This document shows positions 1 through 64,000 of a DNA stretch of 64,000 nucleotides, one piece after another. Both the position numbers and the translations under genes were made by a program. Under the pieces are notes generated by a model. The model did not search any database. It had not been told where the DNA came from and saw only the letters and a program-made list of their open reading frames with translations. Origin of the DNA: Selenomonas ruminantium subsp. ruminantium ATCC 12561 (GTDB lineage: Bacteria; Bacillota; Negativicutes; Selenomonadales; Selenomonadaceae); the NCBI RefSeq assembly GCF_000424065.1, contig NZ_AUJE01000001.1:62001-126000 (forward strand). Reading direction: 5' to 3'. Every line of letters begins with the position of its first letter. The first letter of the stretch is position 1.

Positions 1-41
1 CTGATGAGTACCCATGCGGTATCGCCAGTATCAATCATCAT
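1..41 (-). CDS. amt: Ammonium transporter, N-terminal start only (cut by window edge)
   Basis: Reading leftward from an ATG at 41, the first codons give MMIDTGDTAWVLI, which matches the conserved N-terminus of Amt/MEP ammonium channels, where a TGDTAWVL-type segment opens the first membrane helix. An AAAGGA ribosome binding site lies just upstream. Only about 13 residues are inside the window, so the call rests on this short motif. A consensus promoter and a structured leader upstream support a regulated gene start. Confidence 0.6.
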   Translation of the reverse strand, partial: MMIDTGDTAWVLI

Positions 42-207
42 AATCAATCCTTTCCCTAACAACAAGAATAAGTCCTGCAAACAGGAAAGGCGCCCATAGC
101 GCAGTAAACCTGCACTACGGACGCCTTTGTCCAAAACGCTATGAACGCACAAATCCCCCATCACCCGGTACCTGGTGATGGGGGACAACGTTGTCCTGTT
201 TGCTTAT
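42..207 (-). promoter_or_regulatory. Structured 5' leader of amt with stacked hairpins
   Basis: The transcript expected from the promoter at 214-242 would have a leader of about 165 nt. On the minus strand it holds a 14-nt palindrome (183-196), a perfect 12-bp stem with an 8-nt loop (arms 154-165 and 174-185), and a 19-bp stem with a 5-nt loop (86-128) that pairs throughout if three G-U pairs are allowed. A small stem (TCCTG/CAGGA) follows before the ribosome binding site. No U-tract follows the large stems, so simple termination is not obvious. I do not recognise a known glutamine or ANTAR-target motif. Regulation by nitrogen status is an inference from the downstream gene. Confidence 0.5.
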
Positions 208-213
208 GACGTC

Positions 214-242
214 ATTATAGACGCTGAAAAAGTGGTTGTCAA
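214..242 (-). promoter_or_regulatory. Consensus sigma-70/A promoter for amt
   Basis: On the minus strand TTGACA (242-237) is separated by exactly 17 bp from TATAAT (219-214), both perfect matches to consensus. A TGACGTCA palindrome (207-214) sits at the expected start site. The promoter faces amt, with no other gene between. Confidence 0.8.
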
Positions 243-285
243 GAAGTTCAACACGTGTATACAGAATATTTGTAAGGACAAAAAG

Positions 286-753
286 CTATTGTTTCCGCAG
301 CATACCAATTTCAATAGGAGATTCTCCCGCTATGCAGTAATAGTAACGATGATTGCGAAATTCGACCACGGCTACATTGCGGATTTGTTGCAGGCGTTCC
401 ATATTCTCGGCAGATATGCCATAGAGCCTGCCAACTTCAGCCAGGGTTTGCTGAGGGAAATCTTTACGTCGTTTTTTGCGATGAAAGCGTAACCAATTGT
501 AAAATTGCCAGAGAATTATCAGTAAAATTGATGCGATAACAACGAGTGTCATAATTGTGAGTGTGTGTAACAAACTGGCGTTTGTGTTAACATACAATTT
601 ATTGTATAGAGTGATGATGATAAAAAGCCATAAAACAATAGTAAAAGCAAGCGACAAAATATTTTCGATAATGCGGATGAGCAAATGCCGTTTATTTTTT
701 GCTTCATATATTGGGGACTGTTGCTCGCTAATATCCATTTTCTTCAAAACCAA
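286..753 (-). CDS. pgaD: PgaD-like c-di-GMP-dependent accessory subunit of PNAG synthase
   Basis: A 155-residue protein with two hydrophobic segments (about residues 31-55 and 66-85) followed by a basic cytoplasmic tail, the layout of PgaD. In E. coli PgaD (137 aa) pairs with PgaC in the inner membrane, and c-di-GMP stabilises the pair to switch on poly-beta-1,6-GlcNAc polymerisation. It is the last gene of the pgaABCD operon, 16 bp after pgaC. The start is taken as TTG at 753 because AAAGGAG lies just upstream; an ATG at 738 is too far from it. Sequence identity to PgaD is weak, so the call leans on size, topology and position. No clear terminator follows it, and read-through into the amt leader is possible. 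Confidence 0.72.
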   Translation of the reverse strand: MVLKKMDISEQQSPIYEAKNKRHLLIRIIENILSLAFTIVLWLFIIITLYNKLYVNTNASLLHTLTIMTLVVIASILLIILWQFYNWLRFHRKKRRKDFPQQTLAEVGRLYGISAENMERLQQIRNVAVVEFRNHRYYYCIAGESPIEIGMLRKQ

Positions 754-769
754 TGAACTCCTTTGGTGG

Positions 770-2035
770 TTAATTTTTTATACCCCGGTCAGGGCTGACC
801 CATACTGCTGTAGTGGTCATGTCGCGTTTTAGCCCCACAGGCGTTGCAACCACAGCGGACAGGGCATTGAATATCCAGTAGATAACGGGGTACCATATTA
901 CCCAAAAATAAGTTTTGAGCAGCGACCTGTCATAGCGTGAATCAATGAGAATACTGACTAAAAATTGCAACAGACAAGCCAGTGAGATGAGTGATCCCTT
1001 CCAGCTTATCAGGGGATTGCCTAAATCCGGCAGCATGGCGGCATAGCTGCTGCCGGTAAAATCAAAGAGCATACGGGCAAGCCATAGAATCCCGCAGATT
1101 ACAAAGGAATAAGCCCAAAAGATGCCCAAAAAGTAATCCAGATAAATCGGCCAAATACGTCGTTCCTTGTAGTGACGCCATACGTCGATATGGGTGCGGA
1201 TAACCTCGACTCCGCCTTGTGCCCAGCGTTTTCGCTGTACCCATATTCCTTTCAGGGTTTCTGGTACCAGCATCCAGCAGACCATGTTGGGTTCATAGCG
1301 GATATCCCAAAATTTAGTTTCCATTTTCCAGGTCATTTCGATATCATCGGTGATGGCGGTATTGCTCCACATCCCCGCATTGATGATGGCGGTGCGGCGC
1401 CATGCAGCCACTACGCCGGATACGGTCATGACCTTGCCGATAATGCGCTGTGTGCGCTTAATGAGTCCGATAACGCTGGCGTATTCAGCTGTCTGAATTT
1501 TGGCCAGCAGGCTGGTGCGGTTGCGTACCTTGGGATTGCCTGTAACTGCACCAACACGGGGAAAGTTATTGAAGTGCCATACAGCCCATTCAATGGCATG
1601 TTCATCAAGCATGGAATCTGCATCCAGCGTAACAATGATTTCGCCATGGCTCATGGCAAAGGCCAGATTCAGTCCATTGGCCTTGCCGAGGTTTTTTTCC
1701 ATATGCAGTATTTTGAGGCTGGGATATTCATCCATTAGGCTTTCTAATACCTGTTGGGTATTGTCGGTGCTGGCATCGTTTATGACGATGACTTCGAGAT
1801 TTTTGTAGTGGTTGGCAAAGATAGAGTGTACGGCATCGGCAATATCCCGTTCCTCATTATGCGCCGGAATGAAAACGGAGACTAGAGGCTTATGGGTGAG
1901 TATGGGGGGATTTTTATCCCGGCCACGTTCCCGCCGCCAGTAAAAGCAAATACCGCCAATCATCCATACAAAGCTCATAATGATGGGATAGTAGAATACA
2001 AAATCAGCCAGCCATAAAATAAATGCGTAAATCAA
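770..2035 (-). CDS. pgaC: Poly-beta-1,6-N-acetyl-D-glucosamine synthase (GT2)
   Basis: A 421-residue inner-membrane processive glycosyltransferase that polymerises GlcNAc from UDP-GlcNAc. It has an N-terminal membrane segment, then the GT2 domain with VINDASTDNT (nucleotide binding), the TLDADSM DxD metal motif, a TDDIEM acceptor motif and the QRKRW product-binding motif, then C-terminal membrane helices. All are in the order and spacing of PgaC/IcaA, and the length is close to E. coli PgaC (441 aa). The apparent start is TTG at 2035, with AAGGAGG about 13 bp upstream. It sits between pgaB and pgaD. Activity should depend on PgaD and c-di-GMP, as in E. coli. Confidence 0.93.
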   Translation of the reverse strand: MIYAFILWLADFVFYYPIIMSFVWMIGGICFYWRRERGRDKNPPILTHKPLVSVFIPAHNEERDIADAVHSIFANHYKNLEVIVINDASTDNTQQVLESLMDEYPSLKILHMEKNLGKANGLNLAFAMSHGEIIVTLDADSMLDEHAIEWAVWHFNNFPRVGAVTGNPKVRNRTSLLAKIQTAEYASVIGLIKRTQRIIGKVMTVSGVVAAWRRTAIINAGMWSNTAITDDIEMTWKMETKFWDIRYEPNMVCWMLVPETLKGIWVQRKRWAQGGVEVIRTHIDVWRHYKERRIWPIYLDYFLGIFWAYSFVICGILWLARMLFDFTGSSYAAMLPDLGNPLISWKGSLISLACLLQFLVSILIDSRYDRSLLKTYFWVIWYPVIYWIFNALSAVVATPVGLKRDMTTTAVWVSPDRGIKN

Positions 2036-2062
2036 AATAAAATTTGTTCCTCCTTGGAAATT

Positions 2063-3898
2063 TTATTTCTCCCAATGAGCAAAGCCCAATGGGTAATAAC
2101 CGAGATTTTTCATGCCCGCAGCTTTTAAGATATGCATCTGTCGGCTGAACGTTTTATTGTCCAGCCAGCAATGGTTATCCCAGTCGTAGGTCTGAATTTT
2201 TACCAAAGTTTTGCCGGTGCCTTGTTTGTCCTTAATAATCCGGGCAATTTTTTTCAGGTATTCATAAGGCTCGTCCTCTTTATCCATAAAGGGGTAGGCC
2301 ATTACTACGGTGTAATCGTATTTGGCTAAATAATCATCATAGCTTTGGGCAAGCCAGTTTTCCGAATCTGGATAAAGCAGGGCGCCGGCGTATATATCCC
2401 GCATGATTACGGCATGCGGGTGAAGGCTTTTAAACGCATGAATTGCTCCGTCGGCAGCTTTATCCAGGGCCTCCTGTTTCCATTGGGTAAAGGCGGCAAG
2501 TTCTGCCTTGTCGGCTGTGTTTATAGCGGATAAATCTTTGCCGAATTTCTGCTGATAGGCTGTTTGCGCCGGAGTGGAGAAATCTTCGTCCTGATTGAGG
2601 TATAGGTCATCCTGCAGCAGGATGCCGTCTATTTGTGTGTTGGCAGCTAAATCATAAAATAGTTGGTTGACATGGGATAGCGCATCCTGGTCAAAAGGAC
2701 TTATACGGTGGTACCATCCTTTTTCGCCACGGGATATTACGGCATTGTCGTCGTTTGCTTTGATTAAGGTCTGATAATTCAACGTGGGCAGCCAGGCTAA
2801 TACCGTGATAAGCTGCTGCTGCAGGCGGTTGGCAACATCGCCCAAAATGTCTGCCCGCACAGGAATCTGGCTGTTGGCAAAATATACTTCATCCACATTG
2901 CCATCGCCGTCCGGGTCAGCGAATGCCTGCAAAGCCACAGTGTTGATGTTATTGTTGGCGAGCTGTGTAAGCAGTTCATTTACATTTTGTTGATATTTGG
3001 TTGGGTTTTCATCGTAGATATTGTCCAAATCCGCTTGTGCCATGCGGATACCGGCAGAATCCCAGGTGTCGTGATTGACAGTCAGCAGCTTTTTCAGGCG
3101 GTTGGTATCAAAATCGCTTTCCATGATGATGCGTTTGGCATAAAGCAGGGAGTCTTCGCTGGCTTCGTTAACCCCGCCGTCCAATAGGAAGGTCGCCTCC
3201 ATGCCCGATTGGGCAGCGATTTCTACGGCTTCTTTGGTATAGATGCCGTAAGGCCAAACCATGGCACGCGCCTTATGGCCCAAATGCTCCTGAAAAAGCC
3301 GCTGTACTTCCTGAATATCGTTGGTTATCCGTGTATGGTACTCGGCATCGGTTTCATAGCGCCCGGCAAGGTAAAGATGGCTGCCGACAACACCGTTCCG
3401 TCCGCCCTGCGGATTAACGTCCTGCTGTTTGTGCATGGCGTGGGTGTGGGAGACTACGGTCACAAGGCCGCTATCCTCCATTTCCTTTAACTCATCCCAG
3501 GAGGCAGCATCCCGTACATCGTTGGGTTTTTCCTCATGGTTGGTCCAGGAACTGACGATAGCCAGCATGCCTGGTGCCTGATACTTTTTTAGCAGGGGAT
3601 AAACTTTGGTATAAAAAGAGCGATAGCCATCATCGAAGGTGATCATCACGCTTTTGTCGGGCAGCTTGAGCTCGCCACGGCAATAGCGTATATATTCGTC
3701 AAGACTGGTGAAGTGATAGCCATCATTTTTGAGAAACTTCAGATGTTCTTCCAGACGTTTATGGCTGACCGCAAAGGCGTCTCCGGCCCGGTCTACTTCG
3801 TGATAGCAGAGAATCGTCACACTGGCAAAAGCCGCGTGTGTTGGCAGTACACAGGCAGCACACAGGCATAAAATAAGAATCAATTTTTTCAGCATCAT
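2063..3898 (-). CDS. pgaB: PNAG N-deacetylase with C-terminal hydrolase domain
   Basis: A 611-residue exported protein that partly de-N-acetylates PNAG and can cleave it, aiding export. A signal peptide precedes a CE4 domain with ITFDDGYRS (metal-binding Asp pair) and VVSHTHAMHK, which supplies the metal-binding histidines. The C-terminal half resembles the PgaB glycoside hydrolase domain and includes GILLQDDLYLNQDEDF, with the acidic residues expected there. The start at 3898 is an ATG sharing bases with the pgaA stop (TAATG) behind GGAGGTGG, so the two genes are translationally coupled. No lipobox is obvious, unlike the E. coli protein. Confidence 0.93.
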   Translation of the reverse strand: MMLKKLILILCLCAACVLPTHAAFASVTILCYHEVDRAGDAFAVSHKRLEEHLKFLKNDGYHFTSLDEYIRYCRGELKLPDKSVMITFDDGYRSFYTKVYPLLKKYQAPGMLAIVSSWTNHEEKPNDVRDAASWDELKEMEDSGLVTVVSHTHAMHKQQDVNPQGGRNGVVGSHLYLAGRYETDAEYHTRITNDIQEVQRLFQEHLGHKARAMVWPYGIYTKEAVEIAAQSGMEATFLLDGGVNEASEDSLLYAKRIIMESDFDTNRLKKLLTVNHDTWDSAGIRMAQADLDNIYDENPTKYQQNVNELLTQLANNNINTVALQAFADPDGDGNVDEVYFANSQIPVRADILGDVANRLQQQLITVLAWLPTLNYQTLIKANDDNAVISRGEKGWYHRISPFDQDALSHVNQLFYDLAANTQIDGILLQDDLYLNQDEDFSTPAQTAYQQKFGKDLSAINTADKAELAAFTQWKQEALDKAADGAIHAFKSLHPHAVIMRDIYAGALLYPDSENWLAQSYDDYLAKYDYTVVMAYPFMDKEDEPYEYLKKIARIIKDKQGTGKTLVKIQTYDWDNHCWLDNKTFSRQMHILKAAGMKNLGYYPLGFAHWEK

Positions 3899-5832
3899 TA
3901 CCACCTCCAATTATAGCTTGCAGAAAATTGACAGCCATTATTACGGCGGTTATTATTGGTGTTTGCCTGACGAAAATACTGGTAAAAAGTCGTTCCCAGC
4001 TGCAATTGTTGGTTATGGGGGAAATCCTTGATGTATTCCAGCCGGATATGCGGTGTACATTCCATGCGGTCATCATTGTCGTGTCCCCAGCCCAGACTGG
4101 TTTCGCATAGCCAGCTGGTGGAGATTTTGGGATAATTCCATGCTCGCTGCCAGCTGAGTGTATAATCCAGCCGGCGGTTAGGGGAGTCATAAAACCATTC
4201 TTCCCGGTCGTAATTGGCATGACTGTAACCCAGGAGCAACCTGTCGCTGAAATTGCGTTTTACCTGCAGCAGCTGATTGATTTCCAGTTCGTATTCTCGG
4301 TATTTATTCTGGTCGGCAAGCGTTGCCCAGGTATAGCTGGCATTAAAAGCCGTTTGTGGCGTTAGCTGATGGTTGAGGCTGATGGTTTGGTAATGTTCGC
4401 GTATGCCGTTTTTTATCGTGCCCGCATGATTGTGCAGGCGCATACCGTATTCATAACCGATACTGGCCGCATCGCTCAAATCGAATGCGATGGCTAAATT
4501 GTAGCCATTTTTGACCTTGGCGCCATTGTAACGAATCCACTCGCCAGCAATTTCGCCCCAGGTGTATTTTTTTCGCAACCCGATAGCGTGCTGCCAATAT
4601 ACCGCATGGGAATCATCATCATTCAGCCAGCTGCGGCGGATTTCACGGGAAAGATAAACATTGTGTCCCCAATAGCTGTCATAGCGGATATCGGCTGACT
4701 GCTGCCGGTTGCGTTTATTGTCCAAAGACGTCTCGTAGAATGTAGTGAGACTGTGGAGTGTCTGACTTTCATATGCGTTTTGCACAGATAAAGCACTCAT
4801 ATCGCTGTCATCTTCAGCCAGAAGCTCTTGCAGGCTGGTGCGGGTATCGGCCAAAAGTTCGTTGTTCATTTTGTTGGCAGCCTGTGTAACTTTTGCCTCA
4901 TGGGCAATTTCTGGATTTTGGCTGTGTTGGAGCTTTCGCAGGATTTTATCTGCTTCGTGGTAATAGCTGCGCTCCTTGAGTCCTTCATCCCGCCTAAAAT
5001 TGAGGTCTTCATTATTTAGGTCACGACCAGCGTTTACCAGACTTTGTGCATAGAGCAGCTGATAGGATTCTTTTTCGGCTTCATCCTGCCCCAATAGGGC
5101 AAACAGTTGGCGGGCAATTCCGAGTTTACCGTCAAGGATAAAGGCCGCGGCATCGCTGACGATGATGTTGTTGTATCGGGGCGCGATATTGGCTGCCTGA
5201 CGGTAGGCGGCGATAGCTTTGCCTTGCTGTCCCAGGCGTGCCAATGTGTATGCATATCCTAGTTGGACATAGGGAACATTTTCTGGTTTTTCGCGTGAAA
5301 GAATTTCTTCATAAATCTTTTTGGCCTGACGGTATTTTCGCTGCCGCAGGCAGACTGCAGCTACATTTTCCAAACCATATACCGGAAATGACCGCCAGTC
5401 TTGTACATAGGTATGAAAAGTATCCAAAACTTTTTGCGGTTCATTACACGCACGCAAGGCCTGCAGGTAATCGCTGAGCATAAATTTATCTACACCGGGT
5501 TTTATATAGGGACCTAAGATTATTACCGCGCGGCTTGGCTCATTGCTATTTATATACATGGCTGCACGCCGGGCATCCATTTCCCGCAGAAAATCCTGCT
5601 GTCCGGCGGCAATGGCTGCTGAACGTGCCTGCTGGAAATATTTTTCCGCCGCGACATAATCGTGCCGTTCAATAGCCTGTTGTCCTTCGCGATTTAGCTG
5701 GGCGTAGTCTGATGCTGCTGTGGCAGTTGTCATTTCGCTTAGTGGTGTGGCCTGTCCTGTACCATATAAACTGCTCGCCAGTAATATGCCAGCGAGCAGT
5801 TCCCTTTTTTGCCAATTTATGGTCATTGGCAT
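3898..5832 (-). CDS. pgaA: PNAG export outer-membrane porin with TPR domain
   Basis: About 644 residues. After a signal peptide, the N-terminal half (to about residue 340) is alpha-helical with TPR-like repeats (for example LNREGQQAIERHDYVAAEKYF and VPYVQLGYAYTLARLGQQGKAI). The C-terminal half alternates polar and aromatic residues and ends in an aromatic strand (SASYNWRW), as in outer-membrane beta-barrels. This is PgaA architecture, though shorter than the E. coli protein (807 aa). An in-frame extension to 5910 exists, but the start is placed at 5832 (or ATG 5826) because AAGGAAGG lies directly upstream. As first gene of the operon it directly shows that the organism has an outer membrane. 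Confidence 0.88.
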   Translation of the reverse strand: MPMTINWQKRELLAGILLASSLYGTGQATPLSEMTTATAASDYAQLNREGQQAIERHDYVAAEKYFQQARSAAIAAGQQDFLREMDARRAAMYINSNEPSRAVIILGPYIKPGVDKFMLSDYLQALRACNEPQKVLDTFHTYVQDWRSFPVYGLENVAAVCLRQRKYRQAKKIYEEILSREKPENVPYVQLGYAYTLARLGQQGKAIAAYRQAANIAPRYNNIIVSDAAAFILDGKLGIARQLFALLGQDEAEKESYQLLYAQSLVNAGRDLNNEDLNFRRDEGLKERSYYHEADKILRKLQHSQNPEIAHEAKVTQAANKMNNELLADTRTSLQELLAEDDSDMSALSVQNAYESQTLHSLTTFYETSLDNKRNRQQSADIRYDSYWGHNVYLSREIRRSWLNDDDSHAVYWQHAIGLRKKYTWGEIAGEWIRYNGAKVKNGYNLAIAFDLSDAASIGYEYGMRLHNHAGTIKNGIREHYQTISLNHQLTPQTAFNASYTWATLADQNKYREYELEINQLLQVKRNFSDRLLLGYSHANYDREEWFYDSPNRRLDYTLSWQRAWNYPKISTSWLCETSLGWGHDNDDRMECTPHIRLEYIKDFPHNQQLQLGTTFYQYFRQANTNNNRRNNGCQFSASYNWRW

Positions 5833-5881
5833 CAATCCTTCCTTTGTTGAACTTAAATGGAAAGTATTTCCATAGCCAACT

Positions 5882-5910
5882 ATTATAGGATAATAAATAG
5901 GTACTTTCAA
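5882..5910 (-). promoter_or_regulatory. Promoter of the pgaABCD operon
   Basis: On the minus strand TTGAAA (5910-5905) and TATAAT (5887-5882) are separated by 17 bp. The start site would lie near 5875, leaving a leader of about 45 nt before pgaA. The -35 element sits in the context CCTATTGAAA, which is also found at the divergent promoter at 6164. Confidence 0.72.
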
Positions 5911-6413
5911 TAGGTATTAAGTCCCACCCTATTTAGTGTTGGCTTTGTGCATGTAGGGACCATAAGGTGATGTATCAGCTGCTGGAGAATAAAGGTTTAT
6001 ACTGCGTTAATATAGCGGGTATAGGCGTAAAAAAATGCGACGGAGAATGGCATAGTGTGACCAGCTGTACAGGTGGATATTGAATATTAAACAAAAATTA
6101 TACGAAAATTAAATGAGGATTAAAAATAACGTTTTTTTATAAAATAAGAGGACTTAAAGCCTATTGAAACCACGATTTGATTAATCTATAATATCAAGTT
6201 ATAAAATGCCTTCAACCCAATTCCCACATAGGAAGAATGGAGGGATTTTATAGATGATTCTTCTTTATTTATATAGGTATATAGGCCTTCATGGAAAGAT
6301 AAAATTAAGAATATTTATAGTTTACATTGACAATGATATGTATAGTAAATTTTGTCTTTATGGGGAACTGGGGGCTATTTTATCTGATGGTGAAAGGATT
6401 GTAGGACAAATTG
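5911..6413. other. Divergent intergenic region between the two exopolysaccharide operons
   Basis: About 500 bp, strongly A+T rich, with no convincing gene on either strand. It holds the pga promoter at its left edge and a plus-strand promoter at 6164-6192, leaving a leader of about 210 nt before the outer-membrane protein gene. I looked for a c-di-GMP riboswitch because both operons are likely c-di-GMP linked, but no convincing conserved core was found. Confidence 0.6.
6164..6192 (+). promoter_or_regulatory. Promoter of the second exopolysaccharide operon
   Basis: TTGAAA (6164-6169), 17 bp, then a perfect TATAAT (6187-6192). The -35 lies in GCCTATTGAAAC, resembling the pga promoter context. 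The leader is about 210 nt of A+T-rich sequence. Confidence 0.65.
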
Positions 6414-8117
6414 GTGAATGGTTGTAGTGGAAAAAAACATTCCCATTTGGAAGCATATGTCAAAAAGTGCTTTCTAGGGGCTGTTTTTATGGGGGTTGGA
6501 TTATCTGCGTCGCCGGTTCAGGCTGCCTCGAATGATGTATGGATATACGATTCGATTATGCTGCTGGCCAAGGAAGGTTATATGGATATGCCGGAAAAGC
6601 CATTGAACGCATATTCCAAAAAAGAACTGGGGCAGATGGTCGCACAAGCATTATTGGAGTTTGAAAAGAACCGTACAGGTTCATTGGCTGATGAATATGG
6701 TCGTATATCCCGTTTGTTGGTAGTTGATGAAGTACAGCTGAAACTGGCTAAAGAACAGGAGCGGGAAGCTGAATCACGGATTAAGAGCGCACGCAGCAAA
6801 GCGGCAAAAGATACGGAAATGTATGTCCGCCGCTCGATGCAGGGGCAAAATCGCTTGGAAGTTATGCAGCCGTTAAAAGAAAAAAGCGATAGTTCACTGA
6901 GAAAAATAGAGCAAGCATCTAGAGATTATGCTCAAGCCAAAAGCCGTGTTGAGCAGCGGGCTAAAATGTTGGATTATGTCCGCAAAAGACAGCAGGATTT
7001 GTTGACTGGCCTGAGCGGTACAGGACAGACAAGTGGTTCAGATGTTCAGATAAGTGCGACTAGCGGGTACGGAGAAAGTACTGTAGCAGGCGGCTATAAT
7101 GGTTCTGTGGTGCCCTCTTCGGTGTTGGATACTGTGGGCAGGCTTAGAGCAGAATTCCTGCCTGAGTTGGAAGAAAACGGCAGCTTGGATAGCATGAATG
7201 CCCGTCAGCAATTAGAATCCAACATGCCAGTAGAAGATGTACCGGATCAGCAATTGAAGCTGGATGCGGAAGTGCGTTATGATGTCCGCTATGCTCGCGG
7301 TGCTTATGATAGCGGCAACAAACAGCGTGCTCGTGTCCGTTTATACCCGGATTATAACATCGACAACAACTGGCATGCTATTGGTATGTTGGAATGGGAA
7401 AAAGCCTTTACTGGTAATAAAGATGATAAAGATGGCAGATTAAAACTGGATCGTTATTATTTGAGCGGTAATGTTGGGCTCGTACACATGGATTTTGGCG
7501 CCTTTGGCAGCACGATGGCGGAAGGCAATATCTATGACAGCAAGTTTATGGGGGGGCGCTTACAAGCTGGTAATCCCGTTAAATACACTTTGGAATATGG
7601 CAAGGCCGCTGTTGATGGAATGGATAAATCGTATGACTTTACCATTTCTTATCAAGATGCAGTTTATGGTGTCGATGGTGGATATTATCATTTCAAGTAT
7701 AAAGACGGAAAAAATCAAAATATCTATATGGCCAATTATCATCATAATATAGGCTTGTTGGATGTAGGCGCGATGCTTTTGCATGGCAGGGACAGCGGCC
7801 ATAGCGGAAAAACAGGTTATGTATTCACACTGGGCTACACGCCGCAAAACAGCTGGCAGCCATATACGTTTAGCAGCTGGCTCAAATACTATTATCAACC
7901 TCAATCGACTTATATCCGGCATACCATGAACGGTATGGCGGATGTTATGCAGCCTTATGGCGGCTTTAAGGGTTGGGGAATTGGTATAAATTATAGTCTG
8001 CCGGATGCCTGGACTTTGGGGTTGGAATTTTATCGTTTACAGGATCTTGATTATGGCAGACGCAGCAATACCATTTGGTTTGCGGTAACCAAGTCGTTCC
8101 AAAATTATCATGAATAA
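6414..8117 (+). CDS. SLH-type outer-membrane beta-barrel protein, first gene of exopolysaccharide locus
   Basis: A protein of about 567 residues with a signal peptide ending near VQA-ASN. It has an SLH-like segment (about 40-85: NDVWIYDSIMLLAKEGYMD followed by YSKKELGQMVAQALLEFE), a charged coiled coil (about 95-200), a Gly/Ser linker, and a C-terminal half of alternating aromatic strands ending FAVTKSFQNYHE. This resembles the OmpM family of Negativicutes, in which SLH domains tie the outer membrane to the cell wall. As the first gene of the locus it may provide the export pore, which is inferred from position only. The start could be GTG 6414 or TTG 6411; AGGA lies upstream. Confidence 0.7.
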   Translation: MNGCSGKKHSHLEAYVKKCFLGAVFMGVGLSASPVQAASNDVWIYDSIMLLAKEGYMDMPEKPLNAYSKKELGQMVAQALLEFEKNRTGSLADEYGRISRLLVVDEVQLKLAKEQEREAESRIKSARSKAAKDTEMYVRRSMQGQNRLEVMQPLKEKSDSSLRKIEQASRDYAQAKSRVEQRAKMLDYVRKRQQDLLTGLSGTGQTSGSDVQISATSGYGESTVAGGYNGSVVPSSVLDTVGRLRAEFLPELEENGSLDSMNARQQLESNMPVEDVPDQQLKLDAEVRYDVRYARGAYDSGNKQRARVRLYPDYNIDNNWHAIGMLEWEKAFTGNKDDKDGRLKLDRYYLSGNVGLVHMDFGAFGSTMAEGNIYDSKFMGGRLQAGNPVKYTLEYGKAAVDGMDKSYDFTISYQDAVYGVDGGYYHFKYKDGKNQNIYMANYHHNIGLLDVGAMLLHGRDSGHSGKTGYVFTLGYTPQNSWQPYTFSSWLKYYYQPQSTYIRHTMNGMADVMQPYGGFKGWGIGINYSLPDAWTLGLEFYRLQDLDYGRRSNTIWFAVTKSFQNYHE

Positions 8118-8175
8118 GTGTAGTTGGGGTAATAGGATATAAATACAAGGAATGAAAGGATGATTTAATTTAATC

Positions 8176-9492
8176 ATGAATGTACTGGGGAAACTGAGTA
8201 TTGGGCAAACAAAACTGGCCGTAGTGGGGTTGGGGTATGTAGGAATGCCACTAGCGGTAGCTTTTGCAGAGAAATTTTCGGTTATCGGTTATGACTGCAA
8301 TGCGGAGAAAGTTGCTGCTTATAAACGCGGTTATGACGTTACGGCGGAATTAGGCAATGAAGTGCTGAAGTCCGTCAATATTGATTTTACGACCGATCCA
8401 CAGCGCCTATCCGAGGCATCTGTTATTATTATCGCTGTGCCTACGCCTATAAATGGGGATAAGACACCAGATTTACTTCCCGTAAAGGGAGCTACGGAGA
8501 TTGTAGCCAAACATATCCAAAAAGGTACAATAGTGGTGTATGAATCAACGGTTTATCCTGGGGTTACAGAAGAAATTTGCCGTCCTTTGCTGGAAGAGAT
8601 TTCTGGATTGCAGGGGGGACGTGATTTTAAAATTGGGTATTCACCAGAGCGCATAAATCCAGGCGATAAGAAAAATCGTTTAAAGAGCATCACCAAAATT
8701 GTTTCCGGTGAGGATACCGAAACATGCAAGGAAATTGCAGATGTATATGGGGCGATAATTGATACGATTTATGAGGCTTCTTCAATCAAGGTAGCAGAGG
8801 CTGCGAAATTGGTCGAGAATACTCAACGGGATATCAACATTGCGTTTATGAATGAACTGGCGATGGTGTTTCATCAAATGGGGATTGATACAGATGAGGT
8901 TGCTGCTGCGATGGATACCAAGTGGAATGCCTTGAAATTTCGTCCCGGTCTGGTGGGCGGGCATTGCATTGGCGTAGATCCGTATTATTTTATCTATAAG
9001 GCAGAAAATTTGGATCAGTATTCCCAATTGATTTCAGCCGGACGGCGCATCAATAATGATATGAGTAAATTCGTGGCTAATGAAATCGTGAAAGTAATGT
9101 TGAAGTCGGGACTGGATGCTTCCCATGCGAAAATTTACTTAATGGGCATGACGTTTAAGGAAAATTGTCCTGATACGCGCAATTCCCGTGCTGTTGATGT
9201 TTATCATCATTTGCAGGAATACGGCCTGCAGGTTTATGCCTCCGACCCGATAGCAGATAAGCGGGATTTTCAGCGGGAGTATGGGATTGAGTTAATAGAT
9301 GAAGAGTCGATAAGTAATGCGGACTGCTTGGTGTTCGTAGTGGCACATGATTGTTATGCGAAGCAGCCTTTGACCGAATGGCACCATTTTTATCGCAGTG
9401 GTCATAAAAATCCCTCGGTGCTTATTGATGTTAAAAATATATATGGGCGCAAAGCCGCGGAAAAGGAAGGATATATCTACTGGAGTTTGTAA
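8176..9492 (+). CDS. UDP-N-acetylhexosamine 6-dehydrogenase (WbpO/TviB type)
   Basis: A 438-residue NAD-dependent dehydrogenase that oxidises C6 of a UDP-sugar to a uronic acid. It shows the N-terminal Rossmann motif LAVVGLGYVGMPLAVAFA, the YESTVYPGVTEE loop, SPERINPGD, KLVENTQRDINIAFMNEL, and GLVGGHCIGVDPYY with the catalytic cysteine. The C-terminal domain carries TFKENCPDTRNSRAVD. These features fit the TviB/WbpO branch, which acts on UDP-GlcNAc or UDP-GalNAc, more than UDP-glucose dehydrogenases; the exact substrate is not certain. It likely makes the precursor for the PilZ-GT2 synthase two genes downstream, pointing to an aminouronic acid in the polymer. Confidence 0.9.
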   Translation: MNVLGKLSIGQTKLAVVGLGYVGMPLAVAFAEKFSVIGYDCNAEKVAAYKRGYDVTAELGNEVLKSVNIDFTTDPQRLSEASVIIIAVPTPINGDKTPDLLPVKGATEIVAKHIQKGTIVVYESTVYPGVTEEICRPLLEEISGLQGGRDFKIGYSPERINPGDKKNRLKSITKIVSGEDTETCKEIADVYGAIIDTIYEASSIKVAEAAKLVENTQRDINIAFMNELAMVFHQMGIDTDEVAAAMDTKWNALKFRPGLVGGHCIGVDPYYFIYKAENLDQYSQLISAGRRINNDMSKFVANEIVKVMLKSGLDASHAKIYLMGMTFKENCPDTRNSRAVDVYHHLQEYGLQVYASDPIADKRDFQREYGIELIDEESISNADCLVFVVAHDCYAKQPLTEWHHFYRSGHKNPSVLIDVKNIYGRKAAEKEGYIYWSL

Positions 9493-9516
9493 GCGGAGAG
9501 GAGGATTATATTCAGC

Positions 9517-10470
9517 GTGAATTTTAAGAAACTAGGTCTTATGGTAGCGATTTGTATTGCGGTGATTATTGGGGCGCTTATATTTATTCGGGATTATCTG
9601 ATTGAAAAAACAGAATTTATTCCCGATATAACGGATTTGACGCATAACTACCTGGCTGAGGATGAAATTCGTGAAGCAATGGCAAAGCGACAGGCTGCGG
9701 ATATCAAACCTGCTGAAGTGATTACCACCTTGCAAGATGGAACCCCGCGTATAGCACTGGTGTTTGATGGCATGCCGGATAGGCCGCTGGCTGCGCGTTT
9801 GTTGGATGTTTTAGCAAAACATAAGGCTGAGGCCGTGTTCTTCGTTGAGGGGGATAATGTGGCTGATGAGCCGGAAACGATGAAGTTAATTCGCAGTGCA
9901 GGACAGGAAGTGGGGAATTATACTTATGTGGGTCTGGCTGCTATGGAAAAATGTTCTGTTGAAGAACAGGTAAAGGAGTTATGCCGCACCCAAAAAGCGA
10001 TTACCATGCATGATCCGCTGACCCCGAATTTGTTTCGGGCACCACGGACGATTTATGGTGATGATTTATTGAAATCTGTACGTGCAGCAGGTCTGGAATA
10101 TGCGGTTAAGGAAAACGTGCGCTTTCAGCCAGGAAATATCCATAATCAAACGGAAGCGGACCGCTATGCAACTTCCATTATAAATGGCAGTATTATTGCC
10201 ATTCCTGTGAATCCTTATGTGGAACAAAAGGTAAACGATGTTGCTGTTCGGGAAGAAAAGCCGATAATGGATAAGAAACCCACCATAAAAGATGATAATT
10301 CAGCGGCAGTTCCACCTACTGTTGATTTGGCAACGGAGTTGGATTTGCTGCTTACCGCTTTTGAGGCAAGGGGCGTGCAGGCTGTGTTTGTGAATCAATT
10401 CCGCAAAATACATTATATACCGGCTAATCTACCGATATTCAATCAAGATAAACAAGGAGACGTTAAATGA
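9517..10470 (+). CDS. Degenerate CE4 polysaccharide-deacetylase-like membrane protein
   Basis: A 317-residue protein with an N-terminal membrane anchor (about residues 7-25) and an extracytoplasmic CE4/NodB-like fold (about 70-250). The usual TFDDG is VFDGMPD, the HxxxH region reads VGNYTYVGL with no histidines, and only the FRAPR motif survives. It is therefore probably not an active metal-dependent deacetylase and may bind the polymer or scaffold the others (inference). The GTG start at 9517 has GAGAGGAGG upstream. It overlaps the synthase gene by 4 bp (ATGA), so the two are coupled. Confidence 0.75.
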   Translation: MNFKKLGLMVAICIAVIIGALIFIRDYLIEKTEFIPDITDLTHNYLAEDEIREAMAKRQAADIKPAEVITTLQDGTPRIALVFDGMPDRPLAARLLDVLAKHKAEAVFFVEGDNVADEPETMKLIRSAGQEVGNYTYVGLAAMEKCSVEEQVKELCRTQKAITMHDPLTPNLFRAPRTIYGDDLLKSVRAAGLEYAVKENVRFQPGNIHNQTEADRYATSIINGSIIAIPVNPYVEQKVNDVAVREEKPIMDKKPTIKDDNSAAVPPTVDLATELDLLLTAFEARGVQAVFVNQFRKIHYIPANLPIFNQDKQGDVK

Positions 10471-12368
10471 TAACCGTAAAGAACAATCCCGTGGGAAATA
10501 CGGATTCCGGTGCAGAAACACAGGATGTTCTTCTAGCAGAAAAGCCTGACCGGCGCATGCTTTCCTATGTTCCCAATGAGGATGGTCTGAGAAGTAACCA
10601 TGACCGCCGGGGCGCATTGGAAGATGATGAAAACAGGCCAATTGATTATAAATTGTATCAGCAGGAGGACAAGCGCGGAAAGCGTTATTTGGTAGATTAC
10701 GAGGTCACGGTTAAGATTGCTGATCAGGCAGGAAAAAGGACTTTTGTGGGAAGAGCCGTAGATATCAGCGCGACGGGAATGTTATTAAAATTTCCCCGTG
10801 AAGATACGGAATATATTCATAAGGCGGAACAGGTTCAGTTGAACTTTGTCATCACACCAGGATCTATGCCTGAAGGCTATGAGATGAAAATCAAGAACTT
10901 AAAGGCGCGCTGTGTACGTTTTGTAAAAAAGGAAGATGGTACATTACTTTGCGGCTTGGAATTTATGGATACGTTGGCGCAGTATGCTACACGTAAACGG
11001 CAAAATTATCTGTTGGGAGCTGCAGCATTTTGTTTGTGCATTATCACGTTTGTCATCATTATGATGCGGGCGGAATCTGTAGTATACTTTCGCTTTAATC
11101 GGTGGTTGTATTTGTACAGTATTATTGCGGCAACATTCCTTTTATCACGTTATTTTTTTGCTATTTTTTACAGGCCGGTGCCTATAGATCCGAATTATAC
11201 ACCTGGGGTTACGGTAATTATTCCCTGTTTCAATGAAGAAAATTGGATTAAGCGGACGATTTATAGCTGCATCAATCAGGATTATCCGGCCGATAAGTTA
11301 GAGGTTATTGTCGTGGATGACCATTCTAATGACCATTCGGTAGAGCGTATAAAAGAGGCGATTGCGGAAATCAAATCAGCGGATACAGAAAGCGGCATCT
11401 ACCATACGGATACGCGCATTCGTTATATTGTGCAGCCTGTTAATAAAGGCAAACGGGATGCTATGGCGGTGGGGGCTGTGGAAGCGCAGCATGAGCTCTT
11501 GGTCTTTGTGGATTCCGATAGCTTTTTGGACCCTTTTGCGGTACGCAATATTGTTCAGCCGTTCAAGGATAAGGATATGGGCGGCGTTTCCGGCCGTACA
11601 GATGTAGCCAATACCTATACAAATGCTCTTACCCGGATGCAGTCTGTGCGTTATTACATCGCCTTTCGGGTTATGAAAGCAGCAGAGAGTTATTTTGATT
11701 CTGTCACGTGTTTATCTGGCCCGCTTTCCTGTTATCGTCGGGATTTGGTGCTGAAGTATGCCGATGCCTGGCTTAATCAAAAGTTTTTGGGACAAAGAGC
11801 CACTTTTGGTGATGACCGCAGTATGACCAATTTCATTTTGCGCCATAATCGTACCGCATATCAGGATTCGGCAGTTTGTGCTACGATTGTGCCTAATACG
11901 TATACGGTTTTTTTGAAACAGCAGATGCGGTGGAAACGCTCCTGGCTGCGGGAATCGTTAATTGCGGGGCGCTTTATTTGGCGAAAAGAACCCTTTATGT
12001 CGTTGAGCTTTTATATGGGATTGGTTGTGCCGATTGCTGCACCGGTTATCGTATTGTATAACCTGATTTATGTACCGGTAATGCATCGTGTTTTTCCGCT
12101 TACGTTTTTAGTCGGCATGCTGCTTATGGCCTTGTTGATGAGTATGGCACAGCTCTTCCTGCGTCGCAGCAGTACGTGGCTTTTCGGCATGTGGTTCTGC
12201 TTTTATTATGAAGCTGTACTTTTGTGGCAGATGCCTGTGGCCTGGTTTACCTTTTGGAAATCCACTTGGGGGACGCGGATGACCCCGGCTGATTTGGCTG
12301 AACTCGAAAAAAAGCGGCGTGAAAAAGAACAAAAGGAGGCAAAGAAAAAGCATGCTTCCCAAAAATAA
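10467..12368 (+). CDS. PilZ-GT2 fusion: putative c-di-GMP-regulated polysaccharide synthase
   Basis: A 633-residue inner-membrane synthase. Residues about 65-165 form a PilZ-like domain with a basic KRGKR patch and DISATGM (the DxSxxG motif). Two membrane segments follow (about 178-200 and 212-235), then a family 2 glycosyltransferase domain with VVDDHSNDHS, VDSDSFLD (DxD), FGDDRSM and QQMRW, and then several C-terminal membrane helices. The motifs are those of processive synthases such as Alg8, HasA and BcsA. In alginate systems the PilZ domain is on a separate protein (Alg44); here it is fused to the N-terminus. The first PilZ arginine motif is KxxxR-like rather than strict RxxxR, so c-di-GMP binding is likely but not certain. 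Confidence 0.87.
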   Translation: MITVKNNPVGNTDSGAETQDVLLAEKPDRRMLSYVPNEDGLRSNHDRRGALEDDENRPIDYKLYQQEDKRGKRYLVDYEVTVKIADQAGKRTFVGRAVDISATGMLLKFPREDTEYIHKAEQVQLNFVITPGSMPEGYEMKIKNLKARCVRFVKKEDGTLLCGLEFMDTLAQYATRKRQNYLLGAAAFCLCIITFVIIMMRAESVVYFRFNRWLYLYSIIAATFLLSRYFFAIFYRPVPIDPNYTPGVTVIIPCFNEENWIKRTIYSCINQDYPADKLEVIVVDDHSNDHSVERIKEAIAEIKSADTESGIYHTDTRIRYIVQPVNKGKRDAMAVGAVEAQHELLVFVDSDSFLDPFAVRNIVQPFKDKDMGGVSGRTDVANTYTNALTRMQSVRYYIAFRVMKAAESYFDSVTCLSGPLSCYRRDLVLKYADAWLNQKFLGQRATFGDDRSMTNFILRHNRTAYQDSAVCATIVPNTYTVFLKQQMRWKRSWLRESLIAGRFIWRKEPFMSLSFYMGLVVPIAAPVIVLYNLIYVPVMHRVFPLTFLVGMLLMALLMSMAQLFLRRSSTWLFGMWFCFYYEAVLLWQMPVAWFTFWKSTWGTRMTPADLAELEKKRREKEQKEAKKKHASQK

Positions 12369-14259
12369 AATAGATGAACGGGTCCTTGCCCTGCAGGATA
12401 GTGCTTTTACGCAGTGTAAAAACCGCAGAAAACGAGTGCGTGTAGTGGTGGAATTTGTCGTTTTGGCAATTATGATTTTTGCCATTTATAATCTCTTTTA
12501 TTCGCTGAAAACGTATCAAGCATATGACCATAATGCAGTTAACGCTGGTGAGCAGGATACAGGTTTTGTTGCCTTGTCTTATTTTGGGGTGGATCACATT
12601 GGGGATACCTCCACATTAATTGGACAAAAACAGCTGTATAAGCATTTACAGGAATTAAAACGGCAGGGATTTGTAACCATCACGCAACAGGATATAAAAG
12701 ATTATTATCAGCTGAATAAACCTCTGCCGCCGAAATCCTTGTATCTGATGTTTGAAGATGGGCGGCGTGATACAGCGATTTTTGCCCAATCTGTTCTCGA
12801 GGATTTGAACTTTAAAGCCACGATGATGAGTTATGGTGAAAATATCGAATCCCTTGATATGAAATTTCTGAAACCGTCGGAACTTGAAGAGTTAGAGGAT
12901 TCTACTTTTTGGGAACAAGGGACCAATGGTTATCGTTTGGAATATATCAATGTTTTTGACCGTTATAACAATTATATTGGTGAAATTGATCCGCTGCGTT
13001 ATGCGATGATTACACCTTATTTAGAAAGACGTTATAATCATTATCTTATGGATTACATTCGCGATAAGGATGGCGTGCCGAAGGAAAGCTATAATCATAT
13101 GCAGCGCCGTATAAGTTACGATTACGAACACTTACGAGATGTTTATGCAAGGCATTTTGGTAAAGTACCTGCCATATATGTTCATATGCATGCGAACACC
13201 GGTAAATTTGCCAACAATAATGCGGTTAGTGCCGTAAATGAAAAGTGGATACGTGAGTTATTTACAATGGCTTTTAATCGGGAAGGCTATTGTTTCAATC
13301 AACGAAACAGCAGCATATATGACCTTACTCGTATGCAGCCCCAGCCGTATTGGCCTGTTAATCACCTGCTTATGCGGATAAAATACGACATCAATACGCC
13401 TATTGAGTTTGTGATGGGGGATCGTTCTCGTGCGGATAAGTGGAATTTGTTATCCGGGGCGGCAGAACTGGAAAATGAAACGTATACATTGACCACCTTG
13501 CCGGAGGGCGAAGCGTTGTCCGAAGTGCGGGAAAGCAGCAATTTGCCGGATGTAAAAATATCGACCAATTTATTAGGCAATTCCTTTGGCGCACAGCAGA
13601 TTTTTCTGCGCAGCGACAATGCCCGCCAAAATTATCTTTGTGTAGAATTGGTCAACAATGAATTGCTGGTAATCGAAAAGACAAATTACAGTAAAGAGGA
13701 ATTATATCGGGAAAAAATACCGGTTATCCTGGGCGAAAAAATACCTTCTGTTGAAGAAAATAAGCGGGAGGCAGAAACCCAGGAAAATATCGCGTTTGCC
13801 CGTTATGCGCCAACAGCTGAGCAGGCAGAAGAATACTATGGCCGGGCAAAACAAAGAGAAGCTATGCCGGCAGCAACTGTTGAAGATGGGGCAGAGGCAT
13901 ATGAACATGTGCAAAGCTTTCATCGGCGCAGCGTCCATAAGCTGGAGATTGATTTGAAGGGAAACCGCTTGTCCTTGAAACTGGATGATAAGAATATACC
14001 GCAGGATATTACCGTAGCGGAAAATGGGCAGGGCGGTGTTTTGCTGGGGGCTTCCTGGCAGGGCGAGGCATGGAGCCAGCGAAATCTTGCTGATGATGTC
14101 TATGATGCGGTTTTTGAAAAGTTTACCATTACGACCAATACAGGAAAAGATGAGGAAAAAGTACTGTTTACGACAGAACTTTCCGGCTGGGATAAGTTTG
14201 TATTCCAGGCAAAGGAAACCTGGGAAAGTATTCTTTGCTGGTTCTTGCGCAATGGGTAA
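12352..14259 (+). CDS. Exopolysaccharide-locus protein with degenerate CE4-like domain
   Basis: About 635 residues. An N-terminal membrane anchor (about 35-55) is followed by an extracytoplasmic domain that resembles PgaB/IcaB deacetylases in outline (VALSYFGVDHIGD, then LPPKSLYLMFEDGRRDTA). TFDDG has become MFEDG and I see no HxxxH motif. The C-terminal third (from about 380) looks beta-rich, possibly a carbohydrate-binding fold; I do not recognise a family. The ATG at 12352 is preferred over an upstream GTG at 12319 because AAGGAGG lies between them; the gene then overlaps the synthase by 17 bp. Function is unassigned beyond a probable role at the polymer outside the inner membrane. Confidence 0.6.
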   Translation: MLPKNKIDERVLALQDSAFTQCKNRRKRVRVVVEFVVLAIMIFAIYNLFYSLKTYQAYDHNAVNAGEQDTGFVALSYFGVDHIGDTSTLIGQKQLYKHLQELKRQGFVTITQQDIKDYYQLNKPLPPKSLYLMFEDGRRDTAIFAQSVLEDLNFKATMMSYGENIESLDMKFLKPSELEELEDSTFWEQGTNGYRLEYINVFDRYNNYIGEIDPLRYAMITPYLERRYNHYLMDYIRDKDGVPKESYNHMQRRISYDYEHLRDVYARHFGKVPAIYVHMHANTGKFANNNAVSAVNEKWIRELFTMAFNREGYCFNQRNSSIYDLTRMQPQPYWPVNHLLMRIKYDINTPIEFVMGDRSRADKWNLLSGAAELENETYTLTTLPEGEALSEVRESSNLPDVKISTNLLGNSFGAQQIFLRSDNARQNYLCVELVNNELLVIEKTNYSKEELYREKIPVILGEKIPSVEENKREAETQENIAFARYAPTAEQAEEYYGRAKQREAMPAATVEDGAEAYEHVQSFHRRSVHKLEIDLKGNRLSLKLDDKNIPQDITVAENGQGGVLLGASWQGEAWSQRNLADDVYDAVFEKFTITTNTGKDEEKVLFTTELSGWDKFVFQAKETWESILCWFLRNG

Positions 14260-14277
14260 ATGAAGGGAGTGGTTAAG

Positions 14278-15315
14278 ATGAAGCGATATCTTTCTTTAGT
14301 CGCATGGGGGCTGTCGGTGTTTTTCTTAACAGGCTGTGCTCAAGGAGCTGTATTGCAAAGCGGCAGTCATGCTCCGGTGGAATTATCCTCATGGGTCGCA
14401 TCATGGGACAAGGATAAGGGCCTTGCCGAGTACCGTCAGTTCAAAAATCAATTATCCAGTATTGGCTGTTTTATGGCTTATTACGATAGCGAAGATAAGT
14501 TGTTCATACCAGCAGAAACTAAGGAAATCGCGGACTTTGCCCGCAAGGAAGGGCATAAGCAGCGGTATCTCACGATAACCAATGACTGGCAGGACAAAGA
14601 AGGACGGCAAAATCCCAAGGATAGGGATTTACTCAAAAGACTGTTCATCAATGATGAACGCAAAGAGGAATGTGTTCAGGAAATGTTGGCTGCAACCAAA
14701 GAGCTCGAATGTACCGGCATAGAATTGGACTACGAAGCCTTTTTTAAGGATAAGGAACTTCTGCAGGATTATTTGTCATTTACTTATAAATTGTCTATGG
14801 CTTGTATAAAAGAAAACTTAGACCTGCGTATTGTCTTAGAACCAGGGATGCCTATGGATGCAGGGCTTTGCAAGGGGCCTGAGTATGTGGTCATGTTTTA
14901 TAATCTTCATGGCAAGCATAGTGGGCCGGGAGCTAAGGCGGATGTAGCGTTTATTCAAAAGACTATCGGGAAAATGGCGGCTATTCCCGGACGGAAAAGT
15001 GCAGCCTTTGCTACTGGCGGCTGTTTGTGGGAAGATTATGGTTTTTTGGGACTTAAGAAAGGCCCTGTTCGTTTTGTCGATGAAGATGAGGCAGCTGCTT
15101 TGGTGCAAAAGCATAGTCTCACGCCTGAACGTGATGCCGAAAGTGCTGCGCTGCATTGTCAATATGAGGAAAATGGGCATCATTATGAGTTATGGTATGC
15201 TGACAGCGAAACCATAAATGCCTGGATAAAACTTGCTGCCGACAATGGTATTGAACGAATCAGTTTGTGGCGCCTGGGAGGCAATACCGACATCAAGGCG
15301 GTTAAAAACCGGTAA
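14278..15315 (+). CDS. GH18-like putative lipoprotein glycoside hydrolase
   Basis: About 345 residues with a lipoprotein signal peptide (LSVFFLTGC, lipobox cysteine near residue 20). The mature protein resembles the family 18 TIM barrel: WVASWDKDKGLAEY on the first strand, ECTGIELDYEAF carrying the putative catalytic glutamate in a LDYE context, YVVMFYNLHG in place of the MxYD strand, and RISLWRLGG near the end. Such proteins cleave or bind beta-linked N-acetylhexosamine polymers. In this locus it may trim the polymer, as PgaB, PelA and AlgL hydrolases do in other systems (inference). GAAGGGAG upstream favours ATG 14278 over 14260. Confidence 0.72.
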   Translation: MKRYLSLVAWGLSVFFLTGCAQGAVLQSGSHAPVELSSWVASWDKDKGLAEYRQFKNQLSSIGCFMAYYDSEDKLFIPAETKEIADFARKEGHKQRYLTITNDWQDKEGRQNPKDRDLLKRLFINDERKEECVQEMLAATKELECTGIELDYEAFFKDKELLQDYLSFTYKLSMACIKENLDLRIVLEPGMPMDAGLCKGPEYVVMFYNLHGKHSGPGAKADVAFIQKTIGKMAAIPGRKSAAFATGGCLWEDYGFLGLKKGPVRFVDEDEAAALVQKHSLTPERDAESAALHCQYEENGHHYELWYADSETINAWIKLAADNGIERISLWRLGGNTDIKAVKNR

Positions 15316-15337
15316 GGAATGAAAGGAATCTGACGAT

Positions 15338-17074
15338 ATGATGGGATTGCAAAAGTTGAGCAGTTACCTGCGTAAGGGGGCAGCAGCCGTTTTTTTCAGC
15401 ACAGCATTGCTTGCTTATCCAACGTACTGTGCAGCGACAGATTTTGAACAGTTAAGGCTGCAAAATGCCGGGCATTTGGCGGAGGCAAAGCGTTATTTGC
15501 CCACTACCGAAAAAGCCGTTATCCTGACTTTTGGCGGTCTGTCCAAGAAGGTGCCGCTGCAAAATATCCTGAGCTATATGGCTCAGGAACATTTGCGGGG
15601 AACGTTCTTTGTAACGGAGCGGGAATTACAGCGTAATGGTGATAATCTGCAGCTGATAAAAGCTTATGGTCAGGACTTTGCTATGGGATTAACGCCGACA
15701 AAAACGGGGACCTTTGCTGATTATTGTGCGCAAATCCAAAGGCTCGATAAAGCGTTGCAGGAACGCTATGGTGCAAAGAGCAAATTTGTCCGCATTATGA
15801 CCAGCGGCGGGGACAGAGCGGCTATGGAAGAAGCCATTTCGGCTATGGGCTGTACCTTGGTCGGGCAGGGGCTGAATGTCGTTCAGTCCAAGCATAAGGA
15901 TGCGCAAAATCCGCAGGAAGTAATGCCGCAGATTTTTGGCAAATGGACAACTTCTCTGAACAGGGGAGAAATAGTCTATATGCGCACAGATTTTTATACC
16001 AATGATGTTCTGGCTGCGGAAATGCTTAAAGAAATCAAGCAGAAGAAAATAGATAATATTGGCTATAAAACGGATGATAAGGGAGAGCCGAAGAAGTGTA
16101 ATGATTCGGTTTACCATACAGCATCTCTGGCAGATGTGGCTGGAAACAGCGATTTTCATTACAGCTATCCGGTGAACCAAGATGATTTGCCGATAGAAAT
16201 GCAGCCGGAATATGGCAATAATTGGGTGACCGATGAAAATTTCTCCAGCGCTTTTTACAGCCGTTATATTGGGGCACCGGAAGTCAGTGCCAACGATAGA
16301 ATGTTGGGCTTTTCCCGCGAGGAGATGACCCGTGCGGATAAGACGGGACTGGTTAAAACAGCTCCGCCGCAAACGGTGTTTCTGACTTTTGATGACTGGG
16401 GCAATGATGATTCCATCAATAAGATTTTGTATGTATTGCGCAAACACAATGTTCATGGGACATTTTTTATCATCACGCGCAATATGCTGAACAATCCGAA
16501 TCTGTTACGGGCGATTGCCATAGATGGCAATGAAATCGGCAGTCATACCAATAATCATGTTGCCATGACGGTACAGGATAAGCGCGGCCGGCAGATTCCT
16601 GTGGAATCGGAAGAAGAATACCGTGAAGATGTGACGTCTTCCTATCCCAAATTGCTTTCGGTGGTGGGGGATATGCGGCTGGCTAATGGGCGTCCGGCGC
16701 TTACCAGACTGCTTCGTCCGCCGACGCTGGCGGTCAGCCGTATGGGCGTAAAGACGATACTCAATGCAGGTTTTACATACATTGTCAATGGCTATGGCAG
16801 TACAGAGGATTATGGGGCAGTATCGATGCAGTCCTTGGTGGGCATTATGAATCATATCGTACATGACGAAAAAGGCAAGGTTCGTCAGGGGGCGATTCTC
16901 ATCATGCATATGAGTGCGACGGCCCAGCGTACACCGGAGGCTTTGGATATACTCCTCACAGCAAATGACAAGCTGCCGGAAGGACATCCGGGAAAATTTA
17001 AGGTGGGACTGTTGGGGGACTATCTTATTGATGGTTATGACCAAAGACAGCCTATGAAAAAACAGGACCAATAA
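15338..17074 (+). CDS. Exported tandem CE4 protein: inactive N-domain, active-type C-domain
   Basis: A 578-residue protein with a signal peptide ending near CAA. The first CE4-like domain (about 45-250) reads ILTFGGLS where TFDDG belongs and lacks the HxxxH, so it looks inactive. The second (about 335-560) has the full set: FLTFDDWGNDD, GSHTNNH, LLRPPT and LIMHMS. It should be a metal-dependent polysaccharide de-N-acetylase acting in the periplasm or on the surface. It is the last gene of the locus, and with the UDP-HexNAc dehydrogenase it suggests an aminouronate polymer that is partly de-N-acetylated. It could instead act on peptidoglycan, but the operon context argues for the exopolysaccharide. 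Confidence 0.82.
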   Translation: MMGLQKLSSYLRKGAAAVFFSTALLAYPTYCAATDFEQLRLQNAGHLAEAKRYLPTTEKAVILTFGGLSKKVPLQNILSYMAQEHLRGTFFVTERELQRNGDNLQLIKAYGQDFAMGLTPTKTGTFADYCAQIQRLDKALQERYGAKSKFVRIMTSGGDRAAMEEAISAMGCTLVGQGLNVVQSKHKDAQNPQEVMPQIFGKWTTSLNRGEIVYMRTDFYTNDVLAAEMLKEIKQKKIDNIGYKTDDKGEPKKCNDSVYHTASLADVAGNSDFHYSYPVNQDDLPIEMQPEYGNNWVTDENFSSAFYSRYIGAPEVSANDRMLGFSREEMTRADKTGLVKTAPPQTVFLTFDDWGNDDSINKILYVLRKHNVHGTFFIITRNMLNNPNLLRAIAIDGNEIGSHTNNHVAMTVQDKRGRQIPVESEEEYREDVTSSYPKLLSVVGDMRLANGRPALTRLLRPPTLAVSRMGVKTILNAGFTYIVNGYGSTEDYGAVSMQSLVGIMNHIVHDEKGKVRQGAILIMHMSATAQRTPEALDILLTANDKLPEGHPGKFKVGLLGDYLIDGYDQRQPMKKQDQ

Positions 17075-17129
17075 GACTGCAGTAAAAATCACAAGCAAAA
17101 AAAAACAAAATAGTGTATAATATGCATTA

Positions 17130-17335
17130 AGAGCAACCGAATAAAACTCCGAGCAAAAATATCTAAGGTTTATGATTTTGTGTGGCTATGATATTGCGCC
17201 GGGGCCCTGCTGGAAACGGCAGGACCTTCCATTTTGAAAAGGGGTATATTTTGATAGTGGTGGCTATGCCAACTGCCGGCGCAGTTGGCTGCATATCTGC
17301 GATTCCTGCAGATGTAGATGACAGTACACCAGGTG
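17130..17335 (+). promoter_or_regulatory. Probable molybdenum cofactor (Moco) riboswitch
   Basis: The leader of the molybdopterin operon. A TATAAT at 17116-17121 could be its -10. A strong helix joins TGCGCCGG (17195-17202) to CCGGCGCA (17276-17283). Inside it a hairpin (GGCCCTGC-TGGAAACG-GCAGGACC) is followed by CCTTCCATTTTGAAAAGGGG, which closely follows the CCUCCCGUAUCUGGAAAGG segment I recall from the E. coli moaA Moco RNA. The position just before molybdopterin genes, and the terminator that ends the leader, both fit. Class boundaries are approximate. High cofactor would be expected to reduce expression (family knowledge). Confidence 0.78.
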
Positions 17336-17373
17336 AAGACTATCCTTTTCGTATGGAAAGGATAGTCTTTTTT
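17336..17373 (+). terminator. Expression-platform terminator of the Moco riboswitch
   Basis: A GACTATCCTTT/AAAGGATAGTC hairpin followed by six Ts, only 20 bp before the ATG at 17394. A terminator between a structured leader and its gene implies transcriptional attenuation. Confidence 0.85.
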
Positions 17374-17393
17374 ATTGAGGGAGAGTTTAGTTT

Positions 17394-18425
17394 ATGAAAG
17401 AAATGCGCACTGAAGATGCGGTGGGGCAGATTCTCTGTCATGATTTAACGCAGATTATAAAGGGGGTTACCAAGGACGCCCGCTTCCGCAAGGGACATGT
17501 GATTCAGGCAGAAGATGTGCCGGTTTTGCTGTCCATGGGCAAGGACCATATTTATGTTTGGGAAAACGATGATACGGTGCTTCATGAAAATGATGCGGCC
17601 GAAATCCTGCGGCAGCTTTGTCAGAATGAATATATGACGGCATCAGAACCTAAGGAGGGGAAGATTGAGTTAACGGCGACGGTTGACGGCATATTTCAGG
17701 TGGACGAGAGCCGCTTTGATGCGGTAAATGAACTGGATGATGTGACCATTGCCACCCTGCCCCAGAATATGCCGGTCAAGGCGGGACAGAAACTGGCAGG
17801 TATGCGGGTTATCCCTTTGGTCATCAAAAAGGACAAGATGGAGCAGGTGAAAACGGTGGCTGGCAGCCAGCCGTTGCTGCGTCTGCGTCCTTATCGGCAA
17901 AATCTCAAGGTAGGCGTGGTCACTACGGGTACAGAGGTGTTTTTGGGCCGTATCGAAGATACCTTTACGCCGGTAATCGAGAACAAGTTAAACGCTTTTG
18001 GCCTGACCATCAATGAGCACCGTTTGTCCGATGATGTGGCGGAGCACACGCAAAAGCAGATTGAAGAACTTATAGGTCTGGGCATGGATATGGTTATTTG
18101 CACCGGTGGTATGAGTGTGGACCCGGATGACCGGACGCCGGCGGCCATTCGGGATGCCGGCGCGCAGATTATAACCTATGGGGCACCGACCCTGCCGGGG
18201 GCTATGTTCCTGCTGGGGTATGTGCAAAAAGGCGATAAGGAAATTCCGGTTATGGGCCTGCCCGGCTGTGTGATGTATGCGGGACGTACGATATTTGATT
18301 TGATTCTGCCTCGTATAATTACGGGGGAAAAACTGACGCGCAAGGAAATACGCCATTTTGGCATAGGGGGACTTTGCATGAACTGCAAGGTCTGTCATTA
18401 TCCGGCTTGTGGATTTCAGCATTAA
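17394..18425 (+). CDS. Molybdopterin-binding protein (MoeA/MogA-fold) with Cys-rich tail
   Basis: A 343-residue protein. The central region (about 170-320) has the MoaB/MogA molybdopterin-binding fold: VGVVTTGTEVFLGRIEDTF, VICTGGMSVDPDDRTP and PVMGLPGCVMYAGRTIFD. The N-terminal part (MKEMRTEDAVGQILCHDLTQII) matches the lead domain of this Firmicute family. The C-terminus ends in CxxCxxCx4C (CMNCKVCHYPAC), which could hold a metal or Fe-S centre. It is first in the operon under the riboswitch, behind GAGGGAGAG. The role is probably in handling molybdopterin or inserting metal alongside MoeA; the exact reaction is not known to me. Confidence 0.8.
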   Translation: MKEMRTEDAVGQILCHDLTQIIKGVTKDARFRKGHVIQAEDVPVLLSMGKDHIYVWENDDTVLHENDAAEILRQLCQNEYMTASEPKEGKIELTATVDGIFQVDESRFDAVNELDDVTIATLPQNMPVKAGQKLAGMRVIPLVIKKDKMEQVKTVAGSQPLLRLRPYRQNLKVGVVTTGTEVFLGRIEDTFTPVIENKLNAFGLTINEHRLSDDVAEHTQKQIEELIGLGMDMVICTGGMSVDPDDRTPAAIRDAGAQIITYGAPTLPGAMFLLGYVQKGDKEIPVMGLPGCVMYAGRTIFDLILPRIITGEKLTRKEIRHFGIGGLCMNCKVCHYPACGFQH

Positions 18426-18438
18426 GGAGGGACGACAT

Positions 18439-19650
18439 ATGCAAGACCTATCTTTGGAAAAAGCTGTGGATCTTTTGCTGGCGCATTGCCAGCGGGTAAC
18501 CGCAGTAGAGGAGGTGCCGCTGATTTCGGCACTGGGCCGGATTCTGGCTGAAGATTATATAGCCGCTTTTGACAATCCTCCCTTTGACCGTTCACCTTTG
18601 GACGGATATACCTTTGCAGCAGAGGAAACGGCGGGGCATGGGGCGGATAAGCCTGCTCAGTTCAAGATTATCGGCGAGGAGTGTGCGGGAGATTTCTTTG
18701 ACCAGCCTGTGCCGGCTGGCTGTGCCCTGCGGATTATGACGGGCGGCGCCATTCCCAAAGGCTGCAACTGTGTGGTGCGGCAGGAAGATGTGACTGTGGA
18801 CGGCGATACACTCACGGTTCCCTTCAGCCTTGAACCGTATACGAATTTCTGCTATGCCGGTGAGGACATCAAACAGGGGACGAAACTGGCGAAAAAAGGT
18901 ACGAAGCTTACGGCAGCGCATATCGGCGTACTGGCCAGCATGGGCTTTGCCACAGTCAGGGTTTTGGGCAATGTGCGCATTGCCATTGCCAGCACGGGTG
19001 ATGAGTTATTGCAGCCTGGCCAGCCCCTTGCTCCCGGCAAGATATACAACAGCAATCTTTATCTTTTGGCCAGTCGTTTGCAGGAGTTGGGCTTTGCTCC
19101 GGAAGTGGTAGGTATCCTGCCTGATGATGTAGAGGCGGCAGCTAAGGTTATTCAGGGGTATCGTGACCGGGTAGATGTGTTCCTGACTACAGGAGGCGTA
19201 TCGGTAGGGAAAAAGGATATCATGCATGGCGTGGTAGAAAATGTAGGCAAGCGTCTTTTCTGGCGCGTGTCCATGAAACCCGGGGGGCCGGCACTGGCCT
19301 ATACTATGGGCGAAACTTTGGGTATCGCCCTGTCGGGCAATCCCTTTGCTGCTTATGCTACTTTCGAACTTCTTGCTGTGCCGGTTCTTTCGCATATCAG
19401 TGGCAACGATAAGATTCTGCCCCAGCGTACGCAGGCGGTGCTGACGGATGATTTCCCCAAGGAGAGCAAGGGGCGGCGTTTTATTCGGGGGTACTATGAA
19501 AATGGCAAGGTGCGTTTGCCGGAACAGCATGCTTCCGGGAGCCTTTTTTCTATGGTAGGCTGCAATGCCTTTGTGGATATTCCGGCAGGTACGGGGAAAC
19601 TGGCGAAGGAAACAGAAGTGGACATTGTGCGCCTGTATCGTGTGAAGTAA
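18439..19650 (+). CDS. moeA: Molybdopterin molybdenumtransferase MoeA
   Basis: A 403-residue enzyme that inserts molybdate into adenylylated molybdopterin. Visible motifs are FDNPPFDRSPLDGYTF, RIMTGGAIPKGCNCVVRQEDV, IASTGDELLQPG, TTGGVSVGKKDIMHGV, KPGGPALAYTMG and ALSGNPFAAYATFELL, all in MoeA order, with a C-terminal domain IV. The start at 18439 has AAGGAGG 8 bp upstream; the in-frame extension to 18409 would overlap the previous gene. It lies 13 bp after the molybdopterin-binding gene. Confidence 0.95.
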   Translation: MQDLSLEKAVDLLLAHCQRVTAVEEVPLISALGRILAEDYIAAFDNPPFDRSPLDGYTFAAEETAGHGADKPAQFKIIGEECAGDFFDQPVPAGCALRIMTGGAIPKGCNCVVRQEDVTVDGDTLTVPFSLEPYTNFCYAGEDIKQGTKLAKKGTKLTAAHIGVLASMGFATVRVLGNVRIAIASTGDELLQPGQPLAPGKIYNSNLYLLASRLQELGFAPEVVGILPDDVEAAAKVIQGYRDRVDVFLTTGGVSVGKKDIMHGVVENVGKRLFWRVSMKPGGPALAYTMGETLGIALSGNPFAAYATFELLAVPVLSHISGNDKILPQRTQAVLTDDFPKESKGRRFIRGYYENGKVRLPEQHASGSLFSMVGCNAFVDIPAGTGKLAKETEVDIVRLYRVK

Positions 19651-19663
19651 AGGATTGGATTTT

Positions 19664-20653
19664 ATGCAAGACCAATATGAGAGAAAAATTGAATATGTGC
19701 GCATCTCGCTCACGGACCGCTGCAATCTGCGGTGCCGCTATTGCATGCCGGAATTGGGCGTAGAAAAAATGCGTCATGAAGATATTCTGACCTTTACGGA
19801 AATCCTGCGCATTGTGCAGGGAATGGCTGCTTTGGGGGTGAAAAAAGTACGCCTGACCGGGGGCGAACCCTTGGTCAGGCGCGATATTGCTGAACTGATT
19901 TTTGCTCTGCGGCAGATTCCCGGCATTGAACAGGTGGCGTTGACCACCAATGGCGTATTGCTTTCGGAGTTGGGCGAGGATTTGATGCGTGCAGGACTTA
20001 CAGGGCTGAACATCAGCCTGGATACCTTGCGGGCAGAGACTTTTACGGAAATCACCCGCCGTCCATTGTTTACGCAGGTGCAGGCCGGTGCAGCAAAGAT
20101 GCTGTCCTTGGGCATGGAGAACATCAAGTTCAACTGTGTGCCCATATATGAGGTCAATGATGGTGAAATTCCGGCGCTTGCGGCACTGGCTAAAGCATAT
20201 CCCGTTAAGGTGCGGTTTATCGAGCTTATGCCCATAGGCTGTGCTTATGCATCGGGGTATCGGGGCGTGCTTATGGCAGACGTGCAGAGACGGCTGGAAA
20301 AAGCCTATGGCAGGCTGCGCCCTGTGCGAAATAAGCAGGATGCGTTGCAGGGGCCTGCCGAGTATTATCGGCTTGCCGGATTTGCGGGGCAGGTTGGTTT
20401 CATTGACGCAATGGAGCATAAATTCTGCGCTGACTGCAATCGTGTGCGGTTGACGGCGGAAGGCTTTTTGAAACTTTGTCTGAATCAGAAAAACGGACTG
20501 GATCTGCGGGCGTTGCTTCGGCAGGGCATCAGTGACGATAATCTGAAACTGGCATTGCGGCAGGCCATTTTCCGCAAGCCGGCAGAACATTTATTCAAGG
20601 ACAGTCAAAATACAGCGCGGGACAGCCGCGCCATGTATCAAGTGGGAGGTTAA
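19664..20653 (+). CDS. moaA: GTP 3',8-cyclase MoaA (radical SAM)
   Basis: A 329-residue radical SAM enzyme that begins molybdopterin synthesis from GTP. The N-terminal cluster motif is DRCNLRCRYCMP (CxxxCxxC), followed by RLTGGEPLVRRDI and LTTNGVLL. The second, substrate-binding [4Fe-4S] cluster is held by FCADCNRVRLTAEGFLKLCL. The protein ends in the conserved Gly-Gly (YQVGG) needed by MoaA. Start ATG 19664 follows AAAGGA by 9 bp. No moaC, moaD or moaE gene is in the window, so the rest of the pathway must lie elsewhere. Confidence 0.96.
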   Translation: MQDQYERKIEYVRISLTDRCNLRCRYCMPELGVEKMRHEDILTFTEILRIVQGMAALGVKKVRLTGGEPLVRRDIAELIFALRQIPGIEQVALTTNGVLLSELGEDLMRAGLTGLNISLDTLRAETFTEITRRPLFTQVQAGAAKMLSLGMENIKFNCVPIYEVNDGEIPALAALAKAYPVKVRFIELMPIGCAYASGYRGVLMADVQRRLEKAYGRLRPVRNKQDALQGPAEYYRLAGFAGQVGFIDAMEHKFCADCNRVRLTAEGFLKLCLNQKNGLDLRALLRQGISDDNLKLALRQAIFRKPAEHLFKDSQNTARDSRAMYQVGG

Positions 20654-20659
20654 TTTTTG

Positions 20660-21595
20660 ATGGGGAAGATTCATGCACTGTGCACCAGCGAGAAAAAAGG
20701 GACGCTCAAAACCCAGCAGGATAAAGTGGTTTTTGTCACAGAATGGGGCATTAAAGGCGATGCTCATGCTGGCAAATGGCATCGGCAGGTGAGTTTTTTA
20801 GGCCTGCAGGAGATAGAGGATTTTCGTAAGTTAGGTGTAAAGGTGGAGTTTGGTGCCTTTGGCGAAAATATTGTGGCTGAGGGCTTTCGCTTTAAGGAAC
20901 TGCCTGTTGGCACTCGGCTGCGAGTTGGCGAAGTCTGGTTTGAAATCACCCAGATTGGCAAGGAGTGTCACAAGGGCTGTGCCATTCGTCAGCAGGTAGG
21001 TGATTGCATTATGCCCCGCGAAGGGATTTTTGGCCGGGTGCTGCATGGCGGCGAAGTCAAAGTGGGGGACGAATTGGAACTTGTCCCCAATGGAGAAAAA
21101 ATGCCGCTTGAAGCGGCAGTCATCACAGCCAGCGACAAGGGCAGCCGTGGTGAGCGTGTAGATGAAAGCGGCGCAAAGGTGGCGGAAATCCTTACGGTGG
21201 GCGGTTACACTGTAGTCGAAAAAATAATCCTGCCCGATGAGCAGGAACAGTTGGAAAATAAGCTGCTGGAATTGGCTGAACGCGGCATAGCGCTTATCGC
21301 CACCACTGGTGGTACAGGCTTTTCCCCGCGCGACATTACACCCGAAGCCACGCTGGCGGTCTGTGAGCGCTTGGCCCCCGGCATTCCTGAAGCCATGCGG
21401 GCCATGTCGCTGAAAATCACCGACAGAGCCATGCTCAGCCGTGCCCAGGCAGGCATTTGCCGCCGCAGCCTGATTGTGAACCTGCCCGGCAGCAAAAAGG
21501 CCGTAGAAGAATGTTTGGGCTTTATTTTGCCGCTACTCAAACATGGGATTGATATTCTGCGGGGAGAAACGGGAGAGTGCGGGCGGTTACAATGA
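20660..21595 (+). CDS. MOSC domain - MogA/MoaB fusion protein
   Basis: A 311-residue two-domain protein. Residues 1-145 form a MOSC domain (GKIHALCTSEKKGT, GDAHAGKWHRQVSFL, ITQIGKECHKGCAI, MPREGIFGRVLHGGEVKVGDEL) with the conserved cysteine in KECH. Residues 150-310 are a MogA-like molybdopterin adenylyltransferase domain (VITASDKGSRGERVDESG, IATTGGTGFSPRDITPEAT, IVNLPGSKKAVEECL). MogA adenylates molybdopterin for MoeA; MOSC domains handle sulfur or bind cofactor. It is the last gene of the operon, 6 bp after moaA, with GGAGG upstream of ATG 20660. Confidence 0.93.
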   Translation: MGKIHALCTSEKKGTLKTQQDKVVFVTEWGIKGDAHAGKWHRQVSFLGLQEIEDFRKLGVKVEFGAFGENIVAEGFRFKELPVGTRLRVGEVWFEITQIGKECHKGCAIRQQVGDCIMPREGIFGRVLHGGEVKVGDELELVPNGEKMPLEAAVITASDKGSRGERVDESGAKVAEILTVGGYTVVEKIILPDEQEQLENKLLELAERGIALIATTGGTGFSPRDITPEATLAVCERLAPGIPEAMRAMSLKITDRAMLSRAQAGICRRSLIVNLPGSKKAVEECLGFILPLLKHGIDILRGETGECGRLQ

Positions 21596-21603
21596 TATAC
21601 TAA

Positions 21604-21690
21604 GGCGCCCGCGGGACTGGCAATATGTTTCTTTCGCTTAGACAGGCTTGTCAAACGCTACGGAAACATACAGCCAGTCCCGCGGGCTTA
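21604..21690 (+). repeat. Conserved-core hairpin element, copy 1
   Basis: Perfect 15-bp outer arms (21607-21621 with 21673-21687), an inner 7-bp stem (ATGTTTC 21625-21631 with GAAACAT 21663-21669) and a core containing GACAGGCTTGTCAAA (21641-21655) flanked by TTTCGC and CGCTACGG. The core is nearly identical in copy 2 at 21.7 kb and, reversed, in copy 3 at 43.4 kb, whereas the arms differ. It lies 11 bp after the end of the molybdopterin operon, so it may also act as its 3' end. Confidence 0.8.
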
Positions 21691-21715
21691 GTGCGTGCAT
21701 TACAGCTATATGCAA

Positions 21716-21803
21716 AGGCGCCGCGGTGGCTGGTAATATTTTTCCTTCGCCATAGACAGGCTTGTCAAAAGCTACGGAAAAACATCACCAGCCACCGCGG
21801 CTT
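21716..21803 (+). repeat. Conserved-core hairpin element, copy 2
   Basis: Perfect 15-bp arms (21720-21734 with 21787-21801) of a different sequence from copy 1, an inner TTTTTCC/GGAAAAA stem (21739-21745 with 21776-21782) and the same core, GACAGGCTTGTCAAA (21755-21769). Both copies are preceded by AAGGCG. The spacing from copy 1 is about 113 bp. Confidence 0.8.
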
Positions 21804-21866
21804 TGTGCGATATGTATGTGGTTTATATCAGCTTGTTATGGTGCCTGATAATCAACTGAAAAATTG

Positions 21867-21911
21867 AATGCCAAAAGAACCGTCATAAGCTGTGACGGTT
21901 CTTTTGGCATT
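21867..21911. terminator. Bidirectional terminator between hairpin elements and RHH gene
   Basis: A perfect 19-bp inverted repeat (21867-21885 with 21893-21911) with a 7-nt loop, flanked by A/T-rich ends. It overlaps the last base of the minus-strand RHH gene and faces both directions. Confidence 0.75.
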
Positions 21912-22129
21912 TAATTATGTTGTTCGCCAACGACTTCGCTGTGTTCCAGTGCGAAATCCAAAAGCATACCAATTAATTCGTTGCGTGTACGTCCCGTGTC
22001 CTCTGCTAGTGCGTTAATTCGTTCCAAGGTATCGGTTTTTAATCTTACGGAGAAGACCCGGTAGCCATCATCGCCACGCAGTTTCTTTGTGATGAGAAGC
22101 TTGCTACTCATGTTATAAAGAAAATACAC
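21911..22129 (-). CDS. Small ribbon-helix-helix (CopG/Arc-like) DNA-binding protein
   Basis: A 72-residue protein whose core, [39 protein letters not shown], is a typical RHH fold: a beta-strand for DNA contact followed by two helices, with the GRTRNELI turn. Such proteins are antitoxins, plasmid or phage repressors, or small regulators. The start is uncertain: GTG 22129 or ATG 22111, neither with a good ribosome binding site. Its 5' end abuts a flagellin remnant on the other strand, so its original promoter may have been replaced by a rearrangement. No toxin gene is adjacent. Confidence 0.7.
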
Positions 22130-22275
22130 AGGCTTCTGAATCGGTTATTCGAGATGCAGACATGGCTAAAGAAATGATGGGGTATGTGAAGTATAATATT
22201 CTGACGCAATCATCACAGGCCATGCTGGCACAGGCGAATCAAAATGGCAGTCAGGTGCTGTCGTTGCTTCAGTAA
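22120..22275 (+). pseudogene. Flagellin C-terminal remnant
   Basis: Translating the plus strand from 22120 gives [20 protein letters not shown], then about 30 residues including [19 protein letters not shown] and a stop at 22275. This is the conserved C-terminal D0/D1 helix of flagellin (compare [29 protein letters not shown]). There is no start and no upstream flagellin sequence; the reading frame before it belongs to the opposite-strand RHH gene. It appears to be the tail of a deleted flagellin gene still followed by its terminator. Confidence 0.85.
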
Positions 22276-22286
22276 CAAACGAAAAG

Positions 22287-22336
22287 GACAAAAACACTTC
22301 TGCAATAACAGGTCTTGCAGAAGTGTTTTTGTCTAT
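22287..22336 (+). terminator. Terminator after the flagellin remnant
   Basis: A perfect 19-bp stem (22287-22305 with 22315-22333) with a 9-nt loop; the 3' arm carries a five-T run. It lies 11 bp after the remnant's stop codon. Confidence 0.8.
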
Positions 22337-22406
22337 TAATTATTGTTTGCATATATGTTATACTGATGATAAATGAAGCTGTAGACTCTGGTGGAGGTGG
22401 TATAAC

Positions 22407-22961
22407 ATGTTGGCAGAGATGATTGATACTAAGGAAGAATTGATTGCAGGGCAAATTGTGATGATGGCCCCGGCTGGAACAGGGCACAACACGATAGCGC
22501 ATAATCTTCATCTCGTAATAGGAAACTATCTTTATGGTAAGCGTTGCCGCATGTTTGGAGAGATATATGTATTCTTAGATGAGGAAAATCATTTTATTCC
22601 GGATTTGATGGTGGTATGTGAGCCATCGCAGATAAAGCCCAATTATATTGAAGGGGCGCCTGATTTGGTGATTGAGATTTTGTCTGCCAGTACGAAGAAA
22701 CGGGATATCGGGGTAAAAAAGAAAGCCTATGAGCGTTTTGGGGTGAAGGAATATTGGATAATCAATCCGGTCGACCGTTCGGTGGAAGTATATCATCTTC
22801 GTGATGGTGTATTTGAATTGGATGATGTTTATTATGATTATTCACAGGAGGATTGGGAAGGCTTGACGGCAAGGGACAGACAGGAGGCAAAGTTATCGTT
22901 GAAGGTGTCTCTTTATGATGATTTGGAAATTCCCGTCAAACGTATCTTTGCTGATGTCTAA
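22407..22961 (+). CDS. Uma2 family (DUF820) putative endonuclease
   Basis: A 184-residue protein of the Uma2 group, which has a PD-(D/E)XK nuclease fold. It shows FGEIYVFLDEENHFIPDLMVV with the first acidic residue, APDLVIEILSAST as the second motif, and KKKAYERFGVKEYWIINPVDRSVEVY as the conserved C-terminal strand pair. GGAGGTGG precedes ATG 22407. Members are common, often in many copies, and their role is poorly known. It stands alone between a terminator and the DnaA-box cluster. Confidence 0.85.
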   Translation: MLAEMIDTKEELIAGQIVMMAPAGTGHNTIAHNLHLVIGNYLYGKRCRMFGEIYVFLDEENHFIPDLMVVCEPSQIKPNYIEGAPDLVIEILSASTKKRDIGVKKKAYERFGVKEYWIINPVDRSVEVYHLRDGVFELDDVYYDYSQEDWEGLTARDRQEAKLSLKVSLYDDLEIPVKRIFADV

Positions 22962-23023
22962 GAATTACCGCTGAGGAAACAGCAAAAATTTTATTGAATG
23001 GATAAAATTGTGACTTGACAGGG

Positions 23024-23108
23024 TTATCCACAAATGGCTTGTAGATAACCCTGTGGATTCTGTGGATAACCTGTGTCAAAACAAGCAAGTTATCCACATT
23101 AATCCACA
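23024..23108. other. DnaA-box cluster
   Basis: Three perfect TTATCCACA boxes within 75 bp (plus 23024-23032, minus 23061-23069, plus 23090-23098) and two near matches (23052-23060, 23100-23108). An A/T-rich stretch lies just upstream (22985-23010). No dnaA, dnaN or other replication gene is in the window, so this may be a DnaA titration or reactivation site, or an origin-like element. Confidence 0.65.
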
Positions 23109-23137
23109 GTTTTCTGTGTACAAAGTGAATAACGTAA

Positions 23138-23186
23138 AAAGACCGCTTTTCCTGTTCGTAATTCCGACAGATGAAAAGCGGTCTTT
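23138..23186 (-). terminator. Terminator of the NhaC-type antiporter operon
   Basis: A 14-bp perfect stem (23138-23151 with 23173-23186). On the minus strand it is followed by a T run, directly after the stop codon at 23189. Confidence 0.85.
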
Positions 23187-23188
23187 GG

Positions 23189-24511
23189 TTATTGCGTTTG
23201 TTTTCCCGTTAACATGATGGATAGAAGAACGGCGCAGGCTAAAAAGAAGGGGTAGAACAGGCAGGGGATAATGCTCAGGCTGGTGATGCCGGCCAGTGCG
23301 GAAGCGATGAGCAGCTGTGCGCCGTAGGGGATAATCCCTTGGGCGATACAGGAGAAGGTGTCCAAAAGTGAGGCGCTGTCCCTTGGCTCGATGTCGTATT
23401 CTTCGCTGATGGTTTTGGCGATGGGGCCGGCAACGACGATGGCAACGGTGTTGTTGGCCGTGGCAATATCCATGAGGATGGTCATCAGGCCGATGCCCAA
23501 ACGGCCACCGCGGGTGCCTTTGAAATAACGGCGGACGAAGTTCAGCAGGGCTTCAAAGCCGCCGCCGTCCCGCATAATCGCACTGATGGAGGCCGCAAGA
23601 ATGGTGACAATCATGGTTTCAAACATGCCGTTCGTTCCCGCGCCCATGGCGGAGAAGGCTGTGGATAGTGTCGTGGTGCCGGCGGCGATGCCGAAGGCGA
23701 AAAACAATATAATGCCTGTTCCGAGTACGCAGAATACATTGATGCCGATAAGGGCCATGATTAAGACGATGAAGTAAGGCAGGGCCAGCAGCAGGGAATA
23801 ATCAAAGGTGCCCAAATCAACTGCTGCAGATTGGAAGGCCATGACAAAGAGCAGGGCCAGGGTCGCCAGGGCCGCAGGCAGGGCAATTTTGAGATTGGCA
23901 TAGAATTTATCCTGCATGCGCGTTCCCTGCGTGCGGGTAGCGGCAATGGTGGTGTCGGAGATAAAGGAAAGGTTATCGCCAAACATGGCGCCGCCGACCA
24001 CCGTGCCAACCGTAAGCGGCAGGCTGAAGCCGGCGCTGGCGGCAACCGAAGCGGCAATCGGTACCAGTACGGTAATGGTGCCAACGCTGGTACCCATGGA
24101 CATGGAAATCAGGCAGGCAATCAGAAAAAGTCCGGGGACAGCAAAGGTACCGGGCACGAAATTCAGGAGCAGATGGGCGGTACTCTCAACCCCGCCCGCT
24201 GCTTTGGCAATGCCGCCAAAGGCACCGGCCATCAGGAAGATGAACAACATAATGGTGATGTTCACATCACCGATGTTTTTGGCACAAAGCTCGATATTGC
24301 CGAGAAAATCACGCTTGCGGTTCTGAAAGAAGGCGACAATCAGCGCCAGCCCGAAGGCTACGACTACCGACATCACATAGAAGCCCATCTGTCCCTCTAT
24401 CGGGGCGATGTATTCATACCATATGCCTGCTCCCAGATACAATACCAGGAAGACAAGAATGGGCAGCAGGGCCGCTGCCCGCGCCTTGGGCGGGTTATCA
24501 TATTGTTTCAC
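23189..24511 (-). CDS. NhaC-family Na+/H+ antiporter
   Basis: A 440-residue polytopic membrane protein with about 11-12 hydrophobic segments. The family signature GGAMFGDNLSFISDTTIAA is present near residue 190, and MGTSVGTITVLVPIA and DIATANNTVAIVVAGP match other NhaC regions. It likely exchanges sodium for protons or a substrate pair such as malate/lactate. It is downstream of the GT9 gene with a 6-bp gap and probably shares its transcript, although the two have no obvious functional link. Confidence 0.85.
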   Translation of the reverse strand: MKQYDNPPKARAAALLPILVFLVLYLGAGIWYEYIAPIEGQMGFYVMSVVVAFGLALIVAFFQNRKRDFLGNIELCAKNIGDVNITIMLFIFLMAGAFGGIAKAAGGVESTAHLLLNFVPGTFAVPGLFLIACLISMSMGTSVGTITVLVPIAASVAASAGFSLPLTVGTVVGGAMFGDNLSFISDTTIAATRTQGTRMQDKFYANLKIALPAALATLALLFVMAFQSAAVDLGTFDYSLLLALPYFIVLIMALIGINVFCVLGTGIILFFAFGIAAGTTTLSTAFSAMGAGTNGMFETMIVTILAASISAIMRDGGGFEALLNFVRRYFKGTRGGRLGIGLMTILMDIATANNTVAIVVAGPIAKTISEEYDIEPRDSASLLDTFSCIAQGIIPYGAQLLIASALAGITSLSIIPCLFYPFFLACAVLLSIMLTGKQTQ

Positions 24512-24517
24512 GAAAAA

Positions 24518-25579
24518 TCATCCTTTATCCAAAATATCCTTTAATTTGCTGGCGACCATTTCCGGCGTGATGGCGTTCATGCAGGCATTGGTTTTATACT
24601 GACATTTTGTTTTGAGACAGCGTCTGCAGTCGTGCGGACTGATGACGAATTCGTGTCCTGCTGTCAGCGGGCCGTAAACATCCGGTTGGGTTGGCCCCCA
24701 AAGAGATAGCGTCCTGCAGCCAATGGCATCGGCGATATGCAAGGGGCCGGTGTCACAGGAGAGCAGCAGGTCAGCTGTTTTTAAGAGGGCGGCCAGTTCC
24801 AAAAGACTCGTCTGTCCGGCAATGGACAGGCTGGGACGGTTCATCTTGGCCTGTGCTTTCTTTATGAAAACTTCATCGCTGGGAGAACCGCAGAAGACGA
24901 CCTGTACATGGGGCGGCAGGCTGCTTAGCGCCTGGCCGAAGTTTTCCGGTTCCCAGTTTTTGTCCGGCCAGGTGGTGCGGATCGTGACCATTAAAAGCGG
25001 CTGCTGCTGGTCGATATCATGTTCCTGCCAAAAATTTTCGGCAAAGTCCTGCAGGCTTTCGGGCAGATTCAGCGTCAGTCCCGGTTTGAAGGATGACAGT
25101 TCAAAGCCTAAGGGCAGCAGGGCGCTCAAATAGCGGTGTACCTTGTGGGAACTTTCGATATTGGGGGCCATTTCGCTCATAAAGAGGGGATTGCCTTCGT
25201 GGCGTTCGTGAATGCCGATACGGCGCTTGGCACCGGAAAGCCGTGCCAGAATTCCGGTCAGGAACAACCCCTGAATATCCAGTACCAAATCAAAGTGCCG
25301 CGCCTTCAATAGAGCGCGGGCTTTTTTCAGTTCGCGGTAAGCTGCGGGCAGGTCAAAGTGGGCAAAGGCTTTGTCCAGCGGGCGTCTGTCCCAGACGAGA
25401 ACTTCGTCAATATGAGGATTTTCTGCCAATAGTTTATCTGCCGGCGGGCTGACCAGCCAGGTGATGTGCGCGTTTGGCTGAAGTTTTTTCAATTCCCGTG
25501 CCACAGGGGTGGCGTGGAGTACATCCCCAATGGCGGAGAGCCGCAGAATAAGAATTTTTTGCGGAAGTTTATTTTCCAT
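24518..25579 (-). CDS. Glycosyltransferase family 9 (LPS heptosyltransferase-like)
   Basis: A 353-residue GT-B protein. It opens with ILILRLSAIGDVLHATPVARELKK, the GT9 signature, and has LLSCDTGPLHIADAIGCRTLSLWGPT near the C-terminus, the nucleotide-sugar site. Such enzymes add heptose or another sugar to the lipopolysaccharide inner core, which fits a diderm cell. ATG 25579 is preferred over a TTG at 25612. Cysteines near the C-terminus (CRRCLKTKCQYKTNACM) are found in some members. Donor specificity cannot be read from the sequence. Confidence 0.85.
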   Translation of the reverse strand: MENKLPQKILILRLSAIGDVLHATPVARELKKLQPNAHITWLVSPPADKLLAENPHIDEVLVWDRRPLDKAFAHFDLPAAYRELKKARALLKARHFDLVLDIQGLFLTGILARLSGAKRRIGIHERHEGNPLFMSEMAPNIESSHKVHRYLSALLPLGFELSSFKPGLTLNLPESLQDFAENFWQEHDIDQQQPLLMVTIRTTWPDKNWEPENFGQALSSLPPHVQVVFCGSPSDEVFIKKAQAKMNRPSLSIAGQTSLLELAALLKTADLLLSCDTGPLHIADAIGCRTLSLWGPTQPDVYGPLTAGHEFVISPHDCRRCLKTKCQYKTNACMNAITPEMVASKLKDILDKG

Positions 25580-25658
25580 AAATATTGGTTTTGCCTTTCG
25601 TTCATAGTACAATAAAATGATAGACTTATATTAGCATAGTAACGGGAGATTGTCCAAA

Positions 25659-28600
25659 ATGTTAAAGGATATTACGATAAAATCGCTGGCCAGCGATACG
25701 GTGTATAAGCGGGGGCGCAATTACTATCGGGCGGGCGAGGTGGAAGACCTTGCGGCCTTGAATGAAGCGCAGACGCGCTGGAGTGCCGTGGTTATGGGAA
25801 CGGAACCCTATGAAGTAGAAGTGCGGCTCGACAAAAGCGGCAACAATGTGGAGGGCTATAGCTGTGACTGCCCGGCAGCAGCGCAGTATTTGGGGGCTTG
25901 CAAGCATGTGGTGGCAACACTTATGGCCATTCAGGATGAGCAGGAGCTGAATAAAGTCACGGGGGGCAAGATAAAAGATAATTTTGCCCGCTTGGGCATC
26001 TCTACCGCCCGCGACCTGCTGGAACATACGCAAAGGAAAAAAGAGCAGGAACAAAGCCTGGCCAGTCAGCGAATGTTTTCTTTTTTTCAGGAAGCGGCGC
26101 AGGCAGACAAGGTATCGTACAGCATTGGTGCGGCCCAGTTCGGTCATTTGGAGCCGCGTCTGTTCATTGATGAATACTATGGCAGCTACAAAAGGTGGCT
26201 GGAATTCCGTTTTGGCTTAGATAAACTCTATGTGGTGAAAAATGCCGGTTCCTTTGTCGAGTCCATGGAAAACGGCAAGGATTGGCAGCTGGGCACGAGG
26301 AATGTGGTAAACCTTGCTCAGGTGCGTTGGGGCGATGAACAGTCGGCCAAAATCTATGCGCTGCTGAAAAAATACTTCCGTGCCGAGCAGGGCATGTTTG
26401 CGGCCGGTTCGACCAATCGTTACTATTATATGAGCTACCATTCCTATCTCTTTGACCAAAAGCAGTTCCGCCTGTCCGAAGATGCCTTTGCTGAGTTTTT
26501 GGAAATCATGGGCGACAGCCCCTTTGAATTGCGCCTGAACGGGGCAGAAACGGAAACTGTGCGGGCGGTGCCGGGCAATCCGCATATCGAACTGGAGCTT
26601 CGGGAAAATAAGGGCAGCGGTGAACTGGTGGTGCAGGAAACCGATATGGTTCCCCTGGATGACGAGTGCCGTTTTATCTATCAGGAGGGGCGGATTTTCC
26701 AGACGGAGAAAAAATTTGCCCAGGGCTTAAAGCCGCTGCTGCGCACCTTTGAGGCGGCCGATTCGGTAAAAATCCGGCCGCAGGATATGGCGGCGTTCTT
26801 TGGCAAGGTTCTGCCGCAGATGGAAAAAGCGGCAGAGGTGAAAATCGCACCGAAATTTATGGAAGAATATGTGGTGCACCCCTTGTCGGCAGAACTCTAT
26901 ATTGACTACGAAGGGGACGGCATTGCAGTGCGGCCCAAGTTCGCCTATGGGGATGCGGTATTCAATCCGCTCGTGGAAGCAGAGCCGCCTTTGCGGGATG
27001 GCCGCAAATTGGTGCGGGACGAGAATAAGGAGCAGGAAATCATCATGCGGCTGATGCATTATGGTTTCGGCAAAAAGCGTGACCAGCTGGTACAGCGGGA
27101 TGAAGAGCGCAGCTACGAATTTTTGACCGAGGAACTGCCGAACCTGCCCGACTGGGTTGATGTTTTCTATTCCGATGCCTTTGCCAATCGCCCAGTGCGT
27201 TCCATGCCCAAGGTGACGGCAGGGGTCAGTGTCAACGATTCGAACCTGCTTGAAGTCAGTTTTAATGCCAAGGATTTGGACTTCAATGAACTCATGGAAA
27301 TCCTCGACTCCTATCGGCAGAAACGGCGCTATCACCGCTTGAAGGATAAGACGTTTATCACCCTGGGCGACCAGCAGATGCAGGCTATTGCCGATTTCGT
27401 GGACAATACGGGGATTGCCAAAGCCAAGGCTGATGGCATGAAGGTGGAATTGCCCATGAGTCAGGCCATGTATCTGGACGAACTGGCGCGGGAAGACGAG
27501 GCCCTGCGGTTAGAGCGCAGCCGGGCGTTTCGTGCCATTGTGCGCGATATCCGCCATCCGGAGGAAAGTGCGGCAGAAGTGCCGGAGAGCCTTAAAGGCG
27601 TACTGCGTGACTATCAGGTGACGGGCTTTAACTGGCTGTCGAATCTTTCCGCCTATCATTTGGGCGGGATACTGGCAGATGATATGGGCTTGGGCAAAAC
27701 CCTGCAGGTTATTGCCTTCCTGCTTTCCAAGCAGAATTACCAGGAGCCTCCGTCGCTCGTTATTGCGCCCACTTCGCTGATGTACAACTGGCTAGAGGAG
27801 ATAAGCCGCTTTGCGCCGGGACTCAAAGCCGCAGCTGTAGCAGGCACAAAGGCCGAACGGGAAACGATTCTCGCGGAGGCCGATGCCAGCTTCGATGTGC
27901 TGATTACGACCTATAATATGTTAAAACGCGATATTGCCATGTATGAAAAACGGCGTTTCCGCTATGCTTTCCTTGATGAAGCTCAGCATATCAAAAATCC
28001 CATCACGCAGAACGCGCGGGCGGTGAAAAAGCTCAAGACCAGCGGTTATTTCGCCCTGACGGGTACGCCGATTGAAAATACGCTGACGGAACTTTGGTCG
28101 ATTTTTGACTTTTTGATGCCAGGCTATCTGCTTTCCCATAAAAAATTCAAAGACCGCTATGAAACGCCCATCGTGCGGGAACAGGACGAGCGCAGCTTAA
28201 AAGACCTCAAGCGCCATGTCATGCCCTTTATCCTGCGGCGCATGAAAAAGGACGTGCTTACGGAACTGCCAGACAAGGTGGAGCGCAAGCTGGTAAGTTC
28301 CATGACGCCCAAGCAGGAAAAAGTCTATCAGGGCTGGTTCCTCAAGAGTCAGAAGGAATTTGCCCAGCAGATGGCGGCAGGAGATGACAGCCGCATCAAA
28401 ATACTCGCCATTCTCACGCGCCTGCGGCAGATTGCCTGCGACCCGGCGATGTTCCTCGAAGGGTATACAGGTGGTTCTGGCAAGCTCGACCAGCTTGAAG
28501 AAGTGGTCAGCGATGCTGTGGAGGGGGGGCATCGCATCTTGATTTTCTCCCAGTTTACCACCATGCTTTCCCATATTGGCGAACGGCTCAAACAGCAGGG

Positions 28601-29027
28601 CATTGCCTATTATTACTTGGATGGCTCTACGCCGTCCTTGGAGCGCATTCGCTTGGTCAAGGCCTTTAATGAAGGCGCGACGCCGGTATTTTTGATTTCC
28701 CTGAAAGCGGGCGGTACAGGACTAAACCTCACCGGCGCCGATATGGTTATCCACTTCGACCCGTGGTGGAATCCTGCTGTGGAAGACCAGGCTACTGACC
28801 GTGCCTATCGTTTGGGGCAGAAAAATAATGTGCAGGTAATCAGGCTCCTGGCCAAAGGCACGGTTGAGGAAAAAATCTATGAACTGCAACAGAAGAAAAA
28901 ATCATTAATAGACCAGATGATACAGCCGGGCGAAAACTTCCTGTCCAAACTTACGGATGAGGAGATTCGGGAGCTGTTTCAGACTGACCAACGCTTTTCG
29001 CATGGGCAGCATCTACATGCAGAATAA
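25659..29027 (+). CDS. SNF2-family helicase with N-terminal SWIM zinc finger
   Basis: A protein of about 1122 residues. The N-terminal SWIM motif is CDCPAAAQYLGACKH. A long middle region (about 150-620) resembles the SNF2-associated domain of bacterial members. The motor has DDMGLGKTLQ (Walker A), APTSLMYNW, DEAQHIKN (motif II), LTGTPIENTLTELWSI, SQFTTMLSHI, SLKAGGTGLNLTGADMVIHFDPWWNP and DRAYRLGQ (motif VI). It is a DNA translocase of unknown cellular role, usually solitary. The start is ATG 25659 or TTG 25650, with GGGAG upstream. Its last 26 bp overlap a transposase remnant in another frame. Confidence 0.92.
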   Translation: MLKDITIKSLASDTVYKRGRNYYRAGEVEDLAALNEAQTRWSAVVMGTEPYEVEVRLDKSGNNVEGYSCDCPAAAQYLGACKHVVATLMAIQDEQELNKVTGGKIKDNFARLGISTARDLLEHTQRKKEQEQSLASQRMFSFFQEAAQADKVSYSIGAAQFGHLEPRLFIDEYYGSYKRWLEFRFGLDKLYVVKNAGSFVESMENGKDWQLGTRNVVNLAQVRWGDEQSAKIYALLKKYFRAEQGMFAAGSTNRYYYMSYHSYLFDQKQFRLSEDAFAEFLEIMGDSPFELRLNGAETETVRAVPGNPHIELELRENKGSGELVVQETDMVPLDDECRFIYQEGRIFQTEKKFAQGLKPLLRTFEAADSVKIRPQDMAAFFGKVLPQMEKAAEVKIAPKFMEEYVVHPLSAELYIDYEGDGIAVRPKFAYGDAVFNPLVEAEPPLRDGRKLVRDENKEQEIIMRLMHYGFGKKRDQLVQRDEERSYEFLTEELPNLPDWVDVFYSDAFANRPVRSMPKVTAGVSVNDSNLLEVSFNAKDLDFNELMEILDSYRQKRRYHRLKDKTFITLGDQQMQAIADFVDNTGIAKAKADGMKVELPMSQAMYLDELAREDEALRLERSRAFRAIVRDIRHPEESAAEVPESLKGVLRDYQVTGFNWLSNLSAYHLGGILADDMGLGKTLQVIAFLLSKQNYQEPPSLVIAPTSLMYNWLEEISRFAPGLKAAAVAGTKAERETILAEADASFDVLITTYNMLKRDIAMYEKRRFRYAFLDEAQHIKNPITQNARAVKKLKTSGYFALTGTPIENTLTELWSIFDFLMPGYLLSHKKFKDRYETPIVREQDERSLKDLKRHVMPFILRRMKKDVLTELPDKVERKLVSSMTPKQEKVYQGWFLKSQKEFAQQMAAGDDSRIKILAILTRLRQIACDPAMFLEGYTGGSGKLDQLEEVVSDAVEGGHRILIFSQFTTMLSHIGERLKQQGIAYYYLDGSTPSLERIRLVKAFNEGATPVFLISLKAGGTGLNLTGADMVIHFDPWWNPAVEDQATDRAYRLGQKNNVQVIRLLAKGTVEEKIYELQQKKKSLIDQMIQPGENFLSKLTDEEIRELFQTDQRFSHGQHLHAE

Positions 29028-29112
29028 GCTGGAACAAGTTTGCGAAGGCTTTTCCAAGAACACCTACTATCGCTTCCTAAAGAATCCGCGCATCAACGGG
29101 CTCTGCCTATGA
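29002..29112 (+). pseudogene. Transposase N-terminal remnant
   Basis: In the frame offset from the helicase, 29002-29112 encodes 36 residues including KLEQVCEGFSKNTYYRFLKN. This resembles the N-terminal helix-turn-helix region of IS4-type transposases (S-K-x-T-x-Y-R-F-L). It ends at TGA, with no transposase sequence beyond and no terminal inverted repeats seen. It overlaps the helicase gene end, so that end may have been changed by an insertion and later decay. Confidence 0.5.
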
Positions 29113-29127
29113 AAAAATACAAACTGT

Positions 29128-29165
29128 AGCCGTTGTCCGTGGATAGACCACAGGCAACGGCTTTT
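29128..29165 (+). terminator. Terminator after SNF2 helicase
   Basis: AGCCGTTG (29128-29135) pairs with CAACGGCT (29155-29162), with TGG/CCA pairing inside, followed by a short T run. Confidence 0.65.
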
Positions 29166-29184
29166 ATAATGGAGAAAATCACAA

Positions 29185-29226
29185 AAAGGCGATTCACTGT
29201 CTCTTCTGAGTCAGCGAATCGCCTTT
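29185..29226. repeat. Second intergenic hairpin after SNF2 gene
   Basis: AAAGGCGATTC (29185-29195) pairs perfectly with GAATCGCCTTT (29216-29226), and the stem extends inward with one mismatch. It may be a further terminator or a remnant of a mobile-element end. Confidence 0.55.
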
Positions 29227-29262
29227 GCTGTTAGGGGCGCGGCTATTATTTCGCAGTCCCTT

Positions 29263-29445
29263 TTACAATACCGCAAGCGGTAGTAAAGGCCTGTCAACGT
29301 TATAACGAGCCATCTGATAAGGAAGTAGATAAGCTTGTTGCAATACCGCAAGCGGTAGTAAAGGCTTGTCAACCTCAATCGTATGATTGGGTTCCTCGAT
29401 TATTCGGGGTTACAATACCGCAAGCGGTAGTAAAGGCCTGTCAAC
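29263..29445. CRISPR. CRISPR-like mini-array: three 36-bp repeats, two unique spacers
   Basis: Copies at 29263-29298, 29338-29373 and 29410-29445. Copies 1 and 3 are identical; copy 2 differs at two positions. Each contains the palindrome TACCGCAAGCGGTA and ends GGCCTGTCAAC (GGCTTGTCAAC in copy 2). The intervening sequences (39 and 36 bp) are unrelated to each other, as in a CRISPR array. No cas gene is in the window and no leader is recognisable. It could be an orphan or decaying array, or a tandem repeat of another kind. From 29446 to 29590 I see no further feature. Confidence 0.5.
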
Positions 29446-29590
29446 AGTGACGCTCAGAAGCCGCGTGGTTCCTGGTCTCTAAACCCTGTTTTTGAAAAGG
29501 TTCGCCATTTTTTGCCAAAATCCTGCTGGCTGGAAAATTTTTTGTTCCGAAAATGCATGATTTTTTGCCTCTATCCCTTGCCAATGAAAA

Positions 29591-29629
29591 GAAGCTGCAA
29601 CAAATATTTTCACAATTTGTTGCAGCTTC
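29591..29629 (-). terminator. Terminator of the tRNA-Ser pair
   Basis: A perfect 15-bp stem (29591-29605 with 29615-29629) with a 9-nt loop. On the minus strand it is followed by TTTT, a few bases beyond the tRNA 3' end. Confidence 0.8.
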
Positions 29630-29641
29630 GTTATTTCACAG

Positions 29642-29732
29642 TGGCGGAGTGGGAGGGATTCGAACCCTCGCACCAGTTACCCGGCCTAACGATTTAGCAA
29701 ACCGTCCTCTTCAGCCTCTTGAGTACCACTCC
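29642..29732 (-). tRNA. tRNA-Ser (anticodon GCT)
   Basis: The minus strand folds as a class II tRNA: acceptor GGAGTGG (29732-29726) pairs with CCACTCC, followed by G73 and an encoded CCA (to 29642). The anticodon loop is TTTGCTAAA, giving anticodon GCT. There is a long variable arm and a GGTTCGAATCC T-arm. It reads AGC/AGU serine codons. Confidence 0.95.
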
Positions 29733-29735
29733 ATA

Positions 29736-29824
29736 TGGCGGAGAGGGTGGGATTCGAACCCACGCACCCTTTCGAGCCTACCGGTTTTCAAGACCGGACT
29801 CTTCAACCACTTGAGTACCTCTCC
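29736..29824 (-). tRNA. tRNA-Ser (anticodon TGA)
   Basis: A class II tRNA on the minus strand with acceptor GGAGAGG/CCTCTCC, anticodon loop TCTTGAAAA (anticodon TGA), a long variable arm, a GGTTCGAATCC T-arm and encoded CCA ending at 29736. It is separated from the downstream tRNA-Ser(GCT) by 3 bp, so the two share a transcript. Confidence 0.95.
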
Positions 29825-29839
29825 GTAATTAACAGTAAT

Positions 29840-29869
29840 ATTATAGCAGGTTATCCGTGAACTTGTCAA
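29840..29869 (-). promoter_or_regulatory. Promoter of the tRNA-Ser pair
   Basis: TTGACA (29869-29864), an 18-bp spacer, then TATAAT (29845-29840) on the minus strand. It ends 15 bp before the tRNA-Ser(TGA) 5' end. Confidence 0.8.
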
Positions 29870-29946
29870 ATGGCGGGGATTGCGCTATACTATCATACGT
29901 TGCTAAATATTAAAGTAAGAATTTGCAAGTGCAGGAGTTGAGGGCG

Positions 29947-30726
29947 TTGAAAATTGCCTTTTTTGATTCCGGTATGGGGGGACTTTCGGTTCTGCATCAT
30001 GCCATGAAGGTTCTGCCCCATGAGGAGTTTATATTCTATGCCGATGAGGATAATGTCCCTTATGGCACGAAAAGTACCGCGCAGGTGCAAAAGTTTGTGG
30101 GGGAGGCCTTTGATTTCCTGCTCAAGCAGGATGTAAAGGCCATTGTGGTGGCCTGCAATACGGCAACCTCGGTGGCGGTAGCGGAGATGCGCCGTCGTTA
30201 TGATTTGCCCATTATCGGCATGGAGCCGGCGGCCAAGAAAGCGCTGGACATGGACGGCACGAAACGTGTGCTGGTGACGGCGACGCCGATTACGGTCAAA
30301 GGCCGCAAGATGGAACTTTTGATTGAAAAGGTGGATAAGGACCATTTGGTGGATCGTCTGGCTCTGCCGGAATTGGTGACCTTTGCCGAGCGTATGGAGT
30401 TTAACTCGCAGGCCGTGACGGATTATCTGCAGGAGCAGCTTCAGCCCTTTGATTTGTCGAAGTATTCTTCGCTGGTGCTGGGCTGTACGCATTTTAATTA
30501 TTTCAAGGACACCCTGCGGGAGATTCTGCCGGAGAATGTGCAGTTCGTGGACGGCAATGAAGGCACTGTGCGGGAACTTATCCGCCGCCTTAAAGAACGC
30601 AATCAGTTGGAGCATAACGCGCAGTCGGTAACGTATTTTTATTCCGGCCGTCAGGTGACAGACCCCATGGAATTGGAACGACTGCAAAAATGCCTTGCGC
30701 GGCTGGAAAAGATGTACCGGATTTGA
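29947..30726 (+). CDS. murI: Glutamate racemase
   Basis: A 259-residue cytoplasmic enzyme that interconverts L- and D-glutamate for peptidoglycan. It has the substrate loop FFDSGMGGLSVL at the N-terminus, the first catalytic cysteine in VVACNTATSVA, and the second in LGCTHFNYF. A TTG start at 29947 is preferred: AGGAG lies 10 bp upstream and homology begins with KIAFFDSG. It is divergent from the tRNA pair. Confidence 0.95.
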   Translation: MKIAFFDSGMGGLSVLHHAMKVLPHEEFIFYADEDNVPYGTKSTAQVQKFVGEAFDFLLKQDVKAIVVACNTATSVAVAEMRRRYDLPIIGMEPAAKKALDMDGTKRVLVTATPITVKGRKMELLIEKVDKDHLVDRLALPELVTFAERMEFNSQAVTDYLQEQLQPFDLSKYSSLVLGCTHFNYFKDTLREILPENVQFVDGNEGTVRELIRRLKERNQLEHNAQSVTYFYSGRQVTDPMELERLQKCLARLEKMYRI

Positions 30727-30790
30727 CTTGACTTTACTGGTCTTTTGTTCTAGTCTATACAATGTGCGTAAAGTGTTAAGGAGGGTTTTT

Positions 30791-31237
30791 ATGCCAGTAA
30801 ATATTGAACATCATGTAAACTTCTACGACACGGACGCTATGGCGGTGGTACACCATGCCAATTATATCCGCTGGTTTGAAATCGGGCGGGTGGCTTATTT
30901 GCGCTCCATCGGTATTACCCTTACGGAAATGATGGACGATGGCTATGTGTTCCCCATTACGGACATCAGTGCCAAGTACGTTTCGCCGGGTAAGTTTGAT
31001 GATGAATTGATTATCGAAACCACGGCGACGGCGCTTACGAAGGTGAAGATGTGCTTTAAGTATCGCATTTTGCGCAAGGATACCGGAGAGCTGCTGGTGA
31101 CCGGCAAATCACAGAATGTCTATACCAGCAAGGAAACCGGACATATCACCCGCCTGCCGGAAAAATATCTTACGCGTTTGCAGGCGGCGATGGCGAAGGA
31201 AAAAGCCGTGGCAGAGGCGCAAAATAGAGAAAAATAA
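30791..31237 (+). CDS. Acyl-CoA thioesterase, 4HBT/YbgC family
   Basis: A 148-residue hot-dog fold protein. The N-terminus has HVNFYDTDAMAVVHHANYIRWFE, the 4-hydroxybenzoyl-CoA thioesterase signature with the catalytic aspartate and following His/Asn. AAGGAGGG lies just before ATG 30791. It hydrolyses short acyl-CoA thioesters; the natural substrate is unknown. It starts a run of plus-strand genes downstream of murI. Confidence 0.9.
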   Translation: MPVNIEHHVNFYDTDAMAVVHHANYIRWFEIGRVAYLRSIGITLTEMMDDGYVFPITDISAKYVSPGKFDDELIIETTATALTKVKMCFKYRILRKDTGELLVTGKSQNVYTSKETGHITRLPEKYLTRLQAAMAKEKAVAEAQNREK

Positions 31238-31263
31238 ACAGGGAATTTTAGGGAGGAATTATA

Positions 31264-31815
31264 GTGGATTGTTTAACCTTAGTGTTATTAGTTATCCTGG
31301 CTGTGATTTGCATGACGAAATTATTCTTGGCCTATTTGGGGACGGAAGATATCCGGGTAGATGCAAGCAGCCCGGTGGAGCTGGAGTCCAAGGACGAGAA
31401 CAGTCTGGTGCTCTCCAAGAAACTGCGCTTTTATAATGAAGGCAAACAGTGTGCCACCATTATGGATGCCATCTGCCGCAGCCAGCTGCCCTATGAGCAG
31501 TATGATGGCATTGAAGTGCGTCCGAAAGCTGAACGTGAAGGCGAAGTCCGTGAGGACGATTACTTCGAAGCAGTGATTATTCAGAAGAAGGGCTACAAGG
31601 GCGGCGAAGACAGCCTGAACATCTTTGCCAAAATCAAGCTTACGCCGCGCAAGGGCATGAGCCTTAATGAAGCGCTGTCCCACATGGTTGACCTGCCGGT
31701 GGACTTCATCTGGCAGGAAACGGGCCGTACGGTTCAGCATTACAAGAAACTGCGTATTGAAATCACGGCTGATGAAATCGCCAAACTCGCTGGCGTTCAG
31801 CTGGTAAAGGATTAA
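31264..31815 (+). CDS. Conserved-looking membrane-anchored protein of unknown function
   Basis: A 183-residue protein with an N-terminal hydrophobic helix (about residues 4-25, [20 protein letters not shown]) followed by a soluble domain rich in charged residues. I do not recognise the domain. It lies 13 bp before the CofE-like gene and the two probably share a transcript. A GTG at 31264 is the apparent start, after GGGAGG. Codon use is like that of its neighbours. Confidence 0.55.
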
Positions 31816-31828
31816 GGAGGGCATAGAT

Positions 31829-32488
31829 ATGGCTGAAGAAATGAAACTTATCCCGGTGCCCACGCGCATCTTAACGGAAAAAGATGATATTGTAGATGCC
31901 ATCGAGCATTACACGAAAGATAAAATCGGGGAAAACGATCTGCTCTGCTGTGCGGAATCCGTAGTGGCTATCACCCAGGGGCGTTTCGTGCGTCCGGAGG
32001 ATCTTGAAATCTCCGACCTGGCGAAATTCTGCTGCCGTTTTATCCCGGATTACGGCTCGCTGGCTTCGCCGCATGGCATGCAGTCCCTGATGGACGTAGA
32101 AGGCAAGTGGCGGGTAGCCTTTGCCCTGTTTGCCGGCTTCATCGCTAAAATCTTTGGCAAGAGCGGTATGTTCTACGTTTGGGGTGGCAAGGAAACGGCC
32201 ATGATTGATGATGTTACGGGTACGATGCCTCCGTTTGATAAATGTATCGTTTATGGGCCGGGTGAACCGTACGAAGTCGTAAAACGCATCAAAGAGCGTC
32301 TGGGCTGCTTCGGTGCGATGATTGCTGACGTTAATGACCTCAAACGCAGCCGCGTGGTCGGTATTACCGATGGGGTAGACGGCGAAATTGCCCGCAACCT
32401 GCTCATTGATAATCCGTTCGGCAACGCTTCGCAGAAGACGCCAATCTGCATTATCAAGAATTATAAGCAGTATCAGGAAAGCAAATAA
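31829..32488 (+). CDS. CofE-like (F420 gamma-glutamyl ligase family) protein
   Basis: A 219-residue protein resembling coenzyme F420-0:L-glutamate ligase: [18 protein letters not shown], then [19 protein letters not shown] near the N-terminus and [18 protein letters not shown] near the C-terminus. No other F420 genes are in the window and I would not expect F420 in this group, so it more likely acts on a different acceptor. AAGGAGG precedes ATG 31829. It is followed by a terminator, so the preceding gene and this one form a unit. Confidence 0.7.
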
Positions 32489-32501
32489 GTGATTGTAAGG
32501 A

Positions 32502-32529
32502 GAGCTGTGCTAGTTCACGGCTCTTTTTT
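32502..32529 (+). terminator. Terminator after CofE-like gene
   Basis: GAGCTGTG (32502-32509) pairs with CACGGCTC (32516-32523), followed by six Ts. It is immediately upstream of rph. Confidence 0.8.
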
Positions 32530-32541
32530 AGGAGTGATGAT

Positions 32542-33288
32542 ATGGAGCGTTTCAGGCATCGCGCTGCCGACGAGCTGCGCCCCTGCAAAATTCACCGCAA
32601 GTTTCAAAAATACCCTGCAGGGTCTGTGCTCATCGAGATGGGCAATACCAAGGTAATCTGCGCCGCAACAGTGGAAGAACGAGTGCCTTTCTTTTTGAAG
32701 GGCACAGGTGAAGGCTGGATTACCGCAGAGTATTCGCTGCTGCCAAGTGCCACTGGTACACGCACTCAGCGGGAGGCAGTCAAGGGCAAGCAGTCTGGCC
32801 GCACGCAGGAAATCGAACGGCTGATTGGCCGTTCTTTGCGCTCCGTGGTGGATACCAAGGCTTTAGGGGAACGCACCATCATGATTGACTGCGATGTGAT
32901 TCAGGCCGACGGCGGCACGCGTACAGCTTCCATCACGGGAGCTTTTGTCGCATTAGTGGAGGCGTGTTCGACCTTTTATCAGAAGGGAAATGTCTTTCCG
33001 GTGAAGGACTTTCTTGCTGCCATCAGTGTGGGCATAAATAAGGATAATGAACCAATCCTTGACCTCTGTTACGAGGAAGACTCAACGGCCATGGTGGATA
33101 TGAACGTGGTCATGACGGGCTTTGGCAAGTTTGTCGAAGTGCAGGGGACTGGTGAGGGACGGCCTTTTGACCATCAGGAACTCACGCGTCTGTTGGCTTT
33201 GGGGGAAAAGGGCTGTCAGGAACTTATTTCCTATGAAAAGGATATTTTAGGCGGCCAGCTCGTGTGGTTAGTGGGCCGTGTTGGTTGA
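32542..33288 (+). CDS. rph: Ribonuclease PH
   Basis: A 248-residue phosphorolytic 3' exoribonuclease that trims tRNA 3' ends. It shows [28 protein letters not shown], the conserved [14 protein letters not shown] phosphate-binding region, [23 protein letters not shown] and [11 protein letters not shown]. It is followed 18 bp later by rdgB, an arrangement common in Firmicutes. Confidence 0.96.
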
Positions 33289-33306
33289 TTTTAGGGGAGT
33301 TTTTAC

Positions 33307-33906
33307 ATGAAGAAGATTGTCATTGCCACGAAAAATGCAGGCAAGGTACGGGAATTGAAAGATGCTTTTGCCCATCTGCCGGTAGAAGTGGTGGCTTTGT
33401 CGGATTTTGGGCCATTGCCGAATGCGATTGAAGATGGGGAAACCTTTGCGGAAAATGCAGCCATTAAGGCACAGTTTTATCGGGATAAGACTGGCTGTGC
33501 CTGCCTGGCTGATGATTCCGGTTTGGAAGTGGCTGTGTTGGGCGGGCGCCCTGGTGTCTATTCCTCCCGTTATGCCGGTTATAATGCGGAAGACTGGGCC
33601 AACAATCAGAAGATGCTCGAAGAACTCTGTATTGCCGATGTGGAAGAATCTCCGGCGAATTACCGTTGCAGCCTGTGCTTTGTGGATACAGATGGTACGA
33701 TACTGACTGCTGATGGGCGCTGTGATGGTGTGGTCAGGAAGATTCCCCGCGGGAAAAATGGTTTTGGTTATGACCCCTATTTCTACACCAACGAGTATGC
33801 TGGGCGTACCATGGCTGAATTGACTATGGAAGAAAAGTCCCGTATCAGCCATCGGGGGCGGGCTTTGCGTAAATTGACACAGAAGTTAGAGGAGCATCTG
33901 GCATGA
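33307..33906 (+). CDS. rdgB: XTP/dITP pyrophosphatase (HAM1/RdgB)
   Basis: A 199-residue house-cleaning nucleotidase that removes non-canonical purine triphosphates. The motifs are IATKNAGKVRELK at the N-terminus, ENAAIKAQFY, LADDSGLEVAVLGGRPGVYSSRYAG and GKNGFGYDPYFY, with SHRGRALRKL at the end. It overlaps the next gene by 4 bp (ATGA). Confidence 0.96.
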   Translation: MKKIVIATKNAGKVRELKDAFAHLPVEVVALSDFGPLPNAIEDGETFAENAAIKAQFYRDKTGCACLADDSGLEVAVLGGRPGVYSSRYAGYNAEDWANNQKMLEELCIADVEESPANYRCSLCFVDTDGTILTADGRCDGVVRKIPRGKNGFGYDPYFYTNEYAGRTMAELTMEEKSRISHRGRALRKLTQKLEEHLA

Positions 33907-34388
33907 AAATCGGCATTGTCAGTGACAGCCACGGCAGTTATCAGGCTATAGATTCGATGCTGGCACATAAGGAGGCACAGGGAGTGGCTCTGTGGCTCTT
34001 TGCTGGTGACATTGCCATGGATGCCGATTATTTGGCTATGGTAACGGACAAAGAGGTCATTCGGGTAGCTGGAAATAACGACTGGCCCGGTGGCCATTTG
34101 CCCGACTATGAAACAGCCGATATCGCTGGACATACCATCTTATTGACGCATGGACACTTGTTCGGGGTGAATTTTGGCTTGAACAACCTGCAGCAGGCGG
34201 CGCTGGCTGTTGGAGCGGATATCGCTGTATATGGACATACCCATGTTGCGGTGCAGGAGATTATCGATAATGTACTGATTGTAAATCCTGGCAGCGTTGC
34301 CCGTCCACGCGATGCAGCCAATGGTTCGTTTATGGTGATGGATTTACAGCCGGGGAAATCTCCCCTTGTAAAGCTGATAAGAATATAA
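33903..34388 (+). CDS. YfcE/MJ0936-family metallophosphodiesterase
   Basis: A 161-residue metallophosphoesterase with the metal-binding set IVSDSHGS, AGDIAMDAD, VAGNNDW, LTHGHLFG and YGHTHVA. It is coupled to rdgB. Related enzymes cleave model phosphodiesters; the natural substrate is unknown. Confidence 0.92.
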   Translation: MKIGIVSDSHGSYQAIDSMLAHKEAQGVALWLFAGDIAMDADYLAMVTDKEVIRVAGNNDWPGGHLPDYETADIAGHTILLTHGHLFGVNFGLNNLQQAALAVGADIAVYGHTHVAVQEIIDNVLIVNPGSVARPRDAANGSFMVMDLQPGKSPLVKLIRI

Positions 34389-34442
34389 ACAAATTTAATT
34401 TTATAATCATTATCAAATGGAAAAGTTTTATATTTTTTTCTA

Positions 34443-34473
34443 AAAAAGTCCTGCTTTTAGCAGGATTTTTTTT
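34443..34473 (+). terminator. Terminator of the rph-rdgB-phosphodiesterase operon
   Basis: TCCTGC (34449-34454) pairs with GCAGGA (34460-34465), with A and T runs on either side. It may work in both directions. Confidence 0.8.
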
Positions 34474-34587
34474 GCGAATATCTAATATAAATATTGATGT
34501 GATAGAAGTCACTATTAGTGGTAACCAAGGTACATAAAAGTGAATTCGATTCACTATTTATGCGGCTCAGGCACAGCTTCCGAATGC

Positions 34588-34616
34588 TTGAAAATCAATA
34601 GGAAATGTGTTATTAT
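34588..34616 (+). promoter_or_regulatory. Promoter of the fumarase/fumarate reductase genes
   Basis: TTGAAA (34588-34593), 17 bp, TATTAT (34611-34616). It lies about 45 bp before the first fumarase gene. Confidence 0.6.
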
Positions 34617-34661
34617 GGGCCTGCTGATGTGTGATAAAGTGTATTTATGGGAGGGATTACT

Positions 34662-35504
34662 TTGCGAGAAATTGACGCAAAACAAATCACGGAAACCGTG
34701 GCACAGATGTGCAAAGAAGCGGCCTATTACCTTCCGGATGACGTGTACAACGCCATGAAGAAGGCAAGAGAAACGGAGACTTCTCCGGTAGGTCAGAACG
34801 TTCTCGACCAGATTATTCGCAATGCGGAAATCGCCAAGGCTGAAGACCGTCCTTACTGCCAGGATACGGGCATGACCATTGTATTCCTGGAAGTCGGTCA
34901 GGACCTGCACATTACGGGCGGCCTCTTGGAAGATGCGGTAAATGCCGGTATTTCCAAAGGGTACATCGAAGGTTATCTGCGTAAATCCGTGGTCGGCGAA
35001 CCGCTCTTCAATCGTGTGAACACCAAGGACAACACGCCGGGTGTCATCTACACGAAGATTGTCGCTGGTGACAAGCTCAAAATCACCGTGGCTCCGAAGG
35101 GTTTTGGTTCCGAGAACAAGTCCGGCGTTAAGATGCTGGTGCCGGCTGATGGCGTGGAAGGCGTAAAGAAAGCCGTTATGGACATCATTCTCCATGCCAG
35201 CATGAATCCGTGCCCGCCGATGGTTGTCGGTGTTGGTATCGGTGGTACTATGGACAGAGCAGCCCTCCTTTCCAAACTGGCGCTTACGCGTTCTGTTGAT
35301 GAACGCAATCCGATGCCGGAATATGCCAAACTGGAAGGCGAACTCCTCGAACTCATCAATCAGACAGGCATTGGCCCCCAGCTGGGCGGCAATACCTCGG
35401 CGCTGGCTGTAAACGTAGAGTGGGGCCCCACGCATATCGCGGGTCTGCCGGTAGCAGTAACCATTTGCTGCCACGCTATGCGCCATAAACAGCGTGTACT
35501 TTGA
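34662..35504 (+). CDS. Class I fumarate hydratase, alpha subunit
   Basis: A subunit of about 280 residues of the two-subunit [4Fe-4S] fumarase, which interconverts malate and fumarate. It has EDRPYCQDTGMTIVF with the first cluster cysteine, ASMNPCPPMVVGVGIGGTMDRAALL, and GIGPQLGGNTSALAVNVEWGPTHIAGLPVAVTICCHAMRH with further cysteines. TTG 34662 is preferred because GGGAGGG lies just before it; an in-frame ATG at 34647 would overlap that site. L-tartrate dehydratase is a related alternative, but the fumarate reductase downstream favours fumarase. Confidence 0.92.
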   Translation: MREIDAKQITETVAQMCKEAAYYLPDDVYNAMKKARETETSPVGQNVLDQIIRNAEIAKAEDRPYCQDTGMTIVFLEVGQDLHITGGLLEDAVNAGISKGYIEGYLRKSVVGEPLFNRVNTKDNTPGVIYTKIVAGDKLKITVAPKGFGSENKSGVKMLVPADGVEGVKKAVMDIILHASMNPCPPMVVGVGIGGTMDRAALLSKLALTRSVDERNPMPEYAKLEGELLELINQTGIGPQLGGNTSALAVNVEWGPTHIAGLPVAVTICCHAMRHKQRVL

Positions 35505-35526
35505 TGGAAGACGGGAGGAAATATAA

Positions 35527-36093
35527 ATGGCTGAACAGATTCGGATTCAGACTCCGTTTACGGAAGAAATGAGCCGCAAGCTTAAAGCAGGCGATGCGGT
35601 ACTGATCTCGGGCGAAATCATCGCTGCCCGTGACGCTGCTCACAAGGCAATGACGGAAGCGCTTGCCCGTGGTGAAAAACTGCCGGTTGACTGGCAGAAT
35701 CAGATGGTTTATTACCTCGGCCCGACGCCGGCAAAACCGGGTGACCCCATCGGCTCCTGTGGCCCGACGACTTCCGGCCGTATGGATGCTTATACCCCGA
35801 CCATGCTCGAACAGGGCATCAAGGGCATGATTGGCAAGGGCTCCCGCTCCAAAGAAGTGGTCGAGTCCATGAAGAAGAACGGCGTAACCTATTTTGCAGC
35901 CGTTGGCGGTGCAGCAGCACTGATTGCCAAATCCGTCAAGAAATATGAAGTTCTTGCGTACCCGGAACTGGGCCCTGAGGCTGTAGCACGTCTTACCGTT
36001 GAGGATTTCCCGGCTATCGTGGTTATTGACTGCGAAGGCAACAATCTCTACGAAACGAATCAGGCTAAGTATCGTACGCTGAAAGATTATTGA
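35527..36093 (+). CDS. Class I fumarate hydratase, beta subunit
   Basis: The 188-residue partner of the alpha subunit. It has VLISGEIIAARDAAHKAM near the N-terminus, PIGSCGPTTSGRMDAYTPTMLEQG and MIGKGSRSKEVVESMKKNG, which form the C-terminal active-site half of class I fumarases. It begins 22 bp after the alpha gene with a GGAGG site. Codons here and in the frd genes are strongly biased and C-rich, suggesting high expression. Confidence 0.93.
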   Translation: MAEQIRIQTPFTEEMSRKLKAGDAVLISGEIIAARDAAHKAMTEALARGEKLPVDWQNQMVYYLGPTPAKPGDPIGSCGPTTSGRMDAYTPTMLEQGIKGMIGKGSRSKEVVESMKKNGVTYFAAVGGAAALIAKSVKKYEVLAYPELGPEAVARLTVEDFPAIVVIDCEGNNLYETNQAKYRTLKDY

Positions 36094-36168
36094 TAATCAA
36101 AGTATGGTGGAACAAGGCGGGCACGAGATTCTGCCCGCTATTCCAGGAATTATTTTAGGAGGTATAGA

Positions 36169-36795
36169 ATGTTTCACACAACTTTTTACGTGCGTCGTCT
36201 GCATTCATTAGTAGGCCTCTTGGCGCTTGGTATGGTGCTCTTTGAGCATATCTTCACCAACTCCATGGCCCTGGGCGGCGCTCCTGCACTTAACGGAGCC
36301 CTCGCAATGATGGAGCTCATCCCAAAACCGATTTTCCTCGGTCTGGAAATTGGTGCAATCGCTGCACCGCTTCTCTTCCATGCCATCTATGGCATCTACA
36401 TCTGCCTGCAGGCTAAGAACAACCCGGGCCGCTATGGCTATGTCCGCAACTGGCAGTTTGCCCTGCAGCGCTGGACGGCTTGGTTCCTCGTTGTGTTCCT
36501 CGTATGGCACATCTTCTATCTGCGTATCTTCACGAAAGGTATCGCTGGTACGCCGATTTCCTATGAACTCCTGCAGAGCTATTTCGTGTCCAATCCCGTA
36601 TATGCTCTCTTGTACATCCTTGGCATGTTTGCTGCCATCTTCCATTTCTGCAATGGTATCACCACCTTCTGCATGACCTGGGGTATTGCGAAAGGTCCCC
36701 GCATTCAGAACGTAATCAGCCTCATGAGCATGGGCCTTTGTGCTGTGCTGTGCCTGGTGACGCTGGCATTTATGGGCAGCTACTTTGTGATGTAA
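36169..36795 (+). CDS. frdC: Fumarate reductase / succinate dehydrogenase cytochrome b subunit
   Basis: A 208-residue integral membrane protein with five helices. Histidines at 27, 71, 114 and 159 are spaced almost exactly as the axial ligands of the two hemes in B. subtilis SdhC, placing it in the single-subunit diheme class (type B). It passes electrons between menaquinol and the FrdAB dimer. AGGAGG precedes the ATG. In a fermenting anaerobe the complex most likely works as a fumarate reductase leading to succinate or propionate. Confidence 0.92.
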   Translation: MFHTTFYVRRLHSLVGLLALGMVLFEHIFTNSMALGGAPALNGALAMMELIPKPIFLGLEIGAIAAPLLFHAIYGIYICLQAKNNPGRYGYVRNWQFALQRWTAWFLVVFLVWHIFYLRIFTKGIAGTPISYELLQSYFVSNPVYALLYILGMFAAIFHFCNGITTFCMTWGIAKGPRIQNVISLMSMGLCAVLCLVTLAFMGSYFVM

Positions 36796-36830
36796 TTGCC
36801 TTGTGTATGGCAAAGTAAAGGAGAATTTCA

Positions 36831-38738
36831 ATGGCTAATAAACCTGAAAAAAAGATTATTGTCGTAGGCGGCGGCCTTTCCGGCCTCATGGCTACGCTGA
36901 AAATCTGCGAAGACGGTGGTAAGGTTGACCTGTTCTCTTACTGCCCGGTAAAACGCTCCCATTCCCTGTGCGCACAGGGCGGCATGAACGCCTGCATGGA
37001 CACCAAGGGTGAGCATGACTCCATCTATGAACATTTCGATGATACCGTATACGGCGGTGACTTCCTGGCTGACCAGCTGGCTGTTAAAGGCATGGTTGAA
37101 GCAGCTCCGAAGCTCGTGCATATGTTCGACCGCATGGGCGTGCCCTTCACGCGTACGCCGGAAGGTGTGCTTGACCTCCGTAACTTCGGTGGCCAGAAGA
37201 ACAAACGTACCGTATTTGCCGGCTCCACGACGGGCCAGCAGCTCCTCTATGCTCTCGACGAGCAGGTTCGCCGTTGGGAAGTCAAGGGCGGCGTAAAGAA
37301 ATATGAATTCTGGGAATTCATCAAAATCATCAAGAACAAAGACGGTGTTTGCCGTGGTATCGTTGCGCAGAACATGAACTCCAACGAAATCCAGGCATTC
37401 CCCGCTGATGTCGTAATCCTTGCTACTGGTGGCCCTGGCCAGGTATATGGCCGTTGCACGGCTTCCACCATTTGCAATGGTTCCGCAGTATCCGCTGTTT
37501 ACCAGCAGGGCGCAGAAATCGGCAACCCCGAATTCCTGCAGATCCATCCGACGGCTATTCCGGGTTCTGACAAGAACCGTCTGATGTCCGAAGCCTGCCG
37601 TGGTGAAGGCGGCCGTGTCTGGGTATATCGCAAGAACCCCCAGACGGGCGAAAAAGAACGCTGGTACTTCCTCGAAGATATGTATCCGGCATACGGCAAC
37701 CTCGTACCGCGTGACGTTGCTTCCCGTGCAATCTACAAGGTTGTTGTGCACATGGGCCTTGGCATGACCAACCCGAACCGCGTATACCTCGACCTCTCCC
37801 ATATTCCGGCTGATTATCTGGAACATAAACTGGGCGGTATCCTCGAAATGTACGATGATTTCGTAGGTCAGGATCCGCGTAAAGTGCCGATGGAAATCTT
37901 CCCGTCCATCCATTACTCCATGGGTGGTATCTGGGTAGACCGCGAACACCACACGAATATCCCGGGCCTGATGGCTTCCGGCGAATGCGACTACCAGTAC
38001 CATGGTGCAAACCGTCTGGGTGCAAACTCCCTGCTGTCTGCAACGTACTCCGGTACCATCTCCGGTCCGGAAGCTCTGCGCCTTGCCCGCAGCGGCAAGC
38101 TTGGTGACGCGCTTACCAGCGAAGAACTGGAAGCAGCCCGCAAAGAGTGCGTAGAAGAATTTGACAAGATCCGCAATATGAACGGTGCGGAAAATGCACA
38201 TCAGATGCACCATGAACTCGGTGACATCATGTACAAATACGTATCCATCGAACGCGATAACAACGGCCTCAAACAGTGCATGAAAGAACTCCATGCCCTC
38301 CTGAAACGTTGGGATAACATCGGCGTTACGGACCATGGCAACTGGGCTAACCAGGAAGCAATGTTCGTTCGTCAGCTCCGCAACATGATCATCTACGCTA
38401 TGGCTATCACGAAGTCCGCTCTGCAGCGTGACGAAAGCCGCGGCGCTCATGCTAAGATTGTCCTCAAATCCGACTATGATAGCTGGGATGCAGCCAAGAA
38501 AAAGGCTTTCGATGAGAAAAATGGCAAATACCATTTCGATGCCGCAACTGGCCGTGCTATGACGGATGATGGTAACGATGATCTGCTGTTCTTTGGCCGT
38601 GATGATGAGAAATTCATGCGTACCACGGTAGTATCCTTTGACGCTGCCAACAATGAACCGGAAGTTACCTATCGTGAATTTGAACACTCTCTCATTAAGC
38701 CGCGTCTGCGTAACTACGCTGTAGCTAAGAAAGAGTAA
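36831..38738 (+). CDS. frdA: Fumarate reductase / succinate dehydrogenase flavoprotein
   Basis: A 635-residue catalytic subunit with covalent FAD. It shows IIVVGGGLSGLMATLKI (dinucleotide fold), SHSLCAQGGMNA with the histidine that binds FAD covalently, LATGGPGQVYG, the active-site region QIHPTAIPGSDKNRLMSEACRGEGG, and MASGECDYQYHGANRLGANSL. It is the middle gene of frdCAB, as in epsilonproteobacterial and Bacillus-type complexes. Confidence 0.95.
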   Translation: MANKPEKKIIVVGGGLSGLMATLKICEDGGKVDLFSYCPVKRSHSLCAQGGMNACMDTKGEHDSIYEHFDDTVYGGDFLADQLAVKGMVEAAPKLVHMFDRMGVPFTRTPEGVLDLRNFGGQKNKRTVFAGSTTGQQLLYALDEQVRRWEVKGGVKKYEFWEFIKIIKNKDGVCRGIVAQNMNSNEIQAFPADVVILATGGPGQVYGRCTASTICNGSAVSAVYQQGAEIGNPEFLQIHPTAIPGSDKNRLMSEACRGEGGRVWVYRKNPQTGEKERWYFLEDMYPAYGNLVPRDVASRAIYKVVVHMGLGMTNPNRVYLDLSHIPADYLEHKLGGILEMYDDFVGQDPRKVPMEIFPSIHYSMGGIWVDREHHTNIPGLMASGECDYQYHGANRLGANSLLSATYSGTISGPEALRLARSGKLGDALTSEELEAARKECVEEFDKIRNMNGAENAHQMHHELGDIMYKYVSIERDNNGLKQCMKELHALLKRWDNIGVTDHGNWANQEAMFVRQLRNMIIYAMAITKSALQRDESRGAHAKIVLKSDYDSWDAAKKKAFDEKNGKYHFDAATGRAMTDDGNDDLLFFGRDDEKFMRTTVVSFDAANNEPEVTYREFEHSLIKPRLRNYAVAKKE

Positions 38739-38755
38739 GAGGGAGGACAAACAAA

Positions 38756-39508
38756 ATGGCAGAACAGAAAAAAGTCAGATTCGTAATCGAGCGTCAGGAT
38801 GGCCCTGATTCGGCCCCCTATACGCAAGAATTCGATGTAGATTACCGTCCGGGCCTGAACGTTGTTGCCGCCCTGATGGAAATTCAGAAGAACCCCGTCA
38901 CCGTTGACGGCAAGAAGGTTGCTCCTGTTGTTTGGGAATGCAACTGCCTGGAAAAAGTTTGCGGTGCCTGCATGATGGTGATTAACGGCAAAGCCCGTCA
39001 GGCTTGCTGCTCCCTGGTTGACAACCTGGAACAGCCCATCCGCCTGCAGCCGGCTCGTACGTTCCCGGTTATCCGTGACCTCTTAATCGACCGCTCTGTT
39101 ATGTTTGAAAGCCTCAAACGCATTCAGGGCTGGGTGGAAGTTGACGGTTCCTGGGATGTTAAAGATGCGCCGATTCAGAACCCGTACACCGCAGAGACGG
39201 CTTACGAGATTTCGCACTGCATGACCTGCGGCTGCTGCATGGAAGCATGCCCGAACGTTGGCCCGCAGTCCGACTTCATTGGCCCGTCCCCGACGGTTCA
39301 GGCATATCTCTTCAACCTGCATCCGCTGGGAAAATTCGACGCTCCGAAGCGCTTGAATGCCCTGATGGAAAAAGGCGGCATCACCAGCTGCGGCAACAGC
39401 CAGAACTGTGTGCAGGCCTGCCCGAAGAACATCAAGCTCACGACTTATCTCGCACAGCTTAACCGCGATGTGAATAAGCAGGCGTTGAAGAATATCTTCA
39501 ACCATTAA
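38756..39508 (+). CDS. frdB: Fumarate reductase / succinate dehydrogenase iron-sulfur subunit
   Basis: A 250-residue electron-transfer subunit with three clusters. The [2Fe-2S] cluster is held by CNCLEKVCGACMMVINGKAR and the following cysteines. The second and third clusters are held by CMTCGCCMEACPNVGP and CGNSQNCVQACPKN. It begins 17 bp after frdA with a GGGAGGA site and ends the operon at a strong terminator. Confidence 0.95.
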   Translation: MAEQKKVRFVIERQDGPDSAPYTQEFDVDYRPGLNVVAALMEIQKNPVTVDGKKVAPVVWECNCLEKVCGACMMVINGKARQACCSLVDNLEQPIRLQPARTFPVIRDLLIDRSVMFESLKRIQGWVEVDGSWDVKDAPIQNPYTAETAYEISHCMTCGCCMEACPNVGPQSDFIGPSPTVQAYLFNLHPLGKFDAPKRLNALMEKGGITSCGNSQNCVQACPKNIKLTTYLAQLNRDVNKQALKNIFNH

Positions 39509-39531
39509 TTGCATAGGCAATAAGCGATACG

Positions 39532-39557
39532 GCCCTCGCCATTTGGCGGGGGCTTTT
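39532..39557 (+). terminator. Terminator of the fumarate reductase operon
   Basis: GCCCTCGCC (39532-39540) pairs with GGCGGGGGC (39545-39553), followed by TTTT. Confidence 0.85.
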
Positions 39558-39659
39558 GTCCGTCCTTTTTCTTGTTTTCGCTTGCTTATTGCCCCTGTTT
39601 AGGTATAAAATATTAATAAGTGGGTATGTTGCCCTAAGGATGATAATCGGCAATATAGG

Positions 39660-41360
39660 ATGATAATTATGAGAAAAAATAATCGTATTCCCTTAAGCCC
39701 GTGTTTACGCCGTTTCCGGTTCTATTTTGATTTGCTGGGCAAGACGGCCAGAGACTATTTGTTCTTCACCGATTTACAGGAAAATCTGGTGATGGTATCG
39801 CCGAATATGGTCAATGATTTTGACCTGCCCGGTGAAATTATGCATGATTTTGACCAATACTGGGTACCATTGGTACACCCTGAGGAAAGGGGCGCCTATC
39901 AGGCATCCATCAGCAAGGTTATGGCTTCGAAGGTTCCTTGTGAGCATAATATGGAGTATAGGGTCAAGAATCGTAAAGGCGAGTATGTATGGATTTGCTG
40001 CCGTGGCCGGGTGGGGCTTGACCGGGACGGTAATCCCTATATGTTTGTGGGCACGATGTCGCGCATGGCTCAGCGCAATCAGGCAGATGAAGTGACCGGC
40101 CTCTTAAATAAATATCAGTTTGAACATGCAGTAAAAATGGCTCTGGCTCAATATCGGGCTACTGGAGAAGGCGGGGCTATTATGGTTTTCGGGCTGGATA
40201 ATTTCAAGATTGTCAATGAAACCCACAACCGTATGACCGGAGATTTGGTTCTGAAACGGGTGGCTGATGTGATTGGCAATGTCATTCCGTCAGAGCTTAC
40301 TTTGTTCAAACTGGATGGGGACGAGTATGCCCTGATTTATCCTGGTGCCAAGGTGGATGAGGTTGCGGATATTTTTGCCAGTGTGCAAAGTGCGCTGTCA
40401 CGTCCACAGGACATTGATGGTCATCAGTATTTCTGTACGGCTTCCTGTGGGACCGTGTTCTACCCGGAGGCCGGCAAGGATTATCTGGTGCTGCATAAAC
40501 ATGCAGAAGCGGCTATGGACATTGCCAAGCGGGAAGGAAAAAATCGCAATGTGTTGTTCAGCAAAGAACAGTACAATCGCTGGGTACGCTCCATTTCCAT
40601 GCGTGACAGCATTTGGGAGAGCGTGGAAAATGGCTGTGTGGGCTTCAGTCTGTTCTTCCAGCCACAGGTAAGTGCTGTAGACCAGCAGCTCATTGGGGCC
40701 GAAGCCCTGCTGCGCTGGAAAAATCCCAAGGGGCGTATGGTTGCACCAATGGAATTTATTCCCATTTTGGAAGAAACCAAGCTCATTATTCCTGTTGGCA
40801 AGTGGATTGCTGAAGAGGCTATCAAGACTTGTAAGCGGTGGCGGCGCTTTGTGCCGGACTTCCGTGTCAGCATCAATATGAGTTATGAGCAGATTAAGGA
40901 CTTGTCCTTCAAGAACTTTGTGGAGGATTGTCTGGAACGCTACGATATGCCGCCGGATTCGATTATTTTGGAACTTACCGAAAGCAAAATCGTGGCGGAT
41001 TGGAGCTTTATCAACAAGCAGTTTGATTCTTTTCGTCATTTGGGCATAGCCGTGGCCATGGACGATTTTGGTACGGGCTATTCCTCGCTGGCATCTTTGA
41101 AGAACCTTTCCTGCGATATTGTAAAGATTGACCGGGAGTTTGTGAAAAAGATTTTGGAAAATGACTTTGACCGCCGTTTGGTGCAGTATGTGGTTGACCT
41201 TTGCCATAGCATTGGTATTTCCTGCTGTATCGAAGGCGTGGAGGAAGAAGCGGAGTATGAGCTTCTTACCAAGGAATGCAAGGCGGATTCGATACAGGGA
41301 TATTTATTTGGTCATCCGGAAAGCGTGCCCGATTTTGAAGAAAAATTCCTGCAAAGCTAA
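39660..41360 (+). CDS. PAS-GGDEF-EAL protein, probable c-di-GMP phosphodiesterase
   Basis: A protein of about 566 residues. A PAS domain (about 20-135, ending in [29 protein letters not shown]) is followed by a GGDEF domain whose signature is DGDEYA, so cyclase activity is doubtful. The EAL domain keeps [34 protein letters not shown] and [10 protein letters not shown], the metal and catalytic residues of active phosphodiesterases. No membrane segment is seen, so it should be cytosolic. The start may be ATG 39660 or 39669. It could lower c-di-GMP and so damp the Pga and PilZ-synthase systems (inference). Confidence 0.9.
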
Positions 41361-41379
41361 GATTGGAGAAAGAAACATT

Positions 41380-41874
41380 ATGTCAAGAAACAAAGAACAG
41401 GAAGATATTTCGCTGTTAGGCAATAAGAAGGTTAAATACCATTATGACTATTGCCCGGAGATTTTGGAAACGTTCCAGAATAAGCACCCGGAAAATGATT
41501 ATTGGGTAAAGTTCAACTGTCCGGAATTTACGGCGCTTTGCCCGATTACAGGACAGCCGGATTACGCGACAATCTACATCAGCTATGTACCGAATGAAGA
41601 GATGGTGGAGAGCAAGTCGTTGAAACTCTATCTGGTGAGTTTCCGCAATCATGGTGATTTTCATGAGGATGTGGTGAACGTCATCATGAAGGATCTCGTC
41701 AAGCTGATGGAGCCTAAGTATATTGAAGTTTGGGGCAAATTCCTGCCCCGTGGCGGCATTTCTATTGACCCTTATGCCAACTATGGCCAGCCGGGTACGA
41801 AGTTCGAGGAACTGGCATGGCGCCGTTTTGCAGAGCACGATATGGTCGCGATGGATAAGGTGGACAACCGCTAA
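41380..41874 (+). CDS. queF: NADPH-dependent 7-cyano-7-deazaguanine (preQ0) reductase
   Basis: A 164-residue enzyme of queuosine biosynthesis that reduces preQ0 to preQ1. It shows [14 protein letters not shown] with the catalytic cysteine and [21 protein letters not shown], the QueF signature (E-S-K-S-hydrophobic-K). The gene starts at ATG 41380 after TGGAGA; an open frame extends upstream into the EAL gene but is not coding. No other queuosine gene is in the window. Confidence 0.94.
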
Positions 41875-41898
41875 TAGTATTCCGGGAGGAGAGAGTCC

Positions 41899-42726
41899 TT
41901 GCTAAGACGTCAAAAACGCATTGCCCTAATCAACGATATAACTGGTTTTGGCCGTTGTTCGGTGGCGGTGGAACTGCCGCTGATTTCGGCCATGAAGATT
42001 CAGGCCTGTCCAATGCCTACGGCGATACTGTCGGTACATACAGGCTTTGAACACCACTATCTGGACGACTATACAGCGCGGATGAAGCCCTATATGGACA
42101 GCTGGGAGAAAAACCAGCTGTCCTTTGATGGTATTTGTACAGGCTTTTTGGGCTCTGTGCAGCAGATTGCCATTGTGGAAGAATTTATCCGCCGCTTCAA
42201 ACAGCCGGCCACAAGAGTGATGGTTGACCCGGTAATGGGGGATAACGGCAAACTATACAGTTCCTATACCATGGAGATGTGTGCGGAAATGCGGCGTCTG
42301 CTGGCTCATGCGGATTTGGTGACACCTAATCTTACTGAGGCCTGTATCCTGCTCGATATTCCCTATCCGAAGGATGGGCTGGTCAGCAATGAAGATTTGG
42401 AATATATGGCCAGCGAATTGTCTGCACAGGGGCCTTCTCAGGTCATCATTACCGGGCTGCATGGACAGGATACGTTGCGCAATTTCATCTACGAAGCCGG
42501 ACGGGGCAAGGTGCTGACGGTGGAGAAAATCGGCGGCGACCGGTCGGGAACAGGCGATGCCTTTGCGGCGATTGTGGCAGGGAGTCTCATCAATGGAGAA
42601 ACCTTGGAACAGGCGGCGGTCAAGGCGGCTGAGTTTATCAATAAATGCCTGCAATATGCGGAAAAACTGGATTTGCCGTGGAATTATGGCATGCCATTTG
42701 AAGAATATCTTAGGGAGCTGAAATAA
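41899..42726 (+). CDS. Pyridoxal/pyridoxamine kinase-like protein (PfkB/ThiD fold)
   Basis: A 275-residue ribokinase-superfamily protein. It begins IALINDITGFGRCSVAVELPLISAMKIQACPMPTAILSVHTG and has MVDPVMGDNGKLY and DRSGTGDAFAAIVAGSLI, the anion-hole GTGD motif. This matches the PdxY/pyridoxamine kinase group found in Firmicutes. The start appears to be TTG 41899 behind GGGAGGAGAG. It abuts the radical SAM gene without a gap. Confidence 0.85.
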   Translation: MLRRQKRIALINDITGFGRCSVAVELPLISAMKIQACPMPTAILSVHTGFEHHYLDDYTARMKPYMDSWEKNQLSFDGICTGFLGSVQQIAIVEEFIRRFKQPATRVMVDPVMGDNGKLYSSYTMEMCAEMRRLLAHADLVTPNLTEACILLDIPYPKDGLVSNEDLEYMASELSAQGPSQVIITGLHGQDTLRNFIYEAGRGKVLTVEKIGGDRSGTGDAFAAIVAGSLINGETLEQAAVKAAEFINKCLQYAEKLDLPWNYGMPFEEYLRELK

Positions 42727-43386
42727 ATGTTAGTTTATGCAACCCATAAGGGGGGCAGATACTTGCCTTTGGAGGAAAGTCTTCGCGAACAGCCGGAAGG
42801 CAAGCGGAATCTTTATGTGAATATCACCAACGAGTGTAACTGTGCCTGCACCTTTTGCCTGCGCAATATGAAAAAGATGGCCGAAGAATCCAGCTTGTGG
42901 TTGAAAAAACGGCCCACCGTAGAAGAACTGAAAGCCGCGCTGGCTGCAGTTCCCTGGGAATATATCAAAGAAGTCGTGTTCTGCGGCTTTGGCGAACCGA
43001 CCATGCAGCTGGCTGTGCTTACGGAACTTCTCCATTATGTAAAGGAACAGCATCCGGAACTACCGACCCGCTTGAATACCAATGGTTTGGGTGAACTGGA
43101 ATACGGCCGGGAAATTGCCGAGGATTTTCAGGGGATTCTCGATACCATCTCCATCAGCCTTAACGCCTCCAATGCGGAGCGTTATTACGAGCTGACCAGG
43201 GCAAAATACGGCCTGAAATCCTATGAGGCTATGCTGGATTTTGCCGAACACAGCAAGAAATATGTGCCTAATGTGGTACTGACCATTGTGGACAAGGTCG
43301 AAGGACCTGAGGAAATTGCCAAATGTCAGGCCATTTGCGACGCCCGGGGACTGACATTGCGGGTGCGTCCTTACGAAGACAGCTGA
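42727..43386 (+). CDS. Radical SAM protein (TatD-associated type)
   Basis: A 219-residue radical SAM protein with the cluster motif NECNCACTFCLRN (CxxxCxxC), VFCGFGEPTMQLAVL for SAM binding and RLNTNGLGELEYGR. It most resembles the small radical SAM proteins often found beside tatD; no tatD gene is present here. The product is unknown. It is followed by copy 3 of the conserved-core hairpin. Confidence 0.82.
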   Translation: MLVYATHKGGRYLPLEESLREQPEGKRNLYVNITNECNCACTFCLRNMKKMAEESSLWLKKRPTVEELKAALAAVPWEYIKEVVFCGFGEPTMQLAVLTELLHYVKEQHPELPTRLNTNGLGELEYGREIAEDFQGILDTISISLNASNAERYYELTRAKYGLKSYEAMLDFAEHSKKYVPNVVLTIVDKVEGPEEIAKCQAICDARGLTLRVRPYEDS

Positions 43387-43397
43387 TATGGTAAATT

Positions 43398-43474
43398 AAA
43401 GGAGCGGTACAACCTTTTCTGCAGCGTTTGACAAGCCTGTCAAAGCGAAAGAAAAGGTTATACCGCTCCTTTTG
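43398..43474. repeat. Conserved-core hairpin element, copy 3 (between convergent genes)
   Basis: Arms of 23 bp with one mismatch (43398-43420 with 43450-43472) enclose TTTGACAAGCCTGTC (43427-43441), the reverse complement of the core in copies 1 and 2. Flanking core bases (AGCG on one side, GCGAAAGAAAA on the other) also match on the minus strand. It lies between convergent genes and ends in a T run, so it can act as a bidirectional terminator. Confidence 0.82.
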
Positions 43475-43497
43475 TGTATAGTCGTTACCGTATTTTA

Positions 43498-44220
43498 TCA
43501 GTCATCACTCATATTGCTGATGGTCAACAGCAAGTCAATGCAGCGTACATAGAGCCAGACGAGCGTAATCAGCAGGGAGAAGGCACAGTACCATTCATAA
43601 TCCTTGGGCAGTCCCTGTGCAACAGCCTCCTGAATCTGATGGTAGTCGATAAAGAGGCAGGCCGTAGCAATGCCGATGATCAGCAGGTTGATGCCAATGC
43701 CAATCAGGCCGCCATCCATAAAACCGAAATCCACGCTGAAGAAGTAGGACATCACAAAGCGCAGCAGATAGGCCAGCAGCAGCCCCATTAAGGCAATGGT
43801 AACGCCCTTGGTGAACTTGCCATCTACTGTAATCCAGCCCTGGCTGAACACCAGCGCAGCCGCAATGGCGATGGTAAAGGTGAGCAGTACAGCCTGAATG
43901 ACGACACCGGGCAGGAACGCCTCAGCAATCATGGAGAGCATGGCAATGGAGGCACCTTCAAAGATGGCAAAAAGCGGTGAGATAAAACCGGCGGTCTGCG
44001 GCTTGAAGCTGACGATAAAGGTCATAATCAGACAGCCTACACAAGCAACGCCCGTAGTAACCATCGTGGCATAGCCGCTGACAATGGTGGCGATTGCTGA
44101 ACCAGCGACCAACAGCACCATCAGGATTTCCTTCATCGCAATGCCGGAATAACTGGCCGCTTCCGACATGAACGCCCCATGGCTGAGGTCTTGTACTTTA
44201 CCGAGCATAGGATTTTCCAT
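43498..44220 (-). CDS. Bax inhibitor-1/YccA family membrane protein
   Basis: A 240-residue protein with seven hydrophobic segments. The family pattern is seen in KPQTAGFISPLFAIFEGASIAMLS and ALVFSQGWITVDGKFTKGVTIALMG, and the C-terminal part has the acidic residue set of the BI-1 calcium-leak fold (LFIDYHQIQEAV). BI-1 proteins conduct Ca2+ or protons and modulate membrane proteases in bacteria. It has its own transcription unit, convergent with the radical SAM gene. Confidence 0.88.
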   Translation of the reverse strand: MENPMLGKVQDLSHGAFMSEAASYSGIAMKEILMVLLVAGSAIATIVSGYATMVTTGVACVGCLIMTFIVSFKPQTAGFISPLFAIFEGASIAMLSMIAEAFLPGVVIQAVLLTFTIAIAAALVFSQGWITVDGKFTKGVTIALMGLLLAYLLRFVMSYFFSVDFGFMDGGLIGIGINLLIIGIATACLFIDYHQIQEAVAQGLPKDYEWYCAFSLLITLVWLYVRCIDLLLTISNMSDD

Positions 44221-44310
44221 AATAACATCCCCTATCCTAAAAGATTTATAACTACATCATTATTTTAACATAAATCTGAAAAATTTACTAATTGTTTAGC
44301 GACAATATAA

Positions 44311-44342
44311 GCAAGCCGGCACGCATCGCGTACCGGCTTTAT
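44311..44342. terminator. Hairpin at the left end of the non-coding block
   Basis: AAGCCGG (44313-44319) pairs with CCGGCTT (44333-44339), with ACGC/GCGT pairing inside. The remaining mismatch on the plus strand becomes a U-G pair on the minus-strand RNA, which suggests that the minus transcript is the one that folds. Confidence 0.55.
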
Positions 44343-44885
44343 TTATGGATATTCATAGATATTAACGTATCCTTCTCATATTCATTTGTCGGCGAGGATT
44401 TCCTCTCGAGCAGAAATCCAAGCGCAGTGTTCCATAATATATGGATGCTTAGCTAAACACTTTTGAATACACAGAGTCATTCATTCGTTGTGCGCACTTA
44501 ATCTCCCATTCGATAACAATAGGTTTACTACGGTTTCGATGCTCATAGAGACTTGTAAAGAATTACCCGGGGTAGCAGTTCCTGCTGCTTTTAACCTAAG
44601 CGTTGTGCTCCTGACTTCCAATCGCTTTTGAGTACGTCTGGCGGCCTAGCCATCATCACGTCTCTTTTTCGCCTATTGGATATTCTTGTACTTCACCAAT
44701 GCACTTGCTAGCTAGGTTGCAAAAGCGCTCCTGCTAAGTGATTTCTTCAATAAACACTCACATCCTTTCGTAATAACAAGTATGCAAGGTTCTGAAGAGA
44801 GCCTGTTTCGGCTAGATACCACCTGCCAAAATTTCAAACGACTGAATTACTTTTCTGGTGGTTTGTATATCCATCTCCTCTTTAC
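44343..44885 (-). ncRNA. Candidate large non-coding RNA, unassigned
   Basis: About 540 bp on the minus strand from a promoter at 44892-44920 to a hairpin at 44311. No reading frame longer than about 60 codons covers it, and its translated fragments resemble nothing I know. A 20-codon open frame (ATG 44874 to stop 44812) follows GAGGAG too closely to be well placed. Short stems are visible, such as GGATTTC/GAAATCC and AGCAG/CTGCT, and GAGAC/GTCTC could pair at long range. It might be a large structured RNA, or a decayed gene. It lies between the BI-1 gene and yqeB. Confidence 0.35.
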
Positions 44886-44891
44886 AAGTAC

Positions 44892-44920
44892 ATAATAACA
44901 TACTTATCAGATAATTGCAA
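44892..44920 (-). promoter_or_regulatory. Promoter facing the non-coding block
   Basis: On the minus strand TTGCAA (44920-44915), a 17-bp spacer, and TATTAT (44897-44892). Nothing coding of normal length lies downstream before the BI-1 gene. Confidence 0.55.
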
Positions 44921-45039
44921 TGCTTTTGAATAATAAATTTAAAATTTTGAGAGAAATTATCGCGAAACAAGCCGTCCATTATATAGTATAATGGATATAA
45001 TATGATATTCGTATAGAATAAGGATAAGGAGCATAGGCA

Positions 45040-45882
45040 ATGAAACATTTGGTTATTGTGCGGGGCGGCGGAGAACTGGCCAGCGGCACGATTCATGCGT
45101 TATATCGGGCTGGGTTCAAAGTGCTGGTACTGGAGCAGAAAGAACCGTCTGCTACCCGGCGCAGGGTAGCTTTTTCCGAAGCCATGTATCGTGGTGAGTC
45201 CAAGGTGGAGCGTATTGTCTGTCATAAGGCCAAGAATCTCATTGAAGCCAAGGAAAGGCTGAAAAAAGGTGAGCTGGTCATGTTGGAAGACCCGGAGGCC
45301 CGCTGTGTGAAGGAATTAAAACCGCAGGTGCTTGTGGATGCGATTCTTTCCCATACGACTAATGGCACTACGCGGGATATGGCGGAGCATACCATTGCCT
45401 TAGGGCCGGGGTTTTGTGCCGGACGGGATGTGGATGTCGTGGTGGAGACCATGCGCGGCCATAATCTGGGGCGCTTGATCTATGAGGGGTACTCTGCCCG
45501 CAGTCAGGATATTTTCAGCAGCACAGTAGGGGCAAGTGCCAATATGGAACATTTGATTTTTGCTCCGGAAGAAGGGACTGTTGATCTTCTAAGCACCATT
45601 TCCCTGATGGTCAAAAAAGATGAGCCGCTGGCCCGGCTGCATACAACCGATGGCCGTACCATTGAAATAAAGGCGACGATTGATGGCGTTCTGCGTGGTG
45701 CGCTCCATAAGGGCAGCTGGGTGAAAAAAGACCAAAAGATTGCCGACATTCACCCGACTATGGGACAGGAGGAGTGCTTTACCATTTCCGATAAAGCCCG
45801 CTGTGTGGCTGGCTCGGTGCTGGAAGCCGTGATGGTCTGGGAGCACAAACGCCCCAAACGGAGATTCTTTGGCCGTGGTTGA
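45040..45882 (+). CDS. yqeB: EF2563/YqeB-family selenium-dependent molybdenum hydroxylase system protein
   Basis: A 280-residue protein with the N-terminal LVIVRGGGELASGTIHALYRAGFKVLVLEQ (Rossmann-like), ALGPGFCAGRDVDVVVETMRGHNLGR, and a C-terminal biotinyl-like fold (GVLRGALHKGSWVKKDQKIADI). The family accompanies selenium-dependent molybdenum hydroxylases and XdhC-like genes. No molybdenum hydroxylase is in the window, so its partner lies elsewhere. It overlaps comF by 14 bp. Confidence 0.85.
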   Translation: MKHLVIVRGGGELASGTIHALYRAGFKVLVLEQKEPSATRRRVAFSEAMYRGESKVERIVCHKAKNLIEAKERLKKGELVMLEDPEARCVKELKPQVLVDAILSHTTNGTTRDMAEHTIALGPGFCAGRDVDVVVETMRGHNLGRLIYEGYSARSQDIFSSTVGASANMEHLIFAPEEGTVDLLSTISLMVKKDEPLARLHTTDGRTIEIKATIDGVLRGALHKGSWVKKDQKIADIHPTMGQEECFTISDKARCVAGSVLEAVMVWEHKRPKRRFFGRG

Positions 45883-46555
45883 TTTTTGGGAAACACTGCT
45901 TGATTTTGTCTTTCCACCCCATTGTCCGCTGTGCCATGCTTATGTAGAGGAGCGCGGCTGTTGGTGCCCGCAGTGTCTGGCCAAGGCGTTGCAGCCGCAT
46001 CGCCTGCCTCTTTCTGTGCCCATGCAGGCTGTACTTGCCGATGCATGGGCATTTGGCGTTTACAAGGGAAGTCTGCGGGATTTGATCCGTCAGTTGAAAT
46101 ATCAGGGCAGGCGCAGCAATCTGTCCTATATCAATACGTTGCTAACTGAAGCCGGTAACCTGCCGCAGGTAAGGAAAATGTTATCCGGCATAGATTTTGC
46201 CGTGCCGGTGCCCTTGTACCCCAAAAAGGAAAAACAGCGGGGCTTCAATCAGGCCGAACTGATATTTGGCGATTTCCTGAGCCGGCAGCATATACCTGTA
46301 CAGCGCCTGCTGGCGCGTACACGTGCCACTCGTCCGATGTATGAACTAAGTGAAAGGGAACGGGCTGTAAATCTAAATAATGCTTTTGCCGTAACAAGGG
46401 CAGAGATGCTGGCGGGGAAAAAGGTCTTATTGTTTGACGATATTTTCACTACCGGAGCAACGATGGTGGAATGTGCAAATGCCTTGATGAAGGCTGGTGC
46501 GCATGCTGTGATTGGCATAGTGCTGGCAAGTGACCATGGCAATAAGTTTAATTAA
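45869..46555 (+). CDS. comF: ComF family phosphoribosyltransferase-like protein
   Basis: A 228-residue protein. The N-terminal zinc finger is CPLCHAYVEERGCWCPQC, followed by the PRTase domain with PVPLYPKKEKQRGFNQAELI and the PRPP-binding motif VLLFDDIFTTGATMVECA. ComF helps move single-stranded DNA during natural transformation; many non-competent bacteria also carry it. The start is TTG 45869 or GTG 45875, inside the end of yqeB. Confidence 0.92.
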   Translation: MAVVDFWETLLDFVFPPHCPLCHAYVEERGCWCPQCLAKALQPHRLPLSVPMQAVLADAWAFGVYKGSLRDLIRQLKYQGRRSNLSYINTLLTEAGNLPQVRKMLSGIDFAVPVPLYPKKEKQRGFNQAELIFGDFLSRQHIPVQRLLARTRATRPMYELSERERAVNLNNAFAVTRAEMLAGKKVLLFDDIFTTGATMVECANALMKAGAHAVIGIVLASDHGNKFN

Positions 46556-46592
46556 GAGTAGGTATAAAAATCATTTATACCTACTCTTTTTG
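46556..46592 (+). terminator. Terminator of yqeB-comF
   Basis: A perfect 13-bp stem (46556-46568 with 46574-46586) with a 5-nt loop and a five-T run, starting one base after the comF stop. Confidence 0.9.
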
Positions 46593-46607
46593 TCTATAAA
46601 TGGCAAC

Positions 46608-46636
46608 TTGTCATGAACAAATTTCTTTGCTAACAT
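46608..46636 (+). promoter_or_regulatory. Possible promoter of fdhD
   Basis: TTGTCA (46608-46613), 17 bp, TAACAT (46631-46636), about 45 bp before fdhD. The -10 is a weak match. Confidence 0.4.
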
Positions 46637-46680
46637 GACAGTGTCAGAAGGACGTATTCACGAAAAAAGGAGAAAGGACA

Positions 46681-47463
46681 ATGGAACCACGCTGGGACGA
46701 ATGTGAGATGATGGCTGTACGCCGTTTTATGGCGGCAGAGGGGCAGTGGGTAGAGGATACAAAGCCCACTTCTATCGAGCAGCTGCTCAGAATAGAGCTG
46801 AATGGGGAAATCATCGGTGAAAGTCTGTGTTCACCAGGGGACAGGCTGGATTTGGCTGTAGGCCAGCTGGCGCAGCGTGGGCTTCTGCAGCGGGCGGCAG
46901 ATATTGTCCGTTTGCAAGTGGCTGATGGCACAGTCAGGGTGGAAACCACAGCCTGGGCAAAGGCTCGTGCGCGGCGGGCAGGGAAAGACCCTCGCTTTTA
47001 CAGCCTTTCCCGCTTGCGAACCTGGCAGGGACGGGCAGAGGCGGCAGATACAGTGCATGTGGAAGCCGTGAAGGCCCTGCAGACTGCCAATATGCTCCTG
47101 GGGGAAATGGCGGCCACACATGAAGGCACTAATGGTGTGCACAGCGGCGTGATCTATGACCCGGGGAGGGACAGAATCCTGGTGTTTCGGGAGGATGTCG
47201 GCCGTCATAATGTCTTTGACAAGCTCTATGGCTGGGCTGTCCGTCAGGACATCATGCTGGCGGATAAACTGATTGTTTTCAGTGGCCGCTGCTCTACGGA
47301 GATGATGTTGAAGCTTTGGCGCATGGACTGCCGAATGGTGCTGGCCAAGTCTGTGCCGACCACGTTGTCTCTGGAGCTGGCAGACAAACTGGGCATAACG
47401 TTGATGGCCCGGCTGACTCGTGATGGATTTTCTGTTTATACGCATTCGGAGCGGGTATTGTAA
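46681..47463 (+). CDS. fdhD: Formate dehydrogenase accessory sulfurtransferase FdhD
   Basis: A 260-residue protein needed to sulfurate the Mo cofactor before it enters formate dehydrogenase. It has CSPGDRLDLAVGQLAQRG, ATHEGTNGVHSGVIY, FREDVGRHNVFDKLYGWA and FSGRCSTEMMLKLWRM, all in FdhD order. The central CxxC pair that carries sulfur in E. coli FdhD is not visible; the corresponding stretch (RRAGKDPRFYSLSRLRTW) has no cysteine. AAAGGAG precedes ATG 46681. It lies directly upstream of the formate dehydrogenase operon. Confidence 0.85.
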   Translation: MEPRWDECEMMAVRRFMAAEGQWVEDTKPTSIEQLLRIELNGEIIGESLCSPGDRLDLAVGQLAQRGLLQRAADIVRLQVADGTVRVETTAWAKARARRAGKDPRFYSLSRLRTWQGRAEAADTVHVEAVKALQTANMLLGEMAATHEGTNGVHSGVIYDPGRDRILVFREDVGRHNVFDKLYGWAVRQDIMLADKLIVFSGRCSTEMMLKLWRMDCRMVLAKSVPTTLSLELADKLGITLMARLTRDGFSVYTHSERVL

Positions 47464-47619
47464 AAAAAAATTATCCGTTTCCGATACTTTTTTTAAATAA
47501 AATCATAAACAGTTTTTATCGAGAATAGCTGCTACAATTTTTGAAGTTGATATAAGCATTATGAACTGGGTATGACTTTATATAAACCTAATATGTATGG
47601 TAAGAGGGAGGAAGTTTGG

Positions 47620-50600
47620 ATGGATTTAACGAGACGTGACTTCTTAAAAGCCACCGGGCTTACTGGTATAGGACTGGCTTTGGCGGGGCTGGGGCTGGAT
47701 ATGCCCAAGGTTAAAGCTGCTGCCAAGGAGTTCAAATTGAAGGGGGCACGGGAGTTTACTTCTATTTGCCATTTCTGTGCCTGTGGTTGTGGTGTGATTG
47801 GCTATGTAAAGGACGATAAGCTGATTAATCTCGAAGGAGCCACGGATAATCCGGTGAATCGTGGTGCGCTGTGTTCCAAGGGGCTGGGATATGGCCAGAT
47901 TCCCAATTCTGACCAGCGGGCCAAGACACCGTTGTATCGTGCCCCTGGCAGCGATCATTGGGAGGAAATCAGCTGGGATGACGCCATCGACAAGGCCGCC
48001 CGGGCGCTGAAAAAAGCCCGCGATGAGAATTGGAAACAGACGGAAGTAATCGATGGGCAGACGGTAGATGTACATCGTACGGATGCCATTGGCTTTATTG
48101 GCGGTTCTCAGATCAACAATGAGGAATGTTATCAGAATATCAAGATGGCTCGCGCTTTGGGTGTGACCTATATCGACAATCAGACCCGTGTCTGCCATGC
48201 AACAACGCCGCCGGCATTGAATGCTGCTTTTGGCCGCGGGGCTATGACCAATCATTGGGGCGATTTAAAACATTCCAAACTCATTTGGATTGAAGGCTCC
48301 AATATTGCAGAATGTCATCCTATGGGCCTTAAGAATGTCATGAAGGCGAAGAATAATGGTGCAAAAATCGTGCATGTGGATGTGCGCTACACCAGAACGT
48401 CAAAGATTGCTGACCATTTCTTCCGGCTGCGTCCCGGGACGGATATTGCCTTTTTGGGTTACATCATCAGCCATATCATTGAAAACAAAAAGTATAACGA
48501 AGATTATCTTCGCCGCAATACCAATGCGTATTGTATCCTGCGTGATGATTACCGCTTTGATGAAGGTATTTTTTCTGGTTATGATGCCGAAAAACATAAA
48601 TACAACATGGAAACCTGGGGTTATGCCTTAGGCACAGATGGCAAGCCGCAGAAGGCAAATGACCTTTTTGCACCGAATACGGTTATGAGCCGTATGAAGG
48701 AGCATTTTTCCCGCTATACACTGGACAAGGTTTCCGGTATTACGGGAATGAAGAAAGAAGACATTGAACTAGCCGCAAAGATATTCTGTGAAAATTCGCC
48801 TACGGTGATGATGTATGCTTTGGGCATGACACAGCATACTGTAGGGGTGGAAAATATCCGCTGCTTTACCGTTCTGCAGCTTCTGCGGGGCAATATCGGC
48901 ATTCCGGGGGGCGGCATCGATGCTATGCGCGGCCAGCCCAATGTACAGGCATCTACGGATTTTGGCATTATGTTCCAGTATTTCCCGGGATATCTGTCCT
49001 TCCCCACGGAAAAGACCAATACTTTGGCGAAGTGGACGAAGGCCTCGGGGACGTTCCGGGCAAAGTGGCTTAAAAATATGCTCAAAGCCTGGTTTGGCGA
49101 CTATGCAACGCCGGAAAATGATTTTGGTTTTAATCTGATTGGTGTGCGCAACAGCAGTCATAACGATTCGATTTATGGTCTGTTTGAAGATGCTTATCGT
49201 GGCAAGGTGAAGTGTCTCTATCTTTGCGGTCAGAATCCGCAGGTGACGAATGCTAATCTTACGATGGTGCATGATGGTCTTTGCAAAATGGAAACGGTGA
49301 TTGCACAGGATATTTTCGTCAATGAAACGGCAGAGTTCTGGAACCGTCCTGGCGATAATCCGGCAGATATTCAGACGGAGGTCATATTCCTGCCTGCCTG
49401 CTCGTATTTGGAACGGCGGGGGACCATCACCAATTCCATGCGTATGATTCAGTGGCGCATGGAAGGGCCAAAACCATTGGGCGATTCCAAGCCGGATTAC
49501 GCAATCAACAATCTCCTGTGGCGGAAGATCCGCGAACTTTACAAGGATTCTACTGATCCCAAGGACGAAATCATCAAGCGTATGACCTGGAATTATTCTG
49601 ATGATCAGACGGTAGAAGACATTTTGAAGGAAATCAACGGCTATGATTTGACTACGGGCGAACTGGTAACCGGTATCGGCAAACTCAAGGACGATGGTAC
49701 GACCAGTTCCGGCTTGTGGATTTATGCAGGTGTTTATGGCGGCGGCAAGCATATGGCCCAGCGCCGTGGGCAGGAAGATGAAGGCGGTCTGGGCATTTAT
49801 CCCAATTTCGGTTGGACGTGGCCCGATAACATTCATCTTCTCTATAACCGCGCTTCCTGTGATGAAAACGGCCAGCCTGTAGATCCGGAACACAAGATTG
49901 TTTGGTGGGATGCAGGGAAGAATCGTTGGGAAGGTTACGATGTCCCTGATGTAGGCAATCGCAGTGCTGCACCGGGAACTCCGGACGGCAATAAGCCTTT
50001 CCGCATGACCGGTGAAGGTTATGCCCGTCTCTTTGCTGCTGAATACAGTGACCCCAATCCGGACGGCATGACACGCGACCATTCCTATACGCCGGTGGAC
50101 GGCCCCTTGCCGGAATTCTACGAGCCGGTGGAAAGTCCCACGAAAAATGCTTTGCACAGTGATGAACGTGCACAGTTCAACCCCTGTGTGGTTTATCCCC
50201 GTCTGCCTGAGAAACAGCGTATCGGTACGAAGGACGAATTCCCTTATGTGCTCTGCAGCTCCGGTATCGCTGAACATTGGTGTTCTGGTTCAGTTACCCG
50301 CAATGTCCCCTGGCTCAATGAGCTGGTGAAGGAGCCTTTTGTGGAAATGAGTCATAAGCTGGCTGACAAATTGGGCGTGAAACTGGGAGATAAGGTGAAG
50401 GTAAATTCTGCCCGCGGTGAAGTTACGGTCAAAGCCATGGTGACGGACAGAGCACAGCCTTTAACCATCAACGGGGAAGAAACGCATATGGTCTGGATGC
50501 CCTATAGCTGGGGCTTTAAGGGCTTAAGCAAAGGCCCATCGACCAATTACCTTACGATTGACGCTTTGGACCCCAATGTACAGGAACAGGAATTCAAGGC

Positions 50601-50628
50601 CTGTCTGGTCAATATCACCAAAGCATAA
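47620..50628 (+). CDS. Formate dehydrogenase catalytic subunit (FdnG type, Cys form)
   Basis: A protein of about 1002 residues. A twin-arginine signal (TRRDFLKATGLTGIGLALAG) sends it across the membrane. The [4Fe-4S] site is CHFCACGCGV followed by RGALCSKG. The Mo ligand region reads DNQTRVCHATT, where E. coli FdnG has selenocysteine; the codon at 48193-48195 is TGC, so this is a cysteine enzyme made as one continuous frame. RGAMTNHWGD and the C-terminal cofactor domain match FdnG. ATG 47620 follows GAGGGAGGAAG. It oxidises formate outside the inner membrane and passes electrons to the next subunits. Confidence 0.93.
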   Translation: MDLTRRDFLKATGLTGIGLALAGLGLDMPKVKAAAKEFKLKGAREFTSICHFCACGCGVIGYVKDDKLINLEGATDNPVNRGALCSKGLGYGQIPNSDQRAKTPLYRAPGSDHWEEISWDDAIDKAARALKKARDENWKQTEVIDGQTVDVHRTDAIGFIGGSQINNEECYQNIKMARALGVTYIDNQTRVCHATTPPALNAAFGRGAMTNHWGDLKHSKLIWIEGSNIAECHPMGLKNVMKAKNNGAKIVHVDVRYTRTSKIADHFFRLRPGTDIAFLGYIISHIIENKKYNEDYLRRNTNAYCILRDDYRFDEGIFSGYDAEKHKYNMETWGYALGTDGKPQKANDLFAPNTVMSRMKEHFSRYTLDKVSGITGMKKEDIELAAKIFCENSPTVMMYALGMTQHTVGVENIRCFTVLQLLRGNIGIPGGGIDAMRGQPNVQASTDFGIMFQYFPGYLSFPTEKTNTLAKWTKASGTFRAKWLKNMLKAWFGDYATPENDFGFNLIGVRNSSHNDSIYGLFEDAYRGKVKCLYLCGQNPQVTNANLTMVHDGLCKMETVIAQDIFVNETAEFWNRPGDNPADIQTEVIFLPACSYLERRGTITNSMRMIQWRMEGPKPLGDSKPDYAINNLLWRKIRELYKDSTDPKDEIIKRMTWNYSDDQTVEDILKEINGYDLTTGELVTGIGKLKDDGTTSSGLWIYAGVYGGGKHMAQRRGQEDEGGLGIYPNFGWTWPDNIHLLYNRASCDENGQPVDPEHKIVWWDAGKNRWEGYDVPDVGNRSAAPGTPDGNKPFRMTGEGYARLFAAEYSDPNPDGMTRDHSYTPVDGPLPEFYEPVESPTKNALHSDERAQFNPCVVYPRLPEKQRIGTKDEFPYVLCSSGIAEHWCSGSVTRNVPWLNELVKEPFVEMSHKLADKLGVKLGDKVKVNSARGEVTVKAMVTDRAQPLTINGEETHMVWMPYSWGFKGLSKGPSTNYLTIDALDPNVQEQEFKACLVNITKA

Positions 50629-50640
50629 CAGGAGAGAAAA

Positions 50641-51498
50641 ATGAACCGAGCAGATCAAAAGATGCAGGAATATTTGGACAAACACCCTTTTTTACAGGAA
50701 ACGGCAGCTGTACAGCAGGGCATGGCACAGGCTGTACACAATGTGGCAGGGCCTGTAGAATTTCCTGCACAGGATGAAATAAAAGCCCTTACGCAGACGG
50801 GGATTCCCTTGCTGCAAAATAAAGAAATACAGGAAAAAATTAGCGCAGCCGCTGTAAGTTTCCTGCCCCCGGTACTCATGGAACTTTTGGGCGTCGCTGT
50901 GCCGGAAGCTTTGGCAGCAGCCTTGCAGAGATTTGCCAAGTGGGCGGGTGAGCAGGAGCCGGATAAGCGCCGGGAGCTCATTCGGCTGGTTATCACGCAG
51001 GATGATGAAAATCTGAATGCTTTTTTGCAGGCAGAGAGTCTGCAAGGGGCAGTAGTCCGCGCCGTGATATGGCAGATTGTGGATGCGCTTGTTCCCGCAA
51101 AGCTCAAGAATCATGAATTCTGGCAGAAACTTGGCTGGGTGCGCAATTATTGTCCGGTATGCGGGCGGCAGGCCATCATGGCCCATCTGCGCAAGGAAAA
51201 AGAAGGTCGGGCAAGATTCCTGGTCTGTGATGGCTGTCATACGGAATGGCCCTTTGCAAGAGTAGGTTGTGTTTATTGTGGCAACGAGGATTTGACGAAG
51301 ATGCATATTCTTGAGCCGGAGGGGCAAAGTGCTATTCGGCTGGATGTATGCGACGAGTGCCATGCTTATCTCAAAACCTACAATGAGGAGGGCGAGGAAG
51401 GGATTTACCTTCAGGATTGGGCAACTCTTCACTTTGATATGCTGGGCGAAGAACAGAACTTCATAAAAAAAGGAAGCGTTTTGCTGGAGAGCAAATAA
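50641..51498 (+). CDS. fdhE: Formate dehydrogenase accessory protein FdhE
   Basis: A 285-residue cytoplasmic protein with four CxxC motifs in its C-terminal half (CPVCGRQ, CDGCHTEWPFARVGCVYCGNED, CDECHAYLKTY), the rubredoxin-like metal-binding fold of FdhE. It is needed to mature Tat-exported formate dehydrogenase. Here it lies between the catalytic and iron-sulfur subunit genes; in E. coli it is elsewhere. Confidence 0.92.
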   Translation: MNRADQKMQEYLDKHPFLQETAAVQQGMAQAVHNVAGPVEFPAQDEIKALTQTGIPLLQNKEIQEKISAAAVSFLPPVLMELLGVAVPEALAAALQRFAKWAGEQEPDKRRELIRLVITQDDENLNAFLQAESLQGAVVRAVIWQIVDALVPAKLKNHEFWQKLGWVRNYCPVCGRQAIMAHLRKEKEGRARFLVCDGCHTEWPFARVGCVYCGNEDLTKMHILEPEGQSAIRLDVCDECHAYLKTYNEEGEEGIYLQDWATLHFDMLGEEQNFIKKGSVLLESK

Positions 51499-51516
51499 CG
51501 AAAGGAGAGTACAACG

Positions 51517-52296
51517 ATGGCTCAAGAAATGGCTATGCTCCATGATGTGGTACGGTGCAGTGCCTGCCGCGCCTGTATGGTAGCTTGCAAACAATGGCAT
51601 GATTTGCCGGCTGATATGTCCACGCCTTTTGAAGGACAGTATCAGTCGCATAAGGATTTAACTTCTCATACCTGGAATCTCATTCAGATGCAGGAACGTA
51701 CCGATAAGAACGGAAATTTTCACTGGGACTTTTTCAAGAAACAGTGTATGCACTGTGAAAATCCTGGCTGCATGAACGGCTGTCCGGAAGGTGCTATAGA
51801 AAAGAAAGAATCCGGGGCTGTGGTCATTGATACGGAAAAGTGCGTGGGCTGCGGCTATTGCACAACCAATTGTCCTTTTGGCATCCCCAAGGTAGATGCA
51901 GAAAAGAATGTTTCCACCAAATGTGATATGTGTTTTGACCGTATTGAGGAAGGTATGACACCAGCTTGTGCCAAAACCTGTACAGCGGATGCCATTCTCT
52001 TTGGCACGAAGCAGGAAATGCTCAAAAAGGCGGAAGAACGTCTGGCCATGATTAAGGATACTCATCCCGATGCCAATATCTACAATCCTGCCGGAGTGGG
52101 CGGTGTACATATGCTCTATGTGCTGCCGGAAAAGCCGGAGGTCTATGGGCTGCCGGTAAATCCGCAGGTTTCGGATTCCATCAATCTTTGGAAAGATTTG
52201 GTACGTCCGTTGGGGAAAATGGCCGCTGGTGGAACCATCGCTGGCGTGCTGGGCCTTACTGCGCTTACCTCATGGCAAAGAAAGGGGGATAAATAA
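51517..52296 (+). CDS. Formate dehydrogenase iron-sulfur subunit (FdnH type)
   Basis: A 259-residue protein with four [4Fe-4S] motifs: CSACRACMVACKQW, CMHCENPGCMNGCP, CVGCGYCTTNCPFG and CDMCFDRIEEGMTPACAKTC. The C-terminus (GGTIAGVLGLTALTSW) could be a short membrane anchor, as in FdnH. It carries electrons from the catalytic subunit to the cytochrome b. AAAGGAGAG precedes the start. Confidence 0.93.
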   Translation: MAQEMAMLHDVVRCSACRACMVACKQWHDLPADMSTPFEGQYQSHKDLTSHTWNLIQMQERTDKNGNFHWDFFKKQCMHCENPGCMNGCPEGAIEKKESGAVVIDTEKCVGCGYCTTNCPFGIPKVDAEKNVSTKCDMCFDRIEEGMTPACAKTCTADAILFGTKQEMLKKAEERLAMIKDTHPDANIYNPAGVGGVHMLYVLPEKPEVYGLPVNPQVSDSINLWKDLVRPLGKMAAGGTIAGVLGLTALTSWQRKGDK

Positions 52297-52297
52297 G

Positions 52298-52984
52298 ATG
52301 GTGAATGAAAAATACGTCAAACGCCATACCAAGGGCTTTGTTTATTTGCATTGGATCAATGCCATCTGCTTTTTTATGCTGTTTTTGACCGCTTTGCCTC
52401 TTTATGCAGACACATTTGGTTTCCTTTACCAGATATTCGGTGCGAAAACTTTGCAATATGGTCATCGTTTTTTTGCGGTGCTCTTTGTACTTAATCCCAT
52501 CATCGGGCTTATTACAGCAAGGGAGGGCATTTGGCGGATGTTCTCGGAAATTTTTAAGTTCAATGGCAAGGACATTACCTTCCTGATCAAATTTCCGTTG
52601 GAACTTATTGGCAAGCATCCCGATATGCCTAAGCAGGGCTTTTATAATGGCGGCGAGCGTATGAATATTGCCTTTCAGCTGGCTGCCTGGGCGGTGCTGG
52701 TCGTTTCTGGTGCCTTGTTATGGTTTGGTGACGGCTTTATCGACAATAGCATTCGCGCATGGATGATTCCCGTGCACAGTCTTTGTGCGGCTATCAGTTT
52801 TGCCGGAGCTATCGGTCATATCTATCTGGCGGTAGTGGTCAATCCGGATTCTGTACACGGTATGCAGGACGGCACGGTCAAAATGGATTACGCCAGTGCG
52901 CATCATGGAGAATGGATTGAGGAGCTGGAGAGAGAGGAAGAACACCGGGATACGCAGGAAGGCAAGGAGGCGTTGGAATTCTAA
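52298..52984 (+). CDS. Formate dehydrogenase cytochrome b subunit (FdnI type)
   Basis: A 228-residue membrane protein with four helices and histidines in KGFVYLHWINAICFF, YGHRFFAVLFV, PVHSLCAAISF and AIGHIYLAVV, consistent with the two b hemes of FdnI. It hands electrons to menaquinone. ATG 52298 lies 2 bp after the iron-sulfur gene stop. It ends the operon at a terminator. Confidence 0.9.
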   Translation: MVNEKYVKRHTKGFVYLHWINAICFFMLFLTALPLYADTFGFLYQIFGAKTLQYGHRFFAVLFVLNPIIGLITAREGIWRMFSEIFKFNGKDITFLIKFPLELIGKHPDMPKQGFYNGGERMNIAFQLAAWAVLVVSGALLWFGDGFIDNSIRAWMIPVHSLCAAISFAGAIGHIYLAVVVNPDSVHGMQDGTVKMDYASAHHGEWIEELEREEEHRDTQEGKEALEF

Positions 52985-53005
52985 ATAACTAATGCAAATT
53001 ATCTG

Positions 53006-53056
53006 AAAATCTCATGGCTGGGTGATACAAGTCACTATGCCATGAGATTTTTTTTG
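53006..53056 (+). terminator. Terminator of the formate dehydrogenase operon
   Basis: AAAATCTCATGGC (53006-53018) pairs with GCCATGAGATTTT (53039-53051), with GTGA/TCAC pairing inside and a run of eight Ts. Confidence 0.9.
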
Positions 53057-53116
53057 TTATAATAAATTAAATTGGGATATTAGATGTTCGAGAATATGGA
53101 AAAGGAAGTGTTAAAC

Positions 53117-54679
53117 ATGATGGGGCAAGAAACGATTGCTGGCGTAATCCAGCTGCATTTGCGCAGGATTTTTCTGATGGTGGCAGCAGTGGTGGCGATT
53201 GTAGGCTTCAGCCTGTATCTGTTCACCAGCTATGTTGCACTGGTGAATGATGCCGGTGTTGTCCGCGGCGGCAGCCAGCGGATTGTAAAACAGGTGCTGG
53301 CAGGAGCAGATGCCAGCAAGACCACGGCGAAGATAGAGGGACTGCTCTCCGGGATGAGCAGCCGCATGCATATCGGCAGTTTCCCTGCCCGTAGGGACGA
53401 GGTAGAAAAATACTGGCAGGGAGAGGTTAAGCCTGCTATAGCAGATTATCAGCAGAGCAAAAATCCTGCTCATCTGTTGGAAGTAAGTGAAACTTATTTT
53501 GACAAAACTAATGCCATGGTGGATGCAGCCCAGACTATGGTGGATGTGATGGCGGTAATCCTTTATGTCCTGCTGGTGGCCTTTATCGCTGCCGTGTATC
53601 TTGTGCTGAAGCGAGTGACGGGAACTTTTGAAGAACGGGTGGTGCAGCCGCTTTCAGCTTTAGAGAGCAGCGTGAACCAGCTGGCTAAAGGGCATATGTC
53701 ACAAAAACTCAGTTATCCCCGCAAGGATGAAATTGGTGCACTTTATGACCTGCTCAACGAAATGCGTCAGGAAATCCTCGGTTATGTACAGGATATCGAA
53801 AAGAATCTCAACACTATGGCAGGTGGTGATCTGGTCACGATTACAGATATGAAGTATATTGGCGATTATGCACCCATACAGGAAAATATCGCGCATATCC
53901 GCAGAACGCTGTGTCAGGAAATGCAGAGCATGGGTGATATGGCTGGCATGGTGGCAGTCAGTGCCGGCGAAGTATCCAAGGTTTCCCAGAGCCTTGCCGA
54001 AGGGGCCATGAAGCAGAATGAAACGGTGCAGGACCTTCAGACCAAGATTCAGGAAGCCATCGATGAAAATGCGAAGGTGGATTCGCTGGTGGATAATGCC
54101 TTAGAGGCCCGCAGGCAGACGAAGGACAGCATTGCCGCCACCCAGGAGCAGATGGATAACGTGGTAAAGGCCATGCAGGAAATCGGCACGGCTTCACAGG
54201 AAATCCGCACCATTTTGAGCACGCTGGATGAAATCAGCAGCCAGACGGCGCTGCTCTCGCTGAATGCGTCCATTGAGGCGGCAAGGGCAGGCGAAGCCGG
54301 ACGGGGCTTTGCCGTGGTAGCGGAAAATGTGAGAAAACTTGCCGAACAGTCGGCAGACTCCACGCAGAATATCCAGCAGCTTATCTCCAATGCGCTGGCG
54401 GCTATTGACCGGGGGACGGAAGTGGTAAATAAAGCTGCTGAGTCTTTGGCCGGTACTTCACAGAATACTGCGGTAGTGGATGAAGCCTTCCAGAAGATGA
54501 AGGAGCAAAGCCTTACCCAGCAGAGCAAGATGGAAGAAGTCGGGGCGCTGTCGCAGGATATTTTAGGCGTAGTCACCGACAACAGCGCCGTATCCGAAGA
54601 ATGCGCTGCTTCCAGTACGGAGCTGTCCAACTTCTCGGATTCCTTGAAGGAAAGTGTAAATAAATTCCGTACGGCTTAA
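53117..54679 (+). CDS. Methyl-accepting chemotaxis protein with PilJ/NarX-like sensor region
   Basis: About 520 residues. TM1 (about 10-32) is followed by a periplasmic part starting [16 protein letters not shown], similar to the P-box region of NarX/NarQ and the PilJ domain, where the conserved Gly/Arg helps bind nitrate in NarX. TM2 (about 143-168) precedes a HAMP domain and the cytoplasmic signalling domain with the hairpin tip [34 protein letters not shown] precedes ATG 53117. Lying directly before napD, it may sense nitrate or nitrite (inference). Confidence 0.85.
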
Positions 54680-54704
54680 TAGGCTGATGAGGAGATGTAT
54701 GCGT

Positions 54705-54956
54705 ATGGCTTTGAGCAGTGTATTGCTGAAAATGAAAAACGGTCAGGAGGAACATGTTCGTTCCTGTTTGGCAGAGATTCCCGGCGTAAGCGTTGAGACG
54801 ACGGCGCCGAGCGGGGAATTAATCGTAATCGTGGAAACGGATAATATTCAGGAGCTGCATAAACAGTGTCTGGCTATTGAACGCTTGGAAGGCGTGCTGG
54901 GCGTTTATCCGAGTTATGTTACCACGGAGGATGAATCAGAGGCTGAGAAAAAATAA
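54705..54956 (+). CDS. napD: Periplasmic nitrate reductase chaperone NapD
   Basis: A protein of about 83 residues with the NapD pattern: ALSSVLLKMKNGQEEHVRSCLAEIPGVSVETTAPSGELIVIVE, then RLEGVLGVYPSYVTTED. NapD binds the NapA Tat signal peptide and aids cofactor loading. ATG 54705 is preferred because GAGGAG is 10 bp upstream, although earlier in-frame ATGs exist. It is near the chemoreceptor gene and precedes napG. Confidence 0.85.
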   Translation: MALSSVLLKMKNGQEEHVRSCLAEIPGVSVETTAPSGELIVIVETDNIQELHKQCLAIERLEGVLGVYPSYVTTEDESEAEKK

Positions 54957-55055
54957 TTTTGAAGTGGTGACTCTGGCAACATAAAGCTGTGCTTAAATAG
55001 TATATAATGATAATGATAGCGAAGAAACAGAAGTAAGGGATAAAGGGGGGCGTTT

Positions 55056-55607
55056 ATGGAAAGACGGTCTCTGATTAAGATGCTGCTCGGGGGCGGCATC
55101 TTCGGTTTGCTATTGGGAAATAGCAGCTTGCGAAAAGGGGAAGCTGGTTTTATTCGTCCGCCGGGAGCAGAGCCGGAAGAACTCTTTTTGGCAACCTGTG
55201 CCCGTTGTGGTAAGTGTGCCGAAGTTTGTCCCCTCGGCTGTATTAAGATTGCACATGGAGAACAGGGACTGGCTATCGGTACACCTTATATCGTGCCGGT
55301 AGAAGGCTATTGTGACCTTTGCATGAAATGTACGGAAGTCTGTACAACGGGGGCCTTAAAGCCTGTGCCGAAGGAGAACGTACGCATGGGACTGGCTGAG
55401 ATCGACAAAGATATCTGTCTGGCCAGAAAAGGGGAGGACTGCAGGGTGTGTCATGCAGCATGTCCTTTCTATGATAAAGCGATAAAACTGGAAAATTACA
55501 AGTACCCTACGGTGGATCCGGATTATTGTACCGGTTGTGGACGCTGTGAAAATGTATGCATTGCCAGTCCGCAAAAGGCTGCTACCGTGAAGCCAAGGAA
55601 TGATTAG
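55056..55607 (+). CDS. napG: NapG-type ferredoxin protein
   Basis: A 183-residue protein with a short N-terminal signal or anchor (RRSLIKMLLGGGIFGLLLG) and four [4Fe-4S] motifs: CARCGKCAEVCP, CDLCMKCTEVC, CRVCHAACPF and CTGCGRCENVC. NapG pairs with NapH to pass electrons from quinol to the nitrate reductase. It follows napD by about 100 bp. Confidence 0.88.
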   Translation: MERRSLIKMLLGGGIFGLLLGNSSLRKGEAGFIRPPGAEPEELFLATCARCGKCAEVCPLGCIKIAHGEQGLAIGTPYIVPVEGYCDLCMKCTEVCTTGALKPVPKENVRMGLAEIDKDICLARKGEDCRVCHAACPFYDKAIKLENYKYPTVDPDYCTGCGRCENVCIASPQKAATVKPRND

Positions 55608-55617
55608 GGGGTGCGGT

Positions 55618-56361
55618 ATGAGGTCGTCCGTACGATTTGTTCGCAAAATTATCCAAATTTTCTTTATTGTCATATTACTGTTGCCGATATGGTATGTGGA
55701 CCTTTTTTGGTATGGTACGTATATTTCGGCAGATTTAATGGGAACAGCTTTGACTGACCCGCTGACGGCGTTGGAAATCACTTTTGCAGGCAAGAGACTG
55801 TGGATGCCCTTGCTGCTTTCTGCTATACCGTTGACTGTGGCAGCCATCTTGGGCGGACGCTTGTTTTGTGGTTATGTCTGTCCGTTGAATTTTCTGTTGG
55901 AGCTTATTCCTGTGCGAAAAAAGAAAAATTTGCGGGAAAAACGGCTTCCCTTGCTCGCCTTAGGGATAACCCTGGCGTTGTCGCTGCTCATATCCCTGCC
56001 GGTATTCAATACGGTATCGCCGGTTTTTGCATTGATGCGGATGTTGCTTTTCGGTGTGGGACTGGAAATGGTATTGCTCTTGCTGGTCTTAGCTGCGGCC
56101 TTTGTCTGGGGGCAGAAGATATGGTGCCGTACGCTTTGTCCTTTGGGCGCTTTGTATGGTTTGCTGGGGAGCAAAAGGATTTTCACTGTTCAGGTCGATA
56201 AGCGTAAATGCACCCATTGCGGCAAGTGTGCAGCCGTTTGTTCCATGGGCACAGCTCCGGGGAAAAATAGCTGGGATGATCATATGCTCTGTACGAATTG
56301 TGGAGATTGCATTGATATATGCAAAGAAGGAGCGGTAAGGTTTACCGTGAAAAGGCGCTAG
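55618..56361 (+). CDS. napH: NapH-type membrane quinol dehydrogenase
   Basis: A 247-residue protein with four membrane segments, two CxxxCP loops (CGYVCPLNFLLELIPVRKKK and CRTLCPLGALYGLL) and two C-terminal [4Fe-4S] motifs (CTHCGKCAAVC, CTNCGDCIDIC). It oxidises menaquinol together with NapG. ATG 55618 follows GGGGG and lies 10 bp after napG. Confidence 0.9.
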   Translation: MRSSVRFVRKIIQIFFIVILLLPIWYVDLFWYGTYISADLMGTALTDPLTALEITFAGKRLWMPLLLSAIPLTVAAILGGRLFCGYVCPLNFLLELIPVRKKKNLREKRLPLLALGITLALSLLISLPVFNTVSPVFALMRMLLFGVGLEMVLLLLVLAAAFVWGQKIWCRTLCPLGALYGLLGSKRIFTVQVDKRKCTHCGKCAAVCSMGTAPGKNSWDDHMLCTNCGDCIDICKEGAVRFTVKRR

Positions 56362-56382
56362 CGCCAATAAGGAGGGTGTATT

Positions 56383-56910
56383 ATGAGTTTGGGAGAGAAA
56401 AAAATAAAACTGAAACATCTGGCTATAGCAGGCTTGGTTTGTATTATTGCCTGTACAGGAGCTTATGGCATGATTGAAGCGACGAATCAAAATACATTTT
56501 GCGGGGAACAATGCCATGAGATGGACCCCATGTATGTGACTTGGCAGCATTCCAATCACAAGAATGTGGATTGTGCGGATTGCCATGAACAGCCAGGCTT
56601 CACGGGCATGGTACAGTCGAAAATGAAGGGAACTAAGGAACTTATTTTGCATGTGACAGGTAATGTTCCGGACCCAATCAAGGTGCAGGATACCAATGAA
56701 GTAAATTGCTATAATTGTCATCAGGATAAAATCAAAGATGCTGAGGTTGCCGGGCTGCGTAAAGACCCTCATACGGCAAAGCATTTTGAGAATGGCATGA
56801 ATTGTGTCACCTGCCATACGGGCATTGTGCATAATGATGCCGTCAACAAGGAACTGCCCAGCCGTGAGCGCTGTTATACCTGTCATCTGGATGCCATGGG
56901 TTCACTGTAA
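56383..56910 (+). CDS. NapC/NrfH-family multiheme cytochrome c
   Basis: A 175-residue protein with one N-terminal membrane anchor (about 12-30) and five heme-type motifs: CGEQCH, which has three residues between the cysteines, then CADCH, CYNCH, CVTCH and CYTCH. The first site is followed by EM, as in NapC/NrfH, where a nearby Met or Asp is at the quinol site. It should carry electrons from menaquinol to periplasmic partners, here most likely NapA. No nrfA gene is next to it. Confidence 0.88.
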   Translation: MSLGEKKIKLKHLAIAGLVCIIACTGAYGMIEATNQNTFCGEQCHEMDPMYVTWQHSNHKNVDCADCHEQPGFTGMVQSKMKGTKELILHVTGNVPDPIKVQDTNEVNCYNCHQDKIKDAEVAGLRKDPHTAKHFENGMNCVTCHTGIVHNDAVNKELPSRERCYTCHLDAMGSL

Positions 56911-56922
56911 GGAGGGTCGGCA

Positions 56923-59196
56923 ATGGATATGAAATTTACCAGACGTGATTTTTTGAAGGCTATGGCCATTTCGGCAGCCATGTTTACGGCAGGCTGCGGG
57001 ACAAAGAGAGATACGCACAAGGGCCCTGTAGAGCAGAAGGATGCGGAAAAGTGGGTCAAGGGGGTCTGCCGTTACTGTGGCACCGGCTGCGGGGTGCTGG
57101 CTGGTGTTACCGGCGGCAAGATTGTGGCTGTAAAAGGCGACCCGGATTGTCCGGTCAACAAAGGCAGGCTGTGCGTGAAGGGCATCTTGCTGCCGAAGAT
57201 TATGGATACCAAGGACCGCCTGCTGCATCCGCTGATAAGAAAAGATGGTCAGCTCGTGGAAGCCAGTTGGGACGAAGCCATGAATCTGGTGGTGTCCAAA
57301 TTCAAGGAGGCCATTGAAAATTACGGCCCGGATTCCGTAGGCTTCTATGGTTCCGGTCAGACCTTTGCCGAAGAAACTTACACCATGCAGAAGATTTTCC
57401 GTGCGGGCATTGGCACGAACAATGTGGAGGGCAATCCCCGTACCTGTATGGCAAGTGCCGTGGCGGGCTTTGTTACCACCTATGGCGCAGATGAACCCAT
57501 GGGAACCTATGCCGATATTGAGGCCGCCGATACCTTCTTCCTGATTGGCTCGAATTCTGCGGAAGCGCATCCGGTGCTCTTTTCGCGGATTATTGACCGG
57601 AAAAACAGTGACCCCAATGTAAAGATTATTGTGGCTGACCCCAGAAAGACGCGTACCGCAGATATTGCGGATTACTATCTGCCCTTCATTCCCAGCCGCG
57701 ATTTGGCACTGATGAATGCCATGGCTTATGTCATCATCGAAGAAGGTCTTACCAATGAACAGTTTATTGCTGAGCATACAGAATTCATGAAAGGCGCCAG
57801 CGATAAGATTACCTATGATGAATATAAGGCCTTCCTGCAGGATTATGCGCCGGAGAAAGTGGAAGCTGCCTGCGGGATTCCGGCAGCAACCATCCGTGAG
57901 GTGGCCAGATTATTTGCTGACCCCAATCGCAAGACCATGTCTATGTGGTGCATGGGCTTTAATCAGCGTACACGCGGTGTCTGGGCGAACAATCTGGTAC
58001 ACAATCTCCACCTGCTCACCGGCAAAATCTGTACGCCGGGCAATACACCATTTTCCCTTACGGGACAGCCTAGTGCCTGCGGCAGTGTTCGTGAAACAGG
58101 CGGCCTTTCGCATATTTTGCCAGCACATCGGTTTGTGGCTAATGAGAAGCATCGCAATGAGTTGGAAGAAATTTGGGGTGTGCCTAAAGGAACACTGCCC
58201 TCTAAGCCGGGATATCATACTTTGGAAATGTTCAAAGCAGCTGTTACCGGCGATTTGAAATGCCTATGGGTGATGACGACCAATCCCGGCCAGTCTTTGC
58301 CTAATCTCAATTATTATCGGCCTGGCATGGAGAAAACCTTTATGGTGGTTTCGGAAACCTATCATCCAACCCGGACATCGGAACTTGCCGATGTGGTACT
58401 GCCGGCTGCACTTTGGATGGAAAAGGAAGGTGTTTATGGCAATGGCGAACGCCGCACCAATCATATTGCCAAAGCGGTAGAGCCGCCGGGAGAGGCAAGA
58501 CCGGATTTGGATACCATCATTGATTTTGCCAAGCGCATGGGCTATGAAAAATTGGTGCCTTTCAAGACACCGGAAGAAGTCTGGGCAGAGTATCAGAAAT
58601 GTCAGGAGGGTACGGACATGCAGATGGCCTCCTACAAGCGGTTGCGGGAAGGCCACGGCTTTACCTGGCCGGTACCCGATGACAATTCGCCGGAGACCTA
58701 TATCCGCTATGCCGAGGGGTATGACCCCTATGTAAAACCGGGTGAAGGCATAAAATTCTATGCCCGCAAGAACAACCGTGCGGTTATCTATGCCCGTCCA
58801 CAGATTGACGCGCAGGAAATGCCGGATGCAGAATATCCATTCTTCCTGACCACAGGACGTATGCTGGAACATTGGCACACGGCTACGATGACCGGGAATG
58901 TGCCGGAATTAAAGAATGCGGCGCCGGAAATGTATGTGGAAATCAATGAGGAGGATGCCAAGCGCCTGGGGATAAATGATGGCGATTTGGTAAATATCAC
59001 TTCACGCCGGGCAACTTGCAAATTCAAAGCCAAAATCAATGGCCGCGGCAAACCTATGCCTGGTCTGGTATATGTATCCTTCCATGACAAGGAAGATGAC
59101 CGTTTGATAAATAAGGTGCTGCTGGATGCATTTGACCCTGGTTCTAAGCAGCCGGAGTATAAAATCTGTGCAGTACAAATCAGTAAGGCTTCGTAA
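56923..59196 (+). CDS. napA: Periplasmic nitrate reductase NapA
   Basis: A 757-residue molybdoenzyme. A twin-arginine signal (TRRDFLKAMAISAAMFTAGC) is followed by the [4Fe-4S] site CRYCGTGCGV with GRLCVKG. The Mo ligand cysteine lies in NPRTCMASAVAGFVTTYGADEP, the NapA pattern. A cysteine right at the signal's end (TAGC) makes a Tat lipoprotein possible, which would anchor the enzyme in place of NapB. The C-terminal domain has LTTGRMLEHWHTATMTGNV. It reduces nitrate to nitrite and is the last gene of napDGH-cytochrome-napA; no napB is present. Confidence 0.92.
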   Translation: MDMKFTRRDFLKAMAISAAMFTAGCGTKRDTHKGPVEQKDAEKWVKGVCRYCGTGCGVLAGVTGGKIVAVKGDPDCPVNKGRLCVKGILLPKIMDTKDRLLHPLIRKDGQLVEASWDEAMNLVVSKFKEAIENYGPDSVGFYGSGQTFAEETYTMQKIFRAGIGTNNVEGNPRTCMASAVAGFVTTYGADEPMGTYADIEAADTFFLIGSNSAEAHPVLFSRIIDRKNSDPNVKIIVADPRKTRTADIADYYLPFIPSRDLALMNAMAYVIIEEGLTNEQFIAEHTEFMKGASDKITYDEYKAFLQDYAPEKVEAACGIPAATIREVARLFADPNRKTMSMWCMGFNQRTRGVWANNLVHNLHLLTGKICTPGNTPFSLTGQPSACGSVRETGGLSHILPAHRFVANEKHRNELEEIWGVPKGTLPSKPGYHTLEMFKAAVTGDLKCLWVMTTNPGQSLPNLNYYRPGMEKTFMVVSETYHPTRTSELADVVLPAALWMEKEGVYGNGERRTNHIAKAVEPPGEARPDLDTIIDFAKRMGYEKLVPFKTPEEVWAEYQKCQEGTDMQMASYKRLREGHGFTWPVPDDNSPETYIRYAEGYDPYVKPGEGIKFYARKNNRAVIYARPQIDAQEMPDAEYPFFLTTGRMLEHWHTATMTGNVPELKNAAPEMYVEINEEDAKRLGINDGDLVNITSRRATCKFKAKINGRGKPMPGLVYVSFHDKEDDRLINKVLLDAFDPGSKQPEYKICAVQISKAS

Positions 59197-59212
59197 ATTT
59201 TTCTCAATCGCA

Positions 59213-59253
59213 AAAAAGTAGCAGTTCCATAACACCTGGGACTGCTGCTTTTT
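59213..59253 (+). terminator. Terminator of the nap operon
   Basis: A 16-bp stem with minor mismatch (59213-59228 with 59238-59253), ending in five Ts, 16 bp after napA. Confidence 0.88.
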
Positions 59254-59284
59254 GTTGTGCGGTGTTTCGCTTGTTTTGTTTTTA

Positions 59285-59338
59285 TTGACATTTTTGTAGA
59301 ATGGATTATAATAAAAAAGGTAGTTAGCCAACTAACTA
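59285..59338 (+). promoter_or_regulatory. marR promoter with palindromic operator
   Basis: TTGACA (59285-59290), 16 bp, TATAAT (59307-59312), then TAGTTAGCCAACTAACTA (59321-59338), a perfect 7-bp inverted repeat around CCAA. A related site, TAGTTAGCTAGTAAACTA (59862-59879), lies before the HlyD gene. This is the usual layout of an autoregulated MarR operator. Confidence 0.78.
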
Positions 59339-59355
59339 AAATAGAGGGGGATATT

Positions 59356-59841
59356 ATGAAACGGGAAATGATTCCCACTTTTGCAGAGCTGGAACGGCAT
59401 AAACAAATGGTGCCAGAGATAAATCCGGCGGCGGTTATCGCCATGCTGAGCATAAAAAACGCCAGCGAAAATATACAGCAGTCCATACTCGATGTGCTGC
59501 AGCAGAACTATCATTTGTCAGAGGGAAAATTTTGTACGCTGATTGTTCTTCATCAGCATGGTATGCAGGGCATTGCCCCTTCGGAATTGGCGGCCAAAGT
59601 CGGCGTAACCCGGGCAACCATCAGCAATATGCTTCAGCGCATGGAACGTGATGGCCTGATAGATGTTCGTCCTGCAGCTCAGGATGGCAGAGCCAAGGTG
59701 GTCAGTCTGACAGAAGCTGGCTGCAATTTCATGGAGAAAATCCTGCCACCGCATTATTTGCGAGTCAGCAAGCTGATGGAGAAGCTGACGGAAGACGAAC
59801 AGAAGCAATTGATTTCGTTATTGGAAAAATTAAGTGCGTAA
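59356..59841 (+). CDS. MarR family transcriptional regulator
   Basis: A 161-residue winged-helix regulator. The recognition region is GIAPSELAAKVGVTRATISNMLQRMERDGLIDVRPAAQDGRAKVVSLTEAG, the MarR signature with the DxR wing. ATG 59356 follows GAGGGGG. Operator-like palindromes at its own promoter and before the export genes suggest that it represses both until a ligand, perhaps a toxic aromatic or drug, binds. Confidence 0.92.
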   Translation: MKREMIPTFAELERHKQMVPEINPAAVIAMLSIKNASENIQQSILDVLQQNYHLSEGKFCTLIVLHQHGMQGIAPSELAAKVGVTRATISNMLQRMERDGLIDVRPAAQDGRAKVVSLTEAGCNFMEKILPPHYLRVSKLMEKLTEDEQKQLISLLEKLSA

Positions 59842-59861
59842 TGCACTTTATTTTATCTATA

Positions 59862-59879
59862 TAGTTAGCTAGTAAACTA
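59862..59879 (+). promoter_or_regulatory. Second MarR operator-like site, upstream of HlyD gene
   Basis: TAGTTAG followed by CTAG and TAAACTA: one half-site identical to the marR operator, the other matching 5 of 7. It lies 38 bp before the HlyD gene start and just after a small hairpin (59831-59848) at the marR stop. Confidence 0.65.
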
Positions 59880-59899
59880 ATTGAAGGAGAGAATAGAGG

Positions 59900-60994
59900 A
59901 TGAACACAAAAGAAAAAGCCAAGCGTACAGGGATGATATTTATTGCCCTGCTGATTATTGGCGGGCTGGTGCTGATGTACAAGGGCAATGATGCACTGGT
60001 GCTGGCTACGGAGAAAAAGGAAGGGATACTTACCGCTGAACAGGTGAAGATGTCCTTTGATTCCGTCAGCGGGCGGCTGATTAAAGAGGCGGTCAAAGAA
60101 GGGGATTTCGTCAAAAAGGGCGATGTCATCATGGAACTGGATTCCACGGATACTGACCTTGCCATTGCCAAATTAAAGACACAGATTGCGCAGATGGAAG
60201 CGCAGATTGCGTCCACAAGCGGCACGCAGGGGATTAACTTTATGAAGGCGGATACCGATGAAAGTCAGAGTTATCGTGGTATTGACCAGCAGCAGGCGGC
60301 CTTGCAGTCCGCAAATGTCACGCTGAAAAATGCACAGCTTGACTACAATCGTAAAGCATCTTTGGTGCAGGCCGGTGCCATTGCTCAGTCCCAGCTCGAT
60401 GATGCGGAAATGACCCTCAATGTGGCCCGGGCTAATGTGGAACAGCAAAAACAGCTGCTCAGCAAATTGACTGCCGCCACTAATGGCAGCGGTACGGACA
60501 GCATTGCGCAGGAACGTCTGGCAGCATCCAATATGGCTAATGACGTAGAAGCCCTGCGCCAGCAGAAAGCGGCCCTCGAAGTGCAGTTAAAGGAACTGGA
60601 AGTGGCTAAAGAACGTCTGACCCTGCGGGCACCGGAAGATGGCAAAATTCTCAAAGTGCTGGCTAAAGAAGGGGAAATGATTTCGCCGTCTACGCCAGTG
60701 GTATTGCTCGAAAGCAACCGCAGTTATTACGATATCTATGTCAGCGAAAAGCAGGCTGCAGGCCTCTCGGAAGGTATGGAAATTACCGGTACGACAGTAG
60801 CCGGCGAAAAGCAGGTTACGGGTACGGTACGTCTCTTGACGCAGGCTCCGGGCTTTGCCGATTTGAAACAGAGCCGCGAAAAAGGGCAGTCGGACCTTTC
60901 CGCGTTCCAGGTGCGCATTTACATTGACAAGCAGGATGGCATTTTGCCGGGCATGACTATTGGGGTGAAAGACAGTGAATTCACTAAGAGATGA
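59900..60994 (+). CDS. HlyD/EmrA-family membrane fusion protein
   Basis: A 364-residue periplasmic adaptor with an N-terminal membrane anchor (about 11-30), a split lipoyl-like domain (VSGRLIKEAVKEGDFVKKGDVIMELDSTD ... LTLRAPEDGKILKVLAKEGEMISPSTPVV) and a long coiled coil between them (about 90-225). It links an inner-membrane transporter to outer-membrane export. It overlaps the ABC-2 permease by 20 bp. The pairing and the MarR gene upstream suggest efflux of a toxic compound. Confidence 0.9.
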   Translation: MNTKEKAKRTGMIFIALLIIGGLVLMYKGNDALVLATEKKEGILTAEQVKMSFDSVSGRLIKEAVKEGDFVKKGDVIMELDSTDTDLAIAKLKTQIAQMEAQIASTSGTQGINFMKADTDESQSYRGIDQQQAALQSANVTLKNAQLDYNRKASLVQAGAIAQSQLDDAEMTLNVARANVEQQKQLLSKLTAATNGSGTDSIAQERLAASNMANDVEALRQQKAALEVQLKELEVAKERLTLRAPEDGKILKVLAKEGEMISPSTPVVLLESNRSYYDIYVSEKQAAGLSEGMEITGTTVAGEKQVTGTVRLLTQAPGFADLKQSREKGQSDLSAFQVRIYIDKQDGILPGMTIGVKDSEFTKR

Positions 60995-62159
60995 AATTAA
61001 GTTCCTGTTTTCCGGTCAGGGCATGCCCTATGAAAAGGTCTGCATCATGGTGGCCATGGTCATCACGTTATTTGTGTCGGTACTGCTCACTGGCAACATT
61101 GCCAAGGATGTTAAAATCGTTGTTATCGATTTGGATAATTCGGCTTATACGCGCGAATTGACCAATCGCATAGATGCGTCGGAGTTTATGAACGTGACGG
61201 CAGTCTTAAATACGGCACAGGACCCCAAGGATTTATTCTATCAGGACAGGGCTTTTGCCGTGGTATATTTCCCCAGAGGTCTGGAAAAGGATAGATATAC
61301 GGGGGTAGCATCCAATATTGGCGTGTTCTACGATAACACGAACTCGGCCAATACCAGTAACATCAAGGAAGCCTTAAATGAAATCGTGGGGCTCGATAAT
61401 GCGGCCGCAAATGGTGATGTGGGCAGTACCAATGACAGCATTTACGGTAGTGTGAGCCTTGCAACCCGTAACCTCTTTAATCCGCAGGAATCTAAGGACA
61501 ACGGGGAAACCTTAGGGTTTTTGTTCTTCTTTGGTTCCATGTTCTTTACCTTTGCGACCATTGGTATGATACCGCGTCTTAGGCTGACCCATCAACTGGA
61601 CAAAGTATTACTTGAAGGTACGCCGTGGGATTTGCTGGCAAGGCTCATTCCCTATGCCTGCTGTCTGCTGGTATCCTGGGTGCTGGGGTTGGCAGTCCTG
61701 CGTGTATGGGGCGATTTGACCTTTTCGGGTAATCTGTTTACGTTTATTTTTGTGCAGATTTTCTATATCTTTACGGTGGGAACGCTGTCACTGATGTTTG
61801 GCTGGACGGCGGCCAACCCTGGTATTGCGTCAAGCCGCATGATTCTCTTTATTCCCGGTGGTTTTATTTTGGGCGGCGGTGCCGGGCCAACCACTTTCTT
61901 TGCGGATTGGGTGGTGAAGTTCAGCCATGTATTCCCGCTGACCTGGGAATTTCATTTTGAACGGGATATCATAGCCCGTGGAGCAGGTTTTTTTGATATT
62001 ACGCAGACCTTTGGCGCATTCCTCATCTATATGGGGATTGTGGGGATTTTATTCTGTCTGCGGTTTAATGCGTCCCGCAAGGAACTTTTGGCAAAACAGG
62101 CAGATGCAGAACGTCAGCATAAACAGATGGCAAAACTTGCCAAAGAACTGACAGAATAG
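60975..62159 (+). CDS. ABC-2 type transporter permease
   Basis: A 394-residue protein with one N-terminal helix, a large extracytoplasmic domain (about 45-175), and five or so helices in the C-terminal half (LGFLFFFGSMFFTFATIGMIP, LIPYACCLLVSWVLGLAVL, FIFVQIFYIFTVGTLSLMFGW and others), the YhhJ/YbhR type. No ATPase gene is adjacent, so it either uses one encoded elsewhere or works without one. It may form an export unit with the HlyD protein. Confidence 0.82.
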   Translation: MNSLRDEIKFLFSGQGMPYEKVCIMVAMVITLFVSVLLTGNIAKDVKIVVIDLDNSAYTRELTNRIDASEFMNVTAVLNTAQDPKDLFYQDRAFAVVYFPRGLEKDRYTGVASNIGVFYDNTNSANTSNIKEALNEIVGLDNAAANGDVGSTNDSIYGSVSLATRNLFNPQESKDNGETLGFLFFFGSMFFTFATIGMIPRLRLTHQLDKVLLEGTPWDLLARLIPYACCLLVSWVLGLAVLRVWGDLTFSGNLFTFIFVQIFYIFTVGTLSLMFGWTAANPGIASSRMILFIPGGFILGGGAGPTTFFADWVVKFSHVFPLTWEFHFERDIIARGAGFFDITQTFGAFLIYMGIVGILFCLRFNASRKELLAKQADAERQHKQMAKLAKELTE

Positions 62160-62170
62160 GGGATGACGTT

Positions 62171-62713
62171 ATGGAAACAGCACAGATGGACACAGCTGCG
62201 ATTATTGAGGAAATCAAAAAACGTCCCAAACAGGCGATAAAATGCGACCGCATTCTTCTGCCTACGGATGGTTCGGGGCAGGCATTTAAGGCCGTCAGTG
62301 AGGCCATTCATTTGGCGGCGGTGACAAATGCTGAAGTCACCCTGTTGATGGTCGTGGATTACAACAAAAATGTGGCGGCTTTTGAACAGGTCAGCCTGAG
62401 TGGTTATGTACCGGCGGAGCTTAAAATAGCTGCTTATCAGTTCTTAGCGGAACTCATGCATGTGATTCCAAGTGAAATCAAAGCGCATACCCGCGTGGAA
62501 GTAGGTGACCCTGGGGAGGTCATTTTGAACGTGGCCGAGGAAGAAGAAAGCGATATGATTATCATGGGGACCCATGGTTTCGGCACCTTCCGCAGTCTGC
62601 TGCAGGGCAGCGTATCCAGCTTTGTCACGCAGAATGCCAACTGCCCGGTTATGTTGTGCAAGGGGATGCCGGATGACTGGGATGATGAGGAACATTACAT
62701 CAAGGGAAAATAA
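62171..62713 (+). CDS. Universal stress protein (UspA family)
   Basis: A 180-residue protein with the Usp alpha/beta fold: KCDRILLPTDGSGQAFKAVSEAIHLA at the N-terminus and MIIMGTHGFGTFRSLLQGSVSSFVTQNANCPVMLCK at the C-terminus, where GTHG-(9)-GS is the ATP-binding pattern. It lies 11 bp after the permease and is probably cotranscribed. Confidence 0.92.
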   Translation: METAQMDTAAIIEEIKKRPKQAIKCDRILLPTDGSGQAFKAVSEAIHLAAVTNAEVTLLMVVDYNKNVAAFEQVSLSGYVPAELKIAAYQFLAELMHVIPSEIKAHTRVEVGDPGEVILNVAEEEESDMIIMGTHGFGTFRSLLQGSVSSFVTQNANCPVMLCKGMPDDWDDEEHYIKGK

Positions 62714-62722
62714 CATAAGCGT

Positions 62723-62766
62723 AAAAAAATACCGTGCGGACATCATGTGTCAGCACGGTATTTTTT
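62723..62766. terminator. Bidirectional terminator between Usp and lactate permease genes
   Basis: A 14-bp stem (62723-62736 with 62753-62766) with A and T runs on both sides, placed between convergent genes. Confidence 0.88.
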
Positions 62767-62778
62767 ATGAAGTTTTAC

Positions 62779-64000
62779 TTAGCCAACCAAAGTCTGGCCG
62801 AAGTAAACGATAAGGCCCATTGCGATAACGAAGGGCAGATAAACCTTAGCGGCAAAAGCCAGCAGCTTGCCGTCAGCACCAGACGTTTTGATAGCGGCTA
62901 CAGCGATGGCAATACTCTGAATGGAAATCATCTTGCCGGCGCAGGCGCCCGTAGCGTTAGCCGCAGCAATCCATGCCTGTGCGGCAGGTGTAGCACCGAT
63001 AGCCTGAGCAGCTTCGGTCTGAAGTTTGCCAAAGAGTACGCAGCTCGACGTTGCCGAACCGGTGATGAAGGTACCGATGGAACCGATAAAGGCGGCAATC
63101 AACGGATAAGCCGTGCCCGTTGCGGCAACAGCAGCTTCGGCAATCTCATGCGTCATGCCGGCATAGCCCATGACCTTTGCGGTCGCGATAACGGAGATAA
63201 TCGTGAGAATGGTGAAGCGCAGGCCGTATACGGTCTTTTGGAGCACGCCGAGCATTTCGCCGAAACCTGCACCCTGCTTGGCACCGCCGATGAAGGCAGC
63301 CAGGAAAATCAGAACGCCCGGGGTAGCAACCCAGGTAAAGGTGTAAGGTGCGCCGCCTTCGCCATCATAAATCAGTACGGAGGACTTAATGAGATTCAGC
63401 GGGTCATGGATGGCCGGAATCAGTTTGGACGTAGCCAGCAGGAAGACGAAGATGAGAATGAATGGCAGCCATGCGGTAATGGCTTTGCCAGCCGTCAGCT
63501 TTTCGCCGTCATCTTCATGGGCGGGCATAGCGTAAGCCGGGTCATTGACCGGGAACATCTTGGCACAGGCCACGATAGCACCCATAGCGCCGATAGAACC
63601 AGCGACAACAGCCAGTTCCGGGCCCATGGTAGCAGCTACGGCCAGTTCCGGAATGAGGAAACCAAAGGACGCACCAAGGCAGGTAGCAATCATGCCTTTA
63701 AGAGCCTTCAGGGAGCCGCCGGCAACCAAAGTCATAATGAACGGGCAGAGGATAGTCAGCGGTGCCAGCTGCAAACAGGTATAAGTAGCGAGCGTCGTAG
63801 CATCGTTGCTGGTGACATTGCCCAGCGTAACCAGAGGAATACCGATGGAGCCGTAAGCAGTCGGCACGGAGTTGGCGACCAGGCAGACGCTGGCGGCTAA
63901 GATAGGATTGACGCCGATGCCAACGAGCATACTGGCAGGAATGGCGATAGCCGTACCAAAACCGGCCATGCCTTCCATGAAGCCGCCGAAGCCCCAGCCG
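62779..64000 (-). CDS. L-lactate permease, C-terminal part (cut by window edge)
   Basis: The frame is open to the window's right edge; about 407 residues are present of a protein usually near 500-550. It is highly hydrophobic, with GFGGFMEGMAGFGTAIAIPASML, a strong LctP/LldP family segment, and later FITGSATSSCVLFGKLQ and GACAGKMISIQSIAIA. It is a proton-coupled importer of lactate (or glycolate), which fits a lactate-using Negativicute. The start lies beyond the window. Confidence 0.92.
   Translation of the reverse strand, partial: GWGFGGFMEGMAGFGTAIAIPASMLVGIGVNPILAASVCLVANSVPTAYGSIGIPLVTLGNVTSNDATTLATYTCLQLAPLTILCPFIMTLVAGGSLKALKGMIATCLGASFGFLIPELAVAATMGPELAVVAGSIGAMGAIVACAKMFPVNDPAYAMPAHEDDGEKLTAGKAITAWLPFILIFVFLLATSKLIPAIHDPLNLIKSSVLIYDGEGGAPYTFTWVATPGVLIFLAAFIGGAKQGAGFGEMLGVLQKTVYGLRFTILTIISVIATAKVMGYAGMTHEIAEAAVAATGTAYPLIAAFIGSIGTFITGSATSSCVLFGKLQTEAAQAIGATPAAQAWIAAANATGACAGKMISIQSIAIAVAAIKTSGADGKLLAFAAKVYLPFVIAMGLIVYFGQTLVG

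Follow-up and report, generated by a model that had tools for sequence, protein, structure and literature searches.

The question raised by this locus is why three hairpins that share a core, and whose outer arms differ in sequence while still pairing, recur at gene ends, and whether the matching of their arms reflects selection on an RNA or copying of DNA. "The window" denotes the whole stretch of 64,000 nucleotides that was analysed. The three hairpins described in an earlier note were found in place and their stems were confirmed by folding against shuffled sequences. They are listed here with their neighbours.

20657–21595, plus strand: gene upstream of the first array, its stop codon lying before the array; the C-terminal half matches a molybdenum cofactor synthesis domain of the MoaB/Mog type (TIGR00177, above cut-off)
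21607–21687, plus strand: A-type hairpin, copy 1, core 21641–21655; family member by sequence and fold
21720–21801, plus strand: A-type hairpin, copy 2, in tandem to copy 1, core 21755–21769; by sequence and fold
21866–21912, no strand assigned: separate plain hairpin downstream of the first array with T-rich ends on both strands, unrelated to the family
42727–43386, plus strand: TatD-associated radical SAM protein gene (TIGR04038, above cut-off), its end 12 bp short of the third hairpin
43398–43472, minus strand: third copy, a symmetric hairpin with the same apex, core 43427–43441; by sequence, fold, and orthologs with and without the core
43498–44220, minus strand: convergent gene on the far side of the third hairpin; open reading frame and our own gene call

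Copy 1 folded with -53.3 kcal/mol (z -8.0), copy 2 with -47.6 kcal/mol (z -7.3) and the third copy, on the minus strand, with -47.4 kcal/mol (z -10.7); none of the shuffled sequences folded as stably as any of the three. The cores of copies 1 and 2 lie 114 bp apart, and an unpaired GCG foot stands directly outside the stem of copy 1. The third copy sits between convergent genes, has an A-run and a T-run outside its stem, and carries no RCG foot. The plain hairpin at 21866–21912 is likely to be an ordinary bidirectional terminator candidate outside the family. A Moco (molybdenum/tungsten cofactor) riboswitch (Rfam RF01055, 61 bits) was found on the plus strand at 17135–17260, preceding a run of genes that is closed by the MoaB/Mog-type gene in front of that first array, and two neighbouring tRNA genes lie on the minus strand at 29645–29824.

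A repeat family and its distribution

The window hairpins are members of an uncatalogued palindromic repeat family with well over a hundred copies. The pattern GACARGCTTGTCAAA has 133 exact copies in the genome from which the window comes, as against 0 for the reversed pattern, and GACAGGCTTGTCAAA occurs exactly 96 times in its 3.39 Mb; about 140 of the copies in this genome were extracted together with their flanks. The A-type consensus reads (T)ACATCG..GTGCTAAG-RCG-(variable stem of about 13-17 bp)-A·C/AT/A·C-TTTTTCC-TTCGCYATA-GACARGCTTGTC-AAAAGCTGC-GGAAAAA-...-(stem)-CTTAGTGCGTACA, with a stem of ~25 bp and a conserved apex of ~38 nt. The unpaired RCG foot, AAG-RCG in the consensus, was present in 119 of 132 copies from this genome and reads CGYC on the complementary strand in most A copies (A in 59, G in 52).

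The apex is conserved and asymmetric, and the arms differ from copy to copy. The core had been described earlier as fixed; a common apex was indeed found in all three window copies, but across the family the core occurs in linked variants. CCATA went together with AAAAGC in 175 of 177 cases, CGC-TKA occurs with AAACGCT, TGC-TTA with AAACGCG or AAACGCT, and CAC-TTA with AAACGT. Besides the A type there is a B-type hairpin with GGAGGGG arms and CCGAAAG, and a symmetric form with outer A/T runs is found at convergent gene pairs, among them the third window copy and L063:15186. The same fold with different apical stem-loops, for example GACGCAAGCGTC, was seen in G126, G016 and G080 (L090, L091, L103-L105); these are sister families in relatives.

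Exact cores were found in 9 of the 22 genomes of the genus, at 133 to 5 copies each, so the further copies that the earlier note proposed to look for in relatives are many. The exact core was absent from all 167 other genomes of the order that were searched, and viral contigs gave no match to the core pattern. Among the matches listed, the named genome records with the core were Selenomonas ruminantium only, most of them rumen MAGs. The family is clade-restricted and occurs in some S. ruminantium-type rumen bacteria. A weak match of the family model in another genus (G010, L093) was rejected as an unrelated GC-rich hairpin. At the gathering score, Rfam gave no match over the hairpins of the window, and at a permissive E-value copies 1 and 2 returned sub-threshold hairpin look-alikes and nothing credible. 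No description of such repeats in Selenomonas was found in the part of the literature covered.

Placement, orientation and locus histories

The location at gene ends reported for the window hairpins holds for them and for the family. A hairpins stand singly or in head-to-tail tandem arrays with a spacing of ~113-125 bp, and arrays start shortly downstream of a stop codon, with a median of 18 bp from that codon to the position 45 bp ahead of the core. No copies were found within called genes; the genes were called with a codon score of our own making, and individual cases may be wrong. Between co-directional genes, 94 A copies were in sense orientation and 5 in antisense. Another 55 lie between convergent genes, and divergent gaps hold just 4, although 117 of the 580 intergenic gaps in those loci are divergent; 14 further clusters contain A copies in both orientations. 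Single-polarity arrays containing both types numbered 32, and in every one of them the B hairpin, which often closes the array, was inverted relative to A. With A polarity this strict, either the transcribed strand is of consequence or the insertion was directed to one strand, and the sense direction leaves room for a role of the transcript.

Most hairpin sites are common to close relatives, so movement is slow or past. Differences in presence were losses, apex collapses or larger replacements, and the few emptied sites that were compared showed no clean insertion with target duplication. At site 1, collapsed feet alone remain in G060 and G143, and the counterpart of the third window copy in G135 (L141) is a stem without the core. 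The G099 copy opposite L063:6341 and L202:13271 has kept both arms and lost the apex symmetrically; apex loss is recorded in L250 and L141. The orthologous apex in L244 is flipped relative to its arms when set against L207:10742, a change expected if the two arms of a palindrome recombine. Tandem unit number varies as well, from 2 in L067 to 3 in L205 and L275, and paired transversions separate L045 from L262 and L206 from L274.

A block swap was observed between L063:12011, in the genome of the window, and L202:18950 of G137, whose outer arms are alike and whose inner ~45 nt, including the core variant, are exchanged. Several of the genomes are draft MAGs, in which repeats can be mis-assembled; an assembly error is unlikely at L063:12011 because G135 (L302) and G122 (L100) show the same difference from this copy.

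Covariation and its source

The claim that the arms vary and stay complementary passed the statistical test overwhelmingly. In 39 divergent copies, 97.5% of cells were paired, compared with 74.7% in shuffles, and 21 of 27 pairs had changed on both sides. The covariation score was 0.592 versus 0.148 in shuffles (0/500 shuffles reached it), and slid controls gave at most 0.138.

Covariation had been taken in the earlier note as the sign of selection at the RNA level, and this reading was not supported. Selection on an RNA accepts G·U and rejects A·C. In the outer stems of 370 hairpins, counted outside the conserved internal A·C position, 4838 pairs were Watson-Crick; of the rest, 97 were G·T, 93 were A·C and 167 were mismatches of other kinds, so that G·U was no commoner than A·C and no wobble preference was seen. 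The stems of tRNAs from the same loci (all acceptor, anticodon and T-stem positions) served as a control and gave 30 G·U against 2 A·C (Fisher p 1.5e-6 versus the hairpins), a contrast that is somewhat inflated, since tRNA finding favours well-paired stems. Of the two marks of an RNA-selected structure, then, covariation was found and greater tolerance of G·U than of A·C was not.

Comparison of orthologs pointed the same way. When 56 loci of this genome were each compared with one ortholog, 47 double changes were still Watson-Crick, 16 of them by transversion, beside 80 one-sided changes; ~0.4 double changes would be expected under independence. A larger set of 202 ortholog pairs, which are non-independent, gave 185 double and 338 single changes, and among the singles A·C (146) was not rarer than G·T (90). 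Twenty-eight hairpins had at least 2 paired changes: both inner arms were found exactly at another locus in 12, and neither inner arm in 8, consistent with both gene conversion and hairpin-templated correction being at work. The equality of G·U and A·C, together with the paired transversions, block swaps, apex flips and apex losses in orthologs, weakens the RNA-selection reading and favours DNA copying. We take the covariation to come mainly from copying of DNA between arms and between copies rather than from RNA selection.

Nature of the family and rival readings

We consider it probable, though well short of certain, that these are clade-restricted long extragenic palindromes, REP/BIME-like, whose arms are matched at the DNA level and which enter the transcript as 3'-UTR hairpins. 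Quasipalindromes are known to become more perfect palindromes through template switching (PMC7202029). Probably while it is being replicated, a DNA strand of the repeat would extrude a hairpin or cruciform, and one arm could then be the template by which the other is corrected through quasipalindrome template switching. Inner blocks would be traded between copies by gene conversion, and the two processes together would keep the arms matched while their sequence drifts. The 3'-UTR hairpins into which the repeats may be transcribed would probably shield or trim mRNA 3' ends; given the polarity, the transcript is a likely candidate for the seat of function, and the sense polarity exceeds what a parasite acting on DNA only would need. 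Family size and specificity, polarity, equal mismatches, paired ortholog changes, block swaps, apex losses and the flip, and differing unit numbers all count for this reading. Against it stand the 8 of 28 multi-change hairpins without a donor copy, and the ortholog counts are not fully independent. Covariation is normally accepted as proof that an RNA is functional; a family in which strong covariation bears the marks of DNA-level copying therefore serves as a caution and a test case, in which the G·U versus A·C test tells RNA selection from DNA-level copying. Negativicutes would moreover have a large family of extragenic palindromes that is strictly polar and lacks a RAYT, which bears on how such repeats spread and on their role at mRNA 3' ends.

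The broad features of REP/BIME repeats were found here, namely palindromes in high copy number that stand in the intergenic DNA behind genes and combine direct with inverted units. REP/BIME elements with their RAYT (TnpA-REP), of the GTAG super-family, likewise lie downstream of genes, between co-directional and convergent ORFs, in direct and inverted arrays, and have an unpaired foot and internal mismatches (PMC3733652, PMC8266576). However, GTAG REPs are units of 20-50 nt with GTAG at the 5' foot, where the Selenomonas family has a ~25 bp stem, a ~38-nt conserved apex and an AAG-RCG foot (PMC8266576), and the gene-sense polarity of the A type is near-absolute. RAYT-REPs also have a cognate Y1 (HUH) transposase, normally flanked by the repeats; because several carriers lack any Y1/RAYT transposase, the family is not a RAYT-REP, and the agent of its dispersal is not obviously an enzyme of this kind. 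CGTC-tagged REPs are likewise gene-end palindromes without a dedicated transposase, and their tag resembles the CGYC of the complementary foot, but their stems of 8-9 bp, loops of 4-5 nt and mostly alpha-proteobacterial distribution (PMC3733652) differ from a far longer hairpin with an internal conserved apex; the stem length of about 25 bp rules this class out. REPINs, which come nearest in spirit, are also long palindromes with frequent two-sided compensatory changes; they conserve the outer REPs and vary inside (PMC3116915), whereas in the Selenomonas family it is the apex that is conserved and the arms that vary. Pneumococcal BOX, RUP and SPRITE elements are likewise clade-limited, modular, structured and interspersed, are now slow-moving, and are co-transcribed with their neighbours (PMC3049150), where for the Selenomonas family transcription is inferred; going by the descriptions, the latter is set apart as one self-complementary hairpin in tandem with an inverted closing copy. 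MITEs have terminal inverted repeats common to all copies and a target-site duplication, while the Selenomonas arms differ between copies.

A structured mRNA 3' element, with an apex bound by a protein or RNA and a stem selected on the transcript for stability, 3' processing or attenuation, is unlikely but deserves some weight. It would account for the gene-sense polarity, the site right behind stop codons, the conserved asymmetric apex with its linked variants and the very stable fold; it does not sit well with the absence of the wobble preference seen in the tRNA control, with one-sided ortholog changes in which A·C is not rarer than G·T, with the paired transversions, block swaps and flips, or with the many sites at which relatives have nothing or a collapsed remnant. 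We think it very improbable that the repeats are plain intrinsic terminators sharing a loop. Their gene-end location would fit, and so would the third copy and L063:15186, both of them symmetric hairpins bordered by A and T runs where two genes converge. Most A copies, however, are followed by TTAGTGCG instead of a T-tract: 56 of 329 had at least 6 T among the first 9 nt past the stem, and for lack of a U-tract most A copies are not plain terminators. The tandem occurrence and common ~38-nt apex also speak against this reading, as do terminators that stand at the same site in relatives and lack the ~38-nt apex. The earlier suggestion of a structured terminator is accordingly unlikely for A copies, and the third copy could be one.

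Two readings invoke mobility. That the repeats are non-autonomous and were mobilised by a transposase which recognises hairpin structure (RAYT/IS200-like or another), now lost or unrecognised, with polarity reflecting strand-directed insertion, seems rather improbable. High copy number, patchiness within the genus, the inverted and tandem arrays, the unpaired foot and internal mismatches like those of E. coli REPs (PMC8266576), and IS200/IS605-type Y1 transposase genes in the genome of the window suggest it; but Y1_Tnp (PF01797) was absent from the carriers G099 (one contig), G060, G126 and G135, no dedicated gene with hairpins on both sides was found, and no clean insertion with a target duplication turned up. 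A Y1 mobiliser is compatible with these results only if the enzyme was lost. We give somewhat more credit, while still doubting it, to an undescribed kind of structure-recognised mobile hairpin, with a non-Y1 agent, strand- and gene-end-directed insertion, only the apex and fold conserved, and hairpin-templated rewriting of the arms. If it were true, continual arm rewriting would yield strong RNA-like covariation without RNA selection.

An autonomous element was also sought among eight hairpin-flanked ORFs, which, judged from their first residues only, resemble ordinary host genes, none of them a transposase. Multi-copy IS200/IS605-like transposase genes were seen in L071 and at contig ends of G000; most are cut off by a contig end, so these genes probably break the assembly.
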